Shown: positions 1 through 45,207 of the stretch, in pieces | Position numbering within the stretch: position 1 is the stretch's first letter | Layout of the letters: every line of letters begins with the position of its first letter | Virus record (IMG/VR): IMGVR_UViG_3300010430_000105 | Coordinates: 1-45,207 of that record | Reading direction: 5' to 3' (one strand) | From: a virus | DNA: 45,207 nt | Notes under the pieces: generated by a model | Database searches by the model: none | What the model saw: only the letters and a program-made list of their open reading frames with translations | Told to the model about the DNA's origin: nothing | Program-made: the position numbers and the translations under genes

Positions 1-369
1 ATCTAAAGACACATTAACATCTTTAGAGTTATCGCTATATTGTGCAAAGTGATCAACTAGAACGCCAATATCAACACCGCGAGATGTTGCACCAGAAATA
101 TCTTCGAACACACCAAGCATAGAGCGGCGAACCTCGATACCGTCAGCAGACCATTGCCCCCAAGCGTCTTTTGGCACAGTTGCAGCGTTACCGGCAAAAG
201 TGTTTGGATTCCACTCGTTTGCGATACCAAATTGCTGCCCCAAACGCACTTCGTTTTGGTTCCATTTTGTCATATGGCCGTTAATAACAGCCGCCTGCTC
301 TTTGGTGTACTTAGTCAGTTTAATCTGACTTGAACCGTTAGCAGTAATTACCTTGTTTGCTTTATTCAT
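1..369 (-). CDS. Major capsid protein, N-terminal part (runs off the left edge)
   Basis: This is the first 123 codons of an HK97-fold major capsid protein, the shell subunit of the phage head. The reading frame is open at position 1, so the gene continues outside the window. The stretch VPKDAWGQWSADGIEVRR followed by an acidic, glycine-poor region and NVSLD matches, from memory, the N-terminal arm of a common phage capsid family (DUF6260-like). The start is fixed by AAGGAG at about 8 bases before the ATG. It lies 11 bases after the decoration protein gene and is cotranscribed with it. The C-terminal part of what must be the same gene is at the right edge. The two pieces do not join in frame, so some sequence is missing between them. 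Confidence 0.85.
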   Translation of the reverse strand, partial: MNKANKVITANGSSQIKLTKYTKEQAAVINGHMTKWNQNEVRLGQQFGIANEWNPNTFAGNAATVPKDAWGQWSADGIEVRRSMLGVFEDISGATSRGVDIGVLVDHFAQYSDNSKDVNVSLD

Positions 370-380
370 TTCTCAGCTCC

Positions 381-806
381 TTATGCTTTAACGTAGCCGT
401 TAGAAATAACAACATCTAAGAAACCTTCAGCAGCAAGGTTTTTAGCACCATCAACAAAAGCAAGAACAACTTCACCAGCAACAGCAGCTTTTAGCTTACC
501 GTCTGCACTACATGAAAGCTCAGCTTGATCTGAATAGTTACCAGTTGCGGCAAGCATTTGATACTCTTGCTCTGGCTCAACACGATACGCAATAGCTGTT
601 TCATCAGCCGTGTAAGCTGTTGTGATGTCAGTTTCGTAAAAACGACGATTTGATAAAACCATTAGACGACCAGCTGAACCGCCAGCAGCTTCAAGTTGAC
701 CTGCGTTTTTCTTAACAAAAATACCAGGGCTTAAAGTAGCCGAAACAGGTAAATTAATTGTTTCTGGTTCGCGCTCAACTGGGCCGCGATAAATTACATT
801 AGCCAT
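381..806 (-). CDS. Probable capsid decoration / structural cement protein
   Basis: A 141-residue protein directly upstream of the major capsid gene, the usual place for a head decoration or cement protein that binds the shell from outside. No membrane segment or signal peptide is visible. The sequence is rich in small residues and beta-prone, with SNRRFYETDITTAY and a short alanine-rich end, resembling gp24-like structural cement proteins from memory. Its Shine-Dalgarno (GGAGGA) lies inside the last codons of the protease/scaffold gene and the two genes are 3 bases apart, so they are translated from one message. The function is inferred from position and size. It could also be another small head protein. 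Confidence 0.6.
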   Translation of the reverse strand: MANVIYRGPVEREPETINLPVSATLSPGIFVKKNAGQLEAAGGSAGRLMVLSNRRFYETDITTAYTADETAIAYRVEPEQEYQMLAATGNYSDQAELSCSADGKLKAAVAGEVVLAFVDGAKNLAAEGFLDVVISNGYVKA

Positions 807-809
807 GAT

Positions 810-1286
810 TTAGTCCTCCGCACCAGCATTTAAATCAATATCAAGCGTTTCAGTTTTAACACCACCATTTGCGCGATGGTTAACATTTAAGCCGCTATAA
901 TCAGCGAATGAGCCGCCATGCTTATTAACTAAGCTTTCTAGGTCTTCTTTACCCATTGCATTAACAGCAACTTCTGGTAAGCCTAAGTCAAGCGCATTAA
1001 CAGCTTCGCGCAAGCCTTTTAGCTCGCCTTCTTTGTTAGCAGCAAGTTCATCTTTAAGCGGTTTAACTGCAGCGTTAACAGTTTCAGCGACAATTGCAGA
1101 GATTTCTTCGGCGTTCATAGCCTTGTCTTTTTTCTCTTTCTTCTTGTCGTCTTCGTCTTTGTCAGCATCAGCGTCTTTTTTCTTGCCGCTCATGTACTCG
1201 TTGTACGCTGCGAATAGCGCGTCATCATCGAGATTGTTAACCTCAATGTTGGCAGCGTTTAAAGCAGCAATCATTTTATCACGCAT
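810..1286 (-). CDS. Possible nested scaffold product (internal start)
   Basis: An in-frame ATG at codon 340 of the protease/scaffold gene is preceded at 8 bases by GAGG. The product would be 158 residues: a helical N-terminus (MRDKMIAALNAANIEVNN), a very charged Asp/Lys linker, then a long coiled helix. That is the composition of phage scaffold proteins, which are often made from an internal start in the protease gene. The Shine-Dalgarno match is seen. Actual use of the start is inferred. Confidence 0.4.
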   Translation of the reverse strand: MRDKMIAALNAANIEVNNLDDDALFAAYNEYMSGKKKDADADKDEDDKKKEKKDKAMNAEEISAIVAETVNAAVKPLKDELAANKEGELKGLREAVNALDLGLPEVAVNAMGKEDLESLVNKHGGSFADYSGLNVNHRANGGVKTETLDIDLNAGAED

Positions 1287-2303
1287 AATGCGATCCTCGT
1301 TTGTGTTTAAGTCTTGGTTATTATAACCAGATTCTTCTTGACTATCAAAATCACCGTGATTAGCAAGCCATTTTTTGAATTTAGTGAACAGGCCAGCTTC
1401 GTCATTAACAACGTCGCCAGCGGAATTAATAACCATATCAACGTCAAACACTTCCGTTTCATTGCCGTTAAAGCGCATCACTGTTGTTTCACCACCTGCA
1501 GGAGCTTCATTAAGCAATAGAGCTAAATGGTCGTAATCTTGGTTAACAGCAGTTTTATCGTATGACTCGCCTTTGCTGTTGGTCCCGCTTAGCTCGTTAT
1601 TACTAAAAGTTAAGCCGGTGCTAACGCCGATGTTTTCTCTTGCGTTTAAGGCTTCAATGTATGATTGGCCATCATTTTGCGCGGCAAGCATAGACTTTTT
1701 AATATCTGCGTCTGCGTACCAAATGCCATCAGAGTTATAAACGTCGGTAATGTTTCCGCCGCTGTAAAAGTCTTGCATACCTACGCCATTTTTAGCGCTG
1801 ATATTAAAACCTTGTGATTCTGGATGCGCTAACGTTAAAGGCTGACCAATCATTGACGGCATACCCTTAGCGTTCTCATCTGCTGAATAGAGAATACCGT
1901 TCATCACAGCATTGTCTGCTGTAATTGGAATACCTTTAATTTTGTAATGGGTATCAGTCTCGCTCATTTGAGTCTTACTGATATTTGTATAAAGGCGAAT
2001 TTTGTTCATACCGTCCTCGCTATTAGTTGATGTACCTTTTGCCGGAATACAATCCCAGTATATCAAACTAAAGGTGTTAGGGTTAAATCCACGCGGAGCT
2101 AAGCCAGATGCACGAGAGCAGTAATTCTTTTTAGCCTTTGGGTTGTCTTGGCGTGTTGGCATACTTGCATCACCAAAGTGTAACGATTTTCCATCAGACT
2201 GGCGAACAGCTTTAAATGTTTTACCCTTGGCTGTTGGCTTTTCTATTTTAACTTTGCCAATGCCATAACCAAGCGTATAAGTTGAACCAATTTTGAAGCG
2301 CAT
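810..2303 (-). CDS. Capsid maturation protease fused to scaffold, with an extra N-terminal domain
   Basis: A 497-residue three-part protein. Residues 1-98 form a small cysteine-containing module (LHFGDASMPTRQDNPKAKKN, then YCSRASG) that resembles a stand-alone phage domain known from cyanophage and vibriophage proteins. Residues 99 to about 320 match DUF2213-type capsid proteases (GMPSMIGQPLTLAHP, then ENIGVSTG). Residues 340-497 are acidic and lysine-rich with long helices, typical of a scaffold. Two internal ATG codons have their own Shine-Dalgarno sites: GAGG before codon 99 (2009) and GAGG before codon 340 (1286). Separate protease and scaffold products are therefore possible, as in lambda C/Nu3. 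The first ATG directly follows a hairpin and a T tract. The gene lies upstream of decoration and capsid genes, as expected. Confidence 0.75.
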   Translation of the reverse strand: MRFKIGSTYTLGYGIGKVKIEKPTAKGKTFKAVRQSDGKSLHFGDASMPTRQDNPKAKKNYCSRASGLAPRGFNPNTFSLIYWDCIPAKGTSTNSEDGMNKIRLYTNISKTQMSETDTHYKIKGIPITADNAVMNGILYSADENAKGMPSMIGQPLTLAHPESQGFNISAKNGVGMQDFYSGGNITDVYNSDGIWYADADIKKSMLAAQNDGQSYIEALNARENIGVSTGLTFSNNELSGTNSKGESYDKTAVNQDYDHLALLLNEAPAGGETTVMRFNGNETEVFDVDMVINSAGDVVNDEAGLFTKFKKWLANHGDFDSQEESGYNNQDLNTNEDRIMRDKMIAALNAANIEVNNLDDDALFAAYNEYMSGKKKDADADKDEDDKKKEKKDKAMNAEEISAIVAETVNAAVKPLKDELAANKEGELKGLREAVNALDLGLPEVAVNAMGKEDLESLVNKHGGSFADYSGLNVNHRANGGVKTETLDIDLNAGAED

Positions 2304-2308
2304 AAAAA

Positions 2309-2330
2309 AGCCCTAAAGTTGTTTAGGGCT
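2309..2330 (-). promoter_or_regulatory. Hairpin plus T tract abutting the protease start codon
   Basis: On the minus strand AGCCCTAAA, loop CAAC, TTTAGGGCT forms a perfect 9-bp stem followed by six T residues (sharing one with the stem) and then immediately the ATG at 2303. It has the form of an intrinsic terminator. The only Shine-Dalgarno candidate (AGGG, 7 bases from the ATG) lies in its 3' arm, so it would also block translation. It follows the small-gene operon 2376-2844, whose transcripts it should stop. Confidence 0.75.
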
Positions 2331-2359
2331 ATTGTAGTTTATTTATTGTTCGGTGTTAA
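2331..2359 (-). promoter_or_regulatory. Putative late promoter of the protease-capsid operon
   Basis: TTAACA (2354-2359), a 17-base spacer and TACAAT (2331-2336) on the minus strand. The expected start of transcription (about 2324) falls inside the left arm of the following hairpin, so RNA made here would lack most of that arm. Confidence 0.5.
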
Positions 2360-2375
2360 GGTTGTTATTTATAGC

Positions 2376-2555
2376 TTACTCATCATCTTCTTCAATCCCA
2401 AACTGCACACTTTTGTCGTGATTTAATAAAATGGCCTCGGCTAATGCTCCGGCCTTGCGTTCTGTTTCGTCCATTTCAGATACTTCTTTATTCTTGAGTA
2501 GACTTAGTAATTCCTTTGCTAGTCTAATTTCCATTTCGCTAACCATTTGATTCAT
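2376..2555 (-). CDS. Small acidic protein, unknown function
   Basis: A 59-residue ORF, helical and strongly acidic at the C-terminus (FGIEEDDE). I do not recognise it. It is the last gene of a three-gene minus-strand cluster that starts at 2844, and the hairpin-terminator at 2309-2330 follows it by 45 bases. A weak GGAAAG lies about 10 bases upstream of the first ATG; a second ATG three codons in (2546) is an alternative start. The charge and size resemble small phage proteins that bind host enzymes, but nothing more specific can be said. Confidence 0.55.
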   Translation of the reverse strand: MNQMVSEMEIRLAKELLSLLKNKEVSEMDETERKAGALAEAILLNHDKSVQFGIEEDDE

Positions 2556-2561
2556 TCATCG

Positions 2562-2678
2562 TTAACTTTCCAAAAACACTGACAACAAGGCTGCACAAGA
2601 AAAGAAAACAATTAAAACAAAATAAGCTTTAATCCAACCCCAATTTGCATATAAAAACGCTTTAATATTTTTAATCAT
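2562..2678 (-). CDS. Small single-span membrane protein
   Basis: A 38-residue ORF with a short basic N-terminus (MIKNIKAFLYANWGWIKAY) followed by one hydrophobic segment (FVLIVFFSCAALLSVFL) ending in ES. A strong GGAGAGGA lies 6 bases before the ATG. Its start overlaps the end of the upstream acidic ORF by 8 bases, which supports translation as part of that cluster. It probably sits in the host inner membrane. No family is recognised. Confidence 0.6.
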   Translation of the reverse strand: MIKNIKAFLYANWGWIKAYFVLIVFFSCAALLSVFLES

Positions 2679-2844
2679 TTTTTATTTCCTCTCCAGTGCT
2701 TTCATCCAATAGCACATCGTAATCGGGCAAATAAATACCATCGTGATGCACTTCGTATTTTGTGCCTTTTGCTTCTAGCTGCTTTGTTATAGGTAGCGAC
2801 TCAAGCAGTTCTTGTTCGGCTTCAAGTTTTGTTATCTCGTACAC
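2671..2844 (-). CDS. Small acidic protein with GTG start, unknown function
   Basis: A 57-residue ORF beginning with GTG five bases after a perfect AGGAGG, which decides the start. The product is acidic and soluble (VYEITKLEAEQELLESLPI and an acidic tail). It is the first gene of the minus-strand cluster driven by the operator-containing divergent promoter at 2871-2914. No family is recognised. The clean ribosome site and overlapping neighbours make it a real gene despite its length. Confidence 0.65.
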   Translation of the reverse strand: MYEITKLEAEQELLESLPITKQLEAKGTKYEVHHDGIYLPDYDVLLDESTGEEIKND

Positions 2845-2870
2845 AACAACCTCCTATATAATTTTCCCTA

Positions 2871-2899
2871 ACTATAAATAAAAAACTTTACATTGTAAA
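2871..2899 (-). promoter_or_regulatory. Early-type promoter for the 2844-2376 cluster
   Basis: On the minus strand TTTACA (2894-2899), 17-base spacer, TATAGT (2871-2876). The -35 box is the left half of the palindrome CTTTACAATGTAAAG, whose other half holds the -35 box of the divergent plus-strand promoter. Confidence 0.65.
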
Positions 2900-2900
2900 G
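2886..2900. promoter_or_regulatory. Palindromic operator CTTTACATTGTAAAG
   Basis: A perfect 15-bp palindrome that contains the -35 boxes of two divergent promoters. The same or a slightly changed sequence recurs at 8654-8667, 11613-11627 and 17540-17553, with a half site near 43450, always at a promoter. A dimeric phage or host regulator is the likely ligand. The protein is not identified. Confidence 0.65.
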
Positions 2901-2914
2901 GTAATGATTATAAT
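2887..2914 (+). promoter_or_regulatory. Early-type promoter for gene 2945-3658
   Basis: TTTACA (2887-2892), a 16-base spacer and a perfect TATAAT (2909-2914), then the leader TTAATTGGAGA and the ATG at 2945. Confidence 0.75.
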
Positions 2915-2944
2915 GAGTTTAAATTTATTAATTGGAGAAACAAA

Positions 2945-3658
2945 ATGAGTGATAAGAAATATCCGTATATTGGTGAGTCTATTAGCGGCAAAAAGTATCT
3001 TGTGTATTCAAAAAGCAGCGGTTTTAAAATTGATAAAGGTACATTTCATGGCCAATTAAACGCTGATATGATTGAAAACATCACCCGCGAACGCCTAGCC
3101 AACACATACGGCAAATGTGAGAGTCAAGAGCATGCTAATTTTATTTGTGAGCTTGCGGATAGTCACGGAATCAGAGTGACAAATGATTACAACGAAAGTT
3201 TTGGTAGGGTTTATTTTGTCTGCGAAAAGGGTTCATTAAGCTTCTTTGAGGCTTTATGTACAGATTTAGAACTAATCCACCTACCACTACCACCAAAGGA
3301 GAAGCCAATGATAGAAACTAAACCAACCTACACAAAAGAAATGCATGAGCGCGGTGAATTGCCGCCAGTTGGTAGTTATTTTGTTATGAATGATATTCCG
3401 AATCATGTTAGCTATAAAAAATTCGAGGGCTTGCCTTGCAAGGTTTTAGCTTTAACTGAACATGAAGATGGTGTGGTTGTTACATTTAACAATGAGCGGG
3501 AGGGCTTTGGTGCACTGTGGCACCATGAAGGTATGGGACCAATCCCAACAATTGAATATGAGCTAGCTTGCTTTCTAGATAAAACAGCTGGCCTAACACA
3601 CGGCGAAAGAGTTATACAAATGCTAAAAAAATTCAACATAACACCGAAAGGAGAGTGA
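2945..3658 (+). CDS. Hypothetical protein, two-part
   Basis: A 237-residue soluble protein of unknown function. There is no signal peptide or membrane segment. The first 120 residues are followed by a proline-rich joint (LPLPPKEKP). A second module starts near residue 122 (MIETKPTYTKEMHERGELPP) and resembles N-termini of other small phage hypotheticals. The join suggests a fusion of two small phage modules. It is the first gene of a plus-strand cluster with a strong operator-containing promoter and a TTGGAGA ribosome site 8 bases before the ATG. The next gene begins 2 bases after it stops. Confidence 0.7.
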   Translation: MSDKKYPYIGESISGKKYLVYSKSSGFKIDKGTFHGQLNADMIENITRERLANTYGKCESQEHANFICELADSHGIRVTNDYNESFGRVYFVCEKGSLSFFEALCTDLELIHLPLPPKEKPMIETKPTYTKEMHERGELPPVGSYFVMNDIPNHVSYKKFEGLPCKVLALTEHEDGVVVTFNNEREGFGALWHHEGMGPIPTIEYELACFLDKTAGLTHGERVIQMLKKFNITPKGE

Positions 3659-3659
3659 G

Positions 3660-3797
3660 ATGCTAACAATTGCAGGACTATTAATTGAAGCTGAATATCA
3701 AATAAATGTGGGCGGTGCTTATTTGTTTTTATTCTTGATTGATTGCATATTAACCGTTGGGATTTACGATTTAATTAAAAGTAAAGCGCAGAAATAA
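3660..3797 (+). CDS. Small membrane protein
   Basis: A 45-residue ORF starting 2 bases after the previous stop, with GGAGAG in the end of that gene as ribosome site. A central hydrophobic run (GGAYLFLFLIDCILTVGIY) predicts one membrane span, followed by a short basic tail (KSKAQK). The stop codon lies in the loop of a small hairpin (3785-3804). No family is recognised. Confidence 0.6.
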   Translation: MLTIAGLLIEAEYQINVGGAYLFLFLIDCILTVGIYDLIKSKAQK

Positions 3798-3804
3798 CTG
3801 CGCT
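3785..3804 (+). other. Inverted repeat around a stop codon
   Basis: AGCGCAG, loop AAATAA, CTGCGCT: a perfect 7-bp stem with the TAA of gene 3660-3797 in the loop. No T run follows, so it is more likely an mRNA-stabilising or translation-separating hairpin than a terminator. Confidence 0.5.
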
Positions 3805-3821
3805 AACTAAGGAGAAATAAA

Positions 3822-3995
3822 ATGAAAGAATCGAAACAATTATCGCCAAAGTTAATGAATGGCAAAGATTTAATTAAATTATTAAAAGATAACGGTGTCA
3901 TAAATCCTGACACCGAAGTATTTAAAGTTTGCGTTAAGGCCTCTGTGAATGAAGCTGCGGAGGTCGAGGTTAGCTATTATCCACGTGCTAACTAA
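3822..3995 (+). CDS. Small hypothetical protein
   Basis: A 57-residue ORF preceded by AAGGAG at 7 bases. It begins with a helical segment (LMNGKDLIKLLKDNGV) and continues with a strand-like part ending in EVSYYPRAN. The coding region holds a perfect 8-bp inverted repeat at 3893-3915 (CGGTGTCA/TGACACCG). It converges on the terminase large subunit gene and overlaps its last 8 bases, so the terminase transcript and this cluster run into each other. The function is unknown. Confidence 0.6.
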   Translation: MKESKQLSPKLMNGKDLIKLLKDNGVINPDTEVFKVCVKASVNEAAEVEVSYYPRAN

Positions 3996-5637
3996 GCCAA
4001 TTATCTAAAAACGCGCCGTTGCCGTGAATTAACATCTCGTCAATGGCGTCCATTAATGTGTCGTACTGGTCATCAAATCCTTTTTCTTTATCTGTTAAAA
4101 CGCCCACTGTAATTCCAGAAAGCTCAGCTAAGAACGGTTGAACCCACTCTGTACTATATGCAGTTTCACCCGACTCGTATGTGGTATTAAATATTTTATT
4201 ACCTTCATCATCGTGCAGTTTTGGAATAAACACCTTACCCATTTTAATTTGCGGCTGGCAGTTGTTGTGCCTAATCAGTTTGTTCTGGCCCTGTCCGCGC
4301 TGAACTGACATAACAGGTATATGTTTGCGCTTTTCTAGTGTGGTTATCAAACCTTGACCTGCTTGCTTATCCTCAATAGACATATAGCGAATAGTTAAGC
4401 GCTGGCTTTGTGGTGAGTTTGTCCACTTATCCCACAGCTCCTCAGCTTTTTCTAACAAGTCAGTCGGGTCCCATTTACCGCGACAACTATCAAGAACGTA
4501 CATATTGCCATCTGAACCCATTCCGCAAAGAGTGAATACAGTATAATCGTTATGGTCCTTAACTTTGCCTGAGTTGGTGTCAACATAAACTGCAGCCCAT
4601 TCGAGAAATGGTAACTGCTCATAAGTCTGAAACCAATCAGTATCAATAAGGCCACCAGAAAGCATTTTAGGGTTTTGCATATACTGGCTAAGGAATGTGT
4701 ATTCGTCACGTTCCCATAGGTCTAGTAATTGGTCTATATGCTCCATCTGCGGCCAGTATGACCAATATTCGACGCCGTTAATTACCCTGCTGTCAGTATC
4801 TTTTATCGTGTTCCAGCAATCTTCTTTAGTGTCATCATCTAGAGTATCAAGAAAATCTTTTGTTATTAGTGCGGGTATTTGAACCAAATCAAACTTAACA
4901 CCCATACCACCAGCGAGGCAAAATCCTATAGTGTCCTCAACATGCAACCGCTGTTGAATAATAAAAAACGGTGTAGGGTGGTCTTTACTTTTATCGCCGC
5001 GCCTTGAGCGAATAGTGTTTACAAGCTTTCGGTGTGCTGCTTCACGCTTAACAGGGCTAAACATATCCTCTGGCTTGTCAGGGTCATCTAAATTTATAGA
5101 CCCGCTGAACTCATCACCGAAGTAACCGCCACGACCACCTGTTATTTGCCCACCCATTGCGCGTGATACAGTCTCACCTTTAACTTTGCCTTTCTCATCT
5201 ACAATTTGCCATTCTTCAGCCTGGTTAACGCCAAACGAACAAGGCCAAAGCTCTTGGTATTCCTTGCTGGCAATAATGTCACGTGTACGCCTTGAGTTTC
5301 TTTTAACTAGAGTATCGGCGTATGAAAGGTTTAGATTGCGGAATCGATTTAGCTTACCAGCTTGCACTAGCATATTTGTATATGCTGGCAAATGAATACT
5401 CATAAACTCGGTTTTAGTACCGCCAGGAGGAAGTGAGATTGCTAAATTATTAGATGGATTATCACCACGCAAAACGGCGTCTATTTTTTTAGCCATTAGT
5501 CGGTGATGCCAGTTAACTAGAAGCTTGTCACCTTGAATTAGTTCAAACCACAGTCTAGTGAAGTTTAAAAAGGAGCGTTCCGATCGCTCCTTAATTGCTA
5601 GACGCTGATAAAAGTTTAGGTTTTCCCATTCAAGCAT
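3988..5637 (-). CDS. Terminase large subunit
   Basis: A 549-residue DNA-packaging motor ATPase and headful or cos nuclease. The ATPase half shows a Walker A variant SLPPGGTKTE (about 69-77), an acidic Walker B-type region SINLDDPDKPED, and FFIIQQRLH as the coupling region. The nuclease half shows an RNase H fold: YVDTNSG near residue 352, SIEDKQAGQG, and GFDDQYDTLMDAIDEM near 522 supply the metal-binding acids. The ATG at 5635-5637 overlaps the TGA of the small subunit by one base (TGATG); an upstream TTG in frame is less likely. Together with the small subunit it loads DNA through the portal, whose gene lies 13 kb away on the other strand. Confidence 0.92.
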   Translation of the reverse strand: MLEWENLNFYQRLAIKERSERSFLNFTRLWFELIQGDKLLVNWHHRLMAKKIDAVLRGDNPSNNLAISLPPGGTKTEFMSIHLPAYTNMLVQAGKLNRFRNLNLSYADTLVKRNSRRTRDIIASKEYQELWPCSFGVNQAEEWQIVDEKGKVKGETVSRAMGGQITGGRGGYFGDEFSGSINLDDPDKPEDMFSPVKREAAHRKLVNTIRSRRGDKSKDHPTPFFIIQQRLHVEDTIGFCLAGGMGVKFDLVQIPALITKDFLDTLDDDTKEDCWNTIKDTDSRVINGVEYWSYWPQMEHIDQLLDLWERDEYTFLSQYMQNPKMLSGGLIDTDWFQTYEQLPFLEWAAVYVDTNSGKVKDHNDYTVFTLCGMGSDGNMYVLDSCRGKWDPTDLLEKAEELWDKWTNSPQSQRLTIRYMSIEDKQAGQGLITTLEKRKHIPVMSVQRGQGQNKLIRHNNCQPQIKMGKVFIPKLHDDEGNKIFNTTYESGETAYSTEWVQPFLAELSGITVGVLTDKEKGFDDQYDTLMDAIDEMLIHGNGAFLDNWLS

Positions 5638-6122
5638 CAATCAAGGTCTTCCAAGTGACCGCTAGCCATTTCATCTTGCGCCTTTTTGTACTCGCTAGGT
5701 GAGTAAGTTCTCATTGAGCCATCAGAGCTTGTGTGGTCCGTTTTAACTTCCTCTTTAAGGCCTAAGTCACGCGCAATAATGTTGGGGTTAAATATGCCAG
5801 CAGCCGCGCCGGTGAACTTCTGCTCACGAATAACGCTGTCAATTATGTTTACGACTTCCAAATATTCCGGCTTTTCTTTGTAATTGTACCAAGTTGATTT
5901 ACTAATATTTAAGAATATCCAAAGGCCCTCGAGCGTCATAGCTCTTGCTTTTGGCTCTACGCCGCTTATAATTTCACCTTGGCTTGAAAACAGCTTAATA
6001 GCGTTAATTGTGTTTTCTTTGCACCAGTTAAAATACTCGTAAGCTCTACTAAGCATTTCATCTGGAGACTTGAATTTAGGCGGCTTTCCTACACCTTGCT
6101 TTGCTACCTCCCACAGCTCCAT
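5637..6122 (-). CDS. Terminase small subunit (gp3-type DNA-packaging protein)
   Basis: A 161-residue DNA-recognition subunit of the packaging motor. It has the layout of the P22 gp3 / GP3_package family: GVGKPPKFKSPDEM at the N-terminus, then the helical segment YEYFNWCKENTI, the HTH-like MTLEGLWIFLNISKSTWYNY (about 82-101), and a C-terminal region with GAAAGIFNPNIIARDLGLKE. The tail is polar and acidic and probably contacts the large subunit. The gene is translationally coupled to the large subunit. Its promoter is an extended -10 (TGTTATAAT) that begins right after a terminator. Confidence 0.85.
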   Translation of the reverse strand: MELWEVAKQGVGKPPKFKSPDEMLSRAYEYFNWCKENTINAIKLFSSQGEIISGVEPKARAMTLEGLWIFLNISKSTWYNYKEKPEYLEVVNIIDSVIREQKFTGAAAGIFNPNIIARDLGLKEEVKTDHTSSDGSMRTYSPSEYKKAQDEMASGHLEDLD

Positions 6123-6153
6123 ACATCACCACTCAATAATTAATCTTGCCCCA

Positions 6154-6162
6154 ATTATAACA
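6154..6162 (-). promoter_or_regulatory. Late-type extended -10 promoter of the terminase operon
   Basis: TGTTATAAT on the minus strand, 32 bases before the small-subunit ATG. No consensus -35 is present; 17 bases upstream lies only TTTTAT from the T tract of the preceding terminator. The same TGnTATAAT form recurs at 17418, 18409, 32590, 35748 and 43397. Confidence 0.6.
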
Positions 6163-6182
6163 TTAAACTTTAGACAATAAAA

Positions 6183-6199
6183 AAGCCCATCAAGGGCTT
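6183..6199 (-). terminator. Intrinsic terminator
   Basis: On the minus strand AAGCCC, loop TTGAT, GGGCTT followed by a run of T. It ends the small-gene operon 8546-6205 just before the terminase promoter. Confidence 0.8.
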
Positions 6200-6204
6200 G
6201 GTTA

Positions 6205-6492
6205 TCAACTGTCTTGCTGTAAAAATTCATAACTCCAATCGTCAAGCATGCCACTCCCAATATCAACCGACTTGTTGCAAATTCTAAGCTCGTAAACACC
6301 ATCTTTCAGGCTATCAAATCCATTAATCCGCAAAACATCATACTCTATATCATCCATAATCTGATTTAGAGTAATGTTTGACCTACCTTTAAGAAGCGTC
6401 ACTTTTTTCTGCTTTGAGAACGCGCTGTAATTTTTATGCCAGTATATAGTTGTTTCTACTTTGACAATCGCTTTAATTGGTCCCTTTTTCAT
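6205..6492 (-). CDS. Hypothetical protein
   Basis: A 95-residue soluble ORF of unknown function, last gene of the minus-strand accessory operon. The N-terminal third is basic (MKKGPIKAIVKVE) and the rest alternates strands and a short helix (LNQIMDDIEYDVLRINGF). No membrane segment is visible. The start is supported by GAGAGTGAT just before the ATG. It starts one base after the stop codon of the DUF551 gene, and a terminator follows its stop within 6 bases. Confidence 0.65.
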   Translation of the reverse strand: MKKGPIKAIVKVETTIYWHKNYSAFSKQKKVTLLKGRSNITLNQIMDDIEYDVLRINGFDSLKDGVYELRICNKSVDIGSGMLDDWSYEFLQQDS

Positions 6493-6493
6493 A

Positions 6494-6952
6494 TCACTCT
6501 CCCTCTGGTGGTGTTGGTAGTGGCATCCAGTGAGTTACCTCCATCTCCACACCAAAAGAAAAATCATAATCCCAAGATATAGACTCATTACCTATTTTCC
6601 AGCAACCATTAAAATCACGACTCCTTTCGCCTACACTTGGGTGTTCGTCATTCACCAAAATAGAAACGGTTACATCTAACGCTGGCAACTCATCCTCAAC
6701 ACTAATCCACTGGCTTTGCTTCTTAAGCTCTGCGTTTTCTGCTTGTAGTTTTTTAATTTCCTCATTTGCTTCGGCTAACTTTTGGCAAGGTGTTACCCCC
6801 TCGGTTTTTTGCATTGTTAACGCAAAGGATTTTGAGCTATCTTCCTTGCATTCAAAAGTTTGCTCAATGTAATTTACCGCGCCAGTTTCGTCAAAGTAAT
6901 CAATCAGCGCATCAGCCAATTCATGTAAAATACTTTCGTGTTTATCACTCAT
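6494..6952 (-). CDS. DUF551-domain protein with coiled coil
   Basis: A 152-residue protein of a widespread phage accessory family. The C-terminal domain begins with QWISVEDELP and ends with VTHWMPLPTPPE, the two hallmarks of DUF551. Before it lies a helical region with a coiled coil (KLAEANEEIKKLQAENAELK). The start chosen is the ATG at 6950-6952, which has AAGGTGAT upstream and overlaps the previous gene by 8 bases. A longer in-frame reading from 7027 would run through that gene and lacks a ribosome site. The biochemical role of DUF551 is unknown. Confidence 0.75.
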   Translation of the reverse strand: MSDKHESILHELADALIDYFDETGAVNYIEQTFECKEDSSKSFALTMQKTEGVTPCQKLAEANEEIKKLQAENAELKKQSQWISVEDELPALDVTVSILVNDEHPSVGERSRDFNGCWKIGNESISWDYDFSFGVEMEVTHWMPLPTPPEGE

Positions 6953-7130
6953 CACTATCACCTTCATACTTACAATGCTGTGCGTCAATACCAGATTGAT
7001 TACAAGCCCACACCCTAAAACTATCAATCAAACTAGGCTCTCCATTAAATAAAGCAACCGAAATAACAACTGCTACTATTACACCCAAAAAAGTATCACC
7101 AAAACTTTCTTTATTTTCTTTACTCATCAT
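6945..7130 (-). CDS. Small membrane protein
   Basis: A 61-residue ORF with one membrane segment (FLGVIVAVVISVALF) near the N-terminus and an acidic C-terminus containing two cysteines (RVWACNQSG, DAQHCKYEGDSDE). The two consecutive ATG codons at 7130 and 7127 are both possible starts; GGGTGG lies just upstream. It overlaps the next gene by 8 bases and the previous 16-residue ORF by 11. It is probably an inner-membrane protein of unknown role. Confidence 0.6.
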   Translation of the reverse strand: MMSKENKESFGDTFLGVIVAVVISVALFNGEPSLIDSFRVWACNQSGIDAQHCKYEGDSDE

Positions 7131-7170
7131 ATCCACCCATTAGTATGTTAGTTATTATCCAGTTAATCAT
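7120..7170 (-). CDS. 16-residue peptide ORF, copy of the neighbour's N-terminus
   Basis: The ORF encodes MINWIITNILMGGYDE. Its ATG overlaps the end of gene 7163-7384 and its stop lies inside the start of the next gene. The first residues repeat the N-terminus of the upstream protein (MINWLTNLF). It may be a remnant of a duplicated gene or a coupling peptide that hands ribosomes to the next start. Translation is not proven. Confidence 0.3.
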   Translation of the reverse strand: MINWIITNILMGGYDE

Positions 7171-7384
7171 TTTCACCAGTCCTATAGTAAATTTTATCTC
7201 GCTCGAGTCTTTCGATATACATATCTGCTTGATCTGGCGTAATGCGAACAACCTCAACTAAGTACAAGCAAAGAACACTATCCCACTTCTCAAGGTTATA
7301 GCTTCCATGTTTATTTGGGGTTAATCTCCATTTTGGTTTTTTTGTCTTGCTAGACTTAAATAAATTAGTTAGCCAGTTAATCAT
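7163..7384 (-). CDS. Small basic protein, unknown
   Basis: A 73-residue ORF. It begins with an amphipathic hydrophobic stretch (MINWLTNLFK), then a basic segment (SSKTKKPKWRLTPNKHG) and a helical C-terminal half (ITPDQADMYIERLERDKIYY). The N-terminal part could bind membrane or nucleic acid. The ATG lies 3 bases after the stop of the HTH gene, so translation is probably coupled. The family is not recognised. Confidence 0.6.
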   Translation of the reverse strand: MINWLTNLFKSSKTKKPKWRLTPNKHGSYNLEKWDSVLCLYLVEVVRITPDQADMYIERLERDKIYYRTGEND

Positions 7385-7387
7385 ATA

Positions 7388-7564
7388 TCACTCGCTTAAA
7401 TCTTTAATTGTTTTTAATATGCAAGCATCTAATAGCTTGCGGTTTGTTTTGTACCAGTTACTTACCGTTTGCCGGCTTTTATCTACGCTATCAGCTACCA
7501 TTTGAATAGTTACGTTAGCCTTTAGGTGGCTGGTTTTTGATTTTATATATTGTGATGGTGTCAT
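7388..7564 (-). CDS. Small helix-turn-helix protein
   Basis: A 58-residue basic ORF. Residues 20-40 (IQMVADSVDKSRQTVSNWY) read as a classic helix-turn-helix: a first helix, a short turn and a recognition helix with SRQTVSNW, as in phage regulators and terminase small subunits. It is therefore a candidate DNA-binding regulator of this operon or of the palindromic operators. The ATG starts 5 bases before the stop codon of the preceding 35-residue ORF ends, which makes coupling likely. Specificity cannot be told from sequence. Confidence 0.65.
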   Translation of the reverse strand: MTPSQYIKSKTSHLKANVTIQMVADSVDKSRQTVSNWYKTNRKLLDACILKTIKDLSE

Positions 7565-7568
7565 TTAT

Positions 7569-7676
7569 TCACCCAACACTAATTCTAGCCCTGTCGCAAG
7601 CGTCATCACCTGGCTTTGTCGTGCTTTTTGCGTCATCAATCAACTCTTGGTCTATTACTGTAATTGCGTTTTTCAT
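7569..7676 (-). CDS. 35-residue ORF, unknown
   Basis: A short acidic ORF (MKNAITVIDQELIDDAKSTT continues to a Cys-containing end) with a good GGAGGG ribosome site 6 bases before the ATG. Its first base overlaps the TGA of the coiled-coil gene. The tight packing on both sides favours a real gene. No family is recognised. Confidence 0.45.
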   Translation of the reverse strand: MKNAITVIDQELIDDAKSTTKPGDDACDRARISVG

Positions 7677-7903
7677 CACTTACCCTCCATTAAATCTTGC
7701 GCTAACTTATAACCGTCGAAATGCTCATTGCGACTGCGGCACTTGTTAGCCGCAAATACGCGCTCATCTTTCTGGTCTAACTCTTGGCGCAACAACATGT
7801 TTTCCTCAAGCAGCTTGGCTATCCTTTCCGCTTGGTCATCGATATGCTTTTGCATTAAATCGCGCTCACCAAACTGGTTGCAGCAGTGGTTTTTACAGTT
7901 CAT
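7676..7903 (-). CDS. Small coiled-coil protein with N-terminal Cys cluster
   Basis: A 75-residue ORF. The N-terminus carries MNCKNHCCNQFG, a possible metal site, followed by a coiled coil (DDQAERIAKLLEENMLLRQE) and a polar tail with another cysteine. The start has GGTGAGAG at about 5 bases. It lies between membrane-protein genes and small ORFs of the same operon. It is likely a dimer, role unknown. Confidence 0.6.
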   Translation of the reverse strand: MNCKNHCCNQFGERDLMQKHIDDQAERIAKLLEENMLLRQELDQKDERVFAANKCRSRNEHFDGYKLAQDLMEGK

Positions 7904-7910
7904 TTCGCTC

Positions 7911-8054
7911 TCACCCTAAAACGCTTATAACTACACTTGCAGCCATCCATACAGCTCCAATTATTCTAAGTTCAGAATCATTATTTTTTATCCCAGCGAT
8001 ACCAGATAAAGCACCAATTAACAAAGTTAAAATACCAGCGATTAAAACAATCAT
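7911..8054 (-). CDS. Small two-span membrane protein
   Basis: A 47-residue ORF that is nearly all hydrophobic: MIVLIAGILTLLIGALSGIA, a short polar loop (KNNDSELR), then IIGAVWMAASVVISVLG. Two membrane spans with both ends on the same side are predicted. The start has TTGGAGAGA 4 bases upstream and overlaps the preceding gene by 4 bases (ATGA). Together with that gene it forms a pair of tiny membrane proteins. They could act on the host envelope or form a holin-like pair, although the endolysin is elsewhere. Confidence 0.65.
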   Translation of the reverse strand: MIVLIAGILTLLIGALSGIAGIKNNDSELRIIGAVWMAASVVISVLG

Positions 8055-8203
8055 TTTCTCTCTCCAAATAACCAATTAAAAAAAGCCGATGCAGTTACAC
8101 CGACAGTAATCAAATACAAAATAAACGACATTGCAACTTCTTGAGTTCCATAATAACGCGCTGAGAACTCCACCAAGGCGATAGTAGCTAAAATTGCTAA
8201 CAT
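8051..8203 (-). CDS. Small two-span membrane protein
   Basis: A 50-residue ORF with MLAILATIALVEFSARYYG as first span and MSFILYLITVGVTASAFFNW as second, ending in the basic-acidic tail LFGERK. Translation continues into the next membrane protein through an ATGA overlap. The ribosome site is weak (GGGCGA). The function is unknown. Confidence 0.55.
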   Translation of the reverse strand: MLAILATIALVEFSARYYGTQEVAMSFILYLITVGVTASAFFNWLFGERK

Positions 8204-8261
8204 ATATCGCCCTGAGCTATAAAACGCGCTGAAAATTGATTCTAGGCGGCTTAGATTCTAT

Positions 8262-8546
8262 TTACTCATACTCACCACGCGCTTTAGCTAGTAGGTTTTT
8301 TATTTTTTCACCTTCATCATTAAAATAATGACCTTCACCAACTATCACTTCCTCAATCTTTTCAACTAAAGATTCAAGCATCTCATACATTTCTGGCGCT
8401 GCTGCTATTAAGTGTGCGTTTGCTTTTCCTTCTGAAAAAACTTGGCAGTCAGCTATAGTAAAAAACCCATCCCCAAAGTTAACATTGTAACCAACTTGGA
8501 AATTGTTTTTTATAATCCACTCACCTTTAGTAAATTTAGTTTCCAC
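8262..8546 (-). CDS. Phage accessory protein of the LIAAAPEM family
   Basis: A 94-residue protein of a very common but uncharacterised phage family, recognised by KGEW near the N-terminus and ANAHLIAAAPEMYEMLESLV in the middle, followed by a helical C-terminus. The start taken is GTG at 8546 because GGAGAGA lies just before it; an upstream TTG would place the ribosome site inside the gene. It is the first gene of the minus-strand accessory operon, behind a promoter with the shared operator and a long 5' leader that contains a stem-loop. Confidence 0.7.
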   Translation of the reverse strand: METKFTKGEWIIKNNFQVGYNVNFGDGFFTIADCQVFSEGKANAHLIAAAPEMYEMLESLVEKIEEVIVGEGHYFNDEGEKIKNLLAKARGEYE

Positions 8547-8566
8547 ATCTCTCTCCAATTAAAAAT

Positions 8567-8618
8567 AAGGCTGACAGGGTTGCTCGTTTGAAAAGTTAAA
8601 ACCTGCCAGCCTTGCGCT
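8567..8618 (-). promoter_or_regulatory. Leader stem-loop, possible attenuator
   Basis: In the 5' leader of the minus-strand operon, GGCTGGCAGG pairs with CCTGTCAGCC (one G-U pair in RNA) across about 23 bases. A T-rich stretch and then the GGAGAGA ribosome site follow. It could terminate some transcripts before the first gene. Confidence 0.4.
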
Positions 8619-8638
8619 AATTATTTAACCTGTAATTC

Positions 8639-8666
8639 AGTATAACCATTTAACTTTATATGTAAA
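8639..8666 (-). promoter_or_regulatory. Early-type promoter with operator, minus-strand accessory operon
   Basis: On the minus strand TTTACA (8661-8666), 16-base spacer, TATACT (8639-8644). The operator CTTTACATATAAAG at 8654-8667 is identical to that at 17540-17553 on the plus strand, including the following GTTAA and the -10 box. Confidence 0.75.
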
Positions 8667-8699
8667 GCTTTTTGTTTAATTTATTGTGATTTTTTACTG

Positions 8700-8980
8700 T
8701 GGGGTAATGTAGGGTAAAAATAGGGTATCATTACCCCACTCTACAGCCCCCGCAAATACTAGTAATAATATATATATAGGGTAAATAGGGTGTATTGTAT
8801 TGTATTATTATTATTTTATTATTGTATATGTATAGGGTGTGTGGGGTTTAGTAGTATTTGTGTTTTTATAGAAAATTACCCTATTTACCCCATTTTGGTA
8901 TAAAACCAAGTAACCACGCAGCTTTCAGAGTGGGGTAATTTTTCGTAAACCTACCCTATACTACCCCACGATTACCCCAT
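8700..8980. other. Candidate replication origin: GGGTA iterons around an AT-rich core
   Basis: A gene-free region between divergent operons. About fourteen GGG(G)T(A) or TACCC motifs occur, eight on the plus and six on the minus strand. The longer word TGGGGTAAT (or its complement ATTACCCCA) occurs four times as two inverted pairs: 8700/8730 and 8931/8971. Between the pairs lies an AT-only core with TATATATATA and TTATTATTATTTTATTATT. Iterons flanking an unwinding element next to the helicase and primase genes are the layout of a phage origin. The remaining bases of 8559-9097 hold the two promoters described separately. Confidence 0.6.
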
Positions 8981-9039
8981 TTTTCGTGTTTTTCTTCTAT
9001 TTTTTAGATTAAAACCTCTTGTTTAATCTATTTATCGAA

Positions 9040-9068
9040 TTGTACTTTTAGCTTTATATGTATAGTAT
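9040..9068 (+). promoter_or_regulatory. Putative promoter of the replication operon
   Basis: TTGTAC (9040-9045), 17-base spacer, TAGTAT (9063-9068). The spacer carries CTTTATATGTATAG, a degenerate form of the shared operator. The match is weaker than at the other early promoters. Confidence 0.4.
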
Positions 9069-9097
9069 TGTAATACAGCATAATACAGGAGAGAAAA

Positions 9098-9322
9098 GTG
9101 GACGCTTTAAAAGTTACATCATATAAGACAACTAACGGGCTTGATTCGCGCTTTGATGAGTGCGCTAAAAGTCTGAATATTGATAAGTCAAAAATACTAC
9201 GCTCACTAATTCAAGACTTTTGCGAATCTTCAGAAATGGCGTTTATGAGTGATTTTGTAAAAGCAAAGTTGACCTCTGATATTTTAAAGTCAGAAAAGAA
9301 ATCTCGCACATATAATAAGTAA
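9098..9322 (+). CDS. Small ribbon-helix-helix-like protein
   Basis: A 74-residue basic ORF. Its pattern is a short strand (LKVTSYKTTNGL) followed by two helices (RFDECAKSLNIDKSKILRSL and on to FCES), as in ribbon-helix-helix DNA-binding proteins. The GTG start is fixed by AGGAGAG 5 bases upstream. It is the first gene after the iteron region and is followed 9 bases later by the helicase-like gene, so it may bind the repeats as initiator or regulator. The fold assignment is from pattern only. Confidence 0.55.
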   Translation: MDALKVTSYKTTNGLDSRFDECAKSLNIDKSKILRSLIQDFCESSEMAFMSDFVKAKLTSDILKSEKKSRTYNK

Positions 9323-9331
9323 GGGTTGATT

Positions 9332-10858
9332 ATGCAAAGTATAAATACAGATAGCATTGTTAGCCTTGAGAAAGTTCGCGGCGGAACAATGGAAGGTGCA
9401 AACCAACACCAGGAAAGCTGGCCAGAACCTTTACTTGCTGATGGCGATAGAATTTATTTACCGATGAATTTAATTGATCATAGTAGTAATGATTTATTAA
9501 GCAGTTTAAGTTCTCAAATTGCTAACCAGGTGCAATTTCCAGAAAGCTCAGTTTACTTACATGGCATCGGTTGCGTTGCTGCAGCAATGGCTAAATCTTT
9601 TTATGTTAACTATTTTGGTGAACTGACAACTAATTTATATATCGCTACAGCGCAGCCGCCATCAACCGGTAAAACCGGCGTATCTAGCTACTTTACAAAG
9701 CCGTTATTACTGGCAACTAAAGAGCTAAACAAGTTACACGCAAAAGAGCGCAATAAAATAGATCGAAAAATCGAAGCGGCAAAAGCGGAGTTTAAAAAGA
9801 ACGGCATCAGTGACGATGAAAAATACGATCTGGTAAGTGAGATTGAGCGACTAACAGAAAAGCTCGATCAATTCCCAATATATAAGCCGTACTTTACTGA
9901 CGCGACACCAGAAGCAATTTGTAATGAAGCATCAAAGCAAGGTGGTTTATTTAATATTATCTCAGATGAAGCGCAATCAATTCTTACATCGATTGGCCTA
10001 GCGTATGGTGATGGAAAACGCGCACCAAACAATGAGCCAATTTTAAAAGGTTGGGATAATGGCTTTGTTTCAATGGTCCGCGTTAGTCGTGAAATGCCTG
10101 CGTTTGAAATTCGCGGCGGTATTGCGGTTTTGGCCCAGTATGAAACAGTACGCGCAATCCTTGAGATGTCCGGCCGTGAAAATGGTTTAACTGAACGTTT
10201 TCTATTTGGTTATGAGCCCCACAGATTAGGAACCCGCGACCACTCAAAATACGAGCCGGTAAACGAAGCGGTAAAGGCGCAGTATTCAAAACTAATTCAC
10301 AACCTAACGTTTGCAGATAAAACGGTTTTATCGTTAACAAAAGATAGTCTTGAGTTTTTGGTAAATAAAAAGAATGCGTTTGAACCTTTAATGGCAGACG
10401 GTCAAATTTACTCGAGTAATTTAATGCGCGGTTTTGTCGGTAAGATGGATAAGCAAACTGTAAAAATTGCGGCAGTTATTCACGCTGTAGAAAACTTTGA
10501 AAACGGTGTAAATGATACGGTTATCAGTCATCGCAGCGTTGAACGTGCATTTAATATTTACAGTGAGTTATTAAAGGTCTTTGTAGGTGCCGCTGACTCT
10601 GAAGGTTACGGCGGTATTGAGTCGCAAATAAAAGTTGTCGTTAATTGTTTTAGAAACCTTATCGAGAAAAAAGGTCGCAATAAAATTAAGGTGCGCAACC
10701 TGGCTGACAACGTAAAGAAAACCGCACCATTCAAAAGCCAAACAAAGCTAATGAATCACATCAAGAATAACTTAATGCCTGTACTTCAAGCGCGTCAAAT
10801 TTGTTGGTTTGATGATGCTAACGAGTCGGTAATTAAAATCAATCCAAAGGTGGCATAA
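9332..10858 (+). CDS. DUF3987-type replicative ATPase/helicase
   Basis: A 508-residue ATPase of the DUF3987 (YfjI-like) family, which in phages takes the place of a DnaB or primase-helicase. Walker A is AQPPSTGKTG at 107-116. Walker B is LFNIISDEAQS near 208. A conserved GIAVLAQ strand follows near 265. A helical insert lies between them (about 130-185), and the C-terminal 150 residues are helical and basic. The ATG at 9332 is preferred over TTG at 9326 because AAGGG lies upstream. The stop abuts the start of the primase gene, so the two proteins probably work together at the fork. Confidence 0.85.
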   Translation: MQSINTDSIVSLEKVRGGTMEGANQHQESWPEPLLADGDRIYLPMNLIDHSSNDLLSSLSSQIANQVQFPESSVYLHGIGCVAAAMAKSFYVNYFGELTTNLYIATAQPPSTGKTGVSSYFTKPLLLATKELNKLHAKERNKIDRKIEAAKAEFKKNGISDDEKYDLVSEIERLTEKLDQFPIYKPYFTDATPEAICNEASKQGGLFNIISDEAQSILTSIGLAYGDGKRAPNNEPILKGWDNGFVSMVRVSREMPAFEIRGGIAVLAQYETVRAILEMSGRENGLTERFLFGYEPHRLGTRDHSKYEPVNEAVKAQYSKLIHNLTFADKTVLSLTKDSLEFLVNKKNAFEPLMADGQIYSSNLMRGFVGKMDKQTVKIAAVIHAVENFENGVNDTVISHRSVERAFNIYSELLKVFVGAADSEGYGGIESQIKVVVNCFRNLIEKKGRNKIKVRNLADNVKKTAPFKSQTKLMNHIKNNLMPVLQARQICWFDDANESVIKINPKVA

Positions 10859-11608
10859 ATGATCGACGTTGAAGATTTAAAAGCCAAGGTAAACATTGTC
10901 GATATTATCGAGGAATTTGTACCGCTTAAAAAGTCTGGGAAAGATTACTTTGGTTGTTGTCCTTTCCATGGTGAAAAAACGCCGAGCTTTTCAGTTAACG
11001 AGCGTGACCAATATTATTACTGTTTTGGTTGCCATGCAAAAGGCTCTGTAATTGATTTTGTTATGGAATATAAAAGCGTTGATTTTCTTGAGGCGTGTAA
11101 ATACTTGGGTGCTGACATTCACGAAAGAGAAACAATGCGCGGTGAAGTTATTAAAAAAAGACCTACCTACGCGCGCATGCCATTTGATGATTCATTGAGT
11201 GACAACCAGATAAGTGAGTTTTTATCTAAATGCGACACGTTGACGCATGGTGAAGAAACGATATTTACCTATGGATGCGACCAAGTGTTGATTCTAACTG
11301 ACATAAACAGTAAGCCGGTTAACTTAGCTTTATGGGATGGCATTAAACACCGTTATTACAATAAGCATTTTGTTTTTGGTGCTTGCGCAATATTTGGTGA
11401 GTTATCCGGTGAAGTTGTTATGTGTGAAAGCTGGAAAGACGCAAACCGATTAAGTCGTCTTGAGGGTAAAAACACAATCTACTTTTTTGAGCCGTTAAAC
11501 CTGTTTTACATCTGGCAAGAGTTAAAGCGCAAAGGGTGTGAAATAAAAATAATTTGTAAAAGCGATGAAGCAAAGTTTCACGCTGATAATTTTGGATTAA
11601 CACAATAA
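10859..11608 (+). CDS. CHC2 zinc-finger primase with degenerate Toprim region
   Basis: A 249-residue DnaG-type primase. The N-terminal zinc finger is complete: CCPFHGEKTPSF and YYCFGCHAKGS give Cys34, His37, Cys55 and Cys58, then a helix that packs on it (IDFVMEYKSVDFLEA). The protein is short compared with DnaG. The C-terminal half begins a Toprim-like strand (EVVMCESWKDANRL) with a glutamate, but the place where a DxD motif is expected reads ICKSDEAKFHADNFG, so the catalytic acids are not in canonical form. Polymerisation may depend on the adjacent DUF3987 protein. The genes abut. Confidence 0.75.
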   Translation: MIDVEDLKAKVNIVDIIEEFVPLKKSGKDYFGCCPFHGEKTPSFSVNERDQYYYCFGCHAKGSVIDFVMEYKSVDFLEACKYLGADIHERETMRGEVIKKRPTYARMPFDDSLSDNQISEFLSKCDTLTHGEETIFTYGCDQVLILTDINSKPVNLALWDGIKHRYYNKHFVFGACAIFGELSGEVVMCESWKDANRLSRLEGKNTIYFFEPLNLFYIWQELKRKGCEIKIICKSDEAKFHADNFGLTQ

Positions 11609-11612
11609 ATAA

Positions 11613-11642
11613 CTTTACATGGTAAAGTTAAATGCATATTAT
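11613..11642 (+). promoter_or_regulatory. Early-type promoter with operator before the methyltransferase
   Basis: TTTACA (11614-11619), 17-base spacer, TATTAT (11637-11642). The operator CTTTACATGGTAAAG (11613-11627) overlaps the -35 box. The leader TTAATTGGAGAG precedes the ATG. Confidence 0.75.
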
Positions 11643-11669
11643 TAACTGTGAATTAATTGGAGAGTAAAA

Positions 11670-12917
11670 ATGAACAAAAATAATTTAACAGTGCTAAGTT
11701 TATTCGACGGTATGTCATGCGGTCGAATCACATTAGATAAAACGGGTATAACTCCTAAAGCATACTACGCAAGCGAGTTAGATAAATTTGCAATCAAAGA
11801 AACTCAAGCGAATTGGCCTAACACCATTCAGTTAGGAGATGTTACAAAATGGCGTGAATGGGATATTGATTGGTCGAGTATTGATTTATTAATAGGCGGC
11901 TCACCATGTCAAGGTTTTAGTTTTGCTGGCCTACAAGCGGGAACCAAAGCTAATTTAAACGGCGTTGATTTCATCATAGAAACGCGCGAACAATATCTAC
12001 AAGCAAAATCTGACGGAGCGACTTTTTACAGTCAATCACATTTGTTTTGGGAGTACGTTTTGTGTCTTGATTACGTTAAAGAGAAAAACCCAAATATAAA
12101 ATTCATGCTTGAAAACGTAAAAATGAAAAAATGCTTTATGGATATGATCACTGATGCAATGGGCGTTGAACCGGTATTTATTAATTCTGCATTGGTTAGC
12201 GCTCAAAATAGACAGCGTTATTACTGGTGTAATTGGGAGGTTACACAGCCAGAGGATAGAAAGTTAGTTCTTTCGGATATTATTGAAAGCGGTGTTGTAG
12301 ATAGAAGTAAAGCGCATTGCTTGGACGCTAACTATTTCAAAGGCGGAAACTTAAAAAGCTATTTTGAGAAAAATAGGCGTCAACTTGTTTTTAATAGCGC
12401 GGCTATTGTTGGCAGAAAAATAAATCCAGAAACAGGAAAGCGCGAAGATTACAATGCGGACTTACCAACATTGCAAACTTTAGAGGTGCAAAACCACGGA
12501 AAAGCACGATGCTTATCAACTGTTAGCAAAGATTGTTTAGTTAGCAGCTTACCACCTGGTAGGTATCAAGTTAACGATAATAAGCGTGTAAAAGCTATAA
12601 CGGAAAACGAGCACGGATATAGACCACACCGAGGGGATGATAGGAAAACAGGTATTAGTGAGCTAGGCCGAATTTACAAAGCCGGCGCCAAAGTTTACAC
12701 GTTAACAACATCACACCAGCCAAAGCTTGCTTTAAATGATGATATTAATAATTTGCAATACAGAAAACTAACAGTTGTTGAATGTTGCCGCTTGCAAGGC
12801 GTACCAGATAACTACTTTAAAGTATCAAGCAACACTCAAGCATACAAAATGCTAGGTAACGGCTGGCAGTGCGATACTATCGAGCATATTTTTAATTGTT
12901 TATTTGAGGTGTGTTGA
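11670..12917 (+). CDS. DNA cytosine-5 methyltransferase, no partner nuclease
   Basis: A 415-residue C5-methyltransferase. Motif I is VLSLFDGMSCGRITL (8-22). Motif IV with the catalytic cysteine is LLIGGSPCQGFSF (about 73-85). Motif VI is FMLENV (about 146). Motif VIII is QNRQRYYW (about 178). Motif X is YKMLGNGWQCD (about 390). The region 210-370 holds the target recognition domain. No restriction endonuclease gene is nearby, so it is an orphan enzyme that probably protects phage DNA from host restriction. It has its own operator-controlled promoter and is followed 1 base later by the helicase gene. Confidence 0.9.
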   Translation: MNKNNLTVLSLFDGMSCGRITLDKTGITPKAYYASELDKFAIKETQANWPNTIQLGDVTKWREWDIDWSSIDLLIGGSPCQGFSFAGLQAGTKANLNGVDFIIETREQYLQAKSDGATFYSQSHLFWEYVLCLDYVKEKNPNIKFMLENVKMKKCFMDMITDAMGVEPVFINSALVSAQNRQRYYWCNWEVTQPEDRKLVLSDIIESGVVDRSKAHCLDANYFKGGNLKSYFEKNRRQLVFNSAAIVGRKINPETGKREDYNADLPTLQTLEVQNHGKARCLSTVSKDCLVSSLPPGRYQVNDNKRVKAITENEHGYRPHRGDDRKTGISELGRIYKAGAKVYTLTTSHQPKLALNDDINNLQYRKLTVVECCRLQGVPDNYFKVSSNTQAYKMLGNGWQCDTIEHIFNCLFEVC

Positions 12918-12918
12918 T

Positions 12919-14706
12919 ATGTACAAACTAAGAGACTATCAACAAAAAGCGCATGACTCGACTGTTGAACATTGCCGCGATTGCCACAAAAGCCAAACTT
13001 TTGACCCCGCTTTTGTTGCTGCATCGGTTGGTGCTGGTAAAACACTGTCAATTGCATTTATGGCTAAACACGTATCAGAAAAAGGTGGTCGTGTTTTAGT
13101 GTTAGCCCGTCAAGGTGAATTGATAAAACAAAACGCAGAAGATGCACAGGCGATTGGTTTGCGTGTATCAATTTTTAGCGCAAGCCTAAACCAAAAATCA
13201 ACATACTATCCGATTGTTTTTGGCACCGAGGGAACGGTGGGTCGCTCACTAACTACTGTGTTTAAGAATGCCAAGTTTGATGTAATTTTAATCGATGAGT
13301 GTCATATGGTCCCGTGGCAAGACGCTATAAGCCAGGAGCCAGAAACGCAGTACGGTAAAATATTAAATCACTTTAAAGCCATCAACCCTAAAGTTATGGT
13401 TGTCGGTTACACTGGCTCACCTTATCGTGGTAGTGAGTCCATACTTGGCCCGTATTGGAAAAAGCAATTAAGTGACATTTCAACCTATGAATTAATCAAC
13501 AAAGGTTTTTTAGTTCCTCCGTTGTTTGGCTTTGGTGATGAGGCGCATCAATATGAAAGCATGGCAAAGTTTGACATTAAAGGCGGCGAAGGTGCGAATG
13601 ATTTCACTAGTAAAGAGATGGCCGCAATGGGTCGCGCTGTTTGCAAGGAGCAGACTAAAACGCAAGAAATTATGGCGGAAGTTATCGAGCGCACCAAAAA
13701 CCGCCATGGTGTATTAATCACTTGCGCTAGTAGAAAGCATTGTGAACAAGTTGCGGAATGCTTACCTGATGGTAGTTGGGGAATTGTAACAGACAGTACA
13801 AGCACTAAAGAGCGTATGCGTATTTTAGACGGTGCCAAAGATGGCTCAATAAAATACGTGATGCAAATTGGCTGTTTAACGACTGGTGTAAATGTTCCGC
13901 TTTGGGACACTTGTGTAATCCTTCGCAAGATTGGCAGCTTAACGTTAATTATACAGCTTATTGGCCGTGTACTTAGAACACTAAAGGAACACCAAGTTGA
14001 AGCTGGCCTGATAAAAAATGACGCGCTTGTTTTGGATTACACCGACACGCTAGAGCAAATGGGTGATATTTACTGCGACCCGCTTTTAGAGCAAGCAACG
14101 TTAAGCCGTAAAAATCCAAGCGATGTAACTCAAGAATGCCCATTATGCCAACAAGTAAACACAGAATTTGCAGTGCGTTGTATTGGTCATGATGAGTCTA
14201 GTGAAGATGGCCGTTGTGAACATTACTTTATGTTTAATGAATGCAAAAACTGCGGTGCACATAACGCACCAACTGCCAAAACATGCCGTAAGTGTGAAGC
14301 TGTATTGATTGACCCTAACGCCGCGCTAACAGGCAAAGCTTACAGTGATGCAGACTATAAAGAAGTTGAACGCATGGAATTAACCGAGTCAACCGGCGGA
14401 AAACTTAGAGTTGCTTACTACCTAAAATCAATGATTAGCAAAATGGGTATTGAAGAACATGAGGTTGCTATTGAATGGTTGGACCCGTTTTTTAATACGC
14501 AATTCCATAGGGCAAAGTGGCGTCAATTTGTTGAAGATCATGTTTCGAGTAATCAATGGAAACGCGCGCTAAGGTCTTGCACAAGTGTAGCTGATATTAT
14601 TCAAAACCAATCAGCAATAGAAGTTCCCGAAGCGATAACGCACAGAATTAACGATAAAGGATTTAGTGTAATTAACCGCAAGAAATTTAAACGGGTCGAG
14701 CAATAA
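12919..14706 (+). CDS. SF2 DEAD/DEAH-type helicase with C-terminal zinc fingers
   Basis: A 595-residue superfamily 2 helicase. It shows a Q-like region YQQKAHDST, Walker A ASVGAGKTLS (about 35-43), motif II LIDECHM (about 124), motif III-like GYTGSPYRG, motif V LTTGVNVP, and motif VI QLIGRVLRTL (about 345). After the core come two Cys pairs (CPLCQQ; CKNCG and CRKCE, about 405-465), likely zinc knuckles for DNA binding, and a helical tail. The ATG at 12919 has GAGGTG upstream; the longer reading from a TTG is unlikely. Such proteins act in phage recombination and fork remodelling, like UvsW or RadD. Confidence 0.85.
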   Translation: MYKLRDYQQKAHDSTVEHCRDCHKSQTFDPAFVAASVGAGKTLSIAFMAKHVSEKGGRVLVLARQGELIKQNAEDAQAIGLRVSIFSASLNQKSTYYPIVFGTEGTVGRSLTTVFKNAKFDVILIDECHMVPWQDAISQEPETQYGKILNHFKAINPKVMVVGYTGSPYRGSESILGPYWKKQLSDISTYELINKGFLVPPLFGFGDEAHQYESMAKFDIKGGEGANDFTSKEMAAMGRAVCKEQTKTQEIMAEVIERTKNRHGVLITCASRKHCEQVAECLPDGSWGIVTDSTSTKERMRILDGAKDGSIKYVMQIGCLTTGVNVPLWDTCVILRKIGSLTLIIQLIGRVLRTLKEHQVEAGLIKNDALVLDYTDTLEQMGDIYCDPLLEQATLSRKNPSDVTQECPLCQQVNTEFAVRCIGHDESSEDGRCEHYFMFNECKNCGAHNAPTAKTCRKCEAVLIDPNAALTGKAYSDADYKEVERMELTESTGGKLRVAYYLKSMISKMGIEEHEVAIEWLDPFFNTQFHRAKWRQFVEDHVSSNQWKRALRSCTSVADIIQNQSAIEVPEAITHRINDKGFSVINRKKFKRVEQ

Positions 14707-14709
14707 CGC

Positions 14710-14737
14710 TTGACCATTTAACTTTAATCTATATAAT
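14710..14737 (+). promoter_or_regulatory. Promoter of the recombination operon
   Basis: TTGACC (14710-14715), 16-base spacer, perfect TATAAT (14732-14737), then TATTGGAGAG before the ATG. The operator is only weakly recognisable here (ATTTAACTTTAA). Confidence 0.6.
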
Positions 14738-14768
14738 TAAATTTATTCCTTAACTATTGGAGAGAAAA

Positions 14769-15653
14769 ATGGAATCAAATAAAATTTTAAATATGTCCGA
14801 TACTGATTATCGTAACGCTGAAGGTGTTGCTAACAGTGAATTGAAGTTAATTGAGAATAGCCAGAGTGATGTTATCTGGACAAAATCAGCGCCAACAGAT
14901 CCAACTTTAGATGCTACGGCGTCAATAGGCAAAGCTTTACATTGCATGATTCTTGAGCCAGAGAAATATCATGACTCTACATTAGTATCAAGCGTTAAGG
15001 GTCGAGCCACAAAAGCATTTGAGGAAATGCAAAGCGATAACCCTACTATGATTTGCCTAACACCTGACGAAGCTGAAAAGGTAAAAGTTATATATGCCAG
15101 CGTTATGGCGCACCCTTCTGCTGCTGCAATTATTAACGCTAAGGGTGATTGCGAGTCAAGCGTATTTGCAACCGACCCAGAAACAGGTGTTTTATTAAAG
15201 TGCCGACCTGATAAAGACTGTGTTAAATCACTAGGCGCTTGCGTTGATATTAAAACAACTGCTGATATTGGCGCGTGGCGTGTTAAAGATTCATTTGGCA
15301 ATAACTTGCGCTGGAAAAACCCACTATTTGAATATGATTACGGTCATCAAGCGGCTTTTTATCTACATGTTTTAAGTCTGTATTACGGATTTGAAGTTAA
15401 CAAGTTTACATTTGTTGTTGTGTCAAAAACTATTTCTATGGGCAAGTACCCGGTTGGCGTCTTTAGCGTTACTCGTCAAGAACTTCAAGCCTGGGGATTT
15501 TGGGATCGCATGTTAGATAACATTGAAAAGTATCAAATGTGTCACGACACAAATACATGGATTGCTGAAGAAGGTTTTTCATTTGAAGTTATCCATGATG
15601 ACAGTGCAAGCGGTGAAGTTGAAGTAACTTTTGAGGGTGATAACAATGCTTGA
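14769..15653 (+). CDS. RecE/exonuclease VIII-like PD-(D/E)XK nuclease
   Basis: A 294-residue 5'-3' exonuclease of the RecE/ExoVIII type, used with SSB in phage recombination. The early signature is NSELKLIENS, then SIGKALHCMILEPEKY. The catalytic core is LLKCRPDKD followed by CVDIKTTAD (about 140-162), the D...DxK signature. GHQAAFYLHVL (about 192) is the QxxxY-type helix. The ATG at 14769 has TTGGAGAG upstream. The last codons overlap the next gene by 8 bases. No separate annealing protein of the Beta/RecT type is recognised; the next gene may fill that place. Confidence 0.8.
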   Translation: MESNKILNMSDTDYRNAEGVANSELKLIENSQSDVIWTKSAPTDPTLDATASIGKALHCMILEPEKYHDSTLVSSVKGRATKAFEEMQSDNPTMICLTPDEAEKVKVIYASVMAHPSAAAIINAKGDCESSVFATDPETGVLLKCRPDKDCVKSLGACVDIKTTADIGAWRVKDSFGNNLRWKNPLFEYDYGHQAAFYLHVLSLYYGFEVNKFTFVVVSKTISMGKYPVGVFSVTRQELQAWGFWDRMLDNIEKYQMCHDTNTWIAEEGFSFEVIHDDSASGEVEVTFEGDNNA

Positions 15654-16059
15654 TATTTCTCAAACTACAAAATCAAAAAGCGACCAGTTAAACGCCGATG
15701 ACTTAGTTGGGCTTGACCAATACATGATTCAAGTTGAAGGTGTGCAAATGGTTAACGACCCTCAGCAACCAGTTAATATTTATTATTTTGGCTGCGAAGG
15801 TAAGCCGTTTAAGCCATGCCTGACAGTACGCCGAATACTTGTTGCTTTGTGGGGTAAGGACGGTAACGAGTGGGCTGGAAAGTGGATGAATTTATATGTT
15901 GATCCAACTGTTAGTTTTGGTAAGCAAAAAAATATCGGTGGCATTCGCGTTAATGCGGTTTCACATATCCCAAGCACTGCAACGTTAGCTTTATCAGTTC
16001 GTAAAGGTGCTAAGCAACAATTTACAATACAACCAATTAATTTAGAAGGGCAACAATAA
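15646..16059 (+). CDS. Conserved phage protein between exonuclease and SSB
   Basis: A 137-residue protein of a family I recall from many phages, usually near exonuclease and SSB genes, with no known activity. Typical segments are [12 protein letters not shown] at the N-terminus, [18 protein letters not shown] in the middle, [15 protein letters not shown], and [13 protein letters not shown]. The fold looks all-beta. The ATG at 15646 has GAGGGTGA upstream and lies inside the end of the exonuclease gene, and the stop overlaps the SSB start by one base. Co-translation of all three suggests a recombination or ssDNA-related role, which is an inference. Confidence 0.65.
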
Positions 16060-16598
16060 TGTCTAAGCGCGGAGTAAATAAAGTTATCCTCGTTGGTAAC
16101 TTAGGGCAAGATCCGGAAATTCGATACATGCCAAATGGTAACGCTGTTGCTAATTTAACGTTAGCAACTAGTGACAGTTACAAAGATAAAAACACAGGCC
16201 AAGACGTTGAAAAAACTGAATGGCACCGCATTTGTGTTTTTGGAAAGTTAGCGGAAATTGTTGGCGAGTATTTACGTAAAGGCTCACAAGTTTATTTTGA
16301 AGGCAAGCTGCAAACGCGCAAATGGCAAGATCAACAAGGTCAAGACCGCTATACAACTGAAATTGTAGTTGATGGCTTCGATGGTGTAATGCAGATGTTA
16401 GGCGGTAAAAATGAAAATCAGCAAGGTCAGCAAGGCGCTAATGGAAGTAATGGTTTTCAGCAGCCTCAAAACCAACAGCAAGGAGGTTTTAATCAGCAGC
16501 AAGGCCAACAACAAGGTTTTAACCATGGCGGACAGCAGCAACAAGGTTTTGCACCACAGCAAGGTCAGCAAGGTCAGCAACAAAATCCACCATTCTAA
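16059..16598 (+). CDS. ssb: Single-stranded DNA-binding protein
   Basis: A 179-residue SSB. The OB fold occupies residues 1-112: [37 protein letters not shown] and [18 protein letters not shown] are the classic segments. A disordered tail of about 60 residues follows, made almost only of Gln, Gly, Asn and Phe. It ends in NPPF rather than the acidic DDDIPF tip that bacterial SSBs use to recruit partners, so host partner binding may be reduced. The ATG overlaps the preceding stop (TAATG). It coats ssDNA in replication and recombination. Confidence 0.92.
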
Positions 16599-16631
16599 TT
16601 AACAGGGCTTCGGAACTTTGAGGTTTTTAAA

Positions 16632-16832
16632 ATGATTAAAGAGTTAGAAAAGTTAGCTTTAAAATGTCAAAACGACGGTTCAAGAATAGCCCTTGATGGA
16701 CTGGAGAAATCAATGGTTGATTTGAAAAATAAAATTGGGGATCAAAATCTTAAAATAAGTGATTTTATTAATCTAATTGGTGATTTTAAATCTGTTTTTT
16801 CTGAAAACTTTATGGTTGAAAAAAGTGAATAA
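16632..16832 (+). CDS. Small helical protein, unknown
   Basis: A 66-residue ORF made of amphipathic helices (MIKELEKLALKCQNDGSRIA and onward, then FINLIGDFKSVFSENF). It starts 34 bases after the SSB gene with GAGG about 9 bases upstream, and its end overlaps the GTG of the RuvC-like gene by 8 bases. No family is recognised. Cotranscription with SSB and the resolvase suggests a DNA-metabolism helper. Confidence 0.55.
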   Translation: MIKELEKLALKCQNDGSRIALDGLEKSMVDLKNKIGDQNLKISDFINLIGDFKSVFSENFMVEKSE

Positions 16833-17325
16833 AATAATAATTGGTTGCGACCCTGACAGCGATAAAAGCGGGTTTGCAATATTAAGAAGTGGAAAGCTTT
16901 CTTATTTAGGTTGCATTGGATTACACCCTCAACTTTCAAATATGCTAACCCAGCTAACTGGAGAGGTAGAACCTAATGAAATTGAGCTACACATTGAAAA
17001 CGTGAATGGTATTCGTTGCAGTTCTTTTAATTGGATTAAACCAAGAAATAATTCGCCAGCAGAAATTGCAAGAGTAAAAAATGTAAATGCAAAAATATCC
17101 GAGAATGTTGGCAAGTGCAAAAACGCACAATATCAAATAGAACGCATAGTCGAGCACTTTGGAATTAAAGTTGTGCACCATCCTGTTAGTAAAATGTGGA
17201 AGGATAGCAAGACAGGTAAAGCGGCACTTGAAAAAGTATTTGGTTACACTGGCCAAAGCAATGAGGATTCACGCAGCGCAGCTTATTTTGCACATCGAGC
17301 CTTAAGTTTGCAGAAAGTTAAATAA
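16825..17325 (+). CDS. RuvC-like Holliday junction nuclease
   Basis: A 166-residue RNase H-fold nuclease. The first strand carries IIIGCDPDSDKSGFAI with the leading catalytic Asp (residue 9). A second acid is in IELHIENVNG (about 59). The last acids are in SNEDSRSAAYFAHRAL (about 147), the place of the final Asp in RuvC. The GTG at 16825 is chosen because translation from further upstream would begin inside the preceding gene with a hydrophobic nonsense stretch. It would resolve branched DNA before packaging. It ends the recombination operon; a terminator lies 65 bases downstream. Confidence 0.75.
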   Translation: MNKIIIGCDPDSDKSGFAILRSGKLSYLGCIGLHPQLSNMLTQLTGEVEPNEIELHIENVNGIRCSSFNWIKPRNNSPAEIARVKNVNAKISENVGKCKNAQYQIERIVEHFGIKVVHHPVSKMWKDSKTGKAALEKVFGYTGQSNEDSRSAAYFAHRALSLQKVK

Positions 17326-17327
17326 AG

Positions 17328-17372
17328 TTATATACTTTTGGTTGTGGGTGGTTTTTCTTCGATCGGCCGCAT
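17328..17372 (-). CDS. 14-residue ORF behind a consensus ribosome site
   Basis: On the minus strand AATTGGAGAG and TA precede an ATG that opens MRPIEEKPPTTKSI and a stop. The leader is identical to that of several real genes here, which is why it is listed. No promoter for it is evident. It may be a relic of a deleted gene. Confidence 0.2.
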   Translation of the reverse strand: MRPIEEKPPTTKSI

Positions 17373-17390
17373 TACTCTCCAATTGCATCA

Positions 17391-17418
17391 GGCCTAGTTT
17401 TTACTAGGTCTTTTTTTT
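17391..17418 (+). terminator. Intrinsic terminator after the recombination operon
   Basis: GGCCTAGT, loop TTTT, ACTAGGTC (one G-U pair) followed by eight T residues. It ends transcripts from the RuvC-like gene. Confidence 0.9.
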
Positions 17419-17426
17419 GCTATAAT
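17418..17426 (+). promoter_or_regulatory. Extended -10 promoter between two terminators
   Basis: TGCTATAAT directly at the end of the terminator T tract. A second TATAAT lies at 17436-17441. No consensus -35 is present, as at the late promoters. Confidence 0.5.
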
Positions 17427-17432
17427 GCATTT

Positions 17433-17519
17433 GCTTATAATACAAAATAACCAAGTAATTCTAACTCTTGGTGTGAAATCCTTTAAATACAAAAAGCCTG
17501 TTGCAGCAGGCTTTTTTTT
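17433..17519 (+). ncRNA. Candidate small RNA
   Basis: The unit between the terminator at 17391-17418 and the terminator at 17494-17519 has a promoter, no ORF, and a predicted transcript of about 80-87 bases. It contains a 6-bp stem ACCAAG/CTTGGT (17450-17455 with 17467-17472) and ends in the terminator hairpin. This is the plan of a trans-acting small RNA. No expression evidence is available. Confidence 0.4.
17494..17519 (+). terminator. Intrinsic terminator
   Basis: AAGCCTG, loop TTGCAG, CAGGCTT followed by eight T. It is the 3' end of the candidate small RNA and insulates the next early promoter. Confidence 0.9.
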
Positions 17520-17539
17520 GCATGAATCATAATAAATAC

Positions 17540-17568
17540 CTTTACATATAAAGTTAATTGCGTATACT
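17540..17568 (+). promoter_or_regulatory. Early-type promoter with operator before 17597
   Basis: TTTACA (17541-17546), 16-base spacer, TATACT (17563-17568). The operator CTTTACATATAAAG (17540-17553) is identical to the minus-strand copy at 8654-8667. Confidence 0.75.
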
Positions 17569-17596
17569 TAATAACAATTAAACTACAAGGTGATAT

Positions 17597-17845
17597 ATGG
17601 CTTTATTCGATAATATATTTTTAGAAATAATTACACTCTCATTAGTGATTAGTTGGGTATCATTTTGGGGTGCAGTATTAAAAAATAAAATTGATATGAA
17701 AAGATATGAAATGGAATTGCGAGAGAACAGTATTATTCATGAAGGTTCAAATATTAATCATGGAATGGCATCTAACCATAAAAAAGGAATTGGTGTAATA
17801 AGATATTCACAGCCTTCAAATAATTGGTTCAAAAGGTTGTTGTGA
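17597..17845 (+). CDS. Small membrane protein
   Basis: An 82-residue ORF with one hydrophobic span near the N-terminus (IITLSLVISWVSFWGAVL) and a basic, polar C-terminal part that should lie in the cytoplasm. AAGGTGATAT precedes the ATG. It is first in an early-type operon with another tiny membrane protein and dUTPase. The function is unknown. Confidence 0.6.
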   Translation: MALFDNIFLEIITLSLVISWVSFWGAVLKNKIDMKRYEMELRENSIIHEGSNINHGMASNHKKGIGVIRYSQPSNNWFKRLL

Positions 17846-17855
17846 TTTTTCTAAC

Positions 17856-17886
17856 TAATGAAAGAGCTGCTAAGACTCTTTCATTA
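17856..17886 (+). other. Intergenic inverted repeat
   Basis: TAATGAAAGAG, loop of 9 bases, CTCTTTCATTA: a perfect 11-bp stem between two small genes. No T run follows, so it is more likely an mRNA processing or stability element than a terminator. Confidence 0.55.
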
Positions 17887-17901
17887 ACTATAAGGTGATA
17901 T

Positions 17902-17997
17902 ATGAAACAAACCAAAAAAGCACTAATTTTTACTGTAGCGTGTGCAGCGTTACTTTTACCATTAATTGAAATGTCATTGAGAATATTGGAGGGGTAA
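17902..17997 (+). CDS. 31-residue membrane peptide
   Basis: A short basic N-terminus (MKQTKKA) and one hydrophobic span (LIFTVACAALLLPLIEM). AAGGTGATAT lies before the ATG, the same leader as gene 17597. The stop directly abuts the dUTPase start, and its last codons supply the dUTPase ribosome site. Confidence 0.5.
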   Translation: MKQTKKALIFTVACAALLLPLIEMSLRILEG

Positions 17998-18384
17998 ATG
18001 ATACCAACACATAAAACAAAGCTTAGCGCTGGAGCTGATTTATCTTCAAGTGAATCTGTTTTGATTGATAAGGGTGAAACTGTTTTAGTTGGCACAGGTT
18101 TTAAGCTTGAGAATTACCATGAGTTACCAAATATGGTTTATATGTTATTTATACGCTCCAGCTTGTCATTTAAACGTGGTTTAATTTTAACTAATTCGGT
18201 AGGCGTGATTGATGCTGATTACAAAGATGAAGTTAAGGTGATGCTTACAAATATCAGCAACAAACCGGTTAAGATTGATAAAGGTGAGCGTATAGCGCAA
18301 ATTGTCCCTATGCGTTATATGGACGGCTTTTTTGAAGTTGAAAATAATGAACGAAAAGGCGGCTTTGGTTCAACTGATAACTAG
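17998..18384 (+). CDS. dut: dUTP pyrophosphatase
   Basis: A 128-residue trimeric dUTPase that hydrolyses dUTP to dUMP and keeps uracil out of phage DNA. All five motifs are seen: SAGADLSS (10-17), IRSSLSFKRG (52-61), GVIDADYKDEV (69-79) with the catalytic Asp, GERIAQIV (97-104), and RKGGFGSTD (119-127). It is slightly shorter than cellular enzymes at the N-terminus. GGAGGGG lies just before the ATG. It ends the early-type operon that begins at 17597. Confidence 0.92.
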   Translation: MIPTHKTKLSAGADLSSSESVLIDKGETVLVGTGFKLENYHELPNMVYMLFIRSSLSFKRGLILTNSVGVIDADYKDEVKVMLTNISNKPVKIDKGERIAQIVPMRYMDGFFEVENNERKGGFGSTDN

Positions 18385-18408
18385 CCATTTAACCGAAACA
18401 AATTAAAA

Positions 18409-18417
18409 TGCTATACT
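18409..18417 (+). promoter_or_regulatory. Late-type extended -10 promoter of the portal operon
   Basis: TGCTATACT, no clear -35. The expected transcription start (about 18424) lies inside the left arm of the hairpin at 18419-18438. Confidence 0.55.
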
Positions 18418-18418
18418 A

Positions 18419-18444
18419 GGCTCATTAATAAATGGGTCTTTTTT
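18419..18444 (+). promoter_or_regulatory. Hairpin plus T tract abutting the portal start codon
   Basis: GGCTCATT, loop AATA, AATGGGTC (8 pairs in RNA, two of them G-U), then six T and the ATG at 18445. The GGG that would serve as Shine-Dalgarno is in the 3' arm. The same plan is seen at 2309-2330 before the protease gene. Confidence 0.6.
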
Positions 18445-19881
18445 ATGTCAAATAGAAAGCACAATAGCAAACAGAAAAAGCGACAGTTAGCCGCTAATAA
18501 TGATAGACGCATGGCGCAAAGTCGAGCTAACTACGCTTTACACTTTAGCGCACCTTCAAATATCGGTGACACACTTCGCGATGATGCGGCGCAGTATGGC
18601 TATCCATGCCAACTAAGCTTTATGAATTATTACAACGCCTATAGTCGCGGCGGTTTTTTTAATGCTTTGGTTGATATTGTGCCAGAACGCTGTTTCAATC
18701 AGATGCCGCTTATTGTTGATGGTGATGAAAACGACAGCACTAAAAAAGACAATACAGCATTTGAAGTTGAACTAAAAAAACTTAATAAAAAATTCAACTT
18801 ACTCCGTTTGTTTAAAGAAGCGGAAAAAATGAAGGACGTCGGCAGTTATTCCGCTATTGTGCCAGTCTTTAAAGAGTCAGGAAACGATCCTAAGCTATCG
18901 GATGAGCCAAGCAAAGCGCAAGGCGGGGTTGGCTCAGTTGCTGCTATTAATGTTTATTATGAGCCTGAGTGTGAGGCGTCAACTGATGTTGTTATGGATT
19001 ATTTTGATCCAGATTACAATAAGCCCGTTTATTATAAAATTAACAACTCTGTACTTTCTGACCGTCAAACGACAAACGCTGAGCAAATAGAAATTAATCG
19101 CAAGCGAGTATTTATTCTAACTAACGCGACTGGCTCGACTATTTACGGAAAGCCAGCACTTGAATCACCTTTTGATGCTTTATTTGACCAGCGAAAAATA
19201 CGAGGCGCATCTGCTGAAGGTTATCGCAAGAACGCAATGCAAAAGTATGTGTTAAACGCTAATGATAACGCGGTTGCTGGTAAAGCGTTTAATGATCCAA
19301 CCACGGCGGCTAAGTTAGATAAAAACATTGATGACTTTAACGACAACTTTAACCAGGCGTTAAAAGTTGCGGGTATGGACGTCAACATGTTGCAAGGCAC
19401 AATCGAAGACCCAACAGGTGCTAGCACTGTTGCACTGCAAGAGGCTTGCGCTTCTCGTCGCGTTCCTGTAACCGAGTTAATAGGCTTTATGACAGGTGAG
19501 CGCTCATCAAGTGAGAATAGCTCAGCATTTAGCAAACGCCTAAAGGGTGAGCAAGAAAACGAATATGGCCCTAGAATTTGCGCTTTCCTTTACTGGCTTG
19601 TTGATTTAGGCATTTTACCGGCGCCAAGCAAAGAAATAACTGTTATATGGCCTGATATTGCTGAACCTACTTTAAGCGAAAAGCTAGAAATGGCTGATAA
19701 AATGACAATGCAAAATGAGCGCGCATTTAAATCACGCCAAGAAGCTCCGTGGACTGTTGAGGAAATTCGAGAGGTTGCCGGTTTTGAAACTGATAAACCT
19801 AACTCTGAATACGAGCAAGAAGATGATAAATCAGACGAGACTTTAGGCGATGCAAATATTAGCGATCAAAGCACCATCTAA
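18445..19881 (+). CDS. Portal protein (DUF1073-type)
   Basis: A 478-residue portal, the twelve-subunit ring through which DNA enters and leaves the head. It matches the DUF1073 portal family: FMNYYNAYSRGGFFNALVDI near residue 60, VPERCFNQMP, KMKDVGSYSAIVPV, then SPFDALFDQRKIRGASAEGY and the ERSSSENSSAFSKRLKGEQ loop near 355-373. The N-terminal 20 residues are basic and glutamine-rich. The C-terminus is acidic. It lies on the plus strand, opposite to terminase and capsid genes, which is unusual. Its start is fixed at the first ATG after the hairpin and T tract. Confidence 0.88.
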   Translation: MSNRKHNSKQKKRQLAANNDRRMAQSRANYALHFSAPSNIGDTLRDDAAQYGYPCQLSFMNYYNAYSRGGFFNALVDIVPERCFNQMPLIVDGDENDSTKKDNTAFEVELKKLNKKFNLLRLFKEAEKMKDVGSYSAIVPVFKESGNDPKLSDEPSKAQGGVGSVAAINVYYEPECEASTDVVMDYFDPDYNKPVYYKINNSVLSDRQTTNAEQIEINRKRVFILTNATGSTIYGKPALESPFDALFDQRKIRGASAEGYRKNAMQKYVLNANDNAVAGKAFNDPTTAAKLDKNIDDFNDNFNQALKVAGMDVNMLQGTIEDPTGASTVALQEACASRRVPVTELIGFMTGERSSSENSSAFSKRLKGEQENEYGPRICAFLYWLVDLGILPAPSKEITVIWPDIAEPTLSEKLEMADKMTMQNERAFKSRQEAPWTVEEIREVAGFETDKPNSEYEQEDDKSDETLGDANISDQSTI

Positions 19882-20839
19882 AGACAACCCGCTTATACCT
19901 AAAAAAGCATCTGATCCAGCGGGGCAAATGCCAACGGTTAAGCGGTTATTTTCTGATTTAAAGAAACGCTTTAATAAAATAAATAAGCGCATGGTTGAGC
20001 TGGTAAAAGAGCAAAGAAAATACCAAACTCGCATAACTACGAATAAAGCATACTATGAATATCAAATTGATGAACTTAGATACCAGTCAATCAATGAGTA
20101 TATTTTAAGAGTCTTGCGCGCTAACTTGCTCGAGTCATTTGATGGAACCAAGCCGCTCAACTGGTTTTATCAGTCATACCTTGAGCAATCATTTATTGAC
20201 GGTATAAACGACCAGGTTTACTCAGCTAAATCGATGGCCGACCCTGCAATTGTTGGTGAAGAAATCACTCAACAAATAATGGCGATCGATGAAGATTACA
20301 TATCACCACAACAGCAACAGCGTTTAGGTTTGGTTTATGCTCGAGTATTTGAAGAAATGGACGGCCTAACAAACTCAATGAAAGTCGACCTTGCCAATAC
20401 ATTAACTCGCGGTATGGCTGATGGTTTAGGTATCACAGAAATTAGTAAGAATATCCAAAAGCGCGTTCAGGTGGGCTTTAGTCGCGCTCAGCGTATCGCT
20501 AGAACTGAAATAATGCAATCGTATCGCACAGCAACAAGAAGCGAACAGAGAGACATTAACGCTAATATTTACGCTGATAGTGATTGGCATATGCAATTAT
20601 TGTGGTGGTCTGCATTAACATCGACAACGCGTAAAACTCACGCTGCAAAGCATGGTGGCATTTACGATAATCAAGAGGTTGATGATTTTTATAGTGAAGG
20701 TGCTAACGCGATAAACTGCTACTGCAATCAAGGGCCAGTGCTTGTAAATAAAAAAACAGGTGAAACGCCACAGCAAGATTTGATTGATAAAATGTTAAAA
20801 CAAAAACAAGTGTGGCGGGTAGGAATGAAAGGCGCTTAG
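19850..20839 (+). CDS. Minor head protein (Mu F / SPP1 gp7 family)
   Basis: A 329-residue head morphogenesis protein that is packaged with the portal. The family signature is in the C-terminal half: RAQRIARTEIMQSYRTA (about 217-233), STTRKTHAAKHG and EGANAINCYCNQGP near residue 295. The N-terminal part is helical and basic. The gene overlaps the portal gene by 32 bases, so the two are translated in step. A terminator that includes its stop codon follows. Confidence 0.85.
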   Translation: MQILAIKAPSKDNPLIPKKASDPAGQMPTVKRLFSDLKKRFNKINKRMVELVKEQRKYQTRITTNKAYYEYQIDELRYQSINEYILRVLRANLLESFDGTKPLNWFYQSYLEQSFIDGINDQVYSAKSMADPAIVGEEITQQIMAIDEDYISPQQQQRLGLVYARVFEEMDGLTNSMKVDLANTLTRGMADGLGITEISKNIQKRVQVGFSRAQRIARTEIMQSYRTATRSEQRDINANIYADSDWHMQLLWWSALTSTTRKTHAAKHGGIYDNQEVDDFYSEGANAINCYCNQGPVLVNKKTGETPQQDLIDKMLKQKQVWRVGMKGA

Positions 20840-20857
20840 TTAGCGCTTTTATTTCTC
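20828..20857 (+). terminator. Intrinsic terminator after the head genes
   Basis: AAAGGCGCT, loop TAGTT, AGCGCTTTT followed by ATTTCT. The stop codon of the minor head gene lies across the loop. It separates the plus-strand head genes from convergent minus-strand genes. Confidence 0.7.
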
Positions 20858-21118
20858 ACCCTTACCTGTCAAACTGTTCTCAACAAGCTTTGCATAACCA
20901 GATATATCATGCCAACTATCAATGTGATTTGAATTACCATTAACTATCCTACCAACCTTGTGGAGTATCATTTCTATTGACTCTTTTTGGTTTGCCTTTA
21001 AATACTTCCATCTTGGGTTATTTCTAACTGCAGATTTCATTGCTTGCATCGTTATAGATCCATCTTCAAACGATCCGTATTCACTACCGCGCTCTTTTAG
21101 TGTACTTTCTGTATTCAT
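20849..21118 (-). CDS. DUF6378-type phage protein
   Basis: An 89-residue protein of a very common phage family without known function. Recognisable segments are LKERGSEYGSFED at the N-terminus, QKESIEMILHKVGRIVNGN in the middle and DSWHDISGYAKLVE near the end. It is helical and may bind a nucleotide or metal through the conserved Glu, His and Asp residues, but this is only inferred. It is the second gene of a minus-strand pair. Confidence 0.75.
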   Translation of the reverse strand: MNTESTLKERGSEYGSFEDGSITMQAMKSAVRNNPRWKYLKANQKESIEMILHKVGRIVNGNSNHIDSWHDISGYAKLVENSLTGKGEK

Positions 21119-21129
21119 AAAAAACCCTT

Positions 21130-21459
21130 CTAATTAATCAAACCCAAAACACGCTTAGCATCATCAACCGCTCTATAATAACAACTCAAACTTGGCTCGT
21201 TACCTGTATTATTTTCACAAGCATTAATCAGATTTTTAAGTGCCTGCTCAATCGTATGGCATTCGCTTTCTAATACTTGCGTTGATGGCATTTCTTTGCC
21301 TTTGAATAGTTTGAATGCGTTTTTAATGTCACTAGCTAAAACCACATCTTTGCCATAATAAAGCCATTCAATGCCCATAACAGCAAACGCTTGACTTGCC
21401 TTTTTGTAATTCTCAGTCAGCCACACTAAGCATTCATTTTTATCTGTAAATCTTTTCAT
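21130..21459 (-). CDS. Hypothetical protein
   Basis: A 109-residue helical, soluble protein, not recognised. It starts MKRFTDKNECLVWLTENYKK and ends in ALKNLI and VDDAKRVLGLIN. GGAGAT precedes the ATG. It is divergent from the lysis cluster across an 81-base AT-rich spacer and is followed 11 bases later by the DUF6378 gene. Confidence 0.6.
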   Translation of the reverse strand: MKRFTDKNECLVWLTENYKKASQAFAVMGIEWLYYGKDVVLASDIKNAFKLFKGKEMPSTQVLESECHTIEQALKNLINACENNTGNEPSLSCYYRAVDDAKRVLGLIN

Positions 21460-21470
21460 GTTATCTCCAT

Positions 21471-21499
21471 TTGCATCACAATAAATTTAATTATATATT
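21471..21499 (+). promoter_or_regulatory. Putative promoter of the lysis cluster
   Basis: TTGCAT (21471-21476), 17-base spacer, TATATT (21494-21499) on the plus strand, upstream of 21541. A TATAAT on the minus strand at 21497-21502 could serve the divergent pair, but its -35 is poor. Confidence 0.45.
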
Positions 21500-21540
21500 A
21501 TAGTAACAATTTAATTTTGCAACTTTAAATAGGGAAAATA

Positions 21541-21834
21541 ATGGAACGTCATACCGATTTAGTAAAAGCTGACAAATATTCAGACGAAGCGCAACAAATC
21601 GAAGACAGCATCGTTGAGCATAAATGTACGGGTGAGGGTTGTAAGTACTGCATAAAGCATCAAAAAGCTTATTCGATGTGGCAAAGGGCGTATGATGCAA
21701 TTAAACGCTATAATAGAAAAGTGCTTAACTCTCCGTTTTTTAGAGATGAAGCCAATTATCGAAAGCAAGCCAAGTATCATAGCGATTCAGTTAATGAATC
21801 TTGTCTATCACAGGTTGACGATGATGATTACTAA
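21541..21834 (+). CDS. Small Cys-containing hypothetical protein
   Basis: A 97-residue charged protein with a compact CTGEGCKYC-type cluster (about 29-37) plus a later Cys, which could bind zinc. The remainder is helical and tyrosine-rich. The tail is acidic (SQVDDDDY). It is first in the plus-strand cluster that leads to the endolysin. The function is unknown. Confidence 0.6.
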   Translation: MERHTDLVKADKYSDEAQQIEDSIVEHKCTGEGCKYCIKHQKAYSMWQRAYDAIKRYNRKVLNSPFFRDEANYRKQAKYHSDSVNESCLSQVDDDDY

Positions 21835-22000
21835 GAAATTTGAAGTTGAGTTATATAATGACGCTAGCGGCGAAAGTCGCAGCGTTGAGGTTGAAGCTAA
21901 AAACGCGCACGATGCAGAATGTGAAGCCAACGAGTTTTACGAAGGTTTTTGTGCTAGGAGAGTAAAAGAATGTCATTTAAATTCAGTCAAAAAAGCTTAA
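21821..22000 (+). CDS. Small hypothetical protein
   Basis: A 59-residue ORF (MMITKKFEVELYNDASGESR continues) with a beta-strand start and a helix typical of small phage proteins that carry AHDAECEANEFY. The start lies in tandem ATG codons inside the end of the previous gene, with GGTTGA upstream. An ORF extended to 21692 would overlap the previous gene in another frame and is rejected. Its end overlaps the endolysin by 31 bases. Confidence 0.55.
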   Translation: MMITKKFEVELYNDASGESRSVEVEAKNAHDAECEANEFYEGFCARRVKECHLNSVKKA

Positions 22001-22359
22001 ATGTAATTGCCGGTGTTAACCCTGACTTGCAGGCTGTTTGTATGAGGGCCATTGAAATTAGTAAAGTTGACTTTGGTATACCGTCAAGTGGTGGAATTAG
22101 GACAGCAGAGGAACAAAATAAATTATTCCATGATGGCAAATCAAAGCTTGATGGTTATAAAAAGAAAAGCAAACACCAGTCAGGTAATGCTATTGACGTT
22201 TATGCGTTTGTTGATGGTAGAGCAAGCTGGAAGCCTGAGCATTTAACTCACGTTGCAACAGCGATGCTTGCCGCTGCCTCTGAGCTTGGCGTGGTGCTAC
22301 ATTGGGGTGGTCACTGGAGGCACTTTTTAGATATGCCACACTTTGAGGTTGAATCATGA
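21970..22359 (+). CDS. Endolysin, M15-type L-Ala-D-Glu / D,D-peptidase
   Basis: A 129-residue peptidoglycan peptidase that frees progeny phage by cutting the stem peptide. It has the zinc site of M15/VanY enzymes: GIRTAEEQNKLF, KHQSGNAIDVY with His69 and Asp76, a catalytic-region acid, and LDMPHFE with His124. The length is typical for single-domain lysins of this kind. There is no signal peptide, so it needs a holin to cross the membrane. AGGAG lies before the ATG. The next ORF overlaps by 4 bases and is the best holin candidate. Confidence 0.88.
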   Translation: MSFKFSQKSLNVIAGVNPDLQAVCMRAIEISKVDFGIPSSGGIRTAEEQNKLFHDGKSKLDGYKKKSKHQSGNAIDVYAFVDGRASWKPEHLTHVATAMLAAASELGVVLHWGGHWRHFLDMPHFEVES

Positions 22360-22517
22360 GCATGAGAACTCACAAGCAATGTGAAGCTGAATGTAATCGC
22401 CTTAGATTTATTTTAAGACGTAAAAATAACAGCATTTTCATGCTAAAAGTATTTGCGTTTCTTGGATGGTTTCTTTTTGCAGTCTCAAAACTTGAACCTT
22501 ATTATGGAGGGTTTTAG
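22356..22517 (+). CDS. Candidate holin / lysis membrane protein
   Basis: A 53-residue ORF that overlaps the endolysin stop (ATGA). It has a basic N-terminal half with two Cys (RTHKQCEAECNRLRFILRRK) and one hydrophobic span (FMLKVFAFLGWFLFAV), ending EPYYGGF. The coupling to the endolysin and single span suit a holin or pinholin-type protein, although no family is recognised. A second holin candidate is the gene at 34387-34710. Confidence 0.5.
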   Translation: MSMRTHKQCEAECNRLRFILRRKNNSIFMLKVFAFLGWFLFAVSKLEPYYGGF

Positions 22518-22536
22518 CGCAATTAAGCGCTAAAAC
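22511..22536. terminator. Palindrome holding both stop codons of convergent genes
   Basis: GTTTTAGCGC, loop AATTAA, GCGCTAAAAC: a perfect 10-bp stem. It contains the TAG of the lysis gene and, on the other strand, the TAG of the DUF1353 gene. No long T run follows on either side, so termination strength is uncertain. Confidence 0.55.
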
Positions 22537-22946
22537 ATACCATTCTCCCTAGCTTTTCCGCCGCCGAAAATCCAAGTTGCCATAAGCCATGTTTTAGATC
22601 TAAACCATCGACCTTCAGTAGAAAGAATGTCACTAAGTATCATAGAAGCTTGCCAGTTGTTGCATTTAGTACCATCCTCAAAAACGCCAAAGTTACACAG
22701 GTCATCATGAATTAGCCAGCACCAGCTATTAATATCTGGTGCCTTTGTTGCTCCGTCAGACTTATCACCGGCTTTAATTGTCACCCATTTTTTGTAACGT
22801 TCAGACCAGTAAGCTAGATTTTCCTTAACTACGTAACCCAATACCTTACCGTCAGTAGCTTTTATCTTTTCAACAAAATTAAAAACAGATTGAGTTTTTA
22901 CGTTAATCACTCTGAATTGCTGGTCATGCCTTTTAGAGTAAAACAT
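22530..22946 (-). CDS. DUF1353-type phage protein
   Basis: A 138-residue protein with DUF1353 hallmarks: GDKSDGATKAP, WCWLIHDDLCNFGVF with the conserved His-Asp, and FGGGKARENGM at the end. The family is common near tail and lysis genes in phages; its role is not known. The ATG at 22944-22946 has GGTGG upstream; a GTG three codons earlier is an alternative. It is the last gene of the tail operon and follows the lipoprotein gene. Confidence 0.75.
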   Translation of the reverse strand: MFYSKRHDQQFRVINVKTQSVFNFVEKIKATDGKVLGYVVKENLAYWSERYKKWVTIKAGDKSDGATKAPDINSWCWLIHDDLCNFGVFEDGTKCNNWQASMILSDILSTEGRWFRSKTWLMATWIFGGGKARENGMF

Positions 22947-22947
22947 G

Positions 22948-23253
22948 TTAGCCACCAGTTAAAGGTATCAACTTGTTAATAGCATCAAGCATTTTCCCGT
23001 TATTCTCAGCGCCAATAGATGCGGGGTCGCTAGAATTTACACCTTTTTCATCAAGTACAGCTTCAATATTTCCATCTTTATCAACCTTGAATTTAAATTT
23101 AAGCTGATCGTAATCTTTGGAGTTGTAAACTGTAGCCTTACAACAAACAACGGATCCATCTGATTTTACAATTGGCTCAAGCTCGTATTCTGTTACGCCC
23201 ATTGACGAACAACCAGCTAGTAACACCACAAAAAACAAAACTAAAATTCTCAT
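22948..23253 (-). CDS. Small lipoprotein
   Basis: A 101-residue secreted lipoprotein. The signal peptide is MRILVLFFVVLLAGCSS with the lipobox LLAGC, so lipidation should occur at Cys15, and the Ser-Ser that follows favours outer-membrane sorting. The mature part is short and polar with a Cys pair (VVCCKA). It lies behind the tail-fibre gene. That position and the lipobox fit a receptor-blocking or superinfection-exclusion lipoprotein, or an outer spanin. Sequence alone does not decide. Confidence 0.7.
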   Translation of the reverse strand: MRILVLFFVVLLAGCSSMGVTEYELEPIVKSDGSVVCCKATVYNSKDYDQLKFKFKVDKDGNIEAVLDEKGVNSSDPASIGAENNGKMLDAINKLIPLTGG

Positions 23254-23447
23254 ACTAACCTCGATTTAATCATGTTTAACTCTTCTTGTGTTAAATTTAT
23301 AGCTTCTGCTGGCAGCTCTTTTGCACTGTAAACTTCACCGGTTTCAGAATCCTTAACAACTTCAAGTCTTCTTACATGCGCTCCAGATATTTCGCCATCA
23401 TTAATTCTCACTAAAAACTCGTAAGGTATTTCTTTTTTTTCAATCAT
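23250..23447 (-). CDS. Small hypothetical protein after the tail fibre gene
   Basis: A 65-residue ORF starting at the ATG 23445-23447, in an overlap with the end of the fibre gene. The first half is strand-like (EIPYEFLVRINDGEISGAHV) and the second helical (LTQEELNMIKSRLV). It could be a fibre assembly helper by position. No family is recognised. Confidence 0.55.
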   Translation of the reverse strand: MIEKKEIPYEFLVRINDGEISGAHVRRLEVVKDSETGEVYSAKELPAEAINLTQEELNMIKSRLV

Positions 23448-23449
23448 AA

Positions 23450-24442
23450 TTAACTCGCTATTGTGTTGTCTGAATATCGTAACCAATTTGTTCCATTACT
23501 AAAGCAAGGCGCGGCACCACCAGACAAATCTGAAACGTATATAGCCCTTCTGTTATTAGCTGCTGCACTTGGAAGTGTTCCAATAGTGTAAGATTCAAGC
23601 TCGCTAGCTTGCAGCTTAATACCTGAGTGGTACATAACCGAGGATGAACCAGCGGCGCAAGCTTCAATATTTAAAAAAGCACCCCTAGCTGTGCCAGAGC
23701 CTTCACGTATTCTAATGTTGTTTGAAATCACATCTATTACGACTGGACCGTCAATAGTTGCATTATCGGCAAGCTCCATTCTTATTTCACCACCCTCAAG
23801 ATCTGAGTTTTGTTTTTTGAAAATAGAGTTTGGCGATAATGTGTAAACATTTTCTTGTGCTATCTTTTGATTTACTTGCTGCGATGTTTTTAGCGGAGTC
23901 ATTGACGTTGTATCGTTAACTAAAGCTAAAGCCTCCGCTTGAGTAGATAGCCTTACAAGTCCTTCAGCGGTGCTTGTTGCTGAGATAATACCTAGAATAT
24001 TTCTTGCATCACTGGAATTTGTGGCTGCAAGTATGGTTTCAGCGTAAGCCGTAAGGGCTTTAAGGGTGTATGCGCCGGCATTGTCCTTATAAAGAAGACC
24101 TTCACCAGTTACGTTTGTGAAATCGGGGACAGATTTTATTACCTCGTTAAGCCTTGTTACTGCGCTATTTAACCCTTCAATACTATTGAAGCCGACAAGG
24201 GTGCCAGCCGTAACGCTTGGTCTATTCCATGCAGATCTAAGCGTTATGCTAGATTCCCCTGTGGCTGGGTTAATACCTGTACCAGATACAGCCTCAACAA
24301 CTTGAAAGTCATTTATAAATATAGCTGTACCCTGGTAAACCGTTGAACAGTCAACATTACCAGTGACTGTTATGGTGTCACTGCCGTTTGCAACATTAAC
24401 ACTTGCTGATTTTAAAAACTCTAATCTGTAAAGACTTGACAT
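23450..24442 (-). CDS. Tail fibre / tail appendage protein
   Basis: A 330-residue structural protein. The N-terminal 90 residues are beta-rich and probably attach it to the tail tip. A helical part with GLNSAVTRLNEVIKSV follows. A tail-fibre repeat is seen in ATSTAEGLVRLSTQAEA (about 155-171). The C-terminal end (IYVSDLSGGAAPCFSNGTNW) is of the kind often found at fibre tips. It lies directly behind the J-like tip gene with zero spacing, so it is likely part of the host recognition complex. Confidence 0.7.
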   Translation of the reverse strand: MSSLYRLEFLKSASVNVANGSDTITVTGNVDCSTVYQGTAIFINDFQVVEAVSGTGINPATGESSITLRSAWNRPSVTAGTLVGFNSIEGLNSAVTRLNEVIKSVPDFTNVTGEGLLYKDNAGAYTLKALTAYAETILAATNSSDARNILGIISATSTAEGLVRLSTQAEALALVNDTTSMTPLKTSQQVNQKIAQENVYTLSPNSIFKKQNSDLEGGEIRMELADNATIDGPVVIDVISNNIRIREGSGTARGAFLNIEACAAGSSSVMYHSGIKLQASELESYTIGTLPSAAANNRRAIYVSDLSGGAAPCFSNGTNWLRYSDNTIAS

Positions 24443-27400
24443 TTAACCACCTAAATATTTTACAGCTAACTGTTTTGTTTCATTACCTTTAAAAGATACT
24501 GAGTGTCTAGCTTTTGCTATTGTGTAATTTTTCATTGTATTTTCATCTTGCTTCATACCCTTACCCGGTAATGAGCTAGAGCATATATAATCACCGGCTT
24601 TTATGTCTCCATTTTGACCGCAGACATTAATTACACCTTCGCCAATTGAATTAAATGTAATTATATCATAATTAGATAAGTCACCGCTAAACCCCCTAAG
24701 TCCTGCAGGAAGTTTACTATTATTTACTGGCCTCAATGATACAAAAGCGCCAGATATTGAAGGGTCATTTTTCTCTGTTGACAATTTTGATTCAAGTATC
24801 GCGTTGCTTACATCGGCAATGTGAATTAAATCACCGTCACAAATTAAATCACCAACCTCAGCTTTAAACCCCTTTTTAACTAACCCTTCGTGAGAGCCTG
24901 TAAACGGGCCGTAACCACCTTGCGAGGCGTAAAAAGCAAAACCACCACCAGTTGATGCAGCGTCAACACCATCACCAGCACCCGTATTGACAATTAAAGC
25001 TCTGGCGTTTGTTGTTGTTCCTGATAAGTTTAAATCTCTACCAACAAATCTAGTGCTATCAGTCTCTGTGCATTCTATTTTTTGCGCTGTTATCTGCTTT
25101 CCGGCGTCAACAATAAAATCAGTGATACATCTACCACTAACAGATATATTTTTAGTTAATATTGCGTTTGTCGCGGTAATATCTTGAGAGTCAATTATGG
25201 GTGAATCAACAACCGTAAAGTCCCCTATCCCTATAAACTTGTATTGGCTTTCTGTGTTATCAAAGAAAACCTTCGGAACTCCGTTTTGCTGCAATATAAA
25301 CTGGTCGCTCTCAAATCTTATTTGCGTAACTGATGGAGTTGCGTCAAGCTGTATAAAACCAGCGTTACCCTGAGCATCTACTTTTATTTGTGCGCTTGCT
25401 CTATATTCATTCAAGCTTGAGTCAATGCTCGATGAAAGAGTTAAAGCCGCATTTGCTGTTCCCTCAGCGCTTGTTACTCTAGTGTCAAGGCCCGCTATGG
25501 ATGATGCGTTACCATCTGCCGTTATTTTTGCTTGAGATGCAAGGCTAAAAGTAGCTGAAAGTCCGTTGTCTGGGTCGTCAACTTTGTTTGTTAGCGCTGT
25601 TATGGATGTAGTGTTACCATCTGCCGTTATTTTTGCTTGAGATGCAAGGCTAAAAGTAGCTGAAAGTCCGCTATCTGGGTCTTCAACCTTGTTTGTTAGC
25701 GCTGTTATGGATGTTGTATTACCATCTGCTTTTGATTCTGCTGATTGTGCTAACCCATACGTGGCGCTTAGACCTGTAACGGGATTATCTATTGTCGCTT
25801 GAATCGCACTTATAGAGCTAAAATTCCCCTCTACATCTGATTCAACCTGATTTATTTGGCTAATTATGTTGTTATCAGTTGCTTGCAGTTGTGAAACTTG
25901 CGTTGCCCTAGTGGTCGTTTCTGTTGCAAGCGCAGTTGAAACGCTTGTTATGCTTGCTGAGTTACCATCAACTGAAGCTTGTATTTGTGTAAATTGCTGT
26001 GCAACAGATGACTCTAAATCGCTTACAGAAAGATTTATCTCTACTATACTAGACTCGTTATCGTCAACTCTTGTTTGAAGCGCTGTAAACTGTGCAGCAG
26101 TTGAGCTATCAAGATCAGAAACAACCGTGTTTATTTCAACAATACTTGCAGTATTTCCGTTTATTTCTGTTTGCAGACTGTTTACTTGCGTCTTTCTTTC
26201 TAGTGATTCGGTTTTTACATTACCTTCAGTGTCGTAATTATCAAGTATATTGTTGATAACCTCTATAGGAGTTAATCTCGGGTCCTCATTGAAGGCGTTG
26301 TTGATTAACCCTATGGAATTATTTATCTCTTCTGTAACCTCTAATTTAGTCGGGTAGTCAACAAGCGAGTCAGTTACAATTTGCTGCAAATCATCTTGCA
26401 CCGCGTCAATTACATCAGGCAAAATAACATCTGAAATATCATCACCGATAACTTCAACTATTCTTGAGCCATCTTTTAAAGTCTGAACCTCTTGACTAAT
26501 CCAAGGCGAAACACCGTAAGCGTTAACTGAACGCGCAAAAATAGTATAGGTGGTTTCTGGTGAGAGGTTTACAAATGTAATTGATCCAGTTGGCTCACTA
26601 GGGTTTGCGGTGTCACTTATAGCGAACTGAAAGCTTGTCCCAACACCTTGATCCCCTTGACCCACGTTTGGGTCTGGATCAAAAAAAGCACTAGCTCTAA
26701 TTTCAAAGTTATCTGCTTCAAATGTTATACCGTCTGGCTCTGGAGGGTTAGCAACTAAAACTTCTATTGAGCTTGGTAAACCAGTGTTGCCAACGGTCGA
26801 CCTTATGTAAACAAAAAATTGATACGTTGATTTTGTCAGCAATGGTATAGTGTAACTTTCCGAAACAGTATCAACTCTTTCTATGATTATAAAATCAACC
26901 TCTTGACCAGCTTCGTTTGTTGGTTTATCTCCATTTTCATCTAAAACCAGCCTAGTCTCTACAATGTAACCATCAATAAAAGAGTCATTGTCAGCTTTCC
27001 AAGTTAAAGTTCCTGTCGATGAGAGACTTAAATCTTTTACAAAGGTTAACTCCTCAACAACACCAACATCGCCAGGGTCACCAAGCCAAGTGCCCCCGTC
27101 TATTTCGTTGTAGGCCTTATCCTCCCACGGATAAATATTATTTTCATGCTCTAAAAGCTCAAACCTAAATAAATTGTCTGACAGTTGTGTTTTAGATTTA
27201 ACTCTGAAAGGCTTGTTTGTATAACCGTTGTCAAGGTTTGTTAATCCGACAATATCACCAACCTCAACTTGGTTCGATATTGGGTTAGCTGTGATTGTTG
27301 TGGATAACTGAAACCTTGATTTTTTGCATAAAAACTCAGCCATCTGCTGAGCTTCAGCCATGTTATTTATACCGTTAAAATCAAACGTTTTCTCTAAAAG

Positions 27401-28510
27401 CTTACCGTTATCTTCACTTAAAAAAGTTTGGTATATAGCTGAATCTGTAGCAGGCCAGAATGCTTCGTCATCATCAAATGTGGGTGAAAGTTCATTTGGA
27501 AACCTAACCGTAACTCTATTATATCGCTGGTTGAGATTAGGTGATTTAATAATGACGTCACTTTCAATTATGTCATCATCAAACGTAAACGAAGGGCTTC
27601 CAGCTTCTTCTATTATTGGGCTTAAAATAAATTTTGGTGGAAGCAGACCTCTGAACGTGTTTAATAGTATTTTTACATTATCAAAAATACTGTTGCTTGT
27701 ATCGATGGTTAAGTTACAAGTATGCTTTGTAATATCTACAAAGGTGGTCTCAGATGGTAATGTTATATAAGTACCACTTTCCTCATCGTAAAAAGAGCGA
27801 GTTACAGTTTGCTCCACTGAGTCTATAACTTGATCGCAGTTATTTGCAGCATTAATAAATGCGGCATCATCAATTCTGCTTGTTGGTATATTTTTACCAT
27901 AAATCGGATTAGTTAAATAATCACGAAGGCATAGGGCTGGGTTATCAGAATAAGCGGTTGTATTTGCTCTAGGGTCAAATATCTTTTTACCTCTAACTCT
28001 GGCGGTTATTTTTGGCTCACCACTCCATATTGTTTGGTCTTTATCTTGCTCAAACCTAAAATAACCCCAAGCTAAACCGTTAAGGTTGTGCTTATCTGTC
28101 CAGTTCGGAATGTTATCAATGGGTAGTGTGGATATTTGAGAAGGTGCGCCCTCAAGAAGAGATGCTATGAACCATCTGGTGCCGTCTCTGTTATCTTTAA
28201 AGCGCTCATCTTCCCAGCTAACGCCATCAAAAAATATTTCCTCAAAGGCGTCAATTTCACCTTCGCAAAAAACTACTATAACATTTAAAAACCTGTTTTT
28301 TGTTGATCCATCAGTGACGTATTTATGAACAACAATACCGCCGACAAATTGAGTGCCATAAACAACAGGTATAGGAAGTGAAGAGCCCTGTCTTTGTACT
28401 CTAAGCCCTTTTTTTGCTGGCATTTTTGGCGAGAAAAGCTCATCTATTTTATCTGGTATACCAAGGCCAAGCTTGTTACTTAATCTTCTTAACTTCTTAA
28501 ATAAAGACAT
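24443..28510 (-). CDS. Tail tip attachment protein, J-like central fibre
   Basis: A 1355-residue tail tip protein, the main candidate for host recognition and DNA channel opening. The N-terminal third has the gpJ-type hub (IPVVYGTQFVGGIVVHKYVT near 45). The middle carries fibronectin type III-like strands (about 500-700). A long helical region of short repeats (SSIVEIN, SVSDLESSV) follows, then 35-residue tandem repeats near 925-1030. The C-terminal 250 residues carry GEGVINVCGQNGDIKAGDYI and KGMKQDENTMKNYTIAKAR, a fibre-end module I recall from many phages. It follows the two minor tail genes as in lambda (L-K-I-J order). Confidence 0.82.
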   Translation of the reverse strand: MSLFKKLRRLSNKLGLGIPDKIDELFSPKMPAKKGLRVQRQGSSLPIPVVYGTQFVGGIVVHKYVTDGSTKNRFLNVIVVFCEGEIDAFEEIFFDGVSWEDERFKDNRDGTRWFIASLLEGAPSQISTLPIDNIPNWTDKHNLNGLAWGYFRFEQDKDQTIWSGEPKITARVRGKKIFDPRANTTAYSDNPALCLRDYLTNPIYGKNIPTSRIDDAAFINAANNCDQVIDSVEQTVTRSFYDEESGTYITLPSETTFVDITKHTCNLTIDTSNSIFDNVKILLNTFRGLLPPKFILSPIIEEAGSPSFTFDDDIIESDVIIKSPNLNQRYNRVTVRFPNELSPTFDDDEAFWPATDSAIYQTFLSEDNGKLLEKTFDFNGINNMAEAQQMAEFLCKKSRFQLSTTITANPISNQVEVGDIVGLTNLDNGYTNKPFRVKSKTQLSDNLFRFELLEHENNIYPWEDKAYNEIDGGTWLGDPGDVGVVEELTFVKDLSLSSTGTLTWKADNDSFIDGYIVETRLVLDENGDKPTNEAGQEVDFIIIERVDTVSESYTIPLLTKSTYQFFVYIRSTVGNTGLPSSIEVLVANPPEPDGITFEADNFEIRASAFFDPDPNVGQGDQGVGTSFQFAISDTANPSEPTGSITFVNLSPETTYTIFARSVNAYGVSPWISQEVQTLKDGSRIVEVIGDDISDVILPDVIDAVQDDLQQIVTDSLVDYPTKLEVTEEINNSIGLINNAFNEDPRLTPIEVINNILDNYDTEGNVKTESLERKTQVNSLQTEINGNTASIVEINTVVSDLDSSTAAQFTALQTRVDDNESSIVEINLSVSDLESSVAQQFTQIQASVDGNSASITSVSTALATETTTRATQVSQLQATDNNIISQINQVESDVEGNFSSISAIQATIDNPVTGLSATYGLAQSAESKADGNTTSITALTNKVEDPDSGLSATFSLASQAKITADGNTTSITALTNKVDDPDNGLSATFSLASQAKITADGNASSIAGLDTRVTSAEGTANAALTLSSSIDSSLNEYRASAQIKVDAQGNAGFIQLDATPSVTQIRFESDQFILQQNGVPKVFFDNTESQYKFIGIGDFTVVDSPIIDSQDITATNAILTKNISVSGRCITDFIVDAGKQITAQKIECTETDSTRFVGRDLNLSGTTTNARALIVNTGAGDGVDAASTGGGFAFYASQGGYGPFTGSHEGLVKKGFKAEVGDLICDGDLIHIADVSNAILESKLSTEKNDPSISGAFVSLRPVNNSKLPAGLRGFSGDLSNYDIITFNSIGEGVINVCGQNGDIKAGDYICSSSLPGKGMKQDENTMKNYTIAKARHSVSFKGNETKQLAVKYLGG
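25508..25717. repeat. Two tandem 105-bp repeats in the tail tip gene
   Basis: Near-identical copies at 25508-25612 and 25613-25717, each coding a 35-residue unit containing SGLSATFSLASQAKITADG. A diverged third unit lies on each side. The copies differ at a few bases, so the duplication is recent. Confidence 0.85.
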
Positions 28511-29064
28511 TATTTAGCACCCCATTTTAAATCACTTTGAACGGCGTTTGCCCACTCCATACCTAAGTCATTAGGGTAATATAACTGCTGACTTGAATTT
28601 GTTGTTACGCGCCCGGATTTGCGCTCCCAATCCGCATACAAACTTGAAATACTTAAACTAATCAAACTTGAGTCTCTTTCTGATGCATTTGTAAATCCAC
28701 TAATCTCACCTATTGACACTTCCTCTACGTAAGTACCAGATTGCCTCAAATTGTCTTCATAAAAATAAACTTGATAGATGTAAACATCTCTACCGATCTG
28801 GTTGTTTGCAAGCATTAGCGCGACAATTGTTTGATCGACACTGCTAAATGCTAAATTAGTAGTGTTAACCTTAGTTTCTGAGCTGCTTTTAATATCGCCA
28901 ACAGACACAAGTAGGTCGCTTGGTATGTAAGTTAGTCCATCGTGATCTATTTCAAATGGTGCATCAGTTATAGCTAGCGTTAAGCCGCTGAATTCTATTT
29001 TAATTAAATAGCATAATTCAAACGGCTTATTTAGATTGTTCGCGACATCTGCAGGTATTGTCAC
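28510..29064 (-). CDS. Minor tail protein
   Basis: A 184-residue protein between a distal tail protein and the J-like gene, the place of the lambda L/K-type tip proteins. It is beta-rich with ITDAPFEIDHDGLTYIPSD and a C-terminal part with WERKSGRVTTNSSQQLYYP. The GTG start at 29064 overlaps the previous stop by one base, with GAGG upstream. It probably forms part of the baseplate-like hub. The assignment rests on order and general resemblance. Confidence 0.65.
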   Translation of the reverse strand: MTIPADVANNLNKPFELCYLIKIEFSGLTLAITDAPFEIDHDGLTYIPSDLLVSVGDIKSSSETKVNTTNLAFSSVDQTIVALMLANNQIGRDVYIYQVYFYEDNLRQSGTYVEEVSIGEISGFTNASERDSSLISLSISSLYADWERKSGRVTTNSSQQLYYPNDLGMEWANAVQSDLKWGAK

Positions 29065-29702
29065 TATATAACCTCTATCATTTTAAAACTGTAAACAGTT
29101 TTATTAAAATTAATATTAGGAGTTTGCCCCTCTATTATATCACCATCCAATCTTAATTTTATTCTCATGGTTCTGTCTGCAATAATGCGAGTTCCAAAAG
29201 CTTGATCTTGAAATGAGCCTGTATTTAAATTAACTCTATAACGTCTAAAACCGTTAACTATACCTAAATTTGCAACCGCTGTTATCATGTAAACCTTGTC
29301 TGCAGTTGAAAACCTCATTAGTTTTCCAGGTACAATGCTATCAGTTGGATCAGCACCAGCAGCAGGACTACCAATCTCTATCACATCATCACCTTTTGTT
29401 ACTTCGGTTGTAACTGTAATATCTAAACCGCTAGCCATTAAAAATATGTCATTTGGTCTGTAGTCAAATATACCAAATCCGCCTTGCGCTAGTGATGTGA
29501 ACTCAGCAGCAAAAGCTAGCGTTTCATTTCTTCCAGTTGCGCAATCGTAATTTAAAGTGTGGCCTGCAAATCTAAACTCCCATCGTTGAGATGGTATTTT
29601 TCTAGCTAAAGTTTTTAAGCTTCTTGTTTCGCTAATCAAAGTTGGTGTATTGCTTTGCGGATAAGGTGTTTTTGTATTTCTAAAGTAAGTTGGAAATTCC
29701 AT
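29064..29702 (-). CDS. Distal tail / minor tail protein
   Basis: A 212-residue beta-rich protein after the tape measure gene. SQRWEFRFAGHTLNYDCATG and FDYRPND resemble distal tail proteins of siphoviruses that connect tube and tip. The ATG overlaps the tape measure stop by one base. It is likely to form a hexameric ring below the tube. Family membership is inferred from position and pattern. Confidence 0.65.
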   Translation of the reverse strand: MEFPTYFRNTKTPYPQSNTPTLISETRSLKTLARKIPSQRWEFRFAGHTLNYDCATGRNETLAFAAEFTSLAQGGFGIFDYRPNDIFLMASGLDITVTTEVTKGDDVIEIGSPAAGADPTDSIVPGKLMRFSTADKVYMITAVANLGIVNGFRRYRVNLNTGSFQDQAFGTRIIADRTMRIKLRLDGDIIEGQTPNINFNKTVYSFKMIEVI

Positions 29703-31471
29703 TAAAAAGACTCCCCGTTTTGAGATTTAACAGCAGAAACTGAGGCGTAAATTAGATCTTGATTATTTATTACGAAGCTTTCAAAATCTTTATCTATTGA
29801 ACCAGCGGCGTTAAATGTTAGGTTAATAACAGGCTGCTGCTGTTGACCACCGCCAAACGCATTTTTGTTATTAACAACTTGCCCGGATTCACCTGGTATC
29901 ATATAGTTTTGACCGCCGGCGCTAAATATCTCAGGACCGCGTTCACCGACTCGATACATTGAGCCAGCAGAAACCGCGCCACCCATTTCCCTGCCACCTA
30001 TTGCAGCAAGACCAGCAGCCGCAGCGCTTACCGCAGCTATGCCCGCTATTGCTGGCGGAGCGTTAGAACCAAAGCTTGCAAGAGATGTTGCAGCCGCAGC
30101 GGGAACGGCAGAAGCTGTAATGGCAGCGTTTGCGCTAACCTGTGCTGCTGCTGTTTTTGTTGTGGTTAAAACTGACGTTATACCTTGCTTTATTAGTGCG
30201 CCGATTAATTGAGTTGTAATGCTTAAAGCTAGGTTTCTTATTGCCTCTCTACCATCTTGAGCTCCGGTAACTACAGCCATTAAAGATCCTATAGCTTGAT
30301 TTTGCACCGACTCAAAACTTGCGCTTAACTCACTGTTACCTTGATTGTAAAGATTATTTCTGCGCTCAATATATTCTTGCTCTGTTATCAATCTAGCTTC
30401 TAGCATTTCTTTTAGTATCGCGTCTTGATTTTCTAGCTGCAATCTAAAAGTTTCTTCATCAGTTAGGCCAATTGTTGCGCCTCTACTGGATAATGAGCTT
30501 AATCTGCGTTCCTCTTCGCGTTGATATTTTTCCGCCTTTCTTTGTTCTTCTTCTTTTGCTTTTATGGCGTCAATTTCATCATAATGAGCATTTATTTTTT
30601 GCTTTAAAGCGTCTACTATTGATTTTTCAGTGTCACCAACAGCAAGCAAGCTTACAGAGTATAATGCCATCTCCCGTTCTGACATACCAAGCGTGGCAAC
30701 TTGAGTGTCTAGAGCTTTATTTATTTCAGCTAGAACTCTGATTCTTTCAACCATTGAATTTTCTGTTGTTACAGAGTTTGAAGCGTTGTTTGATTCTGCT
30801 TTGTTTAAATCGCTAATCACCTGTCTTTGCTTGTCAATGCTTTCAACAAGCTGGTCTCTTTCAGCTCTAAGCTTTCTTAACTGGTCAGTTTGCTTGTCAA
30901 TTTGTTCGGCATTCTTTTCTTCATCGCGTAACAAATATCGATTGCTTTTTATTAGCGATTCGATTCTATTATTCTTTTCTTGAAGTTCTTTATTTTCTTG
31001 AGATATTGTTTTTGCAATTTCAGACTTAACATAGTCTTTCTGTGCTAAAGTTAAGGTTTCCATTTTTTCTATTAAATCATCAATAGAAGGTAGTATTTCT
31101 TTAACCTCTTCATTTGCAGCGCTCAAGCTAGGAATTAACGTTCCTACAACAGCAGCACCAAGGCCAGCAACGGCACCGACTAAAGGTAAGCCTAAAACAA
31201 TACCAAGGTCAGCAGCTTGCGCCCCAAAAGCTAGCATCGCATCTTGACCGCCTTGAATTTGACCAACAAACTGCTGGACTTGAATACCAGCTTGACCAGC
31301 GTTTCTACCCATTCGACCCAGTGCGCTATTAGCTTTTTTTGTTGACTCTGCAACTTTGGTCATTTGAGTATTTATTTTATTTACGCCTGACTCAACCTTT
31401 TTAGCGCCCTTGTCCATTTCAGTCGTGTTTATGCCAACTGAGTATTCAATATTACCAGCATCAACAGTCAT
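29702..31471 (-). CDS. Tail tape measure protein
   Basis: A 589-residue tape measure that sets tail length and chaperones tube assembly. It begins with IEYSVGINTTEMDKGAKKVE, has a hydrophobic patch around 85-120 (LGIVLGLPLVGAVAGLGAAV), a long coiled coil (about 130-330), and a second alanine-rich hydrophobic segment near 420-490. The end carries GERGPEIFSAGGQNYMIPG, a typical tape measure C-terminal motif. It is short for a siphovirus; at about 1.5 angstrom per residue the tail would be near 90 nm. It lies between the chaperone and tip genes in the standard order. Confidence 0.88.
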   Translation of the reverse strand: MTVDAGNIEYSVGINTTEMDKGAKKVESGVNKINTQMTKVAESTKKANSALGRMGRNAGQAGIQVQQFVGQIQGGQDAMLAFGAQAADLGIVLGLPLVGAVAGLGAAVVGTLIPSLSAANEEVKEILPSIDDLIEKMETLTLAQKDYVKSEIAKTISQENKELQEKNNRIESLIKSNRYLLRDEEKNAEQIDKQTDQLRKLRAERDQLVESIDKQRQVISDLNKAESNNASNSVTTENSMVERIRVLAEINKALDTQVATLGMSEREMALYSVSLLAVGDTEKSIVDALKQKINAHYDEIDAIKAKEEEQRKAEKYQREEERRLSSLSSRGATIGLTDEETFRLQLENQDAILKEMLEARLITEQEYIERRNNLYNQGNSELSASFESVQNQAIGSLMAVVTGAQDGREAIRNLALSITTQLIGALIKQGITSVLTTTKTAAAQVSANAAITASAVPAAAATSLASFGSNAPPAIAGIAAVSAAAAGLAAIGGREMGGAVSAGSMYRVGERGPEIFSAGGQNYMIPGESGQVVNNKNAFGGGQQQQPVINLTFNAAGSIDKDFESFVINNQDLIYASVSAVKSQNGESF

Positions 31472-32022
31472 TAGACTTCAAACCTCTCGTATTTAACTCC
31501 GTTAACAACTCGCACATTTGGGTTGTTTGCTTCTTTAGCTTCTGGATATTTTGCTTGCATACTTCTTACAAACTGAGTCATTGACATATTTGCAGCTTCA
31601 TCCTGATTAAAACTTAAGTGCTGAGTTGCAAGCTCAATGTATTCGTAGGGGTCAAACTCTGATATGGGATCGCCTTTTGATTCAGATTTAATGTCTCCGC
31701 TAATTCCGTGGTACATTAAATTAATAGCAACCTCAATCATGCTAACGGCTCTTTCTGGATTGTCATTTATTGAGTAATCAAGCTCATCCGTTATATGGCC
31801 CGTCATCTCTTTTGGTATAACCTTGTCGCAACAAGAATTTAAAACAACCATTGCAGCATCAAATCTTGCGTACCATGGGGATTCGTTATCTACTAATATT
31901 TTGTAAATATCGACAATGTGATCTGGATCACCAATCTTTGACATGTTGTAAAAACTCGGGATGAACGTGTAAAGCTCACCCTCGAATTTTATTTGCCCGT
32001 GACCATATCTATGGTGAATCAT
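31471..32022 (-). CDS. Tail assembly chaperone (DUF6246-type)
   Basis: A 183-residue protein between tail tube and tape measure, the place of the lambda G/GT chaperones. KFEGELYTFIPSFYNMSKIG near the N-terminus and MVVLNSCCDKVIPKEMTGHI fit the DUF6246 family as I recall it. It overlaps both neighbours by one base. I see no second overlapping frame that would make a long frameshift product, so the usual -1 frameshift appears absent here. Confidence 0.65.
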   Translation of the reverse strand: MIHHRYGHGQIKFEGELYTFIPSFYNMSKIGDPDHIVDIYKILVDNESPWYARFDAAMVVLNSCCDKVIPKEMTGHITDELDYSINDNPERAVSMIEVAINLMYHGISGDIKSESKGDPISEFDPYEYIELATQHLSFNQDEAANMSMTQFVRSMQAKYPEAKEANNPNVRVVNGVKYERFEV

Positions 32023-32540
32023 TACGCAGTCGGGTCAAAAGTCTGAATTGCGTTAACTGAAGCAAGACCTGTTGCTGTCGACTGGAACGTCATACTAAAT
32101 GTAACAGTGTCATTAGTTCCGCCGCCAATGCCAGGTCCCTGTGTGATGTTACAAAAAACATAAAAACCTAAAGGAGTCGTGTCGTTCCAAACCTTAAGCC
32201 AACCGCAAGGCTGAGCGTCAGCGTTCTGCGACTCATCAATAAAGTATTTAGTCATTTTGTGTTGAGCAGCTGATAACGCCCCAACTTCATCGCTGTCGTT
32301 TTTATCAAACCAACCTGACACAGTAATTTCACCGCCAAGCGTTGTCACTAATGTTGATTGATTACCGCCAGACAAATCGGATGTGTTATCGGTTGTATTG
32401 GCTGTTAAATCGAATGATTTAGAGTTGATTGAACCAAACTGGTCAAAAACTGCTGTGCTTAAATCTAAGTCACCACAGCCCTGAGCGAACGCAACTTTTA
32501 GTTGACGTCCTGTTAAATTTGCATTTCCACACGTTGCCAT
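32022..32540 (-). CDS. Major tail tube protein
   Basis: A 172-residue tube protein. The beta-rich sequence with GEITVSGWFDKND, MTKYFIDESQNADA and TVTFSMTFQSTAT fits siphovirus tail tube subunits. The ATG at 32538-32540 has AGGAG 8 bases upstream; the GTG earlier in frame would overlap that ribosome site. The gene is preceded by a late-type extended -10 promoter and a terminator, so tail genes form a new transcription unit. Confidence 0.75.
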   Translation of the reverse strand: MATCGNANLTGRQLKVAFAQGCGDLDLSTAVFDQFGSINSKSFDLTANTTDNTSDLSGGNQSTLVTTLGGEITVSGWFDKNDSDEVGALSAAQHKMTKYFIDESQNADAQPCGWLKVWNDTTPLGFYVFCNITQGPGIGGGTNDTVTFSMTFQSTATGLASVNAIQTFDPTA

Positions 32541-32550
32541 GCTGAACACT

Positions 32551-32589
32551 CCTAGAAGTTGAAATTAATTTTGGTAATTACCATCTAGG
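32551..32589 (-). promoter_or_regulatory. Inverted repeat burying the tail tube ribosome site
   Basis: CCTAGA (32584-32589 read on minus) pairs with TCTAGG (32551-32556), whose last bases are part of the AGGAG Shine-Dalgarno. The left arm lies directly after the -10 box and before the expected start. A second palindrome GGTAATTACC (32573-32582) lies between. Confidence 0.5.
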
Positions 32590-32598
32590 ATTATAACA
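32590..32598 (-). promoter_or_regulatory. Late-type extended -10 promoter of the tail operon
   Basis: TGTTATAAT on the minus strand. The hexamer 17 bases upstream is TTTTAT from the terminator T tract, exactly as before terminase. Confidence 0.6.
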
Positions 32599-32615
32599 CG
32601 CAAAAAGGTTATATA

Positions 32616-32642
32616 AAAAACCCGCATTTAAGCGGGTTTTTG
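32616..32642. terminator. Bidirectional intrinsic terminator
   Basis: AAAAAACCCGC, loop ATTTAA, GCGGGTTTTT. Strong in both directions. On the minus strand it ends the connector genes or the candidate RNA upstream. Confidence 0.88.
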
Positions 32643-32771
32643 CAAGTAGCATTTGATAAACAGAGATTGCTTAGTTCATGTTTCACAACATTAACATCAG
32701 CGTTGGTACTTAACCCCGTACCGGGTAGATACAATCACCCCCTTGTCAAAGGCTGTATCAATTAAGTCAGC
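32616..32771 (-). ncRNA. Candidate structured RNA between tail terminator and tail tube genes
   Basis: About 155 bases without an ORF of any length, bounded upstream by TTGACA/TAAATT (32778-32806) and downstream by the terminator at 32616-32642. It holds several short stems: GATACA/TGTATC (32728-32733 with 32754-32759) enclosing CCTT/AAGG, GGTAC/GTACC (32705-32709 with 32718-32722), and ATGTT-GTGA-AACAT with a GNRA loop (32678-32691, minus strand). Expression is unproven. It may alternatively be a structured 3' leader of the connector mRNA. Confidence 0.35.
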
Positions 32772-32777
32772 TATATA

Positions 32778-32806
32778 AATTTAGTTTGTATTTACCTTTA
32801 TGTCAA
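32778..32806 (-). promoter_or_regulatory. Putative promoter for the candidate RNA
   Basis: TTGACA (32801-32806, inside the last codons of the tail terminator gene), 17-base spacer with ATAAAGGTAAA, TAAATT (32778-32783). The -35 is perfect; the -10 matches 4 of 6. Confidence 0.4.
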
Positions 32807-33243
32807 ACCGTGAATTTAACAATTAGATTGATAGTGTAAACCCTGCGACTATCTTCGGTAATTTGCGGGCCGCTAAAGCTTAAGCTTTGAATGTTTGTTA
32901 TGCACTGGTCATCATTGGTGTAATTTTCGCGCAACCATCTTGCTATGTCTTTTGCGTAACCTTTAACTATACCGGCATCATCTTTACCTTTGCGACCAAA
33001 AACATAAATACTTACAGGGTATTGCTCAAATTTTGCAGCAGCGTCACCAAGCTGATCACCACCATCCAAGCGGAAAAATACAGCGCGTTGATTATTTTGC
33101 AGTTCCGTTAAATCAATCTCACTAACATAAAGTTTTGGCGCACTTTTGCGCTGTCCGTTAATGTCATTAAAACCATCAAGCAGGCCGCTAGTTTTAACAT
33201 GCTCTAATAATCTAACCTCTTCAAAATTTTCAATATCAGCCAT
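32803..33243 (-). CDS. Tail terminator protein
   Basis: A 146-residue protein in the place of the lambda U-type tail terminator, after the gp10-like gene. It has VFFRLDGGDQLGDAAAKFEQ followed by YPVSIYVFGRK and a C-terminal strand set (RRVYTINLIVKFTV), a pattern common in this group. It caps the tail tube so it can join the head. The start is one base after the previous stop. Confidence 0.65.
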   Translation of the reverse strand: MADIENFEEVRLLEHVKTSGLLDGFNDINGQRKSAPKLYVSEIDLTELQNNQRAVFFRLDGGDQLGDAAAKFEQYPVSIYVFGRKGKDDAGIVKGYAKDIARWLRENYTNDDQCITNIQSLSFSGPQITEDSRRVYTINLIVKFTV

Positions 33244-33244
33244 G

Positions 33245-33637
33245 TTAAACCTTAAATATTTCTAAATTCTTTTTAATCATCGCCTGACCTTCAGCAGACT
33301 CAAAACCGTACTCTAAAAAGTAAGGCTCTGCGTCTTGGTTCCAAGCGTTACCAGCTTTTAATGATGGTGGCCTTGGTTTCCAGTCTTTTCCGTAGTTAAG
33401 AAAGCCAGCGTAATTAGTGTAATAACCCAAAGTAAAAACAACTCTACCTGATTGCTTTCTAACTTCGATTCTTTGACTGTTAACCAGCGTACCAAACTCG
33501 ATAGGTGCCTTTTGCTTTGATAAGTTACCAGCACCAGCCATGACAGCGTTGCCGAACTGCATAGTTTTATCAGTCTCGATATTCGAAAATATCTTATTGA
33601 GGTTTGATTTAACTTTGTTGGCACCTGTAACTGGCAT
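33245..33637 (-). CDS. Tail completion protein, HK97 gp10-like
   Basis: A 130-residue protein of the HK97 gp10 / tail completion family: it starts with a helical GANKVKSNLNKIFSNI, has APIEFGTLVNSQRIEV near residue 45 and YYTNYAGFLNYGKDWKPRPP near 75, which are the family's typical segments. It acts at the head-tail joint. The stop of the previous gene and this ATG overlap by one base. Confidence 0.8.
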   Translation of the reverse strand: MPVTGANKVKSNLNKIFSNIETDKTMQFGNAVMAGAGNLSKQKAPIEFGTLVNSQRIEVRKQSGRVVFTLGYYTNYAGFLNYGKDWKPRPPSLKAGNAWNQDAEPYFLEYGFESAEGQAMIKKNLEIFKV

Positions 33638-34005
33638 TATGTCACCACATAAAAGTCATCAGGCTCACCAATACTTGAGCAGTCTTGAAGTTCAGCCTTG
33701 CGTATTTCCTTGGCTGCGTCCACCTCGCTAGGGTCGGTGATGGCAATGTAATCACCAATAGCAATGTAATCACCTAAACGCGGATTAGCATCACCTAAAG
33801 TCTCAAACCAGAATTGACCATCAGGAGTAAATAAAACGCCCTGGCTGTCAGAGAATTGACTTGAACCGCCCTGCATAAAGCAAACAGTAATTTTACTGGC
33901 TGTATAAGTTAAACCTTGACCGATGCCGCTATATTCGTTTGCAGCCTCTTGCTTATACCAAACAGTTGCTATTGATGTTTGAGACTCGCGTGTCATGCTA
34001 GACAT
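33637..34005 (-). CDS. Head-tail connector / head closure protein
   Basis: A 122-residue protein in the head closure position. VCFMQGGSSQFSDSQG and FTPDGQFWFETLGD are beta-type. A short exact tandem repeat in the DNA (33738-33770 region) gives GDYIAIGDYIAI in the protein. The ATG at 34003-34005 overlaps the preceding TAA; the in-frame GTG and TTG codons upstream are less likely. The head closure role is from order only. Confidence 0.6.
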   Translation of the reverse strand: MSSMTRESQTSIATVWYKQEAANEYSGIGQGLTYTASKITVCFMQGGSSQFSDSQGVLFTPDGQFWFETLGDANPRLGDYIAIGDYIAITDPSEVDAAKEIRKAELQDCSSIGEPDDFYVVT

Positions 34006-34397
34006 TAGCAACACCCATTAGTATCGTTAAGATTCGAGCCGGCGGTGCCAAAAGCAAACACACCATCAGTTAGTAACAAGTCTGTTAAGCAACCAGATGT
34101 GTCGATAGCTTCAATATTATTATACATGCCGCTTGCATCTTCGCTTGTGTCGTAACTAATGCTTGAGCCGTTTGGTGCGCGCTTGCTTTTTACCTTGCCG
34201 CTTGAGTTGGATGAGTTGGACAGCATTACGCAAGTTGCCATGGTGGCTAGTAGCTTTGCGGTTGCTTCTGAATAGTTACCTTCTAGACATTGCTCATATT
34301 TTTCAATGACAACATCAATATAAATTTGAATTACAGCGTCGCTTGCGTTTGTAGGGCAAAGCTCTCTCACATCATCAGGAGTTAAATTAATTGCCAT
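34005..34397 (-). CDS. Head-tail adaptor (gp6-like connector)
   Basis: A 130-residue protein with the pattern of phage adaptor proteins: helical start LTPDDVRELCPTNASDAVIQ, central helices (ATAKLLATMATCVML), and KVKSKRAPNGSSISYDT, a segment often seen in DUF4054-type connectors. It would bind the portal ring. Five cysteines are present, two at the end. It overlaps the membrane protein gene upstream by 11 bases, which suggests a recent insertion of that gene into the module. Confidence 0.65.
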   Translation of the reverse strand: MAINLTPDDVRELCPTNASDAVIQIYIDVVIEKYEQCLEGNYSEATAKLLATMATCVMLSNSSNSSGKVKSKRAPNGSSISYDTSEDASGMYNNIEAIDTSGCLTDLLLTDGVFAFGTAGSNLNDTNGCC

Positions 34398-34710
34398 CCT
34401 TTAAAATCTCCTTTTTTTCATCTTCAATGCTTATACTTTTATTTTCACTAATGCTGTAACCTAAACCACTGGCAATGGCAACAGCGAGGCCAATCAATAT
34501 AAGAGGTGCGAATACTTTTTTAAATGAGTCAGTAAACATATTATAGACACCATTCCAAAATCTTATTGATGGCATCATTGGCTCGACATCTTCGTAAGTA
34601 CTTATAACTTTTGTTAATTGCTCTGAAACCTCTGTCAACTTAACAATAGCATCGTCAACTTTTTCGCGGTGCATTTCAAACACCTCTTTACTAACTTTGT
34701 CATCACTCAT
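34387..34710 (-). CDS. Coiled-coil membrane protein, possible holin of XhlA type
   Basis: A 107-residue protein. The N-terminal half is a charged coiled coil (REKVDDAIVKLTEVSEQLTK), followed by one membrane span near residue 70-88 (VFAPLILIGLAVAIASGLGY) and an acidic tail. That layout resembles XhlA/BhlA-type holin partners. It stands between connector genes and the four-span membrane protein gene, far from the endolysin. The alternative is a membrane protein for superinfection control. Confidence 0.55.
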   Translation of the reverse strand: MSDDKVSKEVFEMHREKVDDAIVKLTEVSEQLTKVISTYEDVEPMMPSIRFWNGVYNMFTDSFKKVFAPLILIGLAVAIASGLGYSISENKSISIEDEKKEILKDGN

Positions 34711-34925
34711 TTATACTGTCCGCAGCATTTGCATTGTTCTAATCTGATTATACCTAATAGCACTAAAGAATAATATATCGTCAACGATACGGAAAAGCTT
34801 ACGAATGCCGTCGACCATAGCGTTAATGATTGGTTTTGGTTTGTATAGACTAAGTATGAGGCATAAATGAAGACAAAGAACAATGCTCTCGTAATTGTTA
34901 TACAAATAAAGCGCAAGTTCACCAC
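34707..34925 (-). CDS. Possible overprinted membrane ORF
   Basis: A 72-residue ORF in a second frame inside the multi-span gene, beginning GTG with GGTG upstream. It has two hydrophobic spans and ends with LEQCKCCGQYK, a tight Cys cluster. Its stop overlaps the next start in an ATGA arrangement, as real neighbours do in this phage. Hydrophobicity may be a by-product of the host frame's codons. Confidence 0.2.
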   Translation of the reverse strand: MVNLRFICITITRALFFVFIYASYLVYTNQNQSLTLWSTAFVSFSVSLTIYYSLVLLGIIRLEQCKCCGQYK

Positions 34926-35283
34926 CTGTTAAATATCCTACAGCCATTAAAACGTCAATGGTAACTATCATACCACAAATGATTCTTTGGCTTTTTGAGT
35001 TGGTCTTGGAGAGTATGCAGGCGAATAGAATGCACTGAATTGAAGCTGTTATAGAATGAAGTTGAAACCCTATAAACTCATAACTTGAAACTAATCCGAA
35101 GTGGCCTGATTTCGAAGAAATCTCTACAATCATAAAAGATATAAAATACATTTTAGATCTGTTGAATGTTAAAGCGTAAAGGGTCATTATAGCGCCCGTA
35201 TAGAGCGCTAAAAAGTTTAACTTACTTGTCTTTATCGTCGCCAGGTGGCTTTGTAGGTTTTGTAGGCATTCTAAATACTCCAT
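34711..35283 (-). CDS. Multi-span membrane protein
   Basis: A 190-residue polytopic protein with about four spans: LNFLALYTGAIMTLYALTF, the region around 70-90 (ITASIQCILFACIL), IICGMIVTIDVLMAVGYL, and YESIVLCLHLCLILSLY. The C-terminal 45 residues are amphipathic and basic. GGGAG lies 10 bases before the ATG. A second hydrophobic ORF is nested in another frame (34707-34925). The family is not recognised. Confidence 0.6.
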   Translation of the reverse strand: MEYLECLQNLQSHLATIKTSKLNFLALYTGAIMTLYALTFNRSKMYFISFMIVEISSKSGHFGLVSSYEFIGFQLHSITASIQCILFACILSKTNSKSQRIICGMIVTIDVLMAVGYLTGGELALYLYNNYESIVLCLHLCLILSLYKPKPIINAMVDGIRKLFRIVDDILFFSAIRYNQIRTMQMLRTV

Positions 35284-35299
35284 TGGTTAATAACTCCCA

Positions 35300-35716
35300 C
35301 TATTGTAATAACTTGTTATATTCAATTGCAAATCGGTCAAATGATTTAACGCGATCAGATAAAGCGCACACGCTATAAGTGTTACATCCACACTTGCGCG
35401 CTGCCTCAGATGCGTTGCCATATGTACCGTCAAGAAATCCGATGGTTGCTAGTTTAGCATTTTCAGAAACTTGATTTGATGCAATGTTGTCAACTTTACT
35501 ATTTGCTGAATTGGGCCAATTAACAAGCTTGTTGTGAATATCCTCTAGGCCTTTAATTGTTTTATTTGGGCTTTGCTTTTCCAGCGATGTCATTTCGCCA
35601 GCGTCACCAAATAAGATTTTTTTGCATCCATCAATGTTTGATTCTGGATTGCGGCCGCGTCGGTTTTTCTTTGCGACCTTTAGTAAAAAGTTAAATTGTT
35701 CTAACGTCTTAATCAT
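35300..35716 (-). CDS. Hypothetical protein with HTH-like end
   Basis: A 138-residue soluble protein. The first part is basic (LKVAKKNRRGRNPES). The end, FLDGTYGNASEAARKCGCNT, reads like the start of a helix-turn-helix of terminase or Hin type. It may be a regulator. It has its own promoter with a good -35 and an extended -10, divergent from the cargo genes at 35836. The specific family is unknown. Confidence 0.6.
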   Translation of the reverse strand: MIKTLEQFNFLLKVAKKNRRGRNPESNIDGCKKILFGDAGEMTSLEKQSPNKTIKGLEDIHNKLVNWPNSANSKVDNIASNQVSENAKLATIGFLDGTYGNASEAARKCGCNTYSVCALSDRVKSFDRFAIEYNKLLQ

Positions 35717-35747
35717 TTTTTATTAATTCCTGTGTCATAGTTGCTTA

Positions 35748-35776
35748 AATATAACAATTAAATTTATAGTTGACAA
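35748..35776 (-). promoter_or_regulatory. Promoter of gene 35716-35300
   Basis: TTGTCA (35771-35776), 17-base spacer, TATATT (35748-35753), preceded by TG as extended -10. The -35 overlaps TTGACA (35770-35775) on the plus strand, which probably serves the divergent genes with a weak -10 (TAATGT, 35793-35798). Confidence 0.6.
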
Positions 35777-35835
35777 GGTAAATAAACTTAATTAATGTGT
35801 ATAGCGGATTTAATAAATAACTTTGGAGAGTTAAA

Positions 35836-35982
35836 ATGACATATTCAGAAAGGTACCAAATAATAGCTAGGGCAGCTAAGTCTGTTGATAAAAAGCGCGC
35901 AGCAAGAAAACGTACGGCCCATTTAGCAATTCACGACATTAAGTCACGCAAAGAAATTACAAAGGAAGTTTGGCATGATTAA
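35836..35982 (+). CDS. Small basic protein
   Basis: A 48-residue, strongly basic helical ORF (RAAKSVDKKRAARKRTAHLA) likely to bind nucleic acid. TTTGGAGAG precedes the ATG. It overlaps the next gene by 8 bases. It starts the plus-strand cargo cluster 35836-36782. No family is recognised. Confidence 0.55.
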   Translation: MTYSERYQIIARAAKSVDKKRAARKRTAHLAIHDIKSRKEITKEVWHD

Positions 35983-36301
35983 AAAATTAATATTAGTATC
36001 GACATTATTATCGTTTAACGCTAAAGCCAGTGATGATTTAGCAAGACAGCTAATTGATAACGCTTATGCGAAAGTCGGTCTTGGTTATAAATTTAACGAA
36101 TCTGAAGTTAGATGGGATGGTGGCGCAACAAATAAACCCATTAGTGCGCGTATTGAGATTGGAACCAAGTATAAAAACTTTACTTTTGGTTATAGTCATC
36201 ACAGCAATTTGCAAACTGGATTCCCGTTTAATGATGACCGTGAATATTTTAAAGATGAATTTTTTATTGATTATGAAGTTAAATTGTCGGAGTTGTTTTA
36301 A
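35975..36301 (+). CDS. Secreted small beta-barrel-like protein
   Basis: A 108-residue protein with a signal peptide (MIKKLILVSTLLSFNAKA, cleavage likely after NAKA). The mature part alternates polar and hydrophobic residues in strands typical of small outer-membrane barrels: AYAKVGLGYKFNES, ARIEIGTKYKNFTFGYSHHS, FFIDYEVKL ending LF. The SHHSN segment recalls small acyl-hydrolase-like barrels. It may insert in the outer membrane and mask a receptor. This is inference; it is too short for a full eight-strand barrel. Confidence 0.6.
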   Translation: MIKKLILVSTLLSFNAKASDDLARQLIDNAYAKVGLGYKFNESEVRWDGGATNKPISARIEIGTKYKNFTFGYSHHSNLQTGFPFNDDREYFKDEFFIDYEVKLSELF

Positions 36302-36582
36302 TGGAAATTAACAATAAACACTTACACCTTACAGTTATGTTTTTAACTGTAACTTCTTTAGTTTTGGCTTTGGTTGTTGCTCATAAGCTTGCTCATAAGC
36401 AATTTTTATATTACAAATACAATGAACTTAACTGCATTGCTTATACCAACAAACACCCGTACAAAAACGGCTTTGAAGTTGTAAAAATTTCATTTGAAAG
36501 GGGTGGTATTATGAAAATGTACGAGGACTCAAACGGGCGAAAATTATATGCTACTCAGTTTGACAGATTGGAGTGTGAATAA
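36301..36582 (+). CDS. Single-span membrane protein
   Basis: A 93-residue protein with one N-terminal span (LTVMFLTVTSLVLALVVAHK) and a polar, probably periplasmic domain containing one internal and one near-terminal Cys. Its ATG overlaps the stop of the barrel-like gene and its stop overlaps the next start. It could act with the secreted neighbour at the envelope. The family is not recognised. Confidence 0.6.
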   Translation: MEINNKHLHLTVMFLTVTSLVLALVVAHKLAHKQFLYYKYNELNCIAYTNKHPYKNGFEVVKISFERGGIMKMYEDSNGRKLYATQFDRLECE

Positions 36583-36782
36583 TGCTTAAATGCGAAACGC
36601 TGCTACAGCTTAAAAATGAACTTCCGCTAAAAGATTATCTTTTAATTTTAGAGGATGTTAATAATACAGCGCATCGAGTTCTATCAAAGCCTGTTAGCGG
36701 TGAGGGTTGGCCTTTATACATGCAAGGTGAGATTGACCAGTTATCTGAAAGAATAAAGAAGATAAAAACAAAGGGCCGTTAA
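36582..36782 (+). CDS. Small hypothetical protein
   Basis: A 66-residue soluble helical ORF (LKNELPLKDYLLILEDVNNT, then a basic tail KIKTKGR). It overlaps the previous stop by one base. It ends the plus-strand cargo cluster at a hairpin shared with the convergent fibre gene. The function is unknown. Confidence 0.55.
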   Translation: MLKCETLLQLKNELPLKDYLLILEDVNNTAHRVLSKPVSGEGWPLYMQGEIDQLSERIKKIKTKGR

Positions 36783-36789
36783 TGGCCCT
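36772..36789 (-). terminator. Terminator of the fibre operon
   Basis: AGGGCC, loop of 6, GGCCCT; on the minus strand it is followed by TTTGTTTTTATC, giving a terminator for the fibre genes. The stop codons of both convergent genes lie in or next to it. Confidence 0.65.
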
Positions 36790-37501
36790 AACCTACCTGT
36801 AATCTAATTGATTTAATTTTTATATCTGCGTTACTATCGCTTTCTAATGATGTCACCTTCAACTTCCATCCTTTACCTGAGCCGTTTACGTTACCAGTCA
36901 CATTTGTCATAAAGTCTAAAGTAATAACGCCGTCACCATTGTCATTATTAGCTTTTCGGAATTGCTTTCTGATTTCTCTTTGTTCGCTAGATCCATCGTA
37001 TTCAATCAAAGAAAAGTAAGCGCCCACACCTGTATTAGTTCCGCTGCCCCAATCGGTATATTCAAACTCGATACTAAAAACGTGCGCCTGCTTATCAACG
37101 TTATTAGGCGTTAACAAGCCGTTTGTTGTATCAACAATGTATGTACGCGCGTCGCTGCCATCCCAGCTAGTGTTTTGTGGGATAGTTGAGTAATCAGACA
37201 GTAAACTAGCTGTACCAGTTGTTAAGTCAATCTCTTTTGCAGTGTTGGCGGTAAAGTTAGATACCGACGGTAATGTGCTGTACTCAATCCAGATTGTTCC
37301 AGCATCTCCACTTGTTGCGTTATCAAGCTGAGATTTAGTCACAAAAGATGATGAGTGTGTCGCATCAGCGCCGCGCACCTGTATTTTTGTTCCAGCGTTG
37401 TTTTTAAACTCAGCATGTGAGTTGCTAGCGTCTAGTTGGTTTCCATCTTTGCCGAACTCAACAGAATCAGCAACACCCTCAAGTGTAAAGTTTTTAGCCA
37501 T
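36788..37501 (-). CDS. Virion fibre-type protein, paralogue of the next gene
   Basis: A 237-residue beta-rich structural protein. The N-terminal 60 residues (EGVADSVEFGKDGNQLDASN and FVTKSQLDNA) repeat those of the 398-residue protein upstream and probably attach both to the same virion part. The rest differs, with RTYIVDTTNGLLTPN and a C-terminal jelly-roll-like part ending IKIKSIRLQVG, so it probably carries another tip domain. GAGG before the ATG is preceded by a stable GAAA-loop hairpin. Confidence 0.65.
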   Translation of the reverse strand: MAKNFTLEGVADSVEFGKDGNQLDASNSHAEFKNNAGTKIQVRGADATHSSSFVTKSQLDNATSGDAGTIWIEYSTLPSVSNFTANTAKEIDLTTGTASLLSDYSTIPQNTSWDGSDARTYIVDTTNGLLTPNNVDKQAHVFSIEFEYTDWGSGTNTGVGAYFSLIEYDGSSEQREIRKQFRKANNDNGDGVITLDFMTNVTGNVNGSGKGWKLKVTSLESDSNADIKIKSIRLQVG

Positions 37502-37515
37502 GTTAACCTCGGTAA

Positions 37516-37533
37516 AGAGGGCTTTCGCCCTCT
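37516..37533 (-). promoter_or_regulatory. GNRA-loop hairpin between two fibre genes
   Basis: On the minus strand AGAGGGC, loop GAAA, GCCCTCT: a perfect 7-bp stem just upstream of the GAGG ribosome site of gene 36788-37501 and just after the stop of the previous gene. It may tune relative fibre amounts or shield the mRNA. Confidence 0.6.
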
Positions 37534-37537
37534 AATA

Positions 37538-38734
37538 TTAAGCGTGTTCTACAGTAACATAGAAAGTACCTTGCGTAGCCGTACCTTGCGTTACAGTTGC
37601 AATAATCTGCTCGTCGCTTGATAGCTCATCAGCAAATTCAAACACTTGAACAGTTGACTCGTAAAGGTCAATGTCAGCAGCAGCAACGTATTTAGCCGCA
37701 TCACCAGATACACCAATTGTCATGGTACAGTTCGCACCATTGGCAACAGTTACAGGCTTAACTTTAACACGTAAAACAGTTCGTCCTGATTTAACTGACG
37801 AGCCAATGTTTTGAGCGCCACCGCTGTGAGATGCAGAAACAACACGCAAAGCATTATCATCGTTATCAAGCTTCATTCGTGCGTCAAGCTGTGATAACTG
37901 GCCTGTGATAGTTGTGTCAGTACCGTAGTTAGTTTGAGCTGCAATAGATGAGTCGCTATCAGCATCAAAGCTTCCTCCAATTGCACTTTCGAAGTTACCG
38001 TTACGCGTACCGTACTGAGTATCAGCATTTGTTAGCGTAGTTTGAACCGATGCTGCAAGCTTGTTTTTGGCAATCTGGTTTGTTGCATGATGCTCATCTA
38101 GAAGTTGAGCTAAACCGATGTGAACGCCATCAATTGAACGGTCTACATACTGGTCTGAATCAATAGAGTTAGCACCCATATTTTCATTCAAGATTGTTTC
38201 AAGTGCAATTTTAGAACCATCAATACCACGATCTTTAACAATAATTTTACCGCTTGAATGGTCAGTTGATGAGCCGTCAGCTAAATCGCTAGCTGTACGG
38301 ATTTCAATTAAAATCCAATCAGTGTTAGAAGATGTATTATCAGAAACATCAGCACCAGCAACAAGCGCAGAAACCAAATCACCCGCTTGGGCAGATTGAC
38401 CAAGGAAAGTACCAGAAGTACCAATCTTGTAAGTATCACCGTAAAGGATAGCGCCAGAATCGCCTGTACCTTGACCGCTAAGCTGTGAGATGTTGCCAGA
38501 TGCGTCATAGCTGTAAGATGTATAACCACCAGCAAGAGCGTTAACAGCGTCTAACTGAGTTTTAGTAACAAACTCGTCAGATGCATTTGCAGCCAGACCC
38601 TTAACACGAATTAAAGTATCTGAGCTGTCAGTCAGTTTAAAATAACCTGAGTTTGATGCGTCGACCTTGTGACCGTCTTTACCAAACTCAACCGTTTCAT
38701 TTACGCCAGCAAGGGCAAACTGTTTAGTACTCAT
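37538..38734 (-). CDS. Virion fibre-type protein
   Basis: A 398-residue structural protein. The N-terminal domain (LAGVNETVEFGKDGHKVDAS, VTKTQLDAVNALAGG) is shared with the downstream gene. The middle has ISQLSGQGTGDSGAILYGDT and a helical shaft (GSKIALETILNENMGANSID). The end is beta-rich and low in charge (QGTFYVTVEHA). The position between the capsid gene and connectors suits head fibres or tail-side fibres; which one is not decidable. Confidence 0.65.
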   Translation of the reverse strand: MSTKQFALAGVNETVEFGKDGHKVDASNSGYFKLTDSSDTLIRVKGLAANASDEFVTKTQLDAVNALAGGYTSYSYDASGNISQLSGQGTGDSGAILYGDTYKIGTSGTFLGQSAQAGDLVSALVAGADVSDNTSSNTDWILIEIRTASDLADGSSTDHSSGKIIVKDRGIDGSKIALETILNENMGANSIDSDQYVDRSIDGVHIGLAQLLDEHHATNQIAKNKLAASVQTTLTNADTQYGTRNGNFESAIGGSFDADSDSSIAAQTNYGTDTTITGQLSQLDARMKLDNDDNALRVVSASHSGGAQNIGSSVKSGRTVLRVKVKPVTVANGANCTMTIGVSGDAAKYVAAADIDLYESTVQVFEFADELSSDEQIIATVTQGTATQGTFYVTVEHA

Positions 38735-38749
38735 AATTATTCCTATTGT

Positions 38750-39295
38750 CTATATATAGAGAGTGTTTATCGCATTTACTCGATAAGTCATCGTTAACAC
38801 CTCACCAGTGCCATAGCCAGAAATATCAAGTAAAATTGAACCGTTATCTTCTCTTGCTGAAAAACTAACATCAGCAAAAGCGTTATTAGAATGTTGCTCG
38901 GCAGATACATTTAATACACCGCCAGCATCGCTAATTGTTATAGAGCCAGTCTCACTAATAGCGCTACCTTGTAAGCTATACAAAACCGTAACCATTGGCT
39001 GTACAGGAACAAGGGTGACCGCTGTAACTCTGTCATTAATCACCGTTGCCGTTTGGCTATCCAGGTTGTAAGGTTGGTCATCAGCTGTAACTATGTCGGC
39101 ACCAGCAACAGTTGGGCGCTGATTAAAGTTAACGCCGCCATGCTGACTAATACCCATTACGTTAGATTCTTCACCAGTAACGCGATCCTTTGCCTTTACT
39201 GTGGTGTCACCTTGTAGAGCCAATAAGCTATCATCAGTCTCCGTTGCCTGTATCTCAATCGCCTTTTGACCATCTTTATATCTGCTTATCTTCAT
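38750..39295 (-). CDS. Virion-associated protein, unknown
   Basis: A 181-residue beta-rich soluble protein in the fibre block. It starts KISRYKDGQKAIEIQATETD and continues with a strand-turn pattern (SISETGSITISDAGG-like) common in virion adhesins. It overlaps the 94-residue gene upstream by 4 bases. It may be a structural adaptor for the fibres. The family is not recognised. Confidence 0.55.
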   Translation of the reverse strand: MKISRYKDGQKAIEIQATETDDSLLALQGDTTVKAKDRVTGEESNVMGISQHGGVNFNQRPTVAGADIVTADDQPYNLDSQTATVINDRVTAVTLVPVQPMVTVLYSLQGSAISETGSITISDAGGVLNVSAEQHSNNAFADVSFSAREDNGSILLDISGYGTGEVLTMTYRVNAINTLYI

Positions 39296-39576
39296 GCGTT
39301 AGACCAAAGCGTCACATAAATTGACGCGGTTGATTCAGTAATTGAATAAATGCGCTCTGCTTCAAGTGATTTAACCAGGTAATACTCTGGCAAGCTGCCG
39401 TTAGCGTTAACATCCCAATTTGGGATAAATGATTTTTGAATATATAAAACGGCGCCGTTTTCAGTATCGAATACGCCGCCAATATCAATAAAATCAATCT
39501 CAGTTGCAACGTTACCTTCATTAGTTACGCCAGCTCGATATTTGTTTCTGAAAGCTACAGTGCTTAGTTGTGACAT
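39292..39576 (-). CDS. Small virion-module protein
   Basis: A 94-residue beta-rich ORF (FIDIGGVFDTENGAVLYIQK, ITESTASIYVTLW) between a 45-residue ORF and the 181-residue gene, overlapping the latter by 4 bases. AGGTAATTTAA lies before the ATG, inside the previous gene's end. The function is unknown; location suggests a small structural subunit. Confidence 0.55.
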   Translation of the reverse strand: MSQLSTVAFRNKYRAGVTNEGNVATEIDFIDIGGVFDTENGAVLYIQKSFIPNWDVNANGSLPEYYLVKSLEAERIYSITESTASIYVTLWSNA

Positions 39577-39577
39577 T

Positions 39578-39715
39578 TTAAATTACCTCTACGGTTAGTT
39601 GGTCGTAAGCTTCTGTAAGCTCAACAAAGTTAATGATTGCAATGGCCGTTTCTGGAGGCGCTTGCTCTAATGGATTAATCAAAACTAGATTTTCTATCTC
39701 TACATATTCGGACAT
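39578..39715 (-). CDS. 45-residue ORF in the fibre block
   Basis: A short acidic protein (MSEYVEIENLVLINPLEQAP, then an AIAIINFVELTEAY helix). Its ATG lies 1 base after the stop codon of the large fibre gene and its stop 1 base before the next start, with GGAG in the end of the fibre gene. It may be a fibre chaperone. No family is recognised. Confidence 0.5.
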   Translation of the reverse strand: MSEYVEIENLVLINPLEQAPPETAIAIINFVELTEAYDQLTVEVI

Positions 39716-39716
39716 T

Positions 39717-42700
39717 TTAATTTCTCCAGTTCCAGCGGTCCTCAGCGTTACCTACGCTGTTAACTACAAGGTGTGTTTCAGCTATCGCTATGGCCGCTGT
39801 GTTGTTAGCATATCGGTCATAACTAATATACAGTTTAGGATCATTACCAAGCGCACCAAGATTACATTGCTGTGTACCCGTTGACACTTGACCAGTATTT
39901 AAGTCGACAATGTAATAAGTCATCAATCCTGTGTTATCTACATAAAAAGCGTAGCGATACATATGTGTTACACCAGGCTCGATATTAAAAGCCATTGAGG
40001 TATTATTGTTTGGTGTTCTCAAGTTAAAGCCATCAAGTAAAAACAAACCGGAGTTACCCAAAACAAAACCAATATTGTTATTGTAAGATCTAAAGTTTTC
40101 GGACGTACCAACATAAACGCCAACATTACCTTCCGTGTTGTTATTACCGCACCAGCCCGAAACTGTACCGAACGCATAAAAACCATTGCTAACATCAATC
40201 GTTAGACTTGCCGGAAAGTTAACCCACGCTCTCTGGTCCCTGTTAATAACAACGTTAGGCTCTATGATGTAAAGTGGAATGTCAGAGTATTGACCTAGTG
40301 ACAAATCACCAACAGCGACGCCTTGATTGGCCTGCGAAATAACTACACTACCTTCAAACTCCCTAGATGATGATGTTGGAGTGAATCTAAAGGTTTTATT
40401 TTTAGGAAACTCATGAAATAAACGGCTTCCATTAGGTGTTTCAAGTAGCAGATGAAAAGGCATCCCCTCAGCGTAAGCGAACGCTTTAACTGCTGGCTCG
40501 TCAACTATGTCGTTTCGGCCTGCTAGACCATAAACAACATTGCTATTTGGAGTGTATATCTTTTCCCAAAACCAAAGGTTATCACCGGCCTGATCCACTA
40601 TCATGCGAACCTTCCACGTATCTCCGGCCTTGATGTTTTTAGTGGTTCCTTGCCCAGTAATCTGAACAACATCAAAGTTTTTAGTGGTTACTTGGCTGTC
40701 ATAAGGTACAACAATGATGGTTTCTGATTCTAGAAATCCAGAATCAATTTGAATCTCAACATCGTTTATATCATTTCCAACGGTTGTGAATAACGCAACC
40801 GCTGCTGTTTGGTTGTATGAGTTTCCGCCAGAAACCTCAATCGCCTCGGGAACACCTATCCCCCTATTTATACTGCTACTTGCCGTTGCAAATATAGGGC
40901 TTGTATTTGCGCTTGTGTTATTGGTGTAAACTATATAGCGCTCACCTTTGTAAACTCTCTTTGTTGTTGTAGCTCCTAGTGCATTTGTAACTGTAAAATC
41001 CCTGTATTCAAGATTTGAAGCTACTGGTATATCTACTAAAGTTTGAGCGCTTAAAAGTTCCGAATCAATTTCAACAACCGTTGCATTGTTACTTGTTCCG
41101 CTTAGCTCGTAATAATCAAACGAGTCTAATTGCTGGTAAGTTATGGCTGTTGCTATCTTACGCTCAGGAAATGCCGCGGCAACTTCATTAAGGCTGGCTA
41201 ACTCTACACCATCCTTTTTTGGAACAGTTAAAAAGTCAACATCTCCAGAACTACCGTTAATTCTAATTACGTCAGTAGCGTCACCGGTAACTTTATCAAC
41301 CTTTCTAATATTGGTTGTACCAACAAGGTTTAGTTCAGAGTTTCCGCCGTTAGTAACATTTAAAACCGACACGTATGCTGGGTCGGTATCATTGGCAATT
41401 GATAGCTTACTGAATACAACGTCAGTTTCTAATTGTGCAAAACCATCAAGGCTAATATTTGTCGGGTCAATTGATATTGTTGATTCTCGCGTTACTGCGT
41501 CGTAAGCGTAATTAATCCCGCCACCGATAATCAAGTCAACCGTTTCATTTCCGTCAACCGTAAAAGCCTCGGTGTCTACTGCATTTAAATCAATCGACAC
41601 TGCCCTTGTGCCGTCTGCGTTATCGAAGTGAGTTACGCCTGGGTGCTCTAGGAAAGCAAAGCTGCTAACAGGTGTTAATAGTGGGTTATCTTGAGAAGCG
41701 TCTACGGTTCCCACTCTTGGTACGATAGCTACGTTTGTATAAGTACCGTCTTTTTCAACATCCCAGCCTGAGTCAGTTCTAACCATTGTAATATTTTTAC
41801 TAGGGTATTGAACTTTAAGTGTGCCAGTTGCAACCGTGTAGTAAACAGCAAAATAATAATTCACATAACTGTCACTTGTTCCGATCTTTATCGTGTCACC
41901 AGTTTCAAATGAATTGTGAGCTGCTAAAGTTAATTGCATTGGTATTGCTACAGGATTTCCCGATTGCGTAATGCTGAGAAACTTACCCACATAAGCATTG
42001 GTAATTTCTCGCGTCGCATCTAGGGTTACATCAAGCTCTATAACATCTTTGTTGCCTGAAAGCTCTATCACAACACTATTACCAGACTGTTCAGACTTTA
42101 AACCTTCACCCGTTTCAATGTTTGGTGTTTGTATCGAATCAACATTTACGCGGTCAGAGCCGTCTAGTAACTCTTGTTTTTCAGCTAAACGCGCGCCGAT
42201 AGAGTAATACATGCGACCGCCCGGCTCGCCTAAGAACTCGCCGGTAATCTTAAACATGTAAGTTGTGTTTCCATCAAGAGCAACTGGCGAACCTAAAACC
42301 AATGTATCTGATTGAACGTTGTTAAATGTTTCTTCCCATATTGGGTTTACTTGCCCTTGACGGAAAATCTGCGCCACACAATTGTTTTGCGTGGTGTTTA
42401 CTTTAACTTCAAAGCCGTAGAGGATTTGATCTCCAAGCTGAGTTGTAAAGTCAAACTCAGGGTTAGTTAATGTGGTATCAAAAACTGGTTGAATATTAAT
42501 TAACTGATATTCTTCCTGCTTGTACTGAAAAGCCCTTGTATCCTCATCTTTATCAAGCCACTGTGTCACTATAAACTTATGTCTATCTTGGCTAATGTCG
42601 TGTATCTCGACACCTTCGCCAAGGCCTGATATTTTCTTTTGATCGCCAAGGTTTAAAGATGCAATATTGGTTTTAAGCTCATTAGCAGTAAATGTTCCAG

Positions 42701-43076
42701 ACATTGAAACATTGCCTTGAGCGTCAACAGTTAAAGGTGAATTTTCAAAGTTATCGCCAGCACCGTTAACCACAGGCAAAGTATTAGCGTCTAGACCTAC
42801 TGTGTCTATTTCACCAGTATCACCCTTGTCACCCTTTTCACCTTGCGGACCTCTAATTACTTGGCTTCTATCTTCCCAAGCGTTACTAGTGTAAACCTGA
42901 TAAAGCCCTGCAGGCGCATTCGTTACAATTATACATTGTGCACCTTCAATAAGCTTTGTCGGATTGTTTGCGAAATAAGTATCGCGCTCGGCTTCACTGT
43001 TAAAAATCTGGTCGCTTGGAACATTTAAAGAGCCACCGCCACTACTTCCGCCACCGTCTAATACTTGCCAACTCAT
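39717..43076 (-). CDS. Large fibre protein with collagen-like segment
   Basis: A 1119-residue fibre protein, a likely host or surface-binding appendage. The N-terminus is a glycine-serine linker (GGGSSGGGS), then a chitin-binding-like beta module (NSEAERDTYFANNPTKLIEG, AGLYQVYTSNAWED) and a collagen-like GPQGEKGDKGDTGE triplet run at about 76-90. A long, beta-rich shaft follows, and the end carries FYAFGTVSGWCGNNNTEGNV and IAIAETHLVVNSVGNAEDRW. It lies downstream of the capsid gene, so it may be a head fibre; tail-side fibre is the alternative. Confidence 0.75.
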   Translation of the reverse strand: MSWQVLDGGGSSGGGSLNVPSDQIFNSEAERDTYFANNPTKLIEGAQCIIVTNAPAGLYQVYTSNAWEDRSQVIRGPQGEKGDKGDTGEIDTVGLDANTLPVVNGAGDNFENSPLTVDAQGNVSMSGTFTANELKTNIASLNLGDQKKISGLGEGVEIHDISQDRHKFIVTQWLDKDEDTRAFQYKQEEYQLINIQPVFDTTLTNPEFDFTTQLGDQILYGFEVKVNTTQNNCVAQIFRQGQVNPIWEETFNNVQSDTLVLGSPVALDGNTTYMFKITGEFLGEPGGRMYYSIGARLAEKQELLDGSDRVNVDSIQTPNIETGEGLKSEQSGNSVVIELSGNKDVIELDVTLDATREITNAYVGKFLSITQSGNPVAIPMQLTLAAHNSFETGDTIKIGTSDSYVNYYFAVYYTVATGTLKVQYPSKNITMVRTDSGWDVEKDGTYTNVAIVPRVGTVDASQDNPLLTPVSSFAFLEHPGVTHFDNADGTRAVSIDLNAVDTEAFTVDGNETVDLIIGGGINYAYDAVTRESTISIDPTNISLDGFAQLETDVVFSKLSIANDTDPAYVSVLNVTNGGNSELNLVGTTNIRKVDKVTGDATDVIRINGSSGDVDFLTVPKKDGVELASLNEVAAAFPERKIATAITYQQLDSFDYYELSGTSNNATVVEIDSELLSAQTLVDIPVASNLEYRDFTVTNALGATTTKRVYKGERYIVYTNNTSANTSPIFATASSSINRGIGVPEAIEVSGGNSYNQTAAVALFTTVGNDINDVEIQIDSGFLESETIIVVPYDSQVTTKNFDVVQITGQGTTKNIKAGDTWKVRMIVDQAGDNLWFWEKIYTPNSNVVYGLAGRNDIVDEPAVKAFAYAEGMPFHLLLETPNGSRLFHEFPKNKTFRFTPTSSSREFEGSVVISQANQGVAVGDLSLGQYSDIPLYIIEPNVVINRDQRAWVNFPASLTIDVSNGFYAFGTVSGWCGNNNTEGNVGVYVGTSENFRSYNNNIGFVLGNSGLFLLDGFNLRTPNNNTSMAFNIEPGVTHMYRYAFYVDNTGLMTYYIVDLNTGQVSTGTQQCNLGALGNDPKLYISYDRYANNTAAIAIAETHLVVNSVGNAEDRWNWRN

Positions 43077-43077
43077 A

Positions 43078-43365
43078 CTAAACCACCGTTATATTAATTG
43101 TTGCTGTGTTATTAGAGTAAGCCCAAGCACCTGAGTCACCGGCTTGGTTAGTTGCCTGTTTGTATGGTTCAATGATTACTGAGCCGTCATCGCTGTCTGG
43201 CTGGTCTGCCTTAGCGATCAAGTCAATAACTGAACCTGATTTATTTTGGAGTCTAATTTGAGTGCCAACAGTAACAGCGGGATAGCCTGTCTGTGCGTTT
43301 AGTGCAGCGTAAAGGTCAATATAAACGCCACCTTCGAGTTTTATGTCTGGTCTAGTGTCAGCCAT
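43078..43365 (-). CDS. Small virion-type protein
   Basis: A 95-residue beta-rich ORF (DIKLEGGVYIDLYAALNA, VGTQIRLQNKSGSVIDLIAK) directly upstream of the large fibre gene with a 1-base gap. Similar small proteins precede head fibre or decoration genes in other phages, as I recall. It has its own late-type extended -10 promoter, so it opens the fibre operon. Confidence 0.6.
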   Translation of the reverse strand: MADTRPDIKLEGGVYIDLYAALNAQTGYPAVTVGTQIRLQNKSGSVIDLIAKADQPDSDDGSVIIEPYKQATNQAGDSGAWAYSNNTATINITVV

Positions 43366-43396
43366 TTTTTTGAGCCTCTATGCAATTTATATGCAC

Positions 43397-43405
43397 AGTA
43401 TAACA
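43397..43405 (-). promoter_or_regulatory. Late-type extended -10 promoter of the fibre operon
   Basis: TGTTATACT on the minus strand, with TTTTAA 17 bases upstream, matching the pattern at terminase and tail tube. Confidence 0.55.
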
Positions 43406-43443
43406 GCCACGATTTGCAATTAAAATAAATTTGTGATTTTGTA

Positions 43444-43484
43444 TTGACTATGTAAAGTTAAATAACTATAGTTACGTAAAGTTA
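43444..43484 (+). promoter_or_regulatory. Early-type promoter with two operator half sites
   Basis: TTGACT (43444-43449), 17-base spacer, TATAGT (43467-43472). ATGTAAAGTTAA lies in the spacer and CGTAAAGTTAA just after the -10. The leader TTAATTGGAGAG follows. Confidence 0.65.
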
Positions 43485-43501
43485 ATTAATTGGAGAGAGT
43501 T

Positions 43502-43849
43502 GTGAGAGAGATTAAATTTAGGATTATAAACACAGTGAATGGGGGCTGCGATTTCGTTTCGCTTGAATATTTACTTTCAAATAACCAGTCGAATATAAGC
43601 CCAAAAAATATTATTGATGATTTTAAAATATCACAATACACCGGACTAAAAGACAAAAACGGTGTTGAGATTTATGAGGGTGATATTGTTAAAAGTCTAG
43701 GTGTGTCTGATTATTGTTTTGGTGTCAGACCTGTTGAATACATCAACTCATCATTTACTGTTAAAGGCTATGGTTTACTCGAAAGAATGGTTGAAGTAAT
43801 CGGCAACATATACGAAAACCCAGAGCTATTGGAGAGTAAAAATGATTAG
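43502..43849 (+). CDS. YopX-family protein
   Basis: A 115-residue phage protein of the YopX family: IKFRI at the start, QYTGLKDKNGVEIYEGDIVK near residue 45 and EVIGNIYENPELL at the end are its hallmarks. Its function in phages is unknown. The GTG at 43502 is the start because TTGGAGAGA lies 5 bases upstream; an earlier TTG would be inside that site. It is first in a plus-strand early-type island of three genes. Confidence 0.8.
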   Translation: MREIKFRIINTVNGGCDFVSLEYLLSNNQSNISPKNIIDDFKISQYTGLKDKNGVEIYEGDIVKSLGVSDYCFGVRPVEYINSSFTVKGYGLLERMVEVIGNIYENPELLESKND

Positions 43850-44093
43850 CACAGCAAATTGTATACTGCTAAAAGCGTTAGCAGTAGCACACACTGAAAA
43901 CAGTGTAAAAGATGAATGCGAATATAGTACAAGCCATACAGCAGTACCGCACTATTTACGATTTAGCATTTACAATACAGATAGTGGTGACACTGTTTAT
44001 GAAACTGGCACGGTAAACATAAAAGCAGAGAATCAAGAAGCTGTAACTGATAAGTTAATTGAAGCTGTTAAAGCTTGCGGGGAGTGGTTGTAG
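43842..44093 (+). CDS. Hypothetical protein
   Basis: An 83-residue soluble protein (CILLKALAVAHTENSVKDEC, then a strand pair and a C-terminal helix VTDKLIEAVKACGEW). TTGGAGAGTAAAA precedes the ATG, which overlaps the YopX gene by 8 bases. Three to four cysteines are scattered without a clear metal pattern. The function is unknown. Confidence 0.6.
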   Translation: MISTANCILLKALAVAHTENSVKDECEYSTSHTAVPHYLRFSIYNTDSGDTVYETGTVNIKAENQEAVTDKLIEAVKACGEWL

Positions 44094-44095
44094 TT

Positions 44096-44419
44096 ATGAA
44101 AGATGAAACTTACAAAGAAATACAATTAAAGGCAAAATTGAGCGCGAACAGAGTTGGGTTTGATTTTGAAAGTTATGGTCAAGCAACTCTTTTATTGTGT
44201 GAGTTAATTTTAAAAAATTTTGCTGGCTATAAAGTTAGCTATACAGAGGCTTTGTTTTTAAATTCAATGAGTCGCGAGTTAATCAGGAAGGATGGAAGAA
44301 CACCTACCAAATTAGGGTCACAGCTTTTGTGTGAGGTTTACTACAAACACTCAGGCTTACAATCCGACGGTTGCGTGTGGGGTAAAAAATACAGATGTAA
44401 AAATAAAAACCCCTCGTAA
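44096..44419 (+). CDS. Hypothetical protein
   Basis: A 107-residue basic soluble protein, helical at the N-terminus (YKEIQLKAKLSANRVGFDF) and with a Cys-containing end (GCVWGKKYRCKNKNPS). The ATG at 44096 has GGAG inside the previous gene; the reading from 44075 lacks a site. It ends the island at a terminator whose loop holds its stop codon. No family is recognised. Confidence 0.6.
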   Translation: MKDETYKEIQLKAKLSANRVGFDFESYGQATLLLCELILKNFAGYKVSYTEALFLNSMSRELIRKDGRTPTKLGSQLLCEVYYKHSGLQSDGCVWGKKYRCKNKNPS

Positions 44420-44432
44420 ATGAGGGGTTTTA
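44406..44432. terminator. Bidirectional terminator
   Basis: AAACCCCTC, loop GTAAAT, GAGGGGTTT, with T runs on both strands. It ends the plus-strand island and, on the other strand, the capsid operon. Confidence 0.88.
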
Positions 44433-44444
44433 GTCTTGTCGGGT

Positions 44445-44597
44445 TTAACCTTTTAGTTTAACTTTATTGACTAGTGAAGGTGGTAAATTTCCTTTTTCAT
44501 CCAGCTTCACGTCAATTTCAGTACCAACTTTAACAACTTCACCGTCTACTTTTACCTTGCCGGTTACAATTGCTTTTGGTGATTTCTTGTTAGCCAT
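44445..44597 (-). CDS. Small protein following the capsid gene
   Basis: A 50-residue basic ORF (KAIVTGKVKVDGEVVKVGTE, then KLDEKGNLPPSLVNKVKLKG) with AAGGTGA 4 bases before the ATG. Small KVxVDGxxYxxGxE-type proteins are common just behind phage capsid genes and may be minor virion or assembly proteins. It is the last gene of the capsid operon before the terminator. Confidence 0.65.
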   Translation of the reverse strand: MANKKSPKAIVTGKVKVDGEVVKVGTEIDVKLDEKGNLPPSLVNKVKLKG

Positions 44598-44605
44598 AAA
44601 TCACC

Positions 44606-45207
44606 TTACGCTTGCGTGCCAACTGCTAGACCCATGCGGCCATCAATATCAAACTTAAGTTGAATTGATTGTGCTACCATGTTTTGGAATACATAGTCAT
44701 CTTCTGGGTTTGCGCGGAATTTAGCGCGCTGAGTTAATGGCATAGCATTTAATACTTCAACACACTCACGGTCACGAACAAGCGCAATAATTGTGTTAAC
44801 CGGCACCGAGTCAGTTGCCACGATACGATCAACACCAGGGATGTTAAGAATTTCCTGCTCAATTGTGCGACGTTGTGCGCCTGTTGCAGTTGGGGCACCT
44901 TCCGCTGTTGACATTGCATCTTGGTAAGTCTGCATGTAGAAGTAGTCATCCCAGTTCATGTAAACCGTGAAACCGTACTTGTAGTTATCAGCGTGAGCCG
45001 CTTTTAACGTAGCAACAACAGCGTCTTTAATTTCTTTAGCTGTAGCACCTTGAATGGTTACACCGTGAACCGCTGTGTTACGCTGCGGGTGATTTAACAA
45101 GCCGTAAGCCTTAGAGCCAGAAACATCAACTAAGTTACCATCGTTATCAGTCAGACCGTTTAGCGCCATATCTTCTAGCTTTTCTAGGATGTGACGGTTT
45201 TTAGCTC
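44606..45207 (-). CDS. Major capsid protein, C-terminal part (runs off the right edge)
   Basis: The last 199 codons of the capsid gene, open at the right edge. HILEKLEDMALNGLTDNDGN resembles the E-loop/spine helix region of HK97-fold shells and encapsulins, and ITRYVYMNWDDYFYMQ-like P-domain features follow, e.g. GFTVYMNWDDYFYMQTYQDA, NIPGVDRIVATDSVP and MPLTQRAKFRANPEDDY. An internal ATG at 45169 could be misread as a start but lacks a ribosome site. It continues the N-terminal piece at 1-369. Confidence 0.85.
   Translation of the reverse strand, partial: AKNRHILEKLEDMALNGLTDNDGNLVDVSGSKAYGLLNHPQRNTAVHGVTIQGATAKEIKDAVVATLKAAHADNYKYGFTVYMNWDDYFYMQTYQDAMSTAEGAPTATGAQRRTIEQEILNIPGVDRIVATDSVPVNTIIALVRDRECVEVLNAMPLTQRAKFRANPEDDYVFQNMVAQSIQLKFDIDGRMGLAVGTQA

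Follow-up and report, generated by a model that had tools for sequence, protein, structure and literature searches.

According to work attributed to Davis in 1985 and Beuzon in 1999, both cited in PMC2965389, the read-through RNA of Tn10/IS10 and IS200 is reportedly silenced by a 5' hairpin and/or a terminator. For the T4 genes e, soc, 49 and I-TevI, a helix in the long early RNA masks the ribosome binding site, while the RNA made from the late promoter, which comes without the 5' strand of this helix, is translated (PMC3014915). "Mobile attenuators" and premature terminators are located directly upstream of genes and block expression driven by outside transcription (PMC2965389). Here, we describe a phage element in which a promoter, a terminator and a start codon are joined.

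The window, that is, the whole stretch of DNA that was analysed, is a virus record of 45,207 bases. Its minus strand, from 2359 to 2301, reads TTAACACCGAACAATAAATAAAC-TACAAT-AGCCCTAAA-CAAC-TTTAGGGCT-TTTTT-ATG, an element of about 60 bases. It consists of the -35 hexamer TTAACA (2354–2359), a spacer of 17 nt, the -10 hexamer TACAAT (2331–2336) and, with no gap, a 9-bp hairpin of about -10 kcal/mol (2309–2330, with arms at 2330–2322 and 2317–2309), whose T tract (2304–2309, as read from the sequence) reaches the ATG (2301–2303). The order of parts given in the initial annotation, namely TACAAT, then the left arm of a 9-bp hairpin, then a T tract running into the ATG, is thus confirmed, and the start point that it placed at about 2324 coincides with the position 7 nt past the -10 hexamer, which lies within the left arm and is the start predicted from the -10 position. 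The right arm contains the SD-like core AGGG (2311–2314). A GC-rich stem with a T tract behind it gives the hairpin the form of an intrinsic terminator, termination itself being predicted; no Rfam leader or riboswitch family was matched within the window.

The gene opened by this ATG (810–2303, minus strand) encodes 497 aa, composed of an N-terminal domain of about 98 aa, with a weak match to DUF5754, and a DUF2213/phrog_760 protein, which is of the head-maturation-protease type according to the annotation of its relatives. The next gene is a head-decoration gene, followed, judging from position, by the major capsid gene, which is cut off at the window edge. Upstream, two small genes on the minus strand (2671–2844 and 2376–2555), for which no family match was obtained, would send read-through transcription into the protease gene. 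Further observations concern 2871–2914 and 11604–11673, two similar promoter regions of the window that share the palindrome TTTACATTGTAAA; its copy at 2887 has divergent operons on its two sides and could serve as an early promoter/operator.

A second copy spans 18389–18447 on the plus strand. The -35 TTAACC (18389–18394) is separated by 17 nt from the extended -10 TGC-TATACT (18409–18417), which is followed by the terminator hairpin AGGCTCATT-AATA-AATGGGTCT with its T tract TTTTT (18418–18444), which leads into the ATG of the portal gene (phrog_146; 18445–19881), with the MuF gene downstream (19850–20839). The stem sequence is unrelated to that of the first copy, and the geometry is the same in both, with 0 nt between -10 and stem, a stem of 9 bp, a loop of 4 nt and a distance of 27 nt between the -10 and the ATG. 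Both copies sit at the ATGs of real genes; the portal gene is preceded by a dUTPase gene (17998–18384), as the protease gene is by the two small genes. Promoter matches by themselves are at background level (12 found vs. 14.1 in shuffled sequences), and the promoter scan alone is uninformative. It is the combination of parts that exceeds the background, and the element in the window is not due to chance.

Based on this arrangement, the element is probably an insulated promoter, in which the terminator would halt RNA coming from upstream and a local start inside the left arm would escape it. RNA polymerase arriving from the upstream small genes would be stopped by the intrinsic terminator ahead of the head operon. 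At the promoter that adjoins the terminator, RNA would start about 6–7 nt into the left arm, so that it would lack the GC base of the stem, form no terminator and run through a leader of about 21 nt into the gene. With the start within the left arm, the terminator would therefore stop only read-through RNA. A second layer would act on read-through RNA that escaped termination: its SD would be paired in the hairpin, and the short RNA would expose it at least partly. Promoter activity, the exact start, the efficiency of termination and the late switching-on of the operons are what we infer from the arrangement.

Five isolated Pseudoalteromonas phages (H103, H40/1, TW1, C7 and XCL1123) were examined over their whole genomes, and in all five both the portal gene and the DUF2213-protease gene carry the element. 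With a strict descriptor, 11 matches were found in six related genomes, all of them at portal, protease or MuF genes. When only an ATG was demanded, regardless of gene length, there were 12 matches in the six real genomes vs. 0–1 in each of ten shuffled sets of all six. In phage C7, where an inserted DNA methylase gene stands between portal and MuF, a third element lies just past this insert, at the MuF (minor head) gene; no element was found at MuF in the other genomes of the six-genome set. This locus of C7 (37927–38720) may be regarded as a natural experiment, with the methylase insertion and an own copy of the element at MuF.

The copies agree closely in their promoters. Among the 22 non-redundant copies, all have a TANAAT-like -10 and a spacing of 0–1 nt between -10 and stem, and 21 have the G at -14 that marks a sigma70 extended -10 promoter. 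The lone exception, which counts against the insulated promoter, is the protease copy of the window, which has a better -35 (TTAACA) instead. Such promoters bear directly on the possibility that the hairpin is an attenuator, where RNA begun well upstream would fold into the complete hairpin and a late antiterminator would allow the polymerase to pass. Lambdoid phages do have terminators ahead of their structural genes, together with antitermination. However, an upstream start leaves unexplained both the adjoining -10 in 22/22 copies and the extended -10 G in 21/22, and we consider the attenuator quite improbable. A C-rich box resembling TAGCCCACC is also present at about -35 to -28 in the 22 copies; counted from the stem, it lies at about -29 to -22 and replaces a normal -35. 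Our guess is that it is a candidate site for a phage (late) activator. Searching for the box elsewhere in the six genomes gave, besides the known elements, mostly chance-like matches.

The fold of the hairpin is kept although the stem sequences differ between copies. Another possibility is that the inverted repeat acts as DNA, as an operator bound by a phage regulator, and not as a hairpin in RNA. In favour of this, the outer AGCC/GGCT bases are well conserved. On the other hand, loop length varies between 3 and 12 nt, the pairs further inside the stem differ in both arms, and the T tract lies without exception on the RNA 3' side, all of which makes an operator very unlikely.

More evidence comes from scans of IMG/VR. 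Pattern matches precede protease genes with differing N-termini. One scan used a pattern of terminator and ATG only, without any promoter, where an ATG counted as a gene start if its open frame had 50 aa or more. A promoter adjoins the stem in 14 of 28 cases at gene starts vs. 5 of 62 elsewhere (Fisher p=2e-5), and an extended -10 or a -10/-35 site lies 0–1 nt from the stem in 13/29 vs. 2/60, where the counts in these scans are not fully independent because many of the loci are related. The offsets from -10 to stem are 0 nt (seven cases) and 1 nt (six), with five others spread across 5–33 nt. In the reverse scan, with TATAAT fixed and the hairpin free, the -10 is followed immediately by a stem of 6 bp or longer in 23 of 82 cases (1.7 expected), and a -35 or TGn is far commoner with a stem than without (p=9e-5). 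A scrambled hexamer gave stems in 6/62 cases vs. 22/76 non-redundant ones with TATAAT (p=0.006). No weight was given to an arm-permutation test, which is partly circular because the arms had been chosen as stems.

These offsets should be weighed against plain economy, that is, a chance overlap of an upstream terminator with the next promoter in a compact genome, with no regulatory role. Separate parts do occur. At the head of the TerS-TerL operon of the window (minus strand, 6154–6199), a terminator (6199–6183) and an extended -10 TGT-TATAAT (6162–6154) are unfused, so fusion is not required, and in three Vibrio phages inspected by eye a terminator comes first and a promoter-like stretch and SD, distinct from it, come next, before the gene for the N-terminal domain, which is there a separate gene preceding the portal. 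Compaction alone, however, does not predict a spacing fixed at 0–1 nt, and almost never 2–33 nt, at gene starts, nor a fusion that recurs with unrelated stems and unrelated genes. Economy is therefore unlikely, and a start point set inside the left arm of the terminator is strongly supported by the comparative evidence.

The genes that follow the element include those for portals (phrog_145, phrog_146), head morphogenesis proteins (phrog_241, phrog_1114), head proteins (phrog_1912, phrog_939), a connector, a tail terminator, a large terminase and an endolysin, but DNA ligase, dNMP kinase, RNase H and P2-like integrases are among them as well. The copies are located where a structural gene follows non-structural genes. 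To obtain an unbiased denominator, relatives of the protease were collected by protein alone; the full-length protein matched nothing in IMG/VR as a query, while an alignment-based search did find relatives. The element is at the protease start in 20 of these loci, and a further locus has it 0.3 kb upstream. Where it is present, the upstream genes tested are non-structural (ATPase-like, glucosyltransferase) or without a family match. It is absent from all nine tested protease loci with MuF (phrog_758) upstream, as well as from the other loci of this group and from L260 and L266. Consequently, the element is one of head genes that no longer stand behind another head gene. Acinetobacter phage AbP2 has one element at a head protein (20943, minus strand) and a second at 14050 (minus strand), at what is by position the baseplate hub gene. 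Both lie within the structural region and not at an early/late border, which counts against the insulated promoter as we explain it. The scan of the genome collection also gave one Acinetobacter locus.

Two further groups were noted. In P2-like prophages, the integrase genes (L023, L038, L039 and similar loci) have TTGACC-17-TTAAAT adjoining a terminator that runs into the ATG; the integrase was matched in about 1,086 of the 5,426 E. coli genomes, a count that refers to the integrase and not to the element. At L140, L146, L169, L184 and their relatives, strong promoters adjoin terminators and the ATG is not a gene start, which may be a version of the valve that lacks the SD layer.

The initial annotation had proposed a switch in which early read-through RNA is blocked and local RNA is open. 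Its core, the start inside the left arm, has the strong comparative support given above, the late timing is presumed, and the hiding of the SD stands as a secondary feature. RNA folding was predicted for read-through RNA and for a short RNA starting 7 nt past the -10. In read-through RNA, the predicted P(unpaired) of the SD core is 0.00–0.01 in 28/28 copies. In the short RNA the core is predicted to be partly free (0.23–0.67) in 24 of the 28, and AGGG of the window protease gene changes from 0.00 to 0.26. The predicted cores are modest, and in four portal copies the core, a poor GTGG, remains paired in the short RNA, which makes this layer less certain. SD hiding is, according to the folding predictions, a secondary and weaker layer.

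AGGG was also said to be the sole SD. This holds for the ATG at 2303, for which it is the only SD-like core, and not for the whole gene, since an unhidden in-frame start, Met99, has its ATG at 2009–2007 and a good SD, GAGG, at 2018–2015 (minus strand), about where the homologues begin. The alignment of the phage homologues with the 497-aa protein extends mostly from residue ~99 onward. From Met99, the protease could thus be translated without use of the hidden SD, and this start would bypass SD hiding at this gene. The fusion of N-terminal domain and protease is kept in two IMG/VR relatives, L003 (5001–6551) and L004 (5001–6401), where an SD-like sequence again accompanies the second start. 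Possibly, such a fusion with a Met99 start gives two protein forms from one gene.

A wider reading is that a start inside a terminator fused to the start codon is a general phage element that evolved repeatedly, serving as a one-way valve at structural operons of tailed phages and at integrase genes of some temperate phages, and driven in the Pseudoalteromonas group by an activator at the C-rich box (-35 to -28). We hold this tentatively, as somewhat less than an even chance. If the insulated promoter is true, head operons could lie right behind early or cargo genes and yet not be expressed too soon, at the cost of about 60 bases and without a protein devoted to the task. It would provide a simple signature for annotating the structural-operon promoters of unstudied phages, show how a head operon splits or takes an insertion, as in C7, yet keeps its regulation, and offer a ready insulated promoter for engineering.

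A literature search on phage promoter/terminator overlap, with many subscription journals outside its scope, did not find the design described. By analogy, the principle is already known from T4 genes e, soc, 49 and I-TevI and from the Tn10 and IS200 leaders. As in the T4 gene e leader, the SD is sequestered in the long RNA, here by prediction in 28/28 copies. The promoter position fits an RNA without the 5' strand of the helix, start and timing being presumed. T4 combines its own late promoter, TATAAATA, with translational control, whereas the promoter here is of the sigma70/extended -10 type; the copies do not match TATAAATA and have a TANAAT-like -10 with TGn or a -35 instead. Unlike in T4, the hairpin is also an intrinsic terminator, and the element heads head-gene operons. 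The protection against outside promoters would be shared with the Tn10/IS10 and IS200 leaders; those belong to transposase genes of mobile elements and are not known to have, as here, a -10 that adjoins an intrinsic terminator with a T tract reaching the ATG. For mobile attenuators, the available part of the description mentions no promoter starting inside the stem (PMC2965389), and such a start is the proposed design here. Two features seem to be new, namely that promoter, intrinsic terminator, SD and start codon are fused with a fixed spacing, and that this fusion recurs at the head genes of phages.
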